37,764 nucleotides of DNA from Blastocatellia bacterium (lineage in GTDB: Bacteria > Acidobacteriota > Blastocatellia > UBA7656 > JADIYM01): positions 1-37,764 of the forward strand of contig JAJTWZ010000041.1 in the NCBI GenBank assembly GCA_021463145.1, read 5' to 3'. Shown here one piece after another: positions 1 to 37,764 of the stretch (the first letter of the stretch is position 1; each line of letters begins with the position of its first letter). Both the position numbers and the translations under genes were made by a program. The notes under the pieces were generated by a model that had not been told where the DNA came from, did not search any database, and saw only the letters and a program-made list of their open reading frames with translations.

Positions 1-625
1 GAGCGAAGCGACCCGCCCTGACCCCCGGAACGCGCCCCTCCTCGATCCGACCGCGGAGCGGTCGCACAGAAGGTCAAACCCGCAACTCGCCGCGGCCCGA
101 TCCAATCCACCCTGGGTCGGATTTACAAGCGCAGGTTCTATCGCTCCGCAGTCGGATCGATTGCGGAATGACGCACCCCCCGAGCTCATCGTGGTGCCGA
201 CAATGCGACCGCTCCGCGGTCGGTACGCCGCAGGCGGGCGGTTCCGCGGGTCGCGCGCGGAGGCTCGCTGCACTCGCCGCGCGCGACCCACGGCTATTTC
301 ATCGACCGCTCCACGGTCGCGGACTCGCCGCGCGCGACCCACGGCTGCCACGTCGGCCGTTCCGCGGTGGCTGTGACCGCGGAGCGGTCACAGCCAATAG
401 CCGGGGGCACGGCGGTGAGCGAAGCGATTCGCCGTCACCCTCGGTTCGCACCCCAGGCAGGATCTCGGCCGCGGAGAGGCCGAACGGGACACGAGAATGC
501 CAGCCACGTGGAGGTTGGACCGAATCGTCGATCCCGATACCACCCACCCTGGGTCGATGAAACGGCCGAGCCAGGGAGGCCCGGGCCGTTGACGGTTCGA
601 TTCGTGGGACGATAGAGAAACTGTC
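1..625. repeat. Gene-free block of short palindromic repeats
   Basis: No convincing gene lies here. The block holds several copies of the palindrome GACCGCGGAGCGGTC (49-63, 207-221, a one-mismatch copy at 304-318, 375-389). The last copy is extended by flanking bases to a 12-bp-arm hairpin with a 3-base loop at 369-395. A second element at 401-443 (arms around GGCGGTGAGCGAAGCGATTC) matches an inverted copy at 37577-37621, and bases 1-28 are a half copy of it. A 24-bp direct repeat is at 272-295 and 323-346, and CCACCCTGGGTCG occurs at 107-119 and 544-556. These are REP/BIME-like intergenic elements by appearance. Open frames across them are arginine/proline-rich and look non-coding. Confidence 0.75.
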
Positions 626-1126
626 GTGGCCCGACTCGAACTCTCCACCGACATTCGCGCGCCGATCGAACGCTGCTTCGACCTTGGCCGCAGCATTGAC
701 CTTCACGTCGCAACGGCGGCGGCCTCAGGTGAACGCGCCATTGCGGGCGTGACCACCGGACTGATCGGACTCGGAGAGGAAGTCTCCTGGCGCGCCACTC
801 ATTTCGGCATTCGATGGCAAATGACCAGCCGAATCACTGCGCTCGAACGGCCGCGATTCTTCCAGGACTGTATGGTCCGCGGGCCGTTTGCAGTCTTCGA
901 GCACGCCCACTCGTTCGAGGACATGGGCGACGCCATTCGGATGCACGACGAACTGAGGTTCGAGGCTCCGCTCGGCGTCGTCGGACGCCTTGTTGCCGAG
1001 CGCGTGCTCGCCGGGCATCTGACGCGATTTCTCGTCGAGAGGAACGCGATACTGAAGCGCGTCGCAGAGGACAAGTACGCCTGGCGCGAGTACCTGGCCG
1101 CGGAAGGTCCGAGCATCTTGCGGTAG
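626..1126 (+). CDS. SRPBCC family (START-like ligand-binding fold) protein
   Basis: This is a 166-residue soluble protein starting at GTG 626. The start is chosen because the SRPBCC fold begins immediately (ARLELSTDIRAPIERCFDL), with the typical first beta strand followed by the 'AP.E..FDL' helix. Later segments (EEVSWRATHFGIRWQMTSRI, PRFFQDCMVRGPF, LRFEAPLGVVGRL) follow the usual strand pattern, and a long C-terminal helix follows (LTRFLVERNAILKRVAED). The length fits single-domain members of the polyketide-cyclase/SRPBCC group. No signal peptide or membrane segment is seen. The Shine-Dalgarno is weak (AGAGAAA). The ligand is unknown, and the gene stands alone, convergent with the serine hydrolase gene. 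Family call is fairly sure; function is not. Confidence 0.85.
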   Translation: MARLELSTDIRAPIERCFDLGRSIDLHVATAAASGERAIAGVTTGLIGLGEEVSWRATHFGIRWQMTSRITALERPRFFQDCMVRGPFAVFEHAHSFEDMGDAIRMHDELRFEAPLGVVGRLVAERVLAGHLTRFLVERNAILKRVAEDKYAWREYLAAEGPSILR

Positions 1127-1504
1127 CGCAAGACATTCCGCCTGGTTGGGGCGACGGCGGACTCTCAATGAGTGGTGCCGCCGGGTATCGCGAGCCGCCA
1201 GATGGAAGTCGCCGAACCAGGGTGCGGATTGGTACCGGCTGCTCGCTCCTATGGCGCTACCGGGTAGGGTCGGCCAACGGTTTGACGTGCGGGGGCGCCG
1301 GCGCCAAAGCAAAATACCGGTCTGGCCGATCCGGAGTGCCCCAGGGCTCGCGCGGATCGGTGACGGCACGTCGAACCCGGGTCCGCTCATAACTCGTGGT
1401 TCGGACCCCAGGCCGCCGCTCGAGCCGTTCTGTCCGCGCGCTATTGGGACTCGAGGTTCGACGAGTCTTCCCTCTCGCCATCCCTGCCGGTTCCGATCGT
1501 TCGA
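1127..1504. other. Gene-free gap between convergent genes
   Basis: No supported gene is seen in this 378-bp stretch between the SRPBCC gene and the convergent serine hydrolase gene. A small hairpin (CTTGCG-GTAG-CGCAAG, 1117-1132) overlaps the end of the SRPBCC gene. It lacks a T tract, so it is at best a weak terminator. Confidence 0.5.
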
Positions 1505-3130
1505 CTACGGCTTTGCCGGCGGCACCGGAACGAGCAACAGGTCGTGGAAGTCGTAGCTGAAGTCTGTTGCCGGCGACACTGCAACCATCTTCACCCGCTC
1601 GATGGTTCCATCGAACTTGAGCTGGAACGTCACGTACGCGTCCGCATTCAGCGATCGATCACGCCAGCGAACGATCCACGTGTCGTACTGAAAATGCTCG
1701 AGGTCGCCGTCGAGCTGCTTCGCCCGACCGAACTTCATCCTCAACTTGCCGCCCTCGCTCGAGATGGTGACGTCGTCCCGCCACGCGTCTCGATACGTTC
1801 CAACGTACTTCTCGATGGGCAAGGACGGTTTCGAATCCACTGCACGTGCAGCCGCCGCCTTTTTCACTACCTCATCCGATTCGCCAGTTCTCTTCTCGAG
1901 CAACGCCTTGTATGCGCCCAGCCAATCCGTCTTTCCACCACCGACGTATGCGTCGAGCACGTACGACGTAATCGACGAGAACGCAGCGCCGACCTCCTGA
2001 TTCGTAAGCACGATCACTCCCAGCTTGAGGTCGGGAACGAGCCGCACCTGCGAAACATAACCGGGCAGGCCACCCGTGTGCGAAGCCACCTTGTATCCGC
2101 GGAATTCGTTGAGGCCCCAACCCAATCCGTATGCAGCGAAATTGGTGCGAAGCGCCTCGAGTCCCGGAGGAGGTTCGCTTACAGCCTGAATGGTCTGCGC
2201 CGACCACATCTGCCTGCCCGAGGCGGCGCTGAAAAGACGTTGGGTCGAGCCCGGCTTCAGGCTCTCGAGCGACCCGCCGTCGAGTTGCACGATGGCCCAT
2301 CGGGCAAGCTCTTCGACGTTGGAGTTGATCGAAGCGGCCGGAGCGTTGTTGTCGAACTTCATCGGCGCGATCGGACGAATTACCCCATCCATTGGCGCGT
2401 GCGGCGTCGCAACGTTTCCCGACAGCAATGCCGTGTAGGTCGTGGAACTGGCCGTCATTCCGAGCGGAACGAATATGCGTTCGCGAATGACGTCGTCCCA
2501 CGACTTGCCGGTGACCGACTCGATGACCTGCCCAGCGACCAGATAAAGAATGTTGTCGTAGTTGTAAGTACTGCGGAAACTCGTCGACGGCTTGAGGAAA
2601 CGGATCCGGTGCGCGATCTCCGCACGTGTGTAATCGGTCTCGGGAAAATAGAGCAGATCGCCGGCGCCGAGCGGCAATCCCGCGCGATGTGTCACGAGAT
2701 CGCGGATCGTCATCTCGCGCGTCACGTACGGGTCGTACATCTGGAAGTCCGGCACGTGCTTGATGACAGGATCGTTCCACGAAAGCTTCCCTTCCTCCGC
2801 GAGCATTGCTATAGCCGCGCAAGTGAAAGCCTTCGTGTTCGAGGCGATACCGAAAAGCGTCCGGGCGTCGACCGGCGCCGGGTCTCCCAGTTTGCGCACG
2901 CCGTAGCCCTTTGCGTGGACTACCTTCCCGTCCTTGACGACTGCGACCGCGATCCCGGGGACTTCGAAAGCCTTCCTAACGCTCTCTACGAAAGCGTCCA
3001 GGTTGACGATCGGACTAGCGGCGGGAGCCGCGGACTGCAGTGACACAGGCGGAGCGGCGAGGACCGAGGCCGCAGGCAGAACCAGTACAACCAGCGAAAG
3101 CGTGACTACACAGCGAGCGAACCGGCGCAT
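1505..3130 (-). CDS. Secreted class C beta-lactamase-fold serine hydrolase with C-terminal DUF3471-like domain
   Basis: This 541-residue protein starts at ATG 3130, preceded by GAGGGGGGA. Longer in-frame starts to 3211 would bury the signal peptide, so I prefer this one. Residues 1-26 are a signal peptide (RRFAR, hydrophobic core, VLAAPP). The penicillin-binding/AmpC-type catalytic motifs are all present: SxxK as S97-N-T-K100, YxN as Y191-D-N193, and the KTG equivalent as H351-T-G. A C-terminal domain of about 100 residues from near 440 (EKYVGTYRD... VRWRDRSLNADAYVTF) resembles DUF3471, common in these hydrolases. It is probably a periplasmic or extracytoplasmic esterase, D-aminopeptidase or peptidase rather than a true beta-lactamase. 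The substrate cannot be told from sequence. It is monocistronic, lying downstream of the DUF11 gene with a 275-bp gap that holds a strong hairpin. Confidence 0.92.
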   Translation of the reverse strand: MRRFARCVVTLSLVVLVLPAASVLAAPPVSLQSAAPAASPIVNLDAFVESVRKAFEVPGIAVAVVKDGKVVHAKGYGVRKLGDPAPVDARTLFGIASNTKAFTCAAIAMLAEEGKLSWNDPVIKHVPDFQMYDPYVTREMTIRDLVTHRAGLPLGAGDLLYFPETDYTRAEIAHRIRFLKPSTSFRSTYNYDNILYLVAGQVIESVTGKSWDDVIRERIFVPLGMTASSTTYTALLSGNVATPHAPMDGVIRPIAPMKFDNNAPAASINSNVEELARWAIVQLDGGSLESLKPGSTQRLFSAASGRQMWSAQTIQAVSEPPPGLEALRTNFAAYGLGWGLNEFRGYKVASHTGGLPGYVSQVRLVPDLKLGVIVLTNQEVGAAFSSITSYVLDAYVGGGKTDWLGAYKALLEKRTGESDEVVKKAAAARAVDSKPSLPIEKYVGTYRDAWRDDVTISSEGGKLRMKFGRAKQLDGDLEHFQYDTWIVRWRDRSLNADAYVTFQLKFDGTIERVKMVAVSPATDFSYDFHDLLLVPVPPAKP

Positions 3131-3363
3131 TGGGAATCCCCCCTCGAGTTTGGTCATCCAGCTCGAACGAAGTAGAACTGCGACAAACAGCCACGACGAT
3201 GCCGTCTTCACGCGACTGAGTGTGAGTCAAGCCGTGAGAAGAGAGCCGGAGGCGCGAAAGTACCATAGTCCGCGGCGCAAGCCGCGGGAATGAGGCGAAG
3301 GCTCGGTTGATTCGCGTCCGGTTCCGAGAGCGCGGAACGGTCGCTGTGGCGCGCGAAGCGCCG

Positions 3364-3399
3364 CTTTGGAGTGCGGCGCTCGCGCGCCGCACTCCAAAG
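3364..3399. terminator. Perfect 16-bp-arm hairpin downstream of the DUF11 gene
   Basis: The arms CTTTGGAGTGCGGCGC and GCGCCGCACTCCAAAG pair perfectly around TCGC. The hairpin ends 6 bases from the stop of the minus-strand DUF11 gene. There is no T tract on either strand, so it may be an intrinsic-like terminator, an RNA 3'-end stabiliser, or a REP-like palindrome inserted after a gene. Confidence 0.6.
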
Positions 3400-3405
3400 T
3401 CTCTC

Positions 3406-4893
3406 CTACTGCGGGTGCCTCCACGTCACGACACCGCCGTTGCTGTTGCGGATAGAGATCAGGACGTTCGGATTCGCCGCAAGGTACGCTCCAATCGACT
3501 GTCCTGTCAGCAGGTTCCCTTTCTGCACGACCTTCGTGCCCTGCTTCTTGACGGCTGCGGCCGAAACGAAAGGTATCCCATCGACTAAAACCGTCACCTC
3601 GTTGCTGAAACCGTTGCCGGTCGCCTGGATCTTCGTCGACTTCACCTTCATCGTCGTGATCGTTCCGGCCTCGACGTCAGCACTGCCCTCGTTCGACGGT
3701 CCGCTCTCGCCCTCGTCGTATTCCGAAGTGACGGTGAAAAACGTGCCTCCGGGCGCCACCGGCGCCGACGTGCTCGTCGTTCCCGCCGGAACCGATGTGA
3801 AGTAGGTCCCGGGCGACGGCACGACGCCTGGCGAGTTCGAGCGATAGACGTTGTAACGAAGCAGGGTAACCCTGGGGTCGGCAACACGGCCTGCCACCGC
3901 CGGCGCCCCCGATCGCTCGACTTCGAGCCTGAGCGGCGGCGGCAGTTGCAGGCTGGCTGTCGGCGGAGGAGGCGGCTCCCAGGCGAGCGTAGCAGTTCCG
4001 TTGTCTACGACCGGAGTGCTGAGCGAAATGTAATTGTTGTCCGGATTCGGGTCCGTGGAAGCCGTAATGACGCGGCTGAACACAGAGAGGTTCGCGCCGG
4101 GCTCGGCGGTGACGTTGACGGTGACTTGAACCGTCGCCGACTGGCCCTCCTCGAGCACCCCGAGATTGGACATGACGAGCCCTCTCTCACCAATTTCAGG
4201 AGTGTCCGAATCCCCCTGGCTCGTTGAAACACTCGCGAAACCCGATCCCTCGGGAACGTGGAACAACACCGCAACGCTAATGGCGGGATCGCGCGGCGAA
4301 CGGGCCAGCGACGGATTCGTCACGGTGAGGTTGTAGACGAAAGGCGATCCGGAGCCGGCCGAGGCCTCGTCGCCCGCCCCCTGGAGCGCCAGATCGGCCG
4401 TCGTGGGCGCGACGACCTGGACCGAGGCTGCCGAGTTGTTGTTCGACTGAGCCGGATCGCCCATTGGATTGAGCGGCTGCACACCGCTCGTAACGGTCAC
4501 GGTAGACCCAGGCGTTGCCACGATACGAAGGGTAACGACGACTGTTTCAACCTGATTGACCGCCATCGATCCGAGCGAGACGTAGAGCTCGCCGGTACCC
4601 CCCGGCAGAGGAGACTCGTCGACAGTACCTGCCGTGTGGGTGACCGACACGAATTCCGTTCCGGCGGGCGCTCCTGTTGACACATTCGCCTGAGCGGCAG
4701 GAAGGGGACCGTTGTTCTTTACGGTCATCGTGAACATCACCTGCGTTCCAGTGACGGCAGTCTGAGTGTTTGCTACGTTTACGATCTGCAGGTCGTGCCC
4801 GCCCTGAGCACGCGTCGCAACGGGCGCCGTCGACGCGATGGCGATGAGCACGACCGAAATGAAGGCGATTCGACGCACGGTAGCGATTCGCAT
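3406..4893 (-). CDS. Secreted DUF11-repeat protein
   Basis: This 495-residue protein has a clear signal peptide (residues 1-29, ending ATRAQ). ATG 4893 follows CGGAGGA at good spacing. Two Ig-like DUF11/CARDB-type domains follow at about 33-150 and 165-300. Their hallmarks are VTFTVTVKNNGP-like strands (here VMFTMTVKNNGPLPA) and 'DPNPDNNY'-type ends (STDPNPDNNYISL, and DPAQSNNNSA in the first). Next come a fibronectin-III-like region at about 325-410 and a C-terminal beta-rich domain (KIQATGNGFSNEVTVLVDG) resembling IPT/TIG folds. No enzyme motif is present. It is probably an extracellular or surface adhesive or structural protein. The DUF11 family call is sure; the role is inferred only from architecture. 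Confidence 0.88.
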   Translation of the reverse strand: MRIATVRRIAFISVVLIAIASTAPVATRAQGGHDLQIVNVANTQTAVTGTQVMFTMTVKNNGPLPAAQANVSTGAPAGTEFVSVTHTAGTVDESPLPGGTGELYVSLGSMAVNQVETVVVTLRIVATPGSTVTVTSGVQPLNPMGDPAQSNNNSAASVQVVAPTTADLALQGAGDEASAGSGSPFVYNLTVTNPSLARSPRDPAISVAVLFHVPEGSGFASVSTSQGDSDTPEIGERGLVMSNLGVLEEGQSATVQVTVNVTAEPGANLSVFSRVITASTDPNPDNNYISLSTPVVDNGTATLAWEPPPPPTASLQLPPPLRLEVERSGAPAVAGRVADPRVTLLRYNVYRSNSPGVVPSPGTYFTSVPAGTTSTSAPVAPGGTFFTVTSEYDEGESGPSNEGSADVEAGTITTMKVKSTKIQATGNGFSNEVTVLVDGIPFVSAAAVKKQGTKVVQKGNLLTGQSIGAYLAANPNVLISIRNSNGGVVTWRHPQ

Positions 4894-5025
4894 TGCAGTG
4901 TCCTCCGTATGGTTCGGACCGGGATGATTCAGTCAGACCGGACGGCCTCCTTATCGGCCGCGGGAGGACAAACTGTAATTCGAGGACGCCGCAATCGAAT
5001 CCCGTAATCCCGTCTTCTCTTCTCT

Positions 5026-8000
5026 CTACGCAGCGGCGGGACTGTCAGCGATACGCGCGAAGTAGTCGTCGAGCAACCGAAGGCGCTCTTCGTAAACAGA
5101 CAGCTGAATCTTCTCGATGAGGTCGTGTTCGCCCTTGATGCACATCAGCGCGAAAAGCGACCACAAGGTCCGCTGCCGATCGACGACGAGTTGTGCCTTG
5201 AGCTTCGGATCCACCTCCTTGCGCGCCTTTTCGTCGTGCACCAACCGCTCGATCTGCCCGTTCACTTCCTTGAGCACGTTCAGGCTTATTTCGAACAGCG
5301 ACACGAGCTTCGCCATCTTGTCCGGCTCCTCGTGCTGATAGTAGAGATCCCGGTACTGATAGAACTTCATGTAGATCTTCTCGGCCAGTTTCTGGTTGAT
5401 GCCCGTCACGTGGGCAATCTCGTCCGACGGGATTTCCATGAATCGGTCGAACGCGCCCAGGCCGGCAAAGACGATCTTGTTGATGACGCGTTCGTCGCAT
5501 TCCGGGATCTGCTTGAGGATGAACTTGACGATCAGTCCTTCCTTCTTGCTTGCCATCTCCTCTTCGCTCAACTCGAGCGAGAACGTGGCCGGCAGGATTT
5601 TCGAAAGCTGGTGGTGCTCGACCAGCACCCGCTCGCAGAAGAGCTTCGGGAGCACGGCGCCATCGTCGGTGGCCTGGGCCTTCTCGGCGTTCATTGCAGC
5701 TTCTATCCGGGCAAGAATCGCGTGAAGCTTCGCGTATCCCATCTTCTCGGCAGCGCCAGACAGCAGGGAGACCGACGGCAGAGCGAAGTCGAGCCAGTCG
5801 GCCGTCGTCGGCCCCTGCCGCTTGTGATTCGCCTGCAGCTCACGGACGAAATCCTTGAAAGGCAGGACGTACGCGTTGGCTATATTGCCGAACAGCTCAA
5901 GCAGCATCGCCTCTTCGGACTGCGTAAGTCCGGCGGCCTGCGCTTCCGGCGTCGCGATGTTGCCCGCAACGTTCGTCAGCACCTGATCGAACGCGTCCAG
6001 GATCTCGTCGAAACCCTCGTCGCCGAACAGTCCCTCCACCGAATCGAAGGCATCGTTCGCGCCGCCGATCGCTTCGATCGTCCCCAGCGCCGACCGCTCG
6101 GCCGCAGGTTGTGGAACGTCCGCAATGTCGACGGACTCGGCGAACGTAAACGCGACGAAGTCGAGAAGTTCGCGCTTCTCTGACTCGGCGCGCGTCTTCA
6201 GGTAGCGCGCCATCAGGTTCAGCGTCATCGAGCAGGTGTCGAGGTGCGTTTCGACGAACACTCGATGCGCGCTGTACGCGTCGAGAAAGAAGTTGCGAAG
6301 CGCGCGCGCCGCCGTCCGGACCACTTCGTCGCCGATGTGCTGCCTCAGATAGGCACACGCCTCGGCCGCGGCATAGTAGTGATTGAACTGGACCGGCTTC
6401 GCTTCGATCTGCTTCACGCTCAAGGCTATCGACGTAAGCGCATCGTCGAGCGTCCCGGCCTGGTCGTCCGCTCGCGTGGGGTCGACGACGTCCACCATGT
6501 TCTGGCGGATGAAGTAGAAAAGGATCTTGCAGACCTCGTAACGGTTGAACCTTGTAGCGAGCTGGATCGATTTCACGTCGGCGTCATCCGCGAGCGCGTC
6601 CCACACCGCGCGATAACGCTTCGGGTCATCCAGCCGCGAAAACCGCGTGAAGAACTCGTTGACCTCCCGCCGGCGGTATCTCGCGTCGGGCGATAGAACG
6701 CCGACGAGAATCTGCTCGACCTGACCACGCTGGAAGAGCGCTTCGCGCAGCAGCGCATCAGTCGACAGAGTCGTCGTGCGCTTGCCAGGCACTCCGGGCG
6801 CCGTGTCGAAATTAAGTACCGCCAGGTCGCGATTCTCGATGAGCAGGATCCACTCGAAGGCGTTGTCGCCTGTCAGGAAATAGCGAGGCACCGACGAATG
6901 CAAGACGTCTCCTTTCGAGACGTCGACCTCGGCGGAGATTCCTTCCCTGGTCTCGACGTCGATCCGGCCCGAGGATCCCGACTCGAAAATGTGGCAGAAG
7001 ACGTTCGGAAGGTCCTTTGCCACCAGCAGGCGATGCAGCGTGCGGTCCGCAGCCAGGAGCGGCGGTGGCGCGGCGACCGACCGGGTGCGCTGCGCCGCCT
7101 GCGCAAGTTCGCTTCGGGCCGGCAGCTTCTGAAGGATTTCATCGACGAGTTGGTCCACGTCGGGTTGGCCCACGTGGCCGACGACTCCGAGCAGTTCCCG
7201 AGCCGTCAGCGAGTCGCCGAGGAGCGAGAAGCTCATTTTGAGCTTCTTGATCTCTTTCCGGACACGAGTGACAACCTCGCTGCGCAGCCGCGGAGGGAAC
7301 GTCACCTTGTTGAAGACTTCGCGGTACTTCTCCAGGAGCTCGTTCTGTTCGCAGAAGGCAAGCGCCGCTTCGAGCCCCGATTCGGTCTCGAGGCTGACGA
7401 GTGCGGTGACGAGTTTGTGACAGACGTCCGCAGCGTCGCGGTCCTTCTCGAACAGAGGGCCGAACTCGGCGAGCTTCGCCATCAGGTTGCGATTCGCGGC
7501 TTCGTTACCGATGAACGAGATTGCCTGCACGACCTGCTGATTGAGCTGCCTAGCGTTTCCGTACGCCAGATGCCCGGAAAGCAGGTCGACCGCGCGCGTC
7601 CGCAAAGCTTCGTCCTGCGTGACGATTCGCCCGAGCAGGTAGGCGAGGTTGCGCGTGATGTACCAGGGAGTCGTCGGCTGGCATCCGGCGAGAGTCTCGA
7701 CGATCGCGCTGAATACGTCCCGGCCGTAGGACTCGAGCATCAGGAGGCAGAGCTTTCGCTCCCGGCGATCCTGGCTCGAGAAAAGTGTCTGCAGCAGCGG
7801 CTCGGGGTGCCACTTGTTGAAATGGCCGAGGATGTCTCTCAGCAGGAACGAGCCCGTCTTCCTGGATGCGTATTCGCCGAGTTTCTGGAGATTGAACAGC
7901 GCCGTCTTCTCCTGAAAACGATGCAACTGCCCGGTCCGGACCTTGTTCTCGGCCGCAAGCTGGTTGAGCAGGCCAAACACCCGCACTCCGTGCTCGAAGT

Positions 8001-8721
8001 ACTCGTCGTTGATGAGTGCGATCGACAGATCGGCAATCTGACAGAGGTAGATCTCGAGTTGGAACCGCGACTTCTTCGTGTACACCGCGTCGGCATCCGC
8101 GGCGTTCGCGAGCTTGATCTCGCGCTTCGACTGCGGGTCGCGGATGAGGTTGACGAAGTCGTCGAAAACTTCGGCAACCTCGCGATTCACCTTTCCGATC
8201 TGATCTCGCTGGTCGGGCGAGTCGAAGTCGTACCGGCGCTCGGCGGCAAGGATCTGGTGCGTGGCGTTCCGGTACAGGTCCTCGTTGAACTCCTCGGCCG
8301 AAACGTTCGACTCGGCGCGGCCTTCGAGCGCGAACTCCTGAGGATCGCGGAAGCTGCCGAGCGGGCGGATATCGCGCCAGGGGTATTGTTCCAACAGCTG
8401 TGCAAGGCGCGGCTGATCTTCCTGCGGGACGGCGCGAACCAACGCACGCTCGAACGGCGGGAAGAACTCGTGGATGCGTTGAAACCGGACGACCCGATAG
8501 AAGAAGACGTCGAAGACCTTGTTTCGCGCGCCAAGCAGAGCCGAGAAGCGGTCGCGCATCGCGAGCGGATTCGAGTAGACCCAGCGGCCGACGGTCCCGG
8601 CGACGACACGTACGTCCTGGCTGACTACGGTCGCGAGCGAGTGTCCGATCAGCGCAGGGGCTCGCGAGCCAGACAGAAACAGTTCGAAATCGGCGAGGGC
8701 TTGTTTGAGTCCGTCCTCCAT
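5026..8721 (-). CDS. Large DUF4388-like/helix-hairpin-helix protein of unknown function
   Basis: This 1231-residue, mostly alpha-helical cytoplasmic protein has no signal peptide or membrane segment. ATG 8721 is preceded by TGGAG. Residues about 1-560 are helical and partly HEAT-like, e.g. LGHFNKWHPEPLLQTLFSSQ. A beta-rich segment at about 575-650 (VFCHIFESGSSGRIDVE... KGDVLHSSVPRYFLTGDNAF) resembles DUF4388/PATAN, a domain of bacterial signalling and gliding proteins. Near 1080-1120 an HhH-like motif is seen (INKIVFAGLGAFDRFMEI, then HVTGINQKLAEKIYMKF). The C-terminus is helical and charged. The gene is monocistronic and divergent from the M36 protease. I do not recognise a named family for the whole chain. 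A regulatory or scaffold role is a guess from the DUF4388-like domain. Confidence 0.85.
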   Translation of the reverse strand: MEDGLKQALADFELFLSGSRAPALIGHSLATVVSQDVRVVAGTVGRWVYSNPLAMRDRFSALLGARNKVFDVFFYRVVRFQRIHEFFPPFERALVRAVPQEDQPRLAQLLEQYPWRDIRPLGSFRDPQEFALEGRAESNVSAEEFNEDLYRNATHQILAAERRYDFDSPDQRDQIGKVNREVAEVFDDFVNLIRDPQSKREIKLANAADADAVYTKKSRFQLEIYLCQIADLSIALINDEYFEHGVRVFGLLNQLAAENKVRTGQLHRFQEKTALFNLQKLGEYASRKTGSFLLRDILGHFNKWHPEPLLQTLFSSQDRRERKLCLLMLESYGRDVFSAIVETLAGCQPTTPWYITRNLAYLLGRIVTQDEALRTRAVDLLSGHLAYGNARQLNQQVVQAISFIGNEAANRNLMAKLAEFGPLFEKDRDAADVCHKLVTALVSLETESGLEAALAFCEQNELLEKYREVFNKVTFPPRLRSEVVTRVRKEIKKLKMSFSLLGDSLTARELLGVVGHVGQPDVDQLVDEILQKLPARSELAQAAQRTRSVAAPPPLLAADRTLHRLLVAKDLPNVFCHIFESGSSGRIDVETREGISAEVDVSKGDVLHSSVPRYFLTGDNAFEWILLIENRDLAVLNFDTAPGVPGKRTTTLSTDALLREALFQRGQVEQILVGVLSPDARYRRREVNEFFTRFSRLDDPKRYRAVWDALADDADVKSIQLATRFNRYEVCKILFYFIRQNMVDVVDPTRADDQAGTLDDALTSIALSVKQIEAKPVQFNHYYAAAEACAYLRQHIGDEVVRTAARALRNFFLDAYSAHRVFVETHLDTCSMTLNLMARYLKTRAESEKRELLDFVAFTFAESVDIADVPQPAAERSALGTIEAIGGANDAFDSVEGLFGDEGFDEILDAFDQVLTNVAGNIATPEAQAAGLTQSEEAMLLELFGNIANAYVLPFKDFVRELQANHKRQGPTTADWLDFALPSVSLLSGAAEKMGYAKLHAILARIEAAMNAEKAQATDDGAVLPKLFCERVLVEHHQLSKILPATFSLELSEEEMASKKEGLIVKFILKQIPECDERVINKIVFAGLGAFDRFMEIPSDEIAHVTGINQKLAEKIYMKFYQYRDLYYQHEEPDKMAKLVSLFEISLNVLKEVNGQIERLVHDEKARKEVDPKLKAQLVVDRQRTLWSLFALMCIKGEHDLIEKIQLSVYEERLRLLDDYFARIADSPAAA

Positions 8722-9071
8722 GGTGCCGGGCTCCAGGGCAAGGAAGTTTCAGCGCGCAAAATGCAGGTGCTTGGTATCGCAATCCGGATCGTCGGGGGCT
8801 GAGCGACCGGCGTTCGGGGATGATAAGACAGTGGGCGCGGAAAACGCGAGTGTATCCGCAACCGGGGGGAACTTGAACGATACCGGGCATTGTGCGACTC
8901 GGAGCCATCGTGCGCGTCCAGGAACTCGGAGGGTCAGGTCTCCGGAAGATTGCGGAAAACTCCGGATTGACCCCGATTTGCGGGCGACGTAGCATTAGCT
9001 GCTTGTCCCGGGCGGTCCCCCGTCTGAATCGTCCGAATAGCACATCATTACTTCAGCTGGAGTTGCACCCC
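8722..9071. other. Divergent intergenic region (DUF4388-like gene / M36 gene)
   Basis: This 350-bp region has no supported gene. It must contain the promoters of both divergent genes. One sigma70-like candidate for the protease gene is listed separately. The sequence is otherwise unremarkable. Confidence 0.6.
8967..8995 (+). promoter_or_regulatory. Candidate sigma70 promoter for the M36 protease gene
   Basis: The -35 box TTGACC (8967-8972) and the -10-like box TAGCAT (8990-8995) are separated by 17 bases, about 75 bases upstream of ATG 9072. The -35 box matches 5 of 6 and the -10 box 4 of 6. It was found by eye only. Confidence 0.35.
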
Positions 9072-12000
9072 ATGAAGGTTCCATTCCCCCGAGGCGCCGC
9101 GGCGCACGCTCGTCTCGGATTGACCTCCGCCCTCACAGTCGCCCTCGCGATCCCTGCCCTTGCTGGCAGTGCGGCTCGCAACGAAGGCTGTGCCACGTCC
9201 GCTCGTGTGGCAAGTACTCGCGAGCAGACACTTCCTTCTAACTACCACGCGCGTTTCGATCCCGAATTCCAGGTGACGATGGCGAAGTCTGGAGATCCGA
9301 TGGTCCGCGTCGAGATTTCGGCGCCGGAAATCGCGGCCGAGGCATCGCTATCCAAGCGAGTCCCGGCTCTGCAGGTAAGCCGTGACGAAGTCACGCAACT
9401 GCCGGTAATGGTTCTCTCTTACAGTCCAGGGACTTTTCTTTCGACTCCCGCCTCGAAGTCGAATGCCTCGCCCGAAGCTGAAGCTCGAGCCTTCTTCAAA
9501 TCGAACAAGGCTCTCTGGGCGATGTCGGATGCCGATCTGTCTACACTCCGTGCACGCTACGTCACGTCGCCCGAGGGTGGCGCGACTATCGTGAAGTTCG
9601 ACCAGTTCATTGGCGGCATTCAACTGTTCGACACCGAGATTGCAGTGTCGATGACGAAGGAGAGGGAGATCACGGGAGTCTCGGGCCGGATGTACGGCCG
9701 GACGGAAACGGCAAACGCCGTGGCGTCCCGCTTCCATATCCCCCAGGCTGACGCGATCGTGTCGGCCGTCAAGGACCTTACCGGCCGAATCGTCTCGCCG
9801 GGCGATTTCGTCCGGCAACCGGAAGCCCTCGAAGGCGGGTACGTGAAGTTCTCCTTCACGCCGGATCGGTCTGCCGGCGACCATCCTTTCCTTTCGGCGG
9901 ACACGCGGGTCAAGCATGTGCTCTTCCCCCTCGCCGCCGGGAACTTCGTGCCGGCTTACTACATCGAGGTTCTGACGGAAGGAACGCCGAGCGGCACTGG
10001 CCCCTGGTTCTCTTACGTGATTGACGCGGAGACAGGTAAGCTCCTTTTCCGCAACAACTTGACGGCGCATGATTCCTACACTTACCGCGTTTATGCTGAA
10101 GGCACCGGCGATATGCGTCCGTGGGACGGGCCGACGGGAACCGTTGGCACGCCGCACCCGACGGGCACGCCGAACGGCTACCAGGCACCCTTCATCGCGG
10201 CGCCCCTGGTGACGGTAGAGAGCCTTCTCGGTCCGACGGACCCGTGGCTGCCTCCGGCGGCGACAGTGACGACCGGAAACAACACCGACGCGTACCTCGA
10301 TCTCGCGTCGCCGAATGGCTTCTCGGGCTCGGATGTCCGCGGGACGGTTTCGTCGCCAGGAACCTTCGACTATCAGTACGATTGGACCCAAAACGTCAAC
10401 GTGGCGGTGAACCGTCAGGCGGCCGTCGTCGGCATGTTCTACCAGGTGAACTGGCTGCACGACTTCTGGTATCTGCGGGGATTCAACGAGGCGTCTGGCA
10501 ACGCCCAGACGAACAACTACGGTCGCGGCGGCATCCAGTCCGATTCCCTGCTCGCCGAGGGCCAGGACTACTCCGGCACCGACAACGCGAATATGTCGAC
10601 GCCTGCTGACGGCGGGAAGCCGCGAATGCAGATGTACCTCTTCAACGGTCCCGGCACGCCGAACCGCGACGGCACGTTCGACATGCTCATCGTCGGACAC
10701 GAAATGGGCCATTACATTTCGAACCGGCTGATCGGCAACGCCTCCGGCTTGTCGAACAACCAGGGACGCTCGATGGGCGAAGGGTGGGGAGACTTCATCT
10801 GCGTGCTCTCGACCGCGCTCGATTCGGACAACGTCGACGGCACCACTTACGCCGTGGGCGGGCAGACGGACATCTACTTCTGCGGCGCGTCGTTCCTCGA
10901 CAATTACTATTACTCGATCCGGCGATATCCGATGTCTTCCAGCAAGCTGAAGAATCCCTTTACTTTCAAGGATATCGGGGCCGGAATCACGACCTACCCG
11001 GGGGTCTCGGGAAATCCGTGCCTGAGCCTGACCGGCCAACCCGCAGAGGTGCACAATTCCGGCGAGATCTGGTCCGAGATGCTGTGGCAGTGTTTCGTCG
11101 GCCTCTCTCGCGCTTACGGCGTTGCCACGGCGCGGATCAAGATCACTCAGTACATGATCGACGGAATGAAGATGACGCCGAGCCAGCCAACCTTTACCCA
11201 GGCCCGCGACGGCGTGATCGCCGCGACCAACGCGGTAAACGGTAATGCCAATCCGAAGGACGCACAGATTCTCTGGCAGGCATTTGCCTTCCGCGGCATC
11301 GGCGCGGCGGCGGTGAGCCCGGTGAGCGGTTCGAACAATCACGCAGGGGTTGTGCAGGACTTCACCGCAGCGCCGGGCCTGCCGGACGATACGTTCGGCA
11401 TCTACACCGGCGGAACGTTCTTCGAACGCGACGTCATGTTCCCGGGCCCTGCGGACCAGGCGTTCTCGTTCGGCGCTGGCGGACTGAGTCCGATCGTTGG
11501 CAACTGGGACGGCTCGACCGGCGTGGGTCCTGGAAGTGCAGATACTCCCGGGCTTTACGATACGGCCACGGGGAGTTTCTTCCTGAAGAACTCGAATGGT
11601 CCCGGACCTGCCGACCTTTCGTTCGGGTTCGGACCGGGCGGAGCGGGTGCAATTGCCGTTGTCGGCGACTGGGATGGAGACGGATCCACGACCATCGGAA
11701 TCTACGTTCCGTCATCGGGGGCGTTCTTCCTGAAGAATTCGAATGCGGCCGGTGCGGCCGACATCGTCTTCAACTACGGCCCGGGGCCGTCGACGCTACT
11801 TCCGGTCGTCGGCGACTGGGACGGGAATGGAACGGATACGGTTGGCCTTTACGACCCGGCAACGGGCTTCTTCTTCCTGAGGAACTCGAATGCGCCTGGA
11901 GCGGCCGATCTGACGTTCAGCTTCGGCGCCGGCGGCGGCTTCGTGCCACTCGGCGGCGACTGGAACTCGGACGGAACGGATTCGATCGGCATCTATAACC

Positions 12001-12116
12001 CGTCTAGCGGTCTGTTCTTCCTCCGCAATTCGAACTCGCCCGGCGTTGCGGACGAGGCGGTCTTCTTTGGTCCGTCCGGCGCCACTCCGGTCGCCGGAAA
12101 CTTCGACGGGATGTAA
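9072..12116 (+). CDS. Secreted M36 (fungalysin-type) zinc metalloprotease with C-terminal propeller-like repeats
   Basis: This is a 1014-residue protein. ATG 9072 is preferred to upstream frames because a signal peptide follows directly (hydrophobic LTSALTVALAIPALAGSA). The N-terminal propeptide contains FTP/PepSY-like segments (ALWAMSDADLSTLRARYV; VPAYYIEVLTEG). The zinc site is H543-E-M-G-H547, with the third ligand E570 in MGEGWGDF. The HEMGHYISNRL context is typical of M36. After about residue 775 come five imperfect repeats of about 50 residues (VVGDWDGDG...IGIY...FFLKNSN...), FG-GAP/VCBS-like with D-rich Ca-binding turns. The protein is predicted to be exported, autoprocessed and to degrade extracellular protein. 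It could feed the Opp-type peptide importer encoded further along, but that link is an inference. Confidence 0.93.
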   Translation: MKVPFPRGAAAHARLGLTSALTVALAIPALAGSAARNEGCATSARVASTREQTLPSNYHARFDPEFQVTMAKSGDPMVRVEISAPEIAAEASLSKRVPALQVSRDEVTQLPVMVLSYSPGTFLSTPASKSNASPEAEARAFFKSNKALWAMSDADLSTLRARYVTSPEGGATIVKFDQFIGGIQLFDTEIAVSMTKEREITGVSGRMYGRTETANAVASRFHIPQADAIVSAVKDLTGRIVSPGDFVRQPEALEGGYVKFSFTPDRSAGDHPFLSADTRVKHVLFPLAAGNFVPAYYIEVLTEGTPSGTGPWFSYVIDAETGKLLFRNNLTAHDSYTYRVYAEGTGDMRPWDGPTGTVGTPHPTGTPNGYQAPFIAAPLVTVESLLGPTDPWLPPAATVTTGNNTDAYLDLASPNGFSGSDVRGTVSSPGTFDYQYDWTQNVNVAVNRQAAVVGMFYQVNWLHDFWYLRGFNEASGNAQTNNYGRGGIQSDSLLAEGQDYSGTDNANMSTPADGGKPRMQMYLFNGPGTPNRDGTFDMLIVGHEMGHYISNRLIGNASGLSNNQGRSMGEGWGDFICVLSTALDSDNVDGTTYAVGGQTDIYFCGASFLDNYYYSIRRYPMSSSKLKNPFTFKDIGAGITTYPGVSGNPCLSLTGQPAEVHNSGEIWSEMLWQCFVGLSRAYGVATARIKITQYMIDGMKMTPSQPTFTQARDGVIAATNAVNGNANPKDAQILWQAFAFRGIGAAAVSPVSGSNNHAGVVQDFTAAPGLPDDTFGIYTGGTFFERDVMFPGPADQAFSFGAGGLSPIVGNWDGSTGVGPGSADTPGLYDTATGSFFLKNSNGPGPADLSFGFGPGGAGAIAVVGDWDGDGSTTIGIYVPSSGAFFLKNSNAAGAADIVFNYGPGPSTLLPVVGDWDGNGTDTVGLYDPATGFFFLRNSNAPGAADLTFSFGAGGGFVPLGGDWNSDGTDSIGIYNPSSGLFFLRNSNSPGVADEAVFFGPSGATPVAGNFDGM
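11395..12115 (+). repeat. Five in-gene repeats encoding about 50-residue DWDGDG modules
   Basis: In the 3' end of the M36 gene, near-repeats encode GDWDGDG-type calcium turns followed by FFLKNSN or FFLRNSN and a PGAADLTFSFG-like segment. The codons differ between units, so the duplication is old at protein level rather than a recent DNA expansion. Confidence 0.8.
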
Positions 12117-12121
12117 ATATA

Positions 12122-12221
12122 TGAGTGGGCAGGCTTTATGGGGTCAGGCGGGGTTTCGCGGGTACACTGAACCAGTTGCTCCCGTGATTTCTCTCCAGGT
12201 CCTGTAGGTCCTGCCCACTCA
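12122..12221. other. 12-bp inverted repeat enclosing a 76-base spacer
   Basis: TGAGTGGGCAGG (12122-12133) is perfectly inverted at 12210-12221. It lies between the M36 stop and the parA start. The arms could close a structured RNA, act as a long terminator stem, or form an operator pair for the ParA HTH. The spacer shows no motif of a riboswitch class I know. The region 12117-12328 has no gene. Confidence 0.45.
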
Positions 12222-12328
12222 CCTTCCAACAACGAAACCGGTGCGTAACTGGTTGAACGCATAGAACATCGCGGCGTAATTCGCGGATAGTTGACTGCGG
12301 TCCGGCCCGTGGGATACAAGGGGGGCCG

Positions 12329-13336
12329 ATGGCACGCCGCACTTCTACCAGCGCTCCCGAACCGCCGGCTTTCGAGCGAGCCGGCGCGTTCGGAGCCTCG
12401 GAATTCGCTAAGGCGCTCGGGATCACGCGCGAGCAACTCGACGCTTACGAGCGCGACGGCACGCTTCCCTCCCCCCGCCGTCGAATTCGGGGCGAAGTCG
12501 CTCAGCGGGCCTACTCGGTGGACGACCTGATCGCGTCCAGGGTCGCGCTGGGAATTCCGTCACCGCTTTCTTCTCCGCGCCGCCAGCTTTTTCTGAACTT
12601 CAAGGGGGGCGTCGGCAAGACCGTCATCGCGGCCAACTACGCGTACCGGGTCGCCAGGCACGGGCTGCGTGTCCTTGCGATCGACCTCGATGCACAGGGA
12701 CACCTGACGAAGTGCCTCGGCCTCGACCCGGCGGCGCAACCGGCGACCCTGCTCGACGTGCTGCGCGATCGAGTGCCAATCGACCGCGTGAGGGTACAGG
12801 CCGCAGCGGGACTCTCGAACCTCGACGTGCTGCCTGCAAACCTGGCGCTGTCGCCAATCGAACTGGTGCTTTCGCAGAAGAACGCCCGCGAGTTCCAACT
12901 CAAGAAGGCGCTCGATGGCCAGGTCGGCCGCTACGACGTCATCGTGCTCGACGCACCTCCCAATCTTTCGCTGCTGAATCTCAATGCGATTCTCGCGATC
13001 GACGACCTTATCGTGCCGGTCCTTACCGATTTTCTCTCGTACGACGGTCTGCGAATCCTTTTCGAGAACCTCGAGACGGTGCGCGAGGACTTCGGCTTCG
13101 AGCCCGAGCGCATCGGTATCCTCGTGAACGGCTACACGGCCGGCGAGTCCCTGTCTCAGCAGTCTCGAGCCGCTATCGAGCAGTTCTATGGCGGCCTCGT
13201 GCTGGATACGGTTGTACGGAAAAGCACTGCGTTCGGCCAGGCTACGGCCGAGCAGAAGCCAGTGCTGGAGATTGCACCGCGGTCGAAGGCAGCCGCCGAT
13301 ATCGATCGACTCGTTACGGAATTGCTGGGAATCTGA
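12329..13336 (+). CDS. parA: ParA-type partition ATPase with N-terminal MerR-like HTH
   Basis: This 335-residue protein starts at ATG 12329 behind AAGGGGGG. Residues about 20-70 form a MerR-like winged HTH (SEFAKALGITREQLDAYERDGTLPSPRR...AYSVDDL). The deviant Walker A motif K92-GGVGKT98 is intact, with the ParA/MinD signature lysine, followed by DLDAQGHLTKCLG (Walker A' region) and VIVLDAPPNLS (Walker B). ParA ATPases move ParB-bound DNA along the nucleoid. An N-terminal HTH is typical of type Ia plasmid ParA, which also represses its own operon; here the HTH is MerR-like. parB follows 46 bases downstream. Typical chromosomal neighbours rsmG and mnmG are absent. This could be an accessory or plasmid-derived partition system rather than the main chromosomal one. 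Confidence 0.93.
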   Translation: MARRTSTSAPEPPAFERAGAFGASEFAKALGITREQLDAYERDGTLPSPRRRIRGEVAQRAYSVDDLIASRVALGIPSPLSSPRRQLFLNFKGGVGKTVIAANYAYRVARHGLRVLAIDLDAQGHLTKCLGLDPAAQPATLLDVLRDRVPIDRVRVQAAAGLSNLDVLPANLALSPIELVLSQKNAREFQLKKALDGQVGRYDVIVLDAPPNLSLLNLNAILAIDDLIVPVLTDFLSYDGLRILFENLETVREDFGFEPERIGILVNGYTAGESLSQQSRAAIEQFYGGLVLDTVVRKSTAFGQATAEQKPVLEIAPRSKAAADIDRLVTELLGI

Positions 13337-13382
13337 TCGCAACGACGCACTCCAGCCGAAACGATTAGGAGGGACCGGCGCG

Positions 13383-14462
13383 ATGGCCGACAAACCGAAG
13401 GGCAAATGGGCCGAGAGCGCGGCCACGTACCGGCCAGGTTCGGCTTCGGCCCGCGGAGAGGCAAAGGCCACTCGGCCCTGGCACGTCACGGGAGGCGCGC
13501 CAGCTCCTCCGGAGACCGAGGACCAGGGAACCCTCGCGTGGGCCAGGACGCTGCCAACGGAGTTGCTGGATGCCGATCCGGAACAGCCCCGGCGCGAGTT
13601 CGACCAGGCCGCGCTCGACGAACTTGCGGGCAGTATCAAGTCGCAGGGAGTGCTTCAACCGCTGATCGTGCGGCGACATCCAGAGTCCGCCGGACGATAC
13701 GTCGTCGTCGCCGGGGAGCGGCGCCTGCGAGCTTCGCGACTCGCGGGACTCGACGAGATTCCTTGCATGGTCCTGGCAGGGGATTCGCTTCGCGAGGCCC
13801 GGCTGGCTCAATTGGCCGAGAACCTTCAGCGCGAAGATCTCGCGCCAATGGAAGAGGCGCTGGCGATCGTCCGGCTCGCCGAACTCGACCGCCTGTCGCA
13901 GGAGGACCTGGCGAAAAGGCTGGGGAAGTCGCCGGCGTACATTTCGCGGATATTCAGCGTAAGTCGTTTATCAGCTGATCTTTATGCTCTGGTTTCGACG
14001 TCGAAACCTACTATGAGCGTGCTCTATGAGCTCACGCAGATCGCGGGGGACCCGAAGCTTCGGGAGCGCGCAATCGAGCTCGTCCGCGCCGGCGCCACGG
14101 TCCGGGACCTGGAGGCGCTGCGAACGGGAGGCGTCAGCGGACGTTCCGCGAAGAAGGCCCCGAGTGCGTCGCGCAGGGGCCGTCCGATGAAGTCGATGGC
14201 GCGGGCCGAGGCCGTTCGGCGTGCGTTGCGGTCGCTGGGCCCGGCCACTGGCGTCGATGCGGCGGAACTGCGCGCCATCGCGGATGCCCAGGTCGAGCTC
14301 GCACGGTGGACGGCGGAAGCGGCCGGCGGCGACTCTGCGATCGAGGCGGCGGCCGGCGCACTTGCCGAAGCGCTCAGTCGTTCGTCCGGCGGGCTATCCG
14401 CGAAGAGCGCAGGTAAAGCTGATCGAGCAGATCGAACAACGACGACGACTCGGCGTCGGTAA
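13383..14462 (+). CDS. parB: ParB/Spo0J-family partition protein
   Basis: This is a 359-residue protein. ATG 13383 is chosen because of the AGGAGGG Shine-Dalgarno at about 9 bases; longer frames back into parA have none. The N-terminal CTPase domain shows all three boxes: SQGVLQPL (about 87-94), GERRLRA (111-117) and ENLQRED (146-152). The HTH is at about 171-192 (LSQEDLAKRLGKSPAYISRI). These motifs predict a CTP-dependent DNA clamp loading at parS. The C-terminal 90 residues are Ala/Arg-rich and low complexity, ending TTTTTRRR, rather than an obvious dimerisation domain. No full TGTTTCACGTGAAACA parS site is visible in the window. The last 89 bases overlap the 3' end of the opposing gene. 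Confidence 0.95.
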   Translation: MADKPKGKWAESAATYRPGSASARGEAKATRPWHVTGGAPAPPETEDQGTLAWARTLPTELLDADPEQPRREFDQAALDELAGSIKSQGVLQPLIVRRHPESAGRYVVVAGERRLRASRLAGLDEIPCMVLAGDSLREARLAQLAENLQREDLAPMEEALAIVRLAELDRLSQEDLAKRLGKSPAYISRIFSVSRLSADLYALVSTSKPTMSVLYELTQIAGDPKLRERAIELVRAGATVRDLEALRTGGVSGRSAKKAPSASRRGRPMKSMARAEAVRRALRSLGPATGVDAAELRAIADAQVELARWTAEAAGGDSAIEAAAGALAEALSRSSGGLSAKSAGKADRADRTTTTTRRR

Positions 14463-15159
14463 TCGCGTCGGAGTCGATGCGTGCCAGTTCGATCGATATC
14501 TGGCGTAACTGATCCGCGAAGAGCGCTCCGGGATCGGAAAGGTACGCCTCGGTCTCGGCGTCGATGACTTCGAAATCGTCGGACAGGGCTGTCGAGACAA
14601 GTTCGTCACTACGGGCGTCACTAGCCGGTTTGACCTTTCTGTCCAGAAGATCGTTGATTCGCTCGTAGAGTTGTCGCGCCGACGCCTGGCTCGCGAGGTG
14701 CGCGGCCAGCACGCGCGACCTCAGTTTGGAAGCGCCCGGCGAGGTCAGTCCGGCCGATTTCGGTGTGATACGAGACAACTGCAGGGCTTCGAAAAGGTTG
14801 ATACGGCCGTCGCCGAGGGCCGAAGCGACGTCGGCAGGGCAGGCAAGCAGGCGCAGATAATGTTCCGTGAAGGTACGCGGCGATACCGACGCGCGATCTA
14901 TTCGCGCAAGTTCTTCCGAAAGAACGTTCCACAGGCGCTGCAAGCGTGCCCGGTCATATCGAGACGGCCTGCCGCGAATTGACTGGGCCCAGTTCCTGCG
15001 CTCGCAATGGGAGGCGGCCCTGAGCATTCTGACCAGGTCCCGTTCAGAGGAGGGAATATCCGTAGGAAGCTCTCGAATCAATGAGTTAAGCACGCTGCGA
15101 ACCGCCTGTGGACTTGCAAGCGAGTCCGCGACCCGCTCCCTGCGACGGCGCCTGGTCAT
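14374..15159 (-). CDS. Hypothetical protein with a ParB-HTH-like segment, convergent with parB
   Basis: This 261-residue protein starts at ATG 15159, preceded by GGGAGG at 6 bases. That is the best ribosome site in the frame, and the longer frame upstream reads through intergenic repeats. The sequence is basic at the N-terminus (MTRRRRRER) and helical throughout. A segment near 95-135 (HYLRLLACPADVASALGDGR, then INLFEALQLSRI) recalls the ParB/KorB 'P.EV...L..G.L...HA..L' helix-turn-helix region. The acidic C-terminus ends in a probable amphipathic helix (LFDLLDQLYLRSSRIARR). It lacks the CTPase boxes. Its 3' end overlaps parB by 89 bases tail to tail. I do not recognise a named family. A DNA-binding partner of ParAB is plausible from position and from this motif only. 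Confidence 0.75.
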   Translation of the reverse strand: MTRRRRRERVADSLASPQAVRSVLNSLIRELPTDIPSSERDLVRMLRAASHCERRNWAQSIRGRPSRYDRARLQRLWNVLSEELARIDRASVSPRTFTEHYLRLLACPADVASALGDGRINLFEALQLSRITPKSAGLTSPGASKLRSRVLAAHLASQASARQLYERINDLLDRKVKPASDARSDELVSTALSDDFEVIDAETEAYLSDPGALFADQLRQISIELARIDSDAITDAESSSLFDLLDQLYLRSSRIARRTND

Positions 15160-15629
15160 ATCAGGCCTCCCGGCCTCGGGGATAGCCCGATTCGTGGAAC
15201 ATTTTCTACCATTCGAATGTGAGTATAGCCATGAATGGTGAGTCCGGAAAGCCTCAGCGGGGCTTGTGAGAACATTCGCAACCGCTTCCGAGTGGATGTC
15301 CGGAGATCGCGTGTTGACTGGCCTGGAGATGGCCGCGATCGGGCCGTGACTCGGATCAGTACCGCGAGGAGCGACTCGCCCGCTCGTCTCCCGGCGCCAC
15401 TCGGCCGATGTGCCACAACCTCGATACGGATCAGTACCGCGAGCGGCAGCGAGCGGGTCCGTCTCCGCTTCCGGCACGCCCTGATGTCATCCTGCGACGT
15501 GCGTGTCACACGGTGGACCCGCTCGCTGTCGCTTGCGGTACTGATCCGATCGGTGCGCCGCCACTGCACGTGGCACACTGCTGCTATGATCGCGGGTCTC
15601 CACAAGTCACAATCCGGGAGGAAATCTTC
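15160..15629. repeat. Intergenic cluster of a dispersed palindromic repeat
   Basis: No gene is supported in this stretch. Three copies of an element with core GATCAGTACCGCGAG are seen: a degenerate copy from 15353, a forward copy at 15428-15460 and an inverted copy at 15515-15547. The last two pair over 33 bases with two mismatches. The same element occurs three times at 21227-21620. Frames read through it give Arg/Pro/Ser-rich peptides of no known family. Confidence 0.8.
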
Positions 15630-16004
15630 GTGCCTTTGATCACCATCGGAGTCGGCGTCCTGCTCACGTTAATCGGCCTTGGCGGCTACTTCCTGTCTGG
15701 AATGTCGAGCTGGACGGCGTTGATTCCGGCGTTTCTCGGCATCCCCATGGCACTGCTCGGCGTGTTGGCCCGGCAGGAGGCAATGCTCAAGCACGCGATG
15801 CACGGCGCGGCCGCCGTGGCGTTGCTCGGCTTCCTCGGGACGGTCATGGGTGTCGTGAAGTTCGTCCGGCTGATCGCGGGCGCCGAGATTGCGCGACCGG
15901 AGGCCGTGAAAGTCCAGGCCCTGGTGGCGCTGATCTGCGCCGTGTTCCTGGTTCTCTGCGTCAACTCGTTCATCCAGACACGCCGGGCCCGCACGGCCGG
16001 TTGA
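15630..16004 (+). CDS. Small four-helix integral membrane protein
   Basis: This 124-residue protein starts at GTG 15630, chosen because GGGAGG lies about 8 bases upstream. The frame further upstream runs through the repeat cluster and looks non-coding. Four hydrophobic segments are seen at about 4-22, 27-45, 58-78 and 92-112, with a short basic tail (QTRRARTAG). There are no catalytic or metal-binding motifs. It precedes the oppA gene by 143 bases, with a candidate promoter between, so co-transcription is not certain. I do not recognise the family. Confidence 0.75.
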   Translation: MPLITIGVGVLLTLIGLGGYFLSGMSSWTALIPAFLGIPMALLGVLARQEAMLKHAMHGAAAVALLGFLGTVMGVVKFVRLIAGAEIARPEAVKVQALVALICAVFLVLCVNSFIQTRRARTAG

Positions 16005-16028
16005 CACACACCCATCCGGAGCAGGGCA

Positions 16029-16058
16029 TTGCGGAAGACTTCGCTCAGCAGCTATAAG
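16029..16058 (+). promoter_or_regulatory. Candidate promoter for the opp-moeA gene run
   Basis: TTGCGG (16029-16034) and TATAAG (16053-16058) are separated by 18 bases, about 90 bases before the oppA start. The -10 matches 5 of 6 and the -35 is weaker. It was found by eye only. Confidence 0.3.
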
Positions 16059-16147
16059 TCCACACGGGAGTTCTGCTTCCGTTTCCTTCCAGCAGACCGG
16101 TCGATTCAATCACCCGGCGCGCAGTGACGCGGCGTGCGGAGGCTCGA

Positions 16148-17788
16148 ATGAAGCGTCACCTGAGAGTTTTGGCAGCTGCCATCGCAGTCTCATTCGGTCT
16201 GCAGGCCTGCGTGAGCGTTGGGGCGTACTTCGGCGAAACGACGCCTCCCACCGACCGAACCCTTGTGGTCTCGAATCAGTCGGAACCGCGCTCGCTCGAT
16301 CCGCACAAGACCGCAGGCGTTCCAGAGGCCAACATCATGCTCAACCTCTACGACTGCCTGACCACCTACGAGCCCGCGACCGGCAGTCCCATTCCTTGCC
16401 TCGCTACCAACTGGGAACACAACGCCGACTCGTCGGTATGGACGTTCCACCTCAGGCCCGAGGCGACGTGGACTGATGGCGCGCCGTTGACGGCCGACGA
16501 CTTCGTCTACTCGTGGCGTCGCGCCATCGACCCCGAAACGGCCTCCCCTTACGCCAACCTCCTCTACTACGTGAAAAATGGCGAGGGCATCAACGACGGA
16601 TCGATCGCTGACGTCACGAAGCTCGGAGTCAAGGCGCTCGACGCCCACACGTTCGAAGTCACGATGGAGCGGCCGACTGCTTTCTTCATTGCCATGACCC
16701 CGCACTACATCTTCTCAGCCGTACCTCGGCAGGCCATCGAGAAGTGGGGCGACCAGTGGATTACCGTCGAGCACCACGTGTCGAGTGGTCCGTTCCGCCT
16801 CGAGAAGCGATCGCAGTACGACCGCATCGTGCTCAAGAAGTGGGAAGGGCATTGGGACGCCGCGAACGTGAAGCTCGATCGTGTAGTTTTCCTCCCGATC
16901 GAAGACCAGAACACGGCAGTCAATCTCTACAAGGCGAACGAAGTTCACGCGCTCGGAGGTGGCGGACAGGCAGTGCCGACCGCGTTCGTCAAGGCCTTGC
17001 GATCCAAAGACGACTTCCACATCGAGCCCGAGTACGGCGTCTATTACTACTCGATCAACGTGAACCGTCCGCCGCTGGACAACAAACTTGTGCGGCGCGC
17101 ACTTGCAATGTGCATCGACAAACAGACGATCTGCGAGAAGTTCCTCGGAGGCGGCCAGGTGCCCGCGTGGAATTGGATTCCGCCGAAGACACCCGGCTAT
17201 CCATATCCGGATGCACCGCGCTACGACCCGGACGAAGCGCGCCGGCTGCTTGCGCAGGCCGGCTTTCCAGGCGGAAAGGGCTTCCCGAAAGTCGAGATTT
17301 TCTTCAACACGCTCGAATCGCACCGTCAGCTCGCCGAGCTCATTCAGGACACGTGGCGGCGCGAGCTCAACATTCCAGTCGATCTCAACAACCAGGAGTG
17401 GCAGGTCTATCAGCGGACGCGAGAGACGCGGCAGTTCGACATCGCGCGTGACGGCTGGATCGCAGATTACCTGGATCCCAACACATTCCTCGATCTATTC
17501 CAGGCCGTGACACTCAACAATCATCCGGGGTGGGCGAACGCGAAGTACACGAAGCTGATGGAGCGCGCCAACAGCGACCCCGATCCGCTTAGGCGGCTGA
17601 CCCTTCTGGCCGATGCCGAGGCTATTCTGCTCGACGAGATGCCGGTGATCCCGCTTTATTACTACGCGAGCGTAAAGCTTCGTAAGCCGTTCGTGCTCGG
17701 ATGGGGCACCAATCCGCTCGACCAGACGCCGATGAAATTCGTGTCGATCGACGAGTCCTGGACGCCGGGCTCGGAAGCGGCCCACTGA
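16148..17788 (+). CDS. oppA: Oligopeptide ABC transporter substrate-binding lipoprotein (OppA/SBP_bac_5 family)
   Basis: This is a 546-residue protein. ATG 16148 is preferred over GTG 16124 because GGAGG sits 5 bases upstream and the signal peptide then starts with MKRH. The lipobox-like LQAC gives Cys21 as the lipidation site. Family features include SNQSEPRSLDPHKTAGVPE, WTFHLRPEATWTDGAPLTADDF (the classic 'W.DG.P.TA.D' motif) and DYLDPNTFLDLF in the C-terminal lobe. It binds peptides outside the membrane and hands them to OppB and OppC. The oppB start lies 11 bases after the stop. The peptide specificity is unknown, and dipeptide or other SBP_bac_5 ligands are possible. Confidence 0.93.
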   Translation: MKRHLRVLAAAIAVSFGLQACVSVGAYFGETTPPTDRTLVVSNQSEPRSLDPHKTAGVPEANIMLNLYDCLTTYEPATGSPIPCLATNWEHNADSSVWTFHLRPEATWTDGAPLTADDFVYSWRRAIDPETASPYANLLYYVKNGEGINDGSIADVTKLGVKALDAHTFEVTMERPTAFFIAMTPHYIFSAVPRQAIEKWGDQWITVEHHVSSGPFRLEKRSQYDRIVLKKWEGHWDAANVKLDRVVFLPIEDQNTAVNLYKANEVHALGGGGQAVPTAFVKALRSKDDFHIEPEYGVYYYSINVNRPPLDNKLVRRALAMCIDKQTICEKFLGGGQVPAWNWIPPKTPGYPYPDAPRYDPDEARRLLAQAGFPGGKGFPKVEIFFNTLESHRQLAELIQDTWRRELNIPVDLNNQEWQVYQRTRETRQFDIARDGWIADYLDPNTFLDLFQAVTLNNHPGWANAKYTKLMERANSDPDPLRRLTLLADAEAILLDEMPVIPLYYYASVKLRKPFVLGWGTNPLDQTPMKFVSIDESWTPGSEAAH

Positions 17789-17799
17789 GGTAAGCGACT

Positions 17800-18933
17800 G
17801 TGCTGACCTTCATCGTCAAGCGGCTGCTTCAGGTCGTCCCGCTAGTCCTCGTCATCATGACGCTCACGTTCTTCGTGATGCGGCTCGCGCCCGGCAATCC
17901 GTTCGCAAGCGAGCGGCAGCTCTCGGCCGTCATCCAGCAAAACCTCAATCGGCGATTCGGGCTCGACCGGCCGATTTTCTATTTCTCGATCCAGGAATCG
18001 TGGACGCAATTCGACGCCAGCGGCAACGTCGAGTACGTGAACCGCAGCATCTTCCGGCCACTTGATCCGCCGGAAACTCGCTCGTTCTCCATCGTTCGCT
18101 GGAACGGAATGGACAACCAGTACAACTCATATTTTTTCGGGAGGCACGTGACCGACGAAGCGACAGGAGCGCGAACCTGGGAGTGGGGCGTAGCCGGTGG
18201 AAACTTCGGTCCGTCGACCAGGTTTACGGATGCTCGAAACGTCACCGATATCATCCTCGCCGGCCTGCCGCTTTCCCTCAGTCTCGGCCTCCTCGCGTAC
18301 CTGATTGCGCTTGCCGCCGGCATTCCAGTCGGCATCGTCGCGGCCTACAAGCAGAACACATCGGTCGATTACGCCTCCATGGCCAGCGCGGTGCTCGGGC
18401 TCTCGGTTCCGGCGCTCGTGCTCGGTCCGGTGCTGATCGTCACGTTCTCGCTGACTTTTTATCTTCTGCCGCCAGCACTGATGGAATGGGTCGACGTCGG
18501 CCCGTTCTCGGTTCCGAACATCCGCTTCCTCATCCTGCCGGCGCTGACGCTTTCGGCGGTCTACACGGCGTACATTGCGCGGCTGATGCGAGCCGCGATG
18601 CTCGAGACGCTCAGGACCGACTATGTGCGCACCGCGCGAGCCAAGGGGCTAAGCGAATGGAAAGTCGTGCTTCGGCACGCGCTGCGTGGCGCAATTCTAC
18701 CGGTCGTGTCGTTCACGGGGCCGGCGCTCGCGTTTCTGATCGGCGGCACGATAGTGGTGGAACGGGTCTTTGCGCTCGCGGGTCTCGGACAGTTCTTCCT
18801 TCAGTCGGCCAACAATCGCGACTACACACTGACGCTGGGCATCGTTTTCTTCGTGGCGATTCTGCTCATCGTCATGAACCTGCTGGTCGACGTCGCCTAC
18901 GCGATCATCGATCCCAGGATCAAGTACTCCTGA
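17800..18933 (+). CDS. oppB: Peptide ABC transporter permease (OppB/DppB type) with a long periplasmic insert
   Basis: This 377-residue protein starts at GTG 17800, preceded by GAGG. The first membrane helix (LLQVVPLVLVIMTLTFFVMRLAPGNPF) carries the family's APG(N/D)PF signature. The ABC permease coupling (EAA-like) loop is TDYVRTARAKGLSEWKVVLRHALRGAILPV near residues 270-300. The chain is longer than the usual 306-340 residues. The excess lies between TM1 and TM2 at about residues 55-145 (QESWTQFDASGNVEYVN..., a tryptophan-rich extracytoplasmic segment). It forms the translocation pore with the OppC gene product, whose start codon overlaps this stop (TGATG). Confidence 0.93.
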   Translation: MLTFIVKRLLQVVPLVLVIMTLTFFVMRLAPGNPFASERQLSAVIQQNLNRRFGLDRPIFYFSIQESWTQFDASGNVEYVNRSIFRPLDPPETRSFSIVRWNGMDNQYNSYFFGRHVTDEATGARTWEWGVAGGNFGPSTRFTDARNVTDIILAGLPLSLSLGLLAYLIALAAGIPVGIVAAYKQNTSVDYASMASAVLGLSVPALVLGPVLIVTFSLTFYLLPPALMEWVDVGPFSVPNIRFLILPALTLSAVYTAYIARLMRAAMLETLRTDYVRTARAKGLSEWKVVLRHALRGAILPVVSFTGPALAFLIGGTIVVERVFALAGLGQFFLQSANNRDYTLTLGIVFFVAILLIVMNLLVDVAYAIIDPRIKYS

Positions 18934-19916
18934 TGCACGCCGGAGACTCCACGGCCTGCGATGGCACGCGCTCGATGCCTCCGCCGGGGGCTGGGCCGGT
19001 TCCCGTCTCGGAGCTCGTCGAAGGCACCAGTCTCTGGACCGATGCGTGGCGGCGCTTGCGCAGGAACCGCCTCGCGGTGTTCGGAGGTGCTGTCCTTGCG
19101 GTCATTGCAGTCCTTTCGATTGCAGGCGCGCTCCAACTCGCCAGCCAGTCGGCTTCGCCTTTCTTCAACTGGATTCCGGATCCGCTGCCGCACCGGTTCG
19201 ATATCACGAACCTCGAGATCGCAAACGAGCCTCCGAGCTGGTCGCACTGGATGGGAACCGACATCCTCGGGCGCGACCTCTTCGTGCGTCTGATGGTCGG
19301 TGGAGCGATTTCGCTCACGGTCGGACTGGTGTCGACGGCGGTCAGCTTTGCGATCGGTGTGTCGTACGGGGCGATTTCCGGCTATCTCGGTGGCCGAACG
19401 GACCAGGCGATGATGCGCATCGTCGACATAATCTACTCGTTGCCGTACATCTTTCTCGTCATCGTCCTGGTTTCGATTGCAGGCCGCAGCTTCCTGATTC
19501 TCTTCGCGGCGTTGGGCGCCGTGTCGTGGCTTACCATGGCACGGATCGTTCGCGGGCAGGTGCTGTCGCTCAAGAACCAGGAGTTCGTCGAGGCCGCGCG
19601 CTGTGTGGGCGCATCGGAGTTCGCGACGATCTTCCGGCACATCGTGCCGAACACGCTGGGACCGGTGATCGTGTACACGACGCTGACGGTGCCTACCGTG
19701 ATGCTGCAGGAGGCGTTTCTGTCGTTCCTCGGCCTCGGAGTGCCTCCGCCGTTTTCGTCGTGGGGCACGCTGGTGAACGACGGCGTGGCGGCAATGGCCA
19801 TTTATCCCTGGCAACTTCTCTTTCCTGCGTTGACGCTCGCGTTCACCTTGTTGAGCCTGAACTTCGTCGGCGACGGATTGCGCGACGCCCTCGATCCGCA
19901 GATGCGAAAGGAATAG
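18933..19916 (+). CDS. oppC: Peptide ABC transporter permease (OppC/DppC type)
   Basis: This 327-residue protein starts at ATG 18933, overlapping the oppB stop by one base, which indicates translational coupling. An N-terminal OppC_N segment (DAWRRLRRNRLAVFGGAVLAVIAVLSI) leads to the conserved HWMGTDILGRDLF motif. The coupling loop NQEFVEAARCVGASEFATIFRHIVPN and the final LNFVGDGLRDALDPQ are classic OppC/DppC. It pairs with OppB. No ATP-binding subunit (OppD/OppF) follows; moeA comes 32 bases later. The transporter must take its ATPases from elsewhere in the genome. Confidence 0.95.
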   Translation: MHAGDSTACDGTRSMPPPGAGPVPVSELVEGTSLWTDAWRRLRRNRLAVFGGAVLAVIAVLSIAGALQLASQSASPFFNWIPDPLPHRFDITNLEIANEPPSWSHWMGTDILGRDLFVRLMVGGAISLTVGLVSTAVSFAIGVSYGAISGYLGGRTDQAMMRIVDIIYSLPYIFLVIVLVSIAGRSFLILFAALGAVSWLTMARIVRGQVLSLKNQEFVEAARCVGASEFATIFRHIVPNTLGPVIVYTTLTVPTVMLQEAFLSFLGLGVPPPFSSWGTLVNDGVAAMAIYPWQLLFPALTLAFTLLSLNFVGDGLRDALDPQMRKE

Positions 19917-19948
19917 TCTTGCGGACCATTTTCGGGAAGGGGATTCGG

Positions 19949-21196
19949 ATGCCGGAAGTAGACAAAAAGGAACCACTGTTGACGGTCGAGCAGGCGCGCG
20001 AGCGCGTTCTCGAGGCGATACGCCCGATCGCTGGCGAGCGCGTTTCGCTCGCCGATGCACATTGCAGAGTACTTGCAGAATCGATCGTTGCCGGCCACGA
20101 CATACCGGCGCACGACAACACGGCAATGGACGGGTACGCCGTGCAAGCGGCCGACGTCGCTACGGCGACTCGCGAGACTCCGGTGACGCTGGCCGTGATC
20201 GAAACCCTGCCGGCCGGATACGTTGCGTCGCGCACGGTCGAGCCAGGGACGGCGATCCGAATAATGACCGGGGCGCCGATGCCGGATGGCGCTGACGCCG
20301 TCGTCATCGTCGAGGTGACCGAGTCGGAGGGTGACGAGGTCCGGGTCTTCAGGTCCGTGGCGCCCGGCGCAAGCATCCGGCGACGCGGCGAGGACGTGAC
20401 GGCGGGTACGGTTGTGTTCGCTCACGGGACGGACCTTCGCGCCGGAGAGATCGGATTCCTGGCGTCCCTGGGACGTCCGTATGTGACAGTTTCGCGACGG
20501 CCCCGGGTGGCGATACTTTCCACCGGCGACGAACTGATCGAGGCTGGCCAGCCGGCGGAGGCCGGCAAGCTCGTTAACTCGAATGCTTTCTCGCTTGCGG
20601 CTCTGGCGAAAGAGGCCGGAGCGGAAGCCACGGTGCTTCCGATCGCGCGCGACACGCTCGAGGACATCTCGGCGGCGCTCGTCGCGGCGGCCGAAGCCGA
20701 TGTGGTGGTGACGAGCGGCGGCGTATCGGTGGGCGACTTCGACTTCGTCAAGGCGGCGCTCGATGGACTCGGCGCCCGGACGAACTTCTGGCGTATCGCG
20801 ATGAAACCTGGAAAGCCGGTCGTGTTCGCCGAACTGCGGGGGAGGCCGTTCTTCGGACTCCCGGGAAATCCGGTGTCGTGCATGGTCGGATTTCACCTTT
20901 TCGTCTGGCCTGCGCTCAGAAAGATGCTGGGCGTCGAAGCCGGACGGCTGATGAGGCCGGAGGTGACGGCCGTGCTTTCCGGACCGGTCAAGTCATCCGG
21001 AGAGCGAAGGAATTATCAGCGCGCGGTGATCGCCTGGCGAGACGGGCGGCTGGTGGCCGAGACGAAGAGGGCACAGGGATCTGGAGTGCTCTCGTCGATG
21101 GTCGCCGCAAACGGTCTGGTCGTCGTGCCGGAGGGAACCAGGCATATCGCCGAAGGCGAGTCGGTGAGGGTGCAGCTCATCGGCGAGATCGTGTGA
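19949..21196 (+). CDS. moeA: Molybdopterin molybdenumtransferase MoeA
   Basis: This 415-residue protein starts at ATG 19949 after GGAAGGGG. An in-frame TTG at 19919 is less likely. The N-terminal DNTAMDGYAV motif (56-65), the MoCF-type STGDEL near 191, TSGGVSVGDFDFVK and the substrate-loop GLPGNPVSCMVGF near 305 are all intact. The C-terminal MoeA domain IV is present (GERRNYQRAVI... AQGSGVLSSMVAANGLVVVPEG). MoeA inserts molybdate into adenylylated molybdopterin, the last shared step of Mo-cofactor synthesis in the cytoplasm. It sits close behind oppC, possibly by read-through. Functionally it fits the Mo/W formate dehydrogenase encoded at 25539-30265. Confidence 0.96.
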   Translation: MPEVDKKEPLLTVEQARERVLEAIRPIAGERVSLADAHCRVLAESIVAGHDIPAHDNTAMDGYAVQAADVATATRETPVTLAVIETLPAGYVASRTVEPGTAIRIMTGAPMPDGADAVVIVEVTESEGDEVRVFRSVAPGASIRRRGEDVTAGTVVFAHGTDLRAGEIGFLASLGRPYVTVSRRPRVAILSTGDELIEAGQPAEAGKLVNSNAFSLAALAKEAGAEATVLPIARDTLEDISAALVAAAEADVVVTSGGVSVGDFDFVKAALDGLGARTNFWRIAMKPGKPVVFAELRGRPFFGLPGNPVSCMVGFHLFVWPALRKMLGVEAGRLMRPEVTAVLSGPVKSSGERRNYQRAVIAWRDGRLVAETKRAQGSGVLSSMVAANGLVVVPEGTRHIAEGESVRVQLIGEIV

Positions 21197-21716
21197 GTCG
21201 GCGACGCGCCCCGATGCTCTCGTGAGGCCCTCGTGTCCCACGGCGGACCCGCTCGCTGGCGCTCGCGGTACTGATCCGACCGGCGCGCCTTGATCCATCC
21301 GTTAGCGCGGCGGTGGAGTCCGCTGCCGTTGATTGCGGCCGATCGCGGCGGGCCGGGGTTGGTCGGGGCTGACTGTGGCCGATTGCGGATGGCCGCGGTT
21401 GGCCGGAGCTGATCGGGGCTGCGCAGCGCTGGATGCGAGCGGCTGCTGCCGGATGCGAGCCGTGCCAGCGCGCCAGTCCGGATCAGTACCGCGAGCGCCA
21501 GCGAGCGGGTCTGTCTCCGCACTCGGCACGCCGTGATGTCGTCCCCGCCCTCGTGTCCCACGGCGGACCCGCTCGCTGGCGCTCGCGGTACTGATCCGAC
21601 CGGCGCGCCTGATCCATCCGCGGGAGCAGTGGTGGAGGCCTCTACGGCCTTGCGGACGCGCTTCCACATGCGCAAACCTAACGCTTCGAGTCATACCAAC
21701 ACGTGGAGGCGATGCC
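21197..21716. repeat. Gene-free repeat cluster with a large cruciform
   Basis: A near-identical direct repeat of about 75 bp lies at 21227-21301 and 21547-21620, with one indel. Between them an inverted copy creates perfect 32-bp arms at 21480-21511 and 21566-21597. The core GATCAGTACCGCGAG matches the cluster at 15353-15547. No gene is supported here; frames through it encode Arg/Pro/Ser-rich peptides. Confidence 0.85.
21330..21440. repeat. Imperfect GC-rich tandem repeats
   Basis: Degenerate units with recurring pieces such as GGTTGGTCGGGGCTGA, GGTTGGCCGGAGCTGA and GGCCGATTGCGGATGG follow each other between the two copies of the longer direct repeat. The unit is roughly 30-40 bases. The sequence looks non-coding. 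Confidence 0.5.
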
Positions 21717-23831
21717 GTGAAAGTGAGCATTCAGGCGATGTGTGTACTCTGCGCGATCGTGATGGGAGGTAGCGTGGTCCTCGGCAAGGGTGCGGTCAAA
21801 CCGCCGGTCGCAAAGAAAATCCCCAGGAAGACCGAGATCCACGGGCGCACGCTCGTCGACGACTACTTCTGGATGCGCGAGAAGACGAACCCGGAAGTCA
21901 TCGCGAACCTGAAGGCGGAAAACGCCTTCGCGGACTCCATGACCGCTGGCGCGGCCCGCTTCCGCTCGACCCTGTACGACGAGATGCTCCGGCGCATCAA
22001 GGAAACCGACGTCAACGTTCCGTACCGCCAGGGCGGCTACTACTACTACACCCGGACACAGGCCGGTAAGCAGTACCCCATCTTCTGCCGAAAACGCGGA
22101 AGCCTCGAAGCCGCCGAAGAGGTCGTCCTCGACGAGAACAGAATGGCCGCCGACAGCGCCTATTTCAGCCTCGGCGACACTGAAGTCAGCGACGACGGCA
22201 ACCTCCTCGCCTATACCACCGACACCACGGGATTCCGGCAGTACACGCTGCACATCAAGGATCTTCGAACCGGCAAGGTGCTCGGCGATACAGCCGAACG
22301 CATCACGTCGCTCGTCTGGGGCAACGACAACAAGACGCTCTTCTACACGCAGGAAGACGCGGTCACGAAGCGCTCCGACAAGTTCTATCGCCACGTGCTC
22401 GGCCGCTCGGGAGACGACCTGCTCTTCGACGAAAAGGACGAAAAGTACTCGATCTCCAGCTACCGCACGCGCAGCCGCGGCTACGTAGTCCTCACCAGCT
22501 TCAGCTCGACGACCAGCGAGTGCCGATACGTTCCGGCAGACCGGCCCGGCGAGGCTCCGGTTGTCCTCCTTCCGCGCCGCGAGAACCACGAGTACTACGT
22601 CGATCATCGCGGCGATCTCTTCTACATCCGCACGAACGACACCGGAAAGAATTTCAGGCTCGTGACGGCGCCGGTCGCGGATGCGCGAGTGGAGAACTGG
22701 GTCGAGAAGGTGCCTGCCCGCAAGGACGTCATGCTCGAAGGCATCGATTGCTTCGCGACTTTCGACGTGCTCCAGGAGCGGCGCCAGGGAGTCTCGCAAC
22801 TCCGCGTCGTCGATGCGAAGTCCGGCCAGTCGCACGACATTGCGTTTCCCGAGCCCGTATTCACAATCTGGGGCAATTCCAACGAAGAATTCGACGCGAC
22901 GAAGTACCGGCTTAACTATCAGTCATTCGTTCGGCCGAATACCGTCTACGACTACGACGTTGCGGCGCGAAAGCTCGAGGTTCTCAAGCAGCAGGAAGTC
23001 CTGGGCGGATATGACCCTTCCAGATACGGTTCCGAGCGCATCGAGGCGACGGCGAGCGACGGAACGAAGGTTCCCATCTCGCTCGTGTATCGAAAGGACC
23101 TGGTCCGTGACGGCTCGAGGCCGCTGCTGCTGGAGGGGTACGGATCCTACGGCTCTTCGAACGACGTCGACTTCTCGTCGAACCGGCTGAGCCTGCTCGA
23201 TCGCGGGGTCATCTTCGGCATCGCCCACATTCGCGGCGGTGGAGAGATGGGCAAGGAGTGGCACGATCAGGGCAAGATGATGGTGAAGAAGAACACCTTT
23301 ACCGACTTCATCGCCTGCGCAGACCACCTCGTGGCCGAGAAGTACACGTCGCGCGACAAACTGGTGATCACGGGCGGCAGCGCGGGTGGCCTGCTCATGG
23401 GCGCCGTCACGAACATGCGGCCCGACCTGGCGAAGGCCGTCGTGTCGTACGTTCCATATGTCGACGTGATAAACACCATGCTCGACAACACGATTCCGCT
23501 GACTTCGGTCGAGTACCTCGAGTGGGGCAATCCGAACGAGAAAGCTGCCTTCGAGTACATGCTGAGTTACTCGCCATACGACAACGTCGAACGGAAAGCG
23601 TATCCGACGATGCTGGTGCGCACGTCGCTCAACGACAGCCAGGTCATGTACTGGGAGCCGGCGAAGTACGTCGCCAAGCTACGCGCCATGAAGACGGACT
23701 CCAATCTGTTGCTGTTCAAGGTGAAACTCGAGCCCGGCGGCCACGGCGGCGCGAGCGGCCGTTACGACCGCCTCAAGGACACGGCGTTCGACTACGCATT
23801 CATCCTCGGTCAGATGGGTATCTCGAAATGA
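21717..23831 (+). CDS. Exported oligopeptidase B-like prolyl oligopeptidase family serine peptidase (S9A)
   Basis: This 704-residue protein starts at GTG 21717, with GGAGG 7 bases upstream. ATG 21712 is out of frame. The N-terminus looks like a signal peptide (AMCVLCAIVMGGSVVLGKG), unlike cytoplasmic PtrB. The beta-propeller domain spans about 60-430. The alpha/beta-hydrolase domain holds the triad S555 (GGSAGG), D640 (LNDSQV) and H676 (GGHGG). The VPYVDVINTMLD and PLTSVEYLEWGNP segments are specific to oligopeptidase B rather than prolyl oligopeptidase, suggesting cleavage of short peptides after Lys/Arg. The length is close to the usual ~690. It is probably extracytoplasmic and peptide-degrading, in keeping with the neighbouring Opp genes. 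It is monocistronic and ends at a strong hairpin. Confidence 0.94.
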   Translation: MKVSIQAMCVLCAIVMGGSVVLGKGAVKPPVAKKIPRKTEIHGRTLVDDYFWMREKTNPEVIANLKAENAFADSMTAGAARFRSTLYDEMLRRIKETDVNVPYRQGGYYYYTRTQAGKQYPIFCRKRGSLEAAEEVVLDENRMAADSAYFSLGDTEVSDDGNLLAYTTDTTGFRQYTLHIKDLRTGKVLGDTAERITSLVWGNDNKTLFYTQEDAVTKRSDKFYRHVLGRSGDDLLFDEKDEKYSISSYRTRSRGYVVLTSFSSTTSECRYVPADRPGEAPVVLLPRRENHEYYVDHRGDLFYIRTNDTGKNFRLVTAPVADARVENWVEKVPARKDVMLEGIDCFATFDVLQERRQGVSQLRVVDAKSGQSHDIAFPEPVFTIWGNSNEEFDATKYRLNYQSFVRPNTVYDYDVAARKLEVLKQQEVLGGYDPSRYGSERIEATASDGTKVPISLVYRKDLVRDGSRPLLLEGYGSYGSSNDVDFSSNRLSLLDRGVIFGIAHIRGGGEMGKEWHDQGKMMVKKNTFTDFIACADHLVAEKYTSRDKLVITGGSAGGLLMGAVTNMRPDLAKAVVSYVPYVDVINTMLDNTIPLTSVEYLEWGNPNEKAAFEYMLSYSPYDNVERKAYPTMLVRTSLNDSQVMYWEPAKYVAKLRAMKTDSNLLLFKVKLEPGGHGGASGRYDRLKDTAFDYAFILGQMGISK

Positions 23832-23835
23832 GAAG

Positions 23836-23873
23836 GGGCCACGAGTCTGACGCACAGGTCAGATCCGTGGCCC
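23836..23873. terminator. Bidirectional terminator-like hairpin
   Basis: GGGCCACG (23836-23843) pairs with CGTGGCCC (23866-23873). After one mismatch and a G-T pair, TCTGAC pairs with GTCAGA around the loop GCACAG. It lies between the convergent peptidase and kelch genes, starting a few bases after the first stop and ending 9 bases before the second. No long T run is seen. Confidence 0.7.
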
Positions 23874-23882
23874 ATCACCGGC

Positions 23883-25427
23883 TTACTGGAGGGGTCCGGC
23901 TACAACCCTGTTGTTGCCCTCGTTGCCTTCATCCACGACGCCGCCGAAATCGACGACGGTGATTATGAACCTGCCCGCTGCGGATACTCCGTTGGGCAGC
24001 TTTATCCGCTGCTTCTTCTTGAGATCGAACGTCGTCGATCCGCCCGCTGCCATCGCAGGAATTTCGCTCGTACGGATCAACGTGTCGGAGTCGTCCAAGT
24101 CGGAATCGTCGGACAGAAAGATCGACAGTGTGGCTGCGGAGGAACCGATCGTGCCCCCGTTTCGCACCACCAGAGTCCCTGAAATACGGCACTTGTTGTT
24201 CTTGCATTTCTGCGTTGGAGCCGTCGTCCACTCGCCCGACAAGTCCGCACTTTCCGGCGCGGTCTCAGCCCGCAAGACGAACGTGCGAGCGGTGACTGCG
24301 CTGCCGCTGGTCCGCCCTCCGAAGAGTACGACCGCCGGCCCCGGCGCCCCTCCCGCAAACGGAAAGTCCGCGACGTAGGCGGCGGCGCTTTCCGAGAGCT
24401 CGAGCGGAAGGTCCGGACCTTGCGAGAAGTTGATCGCAGGCCTGTCGGGATCTCCCTGCGCGATATAGGTACGGTTCGATCGAAGACCGCCACCAAGCTC
24501 TCCGCCGGCTATCAAAACCTTGCCGGCAGCTTCGGTCCCCGATGTCCCCGCCGGCGCAAATGTAGCAGTGGCGGCGAGAGCGAGGCCCGGAGGCGCCGCA
24601 CCCGATGTCTCGAGCCTCTGCAGGGCGCCCGTTTCGCGGTGCATCTCGAGAATGTCGGAATGAACGTCCACGGCCTTCGAACTGTCCCCGAGGGACTCTC
24701 CCCCGAACATCGCTATGGCGGCAGTGTTGCACTCGTCAAGTGGGGCAAATATGGAACAGATGGCAAAGAAGATTGCAATTACCCCGTATCGTCCACAATC
24801 CCCGATCGGGAGGATCTGGACGTCCTTGCCATCGGTCGCCGCAGCCGGAAACAGCCGGGTCCACGTTGAACTTGCCGGATCGAACACCCAGCGATCGATG
24901 AACGCTCCTTCGGACGACGTGCCGAATCCACCTCCGAAGTAGATCTTCTGTCCGTCGGAGACAGCCTGGTGGAGAGCACGAGGTGCGGGGCTCTCGCCCA
25001 CTATAGTCACCTTGGTCCACGCGTTCGCAGGCGGATCGAAGGACCAGACATCGTCGAGAAAACCGCCGCCGGAAGGACTGAGGCCCCCGAATACGAACAG
25101 TTTGCCGTCGACCGACGCAGCGGCGTGACTGCTGCGGGCAGGGGGTGGATTTGTAGCGTGCACCTGCGCAAAGGCTCCCGTAGATGAATCGAAGCGCCAC
25201 AAGTCGTCCGTTCCGGGCGTCGGGGTCCCGCCAAACAGGTAAATCTGGCCGCCAACCGCCGTCAGCGTGTGCCCGGCACGGGCCGACGGCCCGCCAGTAG
25301 AGGGCGTGATCTCGATCCACGCCAGATCGCCACGTGGCCTGGCGAACCCGGACGTTACGAAACCGGTGGACAGGCAGAGCATCGCGGTGACAAGAACAAG
25401 CGACCTGAGGCGAGTCGTATTCACCAT
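23883..25427 (-). CDS. Secreted kelch-repeat protein with C-terminal CARDB-like domain
   Basis: This 514-residue protein starts at ATG 25427, preceded by GGAGGG. The frame extends 15 codons further but without a ribosome site. It has a signal peptide (RLRSLVLVTAMLCLSTGFVTSGFA). Kelch motifs recur through residues about 35-370: GHTLTAVGGQIYLFGG, SSHAAASVDGKLFVFGG, LHQAVSDGQKIYFGGG, AAIAMFGG and GPAVVLFGG. These predict a beta-propeller. Residues about 395-514 form an Ig-like CARDB-type domain (GTLVVRNGGTIGSSAATLSIFLS ... VDEGNEGNNRV). No enzymatic residues are recognisable. It is probably an extracellular binding protein of unknown ligand. It lies downstream of the formate dehydrogenase operon but has its own 111-bp leader. 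Confidence 0.9.
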   Translation of the reverse strand: MVNTTRLRSLVLVTAMLCLSTGFVTSGFARPRGDLAWIEITPSTGGPSARAGHTLTAVGGQIYLFGGTPTPGTDDLWRFDSSTGAFAQVHATNPPPARSSHAAASVDGKLFVFGGLSPSGGGFLDDVWSFDPPANAWTKVTIVGESPAPRALHQAVSDGQKIYFGGGFGTSSEGAFIDRWVFDPASSTWTRLFPAAATDGKDVQILPIGDCGRYGVIAIFFAICSIFAPLDECNTAAIAMFGGESLGDSSKAVDVHSDILEMHRETGALQRLETSGAAPPGLALAATATFAPAGTSGTEAAGKVLIAGGELGGGLRSNRTYIAQGDPDRPAINFSQGPDLPLELSESAAAYVADFPFAGGAPGPAVVLFGGRTSGSAVTARTFVLRAETAPESADLSGEWTTAPTQKCKNNKCRISGTLVVRNGGTIGSSAATLSIFLSDDSDLDDSDTLIRTSEIPAMAAGGSTTFDLKKKQRIKLPNGVSAAGRFIITVVDFGGVVDEGNEGNNRVVAGPLQ

Positions 25428-25538
25428 GGCGTGTACCCTCCTTGTGCCGGTATATCGGCAACAGGAATTCACACCATTAATGGAGACGTCACGTTCTAAG
25501 ACGAACGCCGCCCTGCGAAGCCCGGACTCGATTCGAGC

Positions 25539-26531
25539 TCAATCGCGGTCCTTGTCCTGGTTCACCCACTCCCACCCGAATCGGCCTTTGATGCAAAGAT
25601 GTCCGTTGGCTACGTCCTGGTCCAGCGGGGAAGTTACCTTGACGATCAGGTCGTGTTGCGCATGCACCGTGAGCGTGCACCCGACACCGCAGTACGGACA
25701 GATGGTGTCAGTCTGCGACTGTGCGGACTCGTCCCACGTGCCGGCCGCGCGCATGTCGTGTTCGCTCTTGAACATGAGCGCCCCGGTCGGGCAAACGCCG
25801 ATGCAGTTCCCGCAGTAGACGCACGCCGAATCAGGAAGCGTCACGTCGTACTCGGTGGCAATTCGCGCCCCGAATCCACGGCCCGCAACGGCGATGGCGA
25901 ACGTGTTCTGAGCATCCACGCCACAGGCCTCGACGCATTTGTAGCAGAGGATGCACTTTGAGTAATCGCGCACGTACAGCTCGTTGTCGATTTTCACCGG
26001 CTGCGCGACGCGGGAGGCCGTCGAACCGTCCGGCGCGTGATGGTGCCCCGGTCTCGCCGAGTCCCGTTCGCCAGCTGCCGCCGGCGGTCCTGGAGGACCG
26101 AAGCGACTCGGTTCCGCTTCGTATCGCGACATGTAGTCCTGAAACTGCGGCGCCGTCGATACGTCGACGGAAGAAGCCAGCAACTCGAGCACGAGTCTCC
26201 GGCTGTGCCGGACACGCTCGCTGTCCGTGTGAATCACCATCCCCGCCTCGACCTTGCGCGAACACGCCGGGACGAGCGTGCGCGAACCCTCCAGCTCGAC
26301 GACGCAGATGCGGCAGACGTTGACGGGAGTGAGGTTCTCGAGGAAACACAGCGTCGGCGTATCGATTCCCTGCATCCGGCCGGCCTCGAGCAGCGTCGCG
26401 CCTTCCGGTACCGCGACGGTCGCTCCGTCGATCGTGATCTCGACGGACTTGCGCGAGCCGGTGGGCAGCACCGGAACGGGACCCTGCGGTACCGGAACGA
26501 GCGGATCGGGCGCCTTCAGGTTGTCACTCAT
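25539..26531 (-). CDS. Formate dehydrogenase iron-sulfur protein carrying the N-terminal [4Fe-4S] domain of the catalytic subunit
   Basis: This is a 330-residue protein. A [2Fe-2S] ferredoxin domain comes first (C62, C73, C76, C90). The NuoG-like HxxxCxxCxxxxxC cluster expected next (about 110-145) is missing: the region reads LLASSVDVSTAPQF with no Cys or His ligands. Two 4Fe-4S motifs follow (C193, C196, C199, C203 and C237, C240, C243, C247). The C-terminal 55 residues are the [4Fe-4S] module that normally begins a Mo/W-bisMGD catalytic chain (C278-PY-C281-GVG-C285 ... C313-IKGRFGWEWVN). It stops exactly where the catalytic chain at 28346-30265 picks up (RLTTPLVRENG). It is last in the operon, and its ATG overlaps the NuoEF stop (ATGA). 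It relays electrons between the active site and the flavin subunit. Confidence 0.93.
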   Translation of the reverse strand: MSDNLKAPDPLVPVPQGPVPVLPTGSRKSVEITIDGATVAVPEGATLLEAGRMQGIDTPTLCFLENLTPVNVCRICVVELEGSRTLVPACSRKVEAGMVIHTDSERVRHSRRLVLELLASSVDVSTAPQFQDYMSRYEAEPSRFGPPGPPAAAGERDSARPGHHHAPDGSTASRVAQPVKIDNELYVRDYSKCILCYKCVEACGVDAQNTFAIAVAGRGFGARIATEYDVTLPDSACVYCGNCIGVCPTGALMFKSEHDMRAAGTWDESAQSQTDTICPYCGVGCTLTVHAQHDLIVKVTSPLDQDVANGHLCIKGRFGWEWVNQDKDRD

Positions 26532-28318
26532 TTCGGCTCCTCCGGCAGCGGAAGTCGGGCAAGGGCCGATTCAATGGCGCTCGAAGCGGTGTGACCAAGT
26601 CCGCAGATCGATGCATCTCGCATCACGCGCCCGATCTCGGCAAGCAGCGCGACCTCGTCCTCGCGCGATCCGTGAACGTCATTCGAAGCAAGGCGTTGCA
26701 GAAGCTCCTCCTGCCGAACCGTCCCGACGCGGCACGGAACACACTGACCACACGACTCGTCACGGAAGAACTCCGCAATGCGACGGAGCACGGCGGGCAA
26801 ATATGCGCCGTCGTCGAACGGCATGATCACCGCCGATCCGAGCGTTGCGCCGATCGCCCGCGTTCCCTCGAACGTGAGCGGGACGTCCAGATCGTCCGGT
26901 CCGACGAACGCTCCAGCGGCGCCCCCCAGAAGAACGGCCTGGAGCTTTCCGCTTCCAGCGAGTCCACCTGCAAGCTCGATCATCTCGCGCAACGTGATCC
27001 CGAAATCCGCCTCGTAGACGCCAGGCCGCGCGACCTGTCCCGACACACAGAACAGCTTTGGTCCGGTCGAACGTTCGGTCCCGATCGATGCAAATGCCTC
27101 CGCGCCCATCGTAAGGACGAGTGGCACGTTGACAAGCGTCTCGACGTTGTTGATGACGGTGGGCCGGCCGAAGAGACCCACCTGCGTCGGAAACGGCGGC
27201 TTGTTTCGAGGCTCGCCGCGAAATCCTTCGATCGAGTTCATCAACGCGGTCTCTTCGCCGCAGATGTAGGCGCCCGCGCCGCGCCGCAACTCGACGTCGA
27301 ACGAAAAGCCGCTGCCGGCAATGTCGTCGCCCAGTAAACCCCGCTCGCGGCACCGCGCCATCGCATTCTCGAGTCGCGTGGCAGCAAGCGGGTACTCTCC
27401 GCGAATGTAGACGTACCCGCGTTCGCATCCCGTCGCAAAGCCAGCGATTACCATCGACTCGACGAGCGCGAACGGGTCGCCTTCCATCAGCACACGGTCC
27501 TTGAAAGTGCCGGGCTCCGATTCGTCGGCGTTGCAGATGAGATACCTGGGCGCCGGTTCGCGTCGAACGGCCGCCCACTTCACGCCGGTCGGAAATGCGG
27601 CGCCGCCGCGACCCACCAGTCTGGCGGACGTGACCTCGGAGAAGATTGCCTCGGCGCCCATCTCCAGAGCGCGACGAAGCGCCGTGAATCCTCCCGCGGA
27701 CTCGTACGCACCGATACTAGTCGGATCGATGGAGCCGGCGCGCGCCAGCAATCGCAGTCCGGCTGCACCGGCCTGGGGCAGCGACGCCGCCACTCCCGGC
27801 TCGGGCGGAGCGTCTCCGGCAAGTGCTCCCAACACCACAGCGGCCGTTGCGGGGCCTATCGCCTGCTCGCTCGGATTTTCACCCGCGACCACGACGAGTG
27901 CCGCGGGCGCTCTCTCGCACATCCCGAGGCACGGACTGCGCTGCCAGGCCGACGGGCCGCCGCCAGTGCTTCCAGCCGGTCCAAGCGTGGCTTCCATCGC
28001 GTTGCATAGCGACTCGGCGCCCTTCGGCATACAGCCAATGTCGTCGCAAACGTGCGCGATCGCCCTCGGCTGCTCGCGCGTCGAGAGAAGCGCATAGAAG
28101 TCGGCAACTCCGAATGCCTCGGCCGGCGGCACGCCCAGTCCGCGGCACAGATGATTGAGCGCGCCCTCGCTGATCCATCCGGCGCTGGTCTGGACGACGT
28201 GCAGCGCCGGCAGCAGGTACTGACGGCGCGGTCCGCCGGCCGGCAGCCTGGACAGGAACCCGTCAATTGCCGCGCGTTCTTGCGGAGTCGGCTCAGCGGA
28301 CGTGAAGTGCAGATCCAT
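26528..28318 (-). CDS. NuoE-NuoF fusion: NAD(H)-reacting diaphorase subunit of formate dehydrogenase
   Basis: This 596-residue protein is two subunits in one chain. Residues about 1-165 are the NuoE-like thioredoxin-fold [2Fe-2S] domain, with ligands C91, C96, C130 and C134 (CDDIGC, CLGMC). Residues about 185-596 are NuoF-like: the glycine-rich FMN/NAD site (GRGGAAFPTGVKW), ICNADESEPGTFKDR, GAGAYICGEETALMNSIEG, and the [4Fe-4S] ligands in ESCGQCVPCR plus a fourth Cys in SICGLG. It passes electrons between NAD(H) and the Fe-S chain, as in soluble NAD-dependent or bifurcating FDHs and Hox/Hyd diaphorases. The ribosome site is weak (GGGA far upstream). It starts 27 bases after the catalytic gene, in the same frame, suggesting coupling. 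Confidence 0.95.
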   Translation of the reverse strand: MDLHFTSAEPTPQERAAIDGFLSRLPAGGPRRQYLLPALHVVQTSAGWISEGALNHLCRGLGVPPAEAFGVADFYALLSTREQPRAIAHVCDDIGCMPKGAESLCNAMEATLGPAGSTGGGPSAWQRSPCLGMCERAPAALVVVAGENPSEQAIGPATAAVVLGALAGDAPPEPGVAASLPQAGAAGLRLLARAGSIDPTSIGAYESAGGFTALRRALEMGAEAIFSEVTSARLVGRGGAAFPTGVKWAAVRREPAPRYLICNADESEPGTFKDRVLMEGDPFALVESMVIAGFATGCERGYVYIRGEYPLAATRLENAMARCRERGLLGDDIAGSGFSFDVELRRGAGAYICGEETALMNSIEGFRGEPRNKPPFPTQVGLFGRPTVINNVETLVNVPLVLTMGAEAFASIGTERSTGPKLFCVSGQVARPGVYEADFGITLREMIELAGGLAGSGKLQAVLLGGAAGAFVGPDDLDVPLTFEGTRAIGATLGSAVIMPFDDGAYLPAVLRRIAEFFRDESCGQCVPCRVGTVRQEELLQRLASNDVHGSREDEVALLAEIGRVMRDASICGLGHTASSAIESALARLPLPEEPK

Positions 28319-28345
28319 TTGTCGTTCGGATGTTTCCCTTGTTTG

Positions 28346-30265
28346 TCAGACAGGCGAGAGCGCCTCGGCCGCGACGGCAATCTTCTCGATGCGCACGGCC
28401 GTGGCCTTGAATTCCGACGTCCCGGACATCGGGTCGACTGCGTCAATCGTGAGCTCGTTGACCGCGACGTCATCCGGGAAATGCATCGTCATGAAAACGA
28501 GCCCGGCCCTCAGGCCGTCGTCGATGCGAACCGGTGCTACGACAGACCCGCGGCGGGATGTGACCCTGACTGGCTCGCCCTCGACTAGTCCGTATGCCCG
28601 GGCGTCATCCGGAGAGATGTCGAGAGTCTCGCCGCGCCTTAGTGGCGACGGATAGACACCAGACTGAACTCCAGTGTTGTAGGAATCGAGCCGGCGGCCG
28701 GTCGTAAGCCGAATGGGGAACTCCTCCGTCAGCTTGTCCACCGGCATCCTGTTCGTGCAGACCGAAAATGGAGCGAGCGGACCGAGCACCGGCCTCATCC
28801 AGAGCCTCCCGTGCAGATACTGCTCGCCCGGATGTTCCTCGTCGTAACAGGGCCACTGCAGACCTTGACCCGTCTCGAGGCGTGCGTAACTCATGCCGCG
28901 ATGCATGGGGCTGAGTGCCCGGACCTCGTTCCAGATCGCTTCCGCGACAGGTTCGCCGATGTCGCATCCCATTCGTTTCGCCAGGTCGCTGAGGATAACG
29001 AGGTCGTCGCGGACGCCATCCGGCGGCGCCACAGCCCGGCGCACGCGCTGCACGCGCCGCTCGCTGTTCGTGACCGTGCCTTCGGACTCGACCCAGCCGG
29101 CAGCGGCGGGGAAGACGACGTCGGCAAGCTCGGCGGTCTGCGTGAGGATCATGTCCTGCACGACCAGCGTCTCGAGCCCCTCCAGCAGCCGGCGTGTGCG
29201 GTGCTGGTCCGACTCGCTGTTCGCCGGGTTCTCCCCAATCACGTAAAGCGAGGTCAACTCGCCCCGCTCCATCGCGTCGAACATCCCGCTAAGGTGCCAG
29301 CCTCGCCTTGCCGGCATCGTGATGCCCCACGCTTCGTCGAATGGACGCCGGAGCTCGTCGTTCTCGAGATGCTGAAAGCCAACGAGCCGGTCAGGCAACG
29401 CGCCCATGTCGCCGCCACCCTGCACGTTGTTCTGCCCGCGAAGGGGATTGAGCCCCGAACCGTAGCGGCCAACGTGACCGGTGAGCAATCCGAGATTGAT
29501 GAGCGATAGAACGTTGTCGACGGAGTTGTGGTGCTCGGTGATTCCGAGAGTCCAGCAGAGCTGCGCGTTGCGCGCGGTCGCGAATTCGTGAGCGAGCCGG
29601 CGAATGGATTCGGGCGCTACCCGGCATACTTCCGCGGCGTGTTCGAGGGTGTACGGTTCGACGTGGGCGTGAAATTCCTCGAACCCGCTCGTTGCGTTCT
29701 CGATGAACTCGCGATCCTCGAGACCGGCCGCGAGGATTTCGCGAGCTACGGCGTTCGCCAGCACGATGTCGGTACCGACGTCGAGCCCGAGCCACGTGTC
29801 GGCCCAGTCGGCGCTGGTGGTGCGTCGCGGATCCACGACGAACAGTTTCGCGCCCCGGTTTACGGCTTTCAGCACGTGGTGGAAGTAAATGGGATGCGTC
29901 TCACGGGCATTACTTCCCCACAGGACGACGGTATCCGCCTCCTCCATCTCGCGGTACGAACTCGTACCGCCACCCATTCCGAACACTGTCGCCAGACCGA
30001 CGACGCTTGGAGCGTGTCAGGTACGGTTGCAGCTGTCGATGTTGTTGCTTCCGATCACCACCCGGGCGAACTTCTGTGCGTAGAAGTTCATCTCGTTCGT
30101 CGTCTTCGAGCAGCTGAAGAGTCCGAAGCTCTGTGGTCCGTGCGCGGCTTTCGCCGCTGCGAAGCCCGCTGCGGCGCGGTCAAGCGCTTCGTCCCAGGTA
30201 GCCGGCCGCAGGGCTCCGTTCTCGCGAACGAGAGGCGTGGTAAGTCGTCCTAGTCGCTTTCGCAT
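28346..30265 (-). CDS. fdhA: Selenocysteine-containing formate dehydrogenase catalytic subunit (lacking its N-terminal [4Fe-4S] domain)
   Basis: This chain is 639 residues if TGA 30017-30019 is read as selenocysteine. It starts at ATG 30265 (AAGG at 6 bases). The sequence enters the family at GRLTTPLVRENG...WDEALD. It reaches SCNRT-Sec83-HAPSVVGLATVFG, which aligns with the U-H-x-P-S-V-x-G-L active site of formate dehydrogenases, where Sec or Cys ligates Mo/W. Frame and homology continue unbroken after it: VLWGSNARETHP, RTTSADWADTWL, GLLTGHVGRYGSGLNPLRGQNNVQG, and the C-terminal molydop_binding domain (RLTTGRRLDSYNTGVQSG ... VRVTSRRG). It oxidises formate to CO2, or the reverse, in the cytoplasm (no Tat signal). 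The usual N-terminal CxxCxxxC domain is absent and encoded instead at 25539-26531. Conventional gene callers would report two broken ORFs here. Confidence 0.93.
29982..30019 (-). promoter_or_regulatory. Bacterial SECIS element with the Sec UGA codon
   Basis: Read on the minus strand, the UGA (30019-30017) is followed by a hairpin. The lower stem pairs GACAC (30018-30014) with GUGUU (29986-29982). The upper stem pairs GUCGUC (30004-29999) with GGCGAC (29993-29988), including one G-U pair, around the 5-base loop GGUCU. The loop starts 21 bases from the U of UGA, the same spacing and loop bases I know from E. coli fdhF. SelB would bind here. The pairing was worked out by hand. Confidence 0.8.
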
Positions 30266-30483
30266 GTCCAGCCTTTCTGATTGGAATAACCGGCGGCGTC
30301 GAGTCTAGAAGCGCGGGGGCCGAATCTCAAGCTTTGTGACCCCTTGAACGGGCCTTGCCGCACCTGGGGTCGCATCGAGTAACGGTTGTGACGCTCCGGC
30401 TGACATTCGATTCCGTCCTCCGGTGGTACACTCCGAGACCTTTGCTGGCATTGCAGCCGATTACGCTTCAGGAGCAATTCCAA
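30266..30483. promoter_or_regulatory. Divergent promoter region between fdhA and fhs
   Basis: This 218-bp region separates the two divergent C1 genes. An extended -10-like TGGTACACT (30424-30432) lies about 50 bases before the fhs start; no convincing -35 is at the right distance. An inverted pair GACCCC/GGGGTC lies near 30337-30372. Shared control of formate dehydrogenase and formate-THF ligase is plausible, but no known operator is recognised. Confidence 0.4.
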
Positions 30484-32127
30484 ATGACCGACTCGTTGCT
30501 ACCTATCCGCGAAATTGCCGAACGGCTGGGCCTTTCCGATGACGACTTCGATCCGTACGGAAAGCACACCGCGAAGCTGAACCTCGGCCTTCTCGACAAG
30601 ATGGCGGACCGGCCCAAGGGCAAGCTGATCATGGTCACGGCGATCACGCCGACCAGTTACGGAGAAGGGAAGACCGTTTGCGCGGTCGGCCTCGCACAGG
30701 CTATCTGCAGGCACGGACGCCGCGGAATAATCACGTCGCGCGAGCCCTCGCTCGGTCCGATTTTCGGCGTCAAGGGAGGAGCGACCGGGGGAGGTAAAGC
30801 GCGCGTCGTCCCGTCGCACCTGATCAACCTTCACTTCACCGGCGACTTCCACGCGATCACGTCGGCGCACAACCTGCTCGCCGCAGCGCTTGACGCGCAT
30901 ATTCACCACGGCAACGCGCTCGACCTGGACGTCAACAACATCTCGTGGCCGCGAACTCTGGACATGAACGACCGGTCGCTCCGAAAGCTCGTCTCCGGCA
31001 TCGGCGGCAAGGCAAACGGAGTGCCGCGAGAAACGGGCTTCGTCATCACGGCGGCGTCCGAGGTAATGGCAATTCTCGCGCTTGCTACCTCTCGCGCCGA
31101 TCTTCGAACTCGCCTCGAGAACATCGTCGTCGGTTACGACCGCTCGGGAGGCCCGGTTCGGGCGGGGCAACTCGGCGTGACCGGGGCGATGATGGTTGTG
31201 CTGGCCGAAGCGCTCAAGCCGAACCTCGTGCAGACGCTCGAGAACACGCCGGCCCTGGTCCACACGGGCCCGTTCGGAAACATCGCTCACGGGACGAGCA
31301 GCGTGATCTCGCAGAGGATCGGACTTGCACTCGCCGATTACGTGGTCAACGAGTCCGGCTTCGGAGCCGATCTTGGGGCCGAGAAGTTCTTCGACATAGT
31401 GATGCCGATGTCGGGTCACGTGCCGTCGGCCGCCGTGCTCGTCGCCACAGCACGCGCCCTGGCCGCGCACGGTTCGGGAGGCGCCGGCGAGACCGGACCG
31501 GCCGCCGTCGAGCGCGGGCTTCCGAACCTCGAGCGCCATTTGACGAACCTGCGCAAGTTCGACCTGCCCGTCGTGGTCGGCGTAAATCGATTCCCGAACG
31601 ACACCGACGAGGAGCTTGCCGTAATCGAGTCGTTCTGCGAGCGGCAGGGCGTCGAATGCTCGATGGTCGAGGTTTATCAGCGCGGCGGCGAGGGTGGAAT
31701 GGACCTGGCGGCGAAGGTGATGGCGGCGGCCGATGCGCCGCGCGAGAAGCAGGCTAAGCCGCTGTACGAGCTCGACCTGCCGCTCGAGGCCAAGATCGAG
31801 CGGATCGCGACCGGGATCTACGGCGCGGACGGAGTCGATTTCGAGCCTGCGGCTCGTCGCAAGCTGAAAAAGTACTCGTCTATCGGATTTGGCGGCGTCC
31901 CCGTCTGCATCGCCAAGCCTCAGTCGTCGTTCACGGACGATCCAAAGGCGCTGAATGCGCCGACGGGATGGAGGTTGACGATCAGCGACGTGAACCTTTC
32001 GGCAGGTGCTGGCTTCGTGGTGGCAATAGCGGGCTCGATGATGTTGATGCCGGGCCTGCCGGCAGTGCCGCACGCTACGAAGCTCGACCTGACCGACGAC
32101 GGCCGGATCCTGGGTATGGACTGGTAA
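30484..32127 (+). CDS. fhs: Formate-tetrahydrofolate ligase
   Basis: This is a 547-residue protein, the usual FTHFS length. ATG 30484 is chosen for AGGAG at 9 bases. The longer frame upstream is intergenic. The N-terminal DPYGKHTAKL is a family signature. The P-loop reads TPTSYGEGKT (55-64), where most family members have TPTPAGEGKT. Further signatures are REPSLGPIFGVKGGATGGG, LNLHF-type INLHFTGDFHAITSAHNLLAA, VNRFPNDTDEEL and a C-terminal MLMPGLPAVPHA. It forms 10-formyl-THF from formate, THF and ATP in the cytoplasm. It enters the Wood-Ljungdahl methyl branch, the reductive glycine route, purine synthesis, or runs in reverse to release formate. Divergent from the formate dehydrogenase operon, it supplies or consumes the same formate pool. 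Confidence 0.97.
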   Translation: MTDSLLPIREIAERLGLSDDDFDPYGKHTAKLNLGLLDKMADRPKGKLIMVTAITPTSYGEGKTVCAVGLAQAICRHGRRGIITSREPSLGPIFGVKGGATGGGKARVVPSHLINLHFTGDFHAITSAHNLLAAALDAHIHHGNALDLDVNNISWPRTLDMNDRSLRKLVSGIGGKANGVPRETGFVITAASEVMAILALATSRADLRTRLENIVVGYDRSGGPVRAGQLGVTGAMMVVLAEALKPNLVQTLENTPALVHTGPFGNIAHGTSSVISQRIGLALADYVVNESGFGADLGAEKFFDIVMPMSGHVPSAAVLVATARALAAHGSGGAGETGPAAVERGLPNLERHLTNLRKFDLPVVVGVNRFPNDTDEELAVIESFCERQGVECSMVEVYQRGGEGGMDLAAKVMAAADAPREKQAKPLYELDLPLEAKIERIATGIYGADGVDFEPAARRKLKKYSSIGFGGVPVCIAKPQSSFTDDPKALNAPTGWRLTISDVNLSAGAGFVVAIAGSMMLMPGLPAVPHATKLDLTDDGRILGMDW

Positions 32128-32203
32128 GGGCTGCGTGCCTCGATCGCCCCGCTTCGCGATCCGGGCCTGGCCGTCTGAAGAAACTCGCGGGCCCGACGAA
32201 GCC

Positions 32204-33556
32204 TCAACCGGCAGTCGTCAGGCTCGCGAGCTTCTCGCGCACCCGTGGAGCCGCGAGCGGATCGAATGCCGGGCTCAGGGCAAGTGACCGCTCGAAATAG
32301 CTCTTCGCGCCCGCCGTGTCGCCGGCGGCAAGTGCGATCTCGCCGGCGTGCGCGAACATCCGCGCATCCCTGGTTCCAAGCCTCAAAGCGTCGCGCATTG
32401 CAGTCTGCGCCTCTGCGACCCGGCCGGTCTTGAATGCAGTCCACGCGAGGGCGTCGGCTCCGTACACGTCGCGCCGCAGCTTGTACTCGCGAGCGGCGTC
32501 CGCATACGCAAGCTCCAGATCCCGTCCGTGATCGGCGCGAAAGACGGCGAGCTGCCGGTTGTAGAGCACCCCGTTGAACGCGCTCAGCTTCCCGATCTTT
32601 TCGACTATCGTGTACTGAGCACTCGCGTCGGCATCGCGTCCGGCAGCGGCGTAGCAATCCCCGAGCGAGGCAATGAACGAGGGATCGGGCACGACGCGTG
32701 TTACGTGCTCGTACTCCGCGATTGCCCCGGCCAGGTCTCCGCTTGCGGCGAGCGAGCGGGCCCTGGCAGCCAGAGCCCGGAAGTACCCGGGGAACACCAC
32801 AAGCGCGTCATCTGCGTGCCCGAGCGCCGCAGCGTAGTCGCCCACCGCAATCGCGGTTTCGGCCAGTTGCACGCGGCACCAGGCAATCGTCTCGCGCGGG
32901 GCTGGCTCTATCTCGCCGGCCGCGACCAGCGCGAGCTCGTACTGATGCCTTGCCTTTTCCACGTCGCCCTTCAGCATCGACTGCTTTGCCCGCCGGACGG
33001 CAACGTCCAGGGCAGCCCTGTCACTCGCCGCTGACCGGCCCTCGATCTCGCGGAAAACTCCGTTTGCCGCGGCGTCATCGCCGAGCTCGACGAGGACGTC
33101 GTACTGGACGAGAAGTGGCCCGAGTTTGCCGGGCTCGAGCGCGCGCCATCGATCGGCGTTCGAGCGCGCCGATTCGAAGGCGTGGGATGCGAACTCGACC
33201 TGCGTCAGTCCGGCAAGCCCGCCGACGTTCTGCTCGGCCGGCACCGAAGCGAGCGACTCTCTGGCCGCGCGGTCTGCGAGTTCGAGGTAGCGCACGCTGC
33301 CCGTATCGCGGACCTTCTGAAGGTAGTAGCCGACCAGCTTGTTACGCGCGACGAAATCCTGTTCGTCCTCGCGCGCCTTCTGTTCCAGAAACCTGATTGC
33401 GCTGTCGGTGGCGGCGTCGTCCGATTCGATGGCTGCCGCCGCTGGAACGGACACTGGGGCCGGTTCGCTTTCGGACGCCGAGTTCGAGCACGCCGCGAAA
33501 CTCAGGAGATTGAACAGCAGCCAGAGAGATGCCAGGCGGCGCAGGAGTGTGTTCAT
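32204..33556 (-). CDS. TPR-repeat lipoprotein
   Basis: This is a 450-residue protein. ATG 33556 gives a signal peptide with a lipobox-like FAAC (Cys23); the frame upstream lacks one. The ribosome site is weak. From about residue 50 to the end it is helical with TPR-type pairs: AIRFLEQKAREDEQDFVARN, YELALVAAGEI, DYAAALGHADDALVVFPGYFRALAARARSL and GDTAGAKSYFERSLALSPAFDPLAAP. These predict a protein-protein interaction surface outside the cytoplasmic membrane. It lies 77 bases downstream of the DUF4331 gene on the same strand and is probably co-transcribed with it. No enzymatic motif is seen. Confidence 0.88.
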   Translation of the reverse strand: MNTLLRRLASLWLLFNLLSFAACSNSASESEPAPVSVPAAAAIESDDAATDSAIRFLEQKAREDEQDFVARNKLVGYYLQKVRDTGSVRYLELADRAARESLASVPAEQNVGGLAGLTQVEFASHAFESARSNADRWRALEPGKLGPLLVQYDVLVELGDDAAANGVFREIEGRSAASDRAALDVAVRRAKQSMLKGDVEKARHQYELALVAAGEIEPAPRETIAWCRVQLAETAIAVGDYAAALGHADDALVVFPGYFRALAARARSLAASGDLAGAIAEYEHVTRVVPDPSFIASLGDCYAAAGRDADASAQYTIVEKIGKLSAFNGVLYNRQLAVFRADHGRDLELAYADAAREYKLRRDVYGADALAWTAFKTGRVAEAQTAMRDALRLGTRDARMFAHAGEIALAAGDTAGAKSYFERSLALSPAFDPLAAPRVREKLASLTTAG

Positions 33557-33633
33557 TTCGGTCACATCGAGAAGTCGGGGGCGCGAAGAACGCGCCGTTC
33601 CCCCCGGACGGCGCGTCCTTCGCATACACGCGC

Positions 33634-34845
33634 TTAGTTGCGCGTGTTGTCGTCGGCGACGCCAGCATTCCTCGGCTGCTGGGAAACGCCGATGTAAGGG
33701 AAGGCATCGGTCAGGGCAACGTCATTGCCGTTGACGTTGTCGCCGATCACATTCTGGTTCGCCACGAAGAAAAGAATCGTGTCGACCACGTCGTCGCTGA
33801 ATCGGCGGCCATTCGGGAAGCCGGCGCCGGCGTTGTTGCCGCCCCCGGGACCCGTATTGGCAACCGTTGTGTCGAGGCGCAGGAAGTCACCGTTGAGCAC
33901 GGCAACCGACGCCAGAATGTTGACGTTGTCGGTGTTGGTGCCGAGCGACGTGAGAGCCGCGACGATGTCGTTGGCGAAACGGCCGGCCGCATCGTCCGAG
34001 GTCTTGGCGAGGTTGTACTCGTCCTTGCGCGCGAACGGAATGAGCACGGTGTTGATGGCAGGAACGCCCATTCGGTCGACATTGGCGAACTTGCCGGAGT
34101 AGATGACCTCACCGGTCTTCGTCTTGAACGTGCGCTTGATCTGGCGCTGGGTGAGAAGGTCGACGCCAACGACTCCGTTCGTCGTCCTGATGAGCGAGAC
34201 CGGCAGACTGATGACGACTGCCATCGTGTTGTACCCGGCAAACGTATCCCTTGCGCGGGCGAGCTGGGTGGCGTCAGGCGTGCCGCCTGCAACCGATGCG
34301 ACGAAGCGGTTGAATCCGGGGATATCGAAGAAGAACGGGTCGTCGGCAACGCCCGCGAAGAAAGAAACACCCGTCGCGGAGTCGGTGGTGACTACGCGCG
34401 TCGGAGCGGTGGCTGCCTGCGACGGAACGGTCGTGGGCGCGGTGATCCGCGTCCCGTTCGGAAGCAGGATGGTCGCATTCTGCGGCGTCGAGCGCGAGGT
34501 CCGCTCGTCGAACGTGATGTCGATGAAGCGGTCGGCTGTCGAGTCTCCGGTCTCCTCGAGCTCGAGGCGATACCGGACGTGCGAATCGAAAGCGCCCTGG
34601 TTCGAGTTTTCGCCGGGAACGATGAACCCGACGACCGTGAATGCCAGAACCACACGCGAATTGTCCGACGGATCGAGGAACGCGTAGACGTCGCCGATGT
34701 CGGCCGGCCGGTCGTGATCAGCGAGCGGGGCTTCAGAATGGTCCGCCGCGCGCGTCACTGTCTGGGGCAACGAGAGAAAAGCGAAGCTGAAAAGAAGCGC
34801 CATCGTCGACAACGCGATCCCAGCTTTCCGCCATGAATTCGACAT
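33634..34845 (-). CDS. Secreted DUF4331 family protein
   Basis: This 403-residue protein starts at ATG 34845 with AGGAGG 7 bases upstream; the longer frame has no ribosome site. The signal peptide is SWRKAGIALSTMALLFSFAFL...TVTRA. The mature protein begins with the DUF4331 hallmark ADHSEAPLADHDRPADIGDVYAFLDP, followed by beta-rich segments (RVVLAFTVVGFIVPGENSN, YRLELEETGDSTADRFIDITF) and FARKDEYNL. The biochemical role of DUF4331 is not established, to my knowledge. It sits between the nickel/cobalt-type transporter gene and the TPR lipoprotein gene, all on the minus strand with gaps of 103 and 77 bases, so the three probably work together. Confidence 0.92.
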   Translation of the reverse strand: MSNSWRKAGIALSTMALLFSFAFLSLPQTVTRAADHSEAPLADHDRPADIGDVYAFLDPSDNSRVVLAFTVVGFIVPGENSNQGAFDSHVRYRLELEETGDSTADRFIDITFDERTSRSTPQNATILLPNGTRITAPTTVPSQAATAPTRVVTTDSATGVSFFAGVADDPFFFDIPGFNRFVASVAGGTPDATQLARARDTFAGYNTMAVVISLPVSLIRTTNGVVGVDLLTQRQIKRTFKTKTGEVIYSGKFANVDRMGVPAINTVLIPFARKDEYNLAKTSDDAAGRFANDIVAALTSLGTNTDNVNILASVAVLNGDFLRLDTTVANTGPGGGNNAGAGFPNGRRFSDDVVDTILFFVANQNVIGDNVNGNDVALTDAFPYIGVSQQPRNAGVADDNTRN

Positions 34846-34948
34846 GAGAAATCCTCCTTCGAATGCGGAACTCGCGATTCGAGTTCCATCGCCGGACTCC
34901 GAGCACGTTCCTGCGCTCTCAGTCAGTCGCTGTCCGGCGAATGCACGA

Positions 34949-37294
34949 TCAGAAATGGCGTCCGAGGCCTGCGAGAACCGTCGCAACCTCCACGCTGGAC
35001 TGAGCGGCGTACCAGCATCCGAACAGGACGCTGAAAACACCGGCAGCTATTTGCAAGCCGTGGTGGCTGCGCGACATCACGCCATTTGCAAGCGCGAAGG
35101 GCAGACCGATGAGACCCGACATCGCCAGCATTCCGGCGATCGAGCCCAGACCGAAAACCGCAAGATAGAGCAATCCGATGACCACGGAATCGATCTGCGC
35201 CAGCACGAGCAGCGTCAACGCCGCCGAGCCCGCCAGTCCGTGTACCGCACCGACGATCAATGGCTTGATTCCGAGCCTGGCCACGACGTGACCGTCCGAG
35301 CCGTGATCGTGCGCGTCGCCGGCCTCGTGGAAGTGCACGTGGGCGTGCTCTCCTCCGTCGTGCGAATGGCGATGGACGTGAACGGTCGAGCGGCCGCGCA
35401 TTCCTCGCAGAACAGCCGCCAGGCCAAGGCCGATGATCATCAGGGCCACGCAGAACTCGAGCGATCCCGCTACGGTGTCCGAGATCGCGATCCGGAGCGT
35501 GAGCACAACCACGCCAACCGCGAGCAGCGACGCGGTGTGGCCAATGCCCCACAGCGCTCCAACCATCGCAGCGCGCCTGACCTGCCTGTGTTCGCTCACG
35601 ATCGTCGAAACGGCGACGACGTGATCGGCTTCCGTTGCGTGCTTGAGGCCGAACAGCAACCCGAGTCCCAGAATGCCTGCTGCTCCCAGTCCGGCGAGCG
35701 ACAGATCCTCGCCGTGGGCGAACAGAGCGGCCACGGCGGGCCAGGAGGCAAATCCGGCGTCCACCAGGGCTTTCCAGCTGATTGCCGCGCCAAGGGCGGC
35801 AATGACGGCTGCACTCACGATCGGCAGATACTTCGTTGCTCGCGTCAGCGTCGACGAACGGCCAAGCAGCCGGCCGGCGTAAACGAAAGCCAATCCAACC
35901 GCGGTCAACGCGCCCGCCAGACCGGCGCTGAAGGCGACGACGAGAACCAATCCGTAGCCGACCCGCTGAAGCGCCATTGCCGAAAGCAGCACCACGAGGG
36001 CGGACGGGCAGGGAAGCAGGCCTCCAGAGATTCCGAGAGCGAGCAGGCTGCGCATCGTCACGGGCGACCCGTCGGCTCCTGGCGGCAGGTGCGAATGTGT
36101 AGAGCCGCCGTGCGTGTGGACGTGACCGTGGGAGTGATGGCCGTGATCGTGAGTGTGATCGTGACCATCGTCGTGGTGGTGATGGTCGTGAGAGTGCGGT
36201 GCGGCCCCGCCGAAGGCGGCTCGAATCCGCGCGACGAAAAGCGAAATCCCCATCGCGAGCACGATCGCTCCCGACAGCACTCCGAGGATGGGGTACAACT
36301 GTTCCGGGCTGACGAAATTCGCTGCGAACAGCGTGACGATGCCAAGCGCGAACACTCCCGCCGTATGCGTGATCGTTACGGTCAGGCCGAGAAACAGCGC
36401 GTGCCGCAGCGTTCCACGCGAGCCGACGAGGTACGCGCCGACGACGGTCTTGCCGTGTCCGGGCGACATCGCGTGCAGTGCTCCGAGGCCGGCCGCGACC
36501 AGCAGACCAGCCAGCATGATCCAGGGCGTCAGTTCAGGCACCGCGATCAATTCCGCAAGACGGTCGCGAGTATCAGCCACTGGAACGCCATCGCGCGACC
36601 TTAGCGCGGATGAACCGGCCGGGGCTGTGCCGAGCGTCACCGAGAACTCCGCGGATCGCTCGTCGAGCGGCGCTTCCAGGAGGTTTTCCGGGTAGTCGCG
36701 AAGTTCGTTCGAAAGGCTGTTGCCGAACGAAGCCGTGTCGAAGGCCGCGACGCCAGTCGCGGGACGAACGACGATCTCACGCCATCCGAGGCGGTCGGCG
36801 AAAACGCTGTTGACGAACCGTATGGTGTGCGAAGGTTGACGAAGCTGTATGGAATCGGCCGAGAGATCGGTTTCGACTCTGAGAGTCAACAGACCGCCAG
36901 CTCCCGGGTGCGATTCCGCTCGTACTCGTTCGACACGAAGCGGCGTCCGGTTGCCATCCACGTAGAGTTCGAGGCCGGAGGAAATCAGCGCAGCGGAGCG
37001 GTCGGCATATGCCTGCAGTTCGTCGGCTGAAAGCTCGCCGTCGCCATTCGAGTCGATCCCGGGTGTCTCCTGCAGTGTTGGGATTTCCGCAACGTCCAGG
37101 ACGTGACGAACTCCGAAGCCGTCTGGCCGCGCAGTGACTTCCGCGAAGTGGTTGATGGTGAAATTGCCGAGTGGGTGAGCCGAAGCAGGTATGGCCAGGA
37201 ATGGAACTGCGACTGATGCGAAGACGGCAGCGAGCACTATGCCGCGCGTCGTCCGTGTGCGTCGATTGTCTGGCTGCCTTTGCAGGAACACCAC
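34949..37294 (-). CDS. Double nickel/cobalt transporter: RcnA/NicO-like half fused to NiCoT-like half
   Basis: This 781-residue protein starts at GTG 37294 with GGGGAGG just upstream. A signal peptide ends near ASAHPLGN; HPLGNFTINHF is typical of the periplasmic domain preceding NicO transporters. That domain carries an EF-hand loop (D81-x-N83-x-D85-G...E92). The first membrane half (about 250-530) has HAMSPGHGKT, the RcnA/NicO motif, a His/Asp-rich loop at about 361-405 and GGLLPCPSALVVLLSA. The second half (about 535-781) carries HATEADH, matching the NiCoT signature HxxxxDH, a second His-rich loop at about 634-668 and further membrane helices. It is predicted to move Ni2+ or Co2+. Import or export cannot be told: RcnA exports and NiCoT imports. 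It is the first gene of the unit with the DUF4331 and TPR genes. Confidence 0.9.
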   Translation of the reverse strand: MVFLQRQPDNRRTRTTRGIVLAAVFASVAVPFLAIPASAHPLGNFTINHFAEVTARPDGFGVRHVLDVAEIPTLQETPGIDSNGDGELSADELQAYADRSAALISSGLELYVDGNRTPLRVERVRAESHPGAGGLLTLRVETDLSADSIQLRQPSHTIRFVNSVFADRLGWREIVVRPATGVAAFDTASFGNSLSNELRDYPENLLEAPLDERSAEFSVTLGTAPAGSSALRSRDGVPVADTRDRLAELIAVPELTPWIMLAGLLVAAGLGALHAMSPGHGKTVVGAYLVGSRGTLRHALFLGLTVTITHTAGVFALGIVTLFAANFVSPEQLYPILGVLSGAIVLAMGISLFVARIRAAFGGAAPHSHDHHHHDDGHDHTHDHGHHSHGHVHTHGGSTHSHLPPGADGSPVTMRSLLALGISGGLLPCPSALVVLLSAMALQRVGYGLVLVVAFSAGLAGALTAVGLAFVYAGRLLGRSSTLTRATKYLPIVSAAVIAALGAAISWKALVDAGFASWPAVAALFAHGEDLSLAGLGAAGILGLGLLFGLKHATEADHVVAVSTIVSEHRQVRRAAMVGALWGIGHTASLLAVGVVVLTLRIAISDTVAGSLEFCVALMIIGLGLAAVLRGMRGRSTVHVHRHSHDGGEHAHVHFHEAGDAHDHGSDGHVVARLGIKPLIVGAVHGLAGSAALTLLVLAQIDSVVIGLLYLAVFGLGSIAGMLAMSGLIGLPFALANGVMSRSHHGLQIAAGVFSVLFGCWYAAQSSVEVATVLAGLGRHF

Positions 37295-37764
37295 GTCGTC
37301 CTCCCCCCATTGGAGCTATTCGGGTCGCGATTCGTCTCACCCTACGGGAAGGCATGCGAAAACGGATGCACGGGCAGAGAAACTGATTGTGTTCGGCGCT
37401 TTCCGCGTCATTTCCGGACTGCCAATGCGCGCGTTCCCAGGTGTCGGAGGCGCAGACTGGCAGGCGGAGCGATATCGGTCCCGGCAATCGAACCCCGGTT
37501 GGTTTGGTCCGCAAGGCGGTGCAGGTTCTACGTCGTGTGCGACCGCTCCGCGGTCGGGATCGGGTTGTTGGGCGGACCGGGGGTCACGCCGGATCGCTTC
37601 GCTCACCGCCGTGACCCCCGGCTATCGTCTGTGACCGCTTCGCGGCCAAAACGTCCCGGCCATCCTCCGCGACCGCGGAGCGGTCGATGTAATAGTTCCC
37701 CACACGCCTGCGGCGTACCCCCCGGGATGAAACGGGCGTAGTGCAGGTGTCAGCGCACGGCCGT
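37295..37764. repeat. Gene-free right end with palindromic repeats
   Basis: No gene is supported here. From 37541 on, elements of the left-end families return: GACCGC-TCC-GCGGTC at 37541-37555, a degenerate copy at 37633-37647, GACCGC-GGA-GCGGTC at 37671-37685, and a 45-bp hairpin at 37577-37621 (arms GGGGGTCACG and CGTGACCCCC, internal ATCGCTTCGCTCACC). The hairpin is an inverted relative of 401-443. 37295-37540 should hold the promoter of the transporter operon; no clear boxes are seen. Confidence 0.7.

Follow-up and report, generated by a model that had tools for sequence, protein, structure and literature searches.

Among described formate dehydrogenases (FDHs), the published counterpart of the locus studied here is FDH3 (FdhA3-FdhB3-FdhC3) of Actinomycetospora chiangmaiensis DSM 45062, whose three subunits measure 640, 614 and 316 aa, the 640-aa one carrying selenocysteine (Sec). 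Proteomics detected this enzyme, and the strain's removal of formate depended on selenite (PMC7176365). In the window, that is, the whole 37,764-nt stretch of Blastocatellia DNA that was analysed, three minus-strand genes encode proteins of 639, 596 and 330 aa, likewise with a Sec-containing alpha subunit and a predicted cytoplasmic NAD+-dependent activity, a match to FDH3 that is one of size, Sec and annotation rather than of alignment (PMC7176365). The three-gene layout is therefore not new. Unlike the window host, A. chiangmaiensis is an actinobacterium and possesses FdhD, and no mention of a split Fe4S4 domain was found in the main text of the FDH3 paper (PMC7176365).

Two further systems served for comparison. 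FdsABG (6tg9/6tga) has the same domains and the same order of electron transfer, with residues 23-304 and 308-931 of its FdsA corresponding to two of the window proteins. However, its FdsA is one polypeptide, whereas the window encodes a split FdsA together with a fused NuoE and NuoF and lacks the His-Cys [4Fe-4S] site: in the small-subunit alignment of the split family, the interval from residue 90 to residue 193 holds no conserved Cys. For lack of this site, the window enzyme was classed as FdsABG-like, its FdsA being split, and not as canonical FdsABG. The FdhF of E. coli (FDH-H) carries Sec at the same site, but it differs from the window enzyme in having kept the N-terminal Fe4S4 domain within the same chain and in not being linked to NAD.

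The catalytic core is encoded by a 640-codon frame running from 30265 to 28346 on the minus strand, whose sole internal stop is a TGA at 30019-30017 (codon 83), and a terminal TGA closes the frame. At the 63% GC of the window, about 18 stops are expected by chance per 639 codons, and the probability of finding one or none is approximately 3e-7. When the TGA was taken as a residue, the 639-aa product with Sec83 matched the Fdh-alpha family TIGR01591 without a break from position 52 to 672 (628.9 bits), along with the Pfam domains Molybdopterin (PF00384) and Molydop_binding (PF01568), the latter being the Mo-dinucleotide-binding domain. The original prediction that two minus-strand frames are one gene joined by the TGA was thus borne out by the single stop and by Fdh-alpha homology on both sides, and the residues flanking the TGA, DSCNRT-U-HAPSVVGLATVFG, are those of the FDH active-site context that it had given. 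Its claim of a continuous FdhA homology held in that no break occurs across the TGA; the frame is nevertheless not a whole FdhA, as the first ~53 family positions, which form the Molybdop_Fe4S4 domain, are missing. The curated TIGR01591 cut-off of 666.25 bits was accordingly not reached, a shortfall that is expected because 53 positions sit in another gene, and the single-gene product does not equal a whole Fdh-alpha. The core aligned with residues 308-931 of FdsA (6tg9), and its best solved relatives were FdhF of the hydrogen-dependent CO2 reductase (HDCR; 7qv7), the formate dehydrogenases 7bkb and 9t1s, and FDH-H (1aa6).

From 84,980 species genomes scanned, the best 80 loci were kept; adding the window and the second of two tandem copies in one locus (L127) gave 82 family sequences, the relatives showing 62-77% identity. 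The codon at position 83 was TGA in 75 and Cys (TGC or TGT) in seven, and a sense codon besides Cys, which the original prediction had proposed to look for, appeared in none of the 82. The more distant, unsplit relatives from the host's own class (37-44% identity) showed the same dichotomy, with four TGA, 25 Cys and nothing else. On the family tree only three changes of the Sec/Cys label are required; within the split family, the Cys forms comprise one Streptomyces/Actinacidiphila group and one Actinoallomurus copy that lies beside a TGA copy. The latter locus, in Actinoallomurus iriomotensis (L127:5969-9875), contains tandem FdhA cores with TGA in one and TGC in the other, a natural Sec/Cys pair. 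A paralog in the host genome (G000:C116:24650) that the search had flagged with one TGA was set aside, as a different kind of sequence: its aligned codon is TGT, the surrounding context is unrelated and its 738-aa frame is open, so that the flagged TGA is not the active-site codon. Two loci titled 'Bifidobacterium breve' (L115) and 'Acidobacteria' (L095) both fell among the Acidimicrobiia FDHs on the tree, reflecting either mislabelled bins or transfer.

Downstream of the TGA, a candidate bacterial SECIS hairpin, GUCGUC-GGUCU-GGCGAC, was located at 29988..30004 on the minus strand (+16 to +32 nt from the U of the UGA) on the basis of loop conservation, pairing and folding energy. Compared parameter by parameter with the bacterial SECIS model, which specifies a loop of 3-9 nt, a stem of 4-16 bp, a G within the first two loop positions, a distance of 16-37 nt from the UGA and an MFE of ≤ −7.5 kcal/mol (PMC13188914), the hairpin agrees throughout, with a loop of 5 nt, a stem of 6 bp, GG first in the loop, a loop distance of 18 nt and −8.3 kcal/mol (nt 14-35). 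Nothing in the window reached the gathering score in an Rfam search. The motif GGUCUG was present in 74/75 Sec genes versus 0/7 Cys genes, the Cys set being mostly of one lineage, while outside this site GGT accounts for just 14.6% of Gly codons in those Sec genes. The SECIS of E. coli FdhF has the same GGUCUG at the same distance from the UGA as in the window gene. Stem pair 18-30 was C-G in 61 and G-C in 14 of the 75 Sec genes, with no mismatches, but C-C in all seven Cys genes; the G-C form occurs in L097, in L098, and in L095 with the Acidimicrobiia group, a distribution that suggests about three separate double changes by a by-eye reading of the tree rather than a computed count. Over 35 sequences, 99.0% of cells paired versus 93.7% in shuffles, and covariation was 0.274 versus 0.171. 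Sliding the 3′ arm by +3 still allowed 86.7% of cells to pair owing to the repetitive sequence, but covariation fell to 0.146 from 0.274, and this register was rejected. Left unconstrained, a 48-nt segment folded otherwise, with an advantage of 0.9 kcal/mol over the fold containing the SECIS hairpin, and a 54-nt segment gave a different structure with an energy no better than shuffles, the energy test being uninformative on so long a segment. The hairpin was instead judged by conservation against the Cys relatives, which indicates that the hairpin after the UGA is under selection.

The host genome (G000; 5.28 Mb, 100% complete) was searched with family profiles for the decoding machinery, and all four components that the original prediction had implied scored over their family cut-offs: selA (contig C13; 557.6 bits), selB (C18; 337.7), selD (C96; 340.3) and tRNA-Sec, the selC product (C10; 74.3), with ARAGORN also reporting a tRNA-SeC with anticodon TCA. 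Among the 42 TGA-bearing genomes tested, SelB was over cut-off in 38 and the remaining four had a tRNA-Sec over cut-off; three of the six Cys-only genomes, all Streptomyces, had neither selB nor tRNA-Sec. In the KatS3mg013 genome, which has a TGA-type FDH and tRNA-Sec, SelB appears split over two frames (G145:C2:2177-2945), probably through a sequencing frameshift. The host selD itself (G000:C96:22929-23858, L145) contains an in-frame TGA in VSCAG-U-ASKIAP. This TGA falls at the known Cys/Sec active site of SelD, and the host SelD is probably a selenoprotein too.

Given the TGA or Cys codons of the relatives, the hairpin and the host selA, selB, selD and tRNA-Sec, the predicted assignment of the TGA to selenocysteine was upheld, and from these sequence comparisons we conclude that the UGA at codon 83 is the selenocysteine codon of a formate dehydrogenase. 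Two other accounts of the TGA fare poorly. That it arose from a Cys or Trp codon by mutation or by sequencing error, leaving a pseudogene or an artefactual stop, has nothing in its favour besides the stop codon's presence, and is at odds with the recurrence of TGA at this position in 75 members of the family drawn from several phyla, with downstream synonymous sites constrained as a SECIS hairpin, and with the Sec machinery of the host; the recurrence across phyla already refutes it, and we give it practically no credence. A true stop followed by a restart at GTG 29986, making the two halves separate proteins, could draw on the existing GTG-initiated ORF 28346-29986. However, its 82-residue N-terminal piece would terminate at the active-site residue, the Cys-codon relatives encode one continuous protein, and no gene without the TGA retains the GGUCUG loop, so that this account is exceedingly improbable as well.

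The part missing from the Sec-containing core was found in the third gene. TIGR01591 positions 1-53 matched the product of 25539..26531 (49 bits) and positions 52-672 that of 28346..30265, so both genes together supply all domains. This 330-aa electron-transfer subunit contains a [2Fe-2S] and two [4Fe-4S] clusters, has all cluster cysteines conserved, and ends with the detached Molybdop_Fe4S4 domain (25560..25712; residues 274-324; PF04879), in which Cys278, 281, 285 and 313 are conserved. Relative to FdsA (6tg9_A), of which residues 23-304 align with the small protein and 308-931 with the core, the cut lies exactly between the Fe4S4 domain and the remainder. Between the two minus-strand genes lies a third (26528..28318), encoding the 596-aa fused NuoE-NuoF, equivalent to FdsG plus FdsB, as an FMN/NAD module (PF01257, PF01512, PF22461/PF10531, PF10589); this NuoE/NuoF-like module and the Fer2/Fer4 module are kept in most loci of sufficient length. 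In unsplit relatives (e.g. L021) the order is nuoEF followed by FdsA, whereas the window has the same parts circularly permuted, as core, nuoEF and small subunit. The small subunit ended within ~33 residues past its CxKGR motif in 65/65 family members readable to its end, with the cluster cysteines conserved, and by this alignment the split of FdsA is common to all 65 checkable members. A ~2-kb gap in some Acidimicrobiia loci was considered as a second FdhA and dismissed, as its best ORF resembles, by eye, a zinc-type alcohol dehydrogenase/quinone reductase.

We therefore read the three minus-strand genes, with very high confidence, as encoding a putative cytoplasmic, NAD-linked, Mo/W-dependent Sec formate dehydrogenase that is FdsABG-like in type, in which two polypeptides make up FdsA and the UGA is decoded via SelB and SECIS. 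The reading starts from the observed frame, codon pattern, SECIS selection, decoding genes and domain partition; catalysis, reaction direction, complex assembly and the electron acceptor are predicted from homology. SelB and Sec-tRNA(UCA) would bind the hairpin just past the UGA and insert Sec at position 83, which is the predicted ligand of the active-site metal (Mo or W). Formate would be oxidized at this metal site, and electrons would pass through the in-trans Fe4S4 cluster of the 25539-26531 protein and its other Fe-S clusters to the NuoE-NuoF fusion and on to NAD+. A Sec molybdopterin enzyme with another activity, such as an assimilatory nitrate reductase, could be argued from the narrowly missed Fdh-alpha equivalog cut-off (628.9 vs 666.25) and from weaker NasC-type matches. 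Yet that shortfall is expected with 53 positions in another gene, the next family scored 219 bits lower, formate dehydrogenases are the closest relatives of solved structure, and both the UHAPSV motif of the active site and the neighbouring formate--tetrahydrofolate (THF) ligase accord with an FDH; another activity is thus very unlikely.

FdhD is generally needed for FDH activity, as established for E. coli. The host genome gave no match to FdhD/FdsC (PF02634, TIGR00129), and by these profiles FdhD was likewise absent from the Terriglobia-type relatives G118-G125 and G130, the records of G125 and G130 being titled as chromosomes; 35 of the 49 genomes tested had it. This absence counts against the reading as a functional FDH. 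Several genomes of the host's class with unsplit Cys-type relatives also lack FdhD, so its absence is tied neither to the split nor to Sec. A comparison of the neighbours in loci with and without FdhD revealed no non-FDH gene common to most FdhD-lacking loci that might substitute for it. It is conceivable, if rather doubtful, that the Acidobacteriota-type clade matures the split Sec FDH without the FdhD/FdsC sulfurtransferase, and that an unrelated protein or none delivers the sulfido ligand to Mo/W-bisMGD.

Around the proposed Sec FDH, a divergent formate--THF ligase (30484..32127 on the plus strand, with a putative start within ORF 30355-32127; NF010030, 749.9 bits vs a cut-off of 652) begins ~220 nt upstream of the core. 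Another 16 loci, almost all of them from Actinobacteria, have this ligase close to the FDH, and most share the divergent orientation. With MoeA at ~19979-21196, these surroundings fit a role in C1/formate metabolism. Farther off, a long minus-strand ORF (34949-37294) contains a NicO nickel/cobalt transporter domain mid-protein (residues 266-506). The window FDH grouped on the tree with Terriglobia (Acidobacteriota) sequences, and no full-length relative above 44% identity occurred in the other genomes of the host's class that were searched; horizontal acquisition is possible.

The Sec finding itself is ordinary, since among bacterial selenoproteins formate dehydrogenase already ranks as the most widespread (PMC13188914); mildly unusual are the way FdsA is split throughout the family and the apparent lack of FdhD. 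Its importance lies in annotation: software that takes UGA for a stop will break this gene and its relatives into two pieces and thereby hide selenium-dependent formate oxidation in poorly cultured bacteria of soil and groundwater, among the Acidobacteriota, Chloroflexota, Planctomycetota, Vulcanimicrobiota and Actinomycetota.
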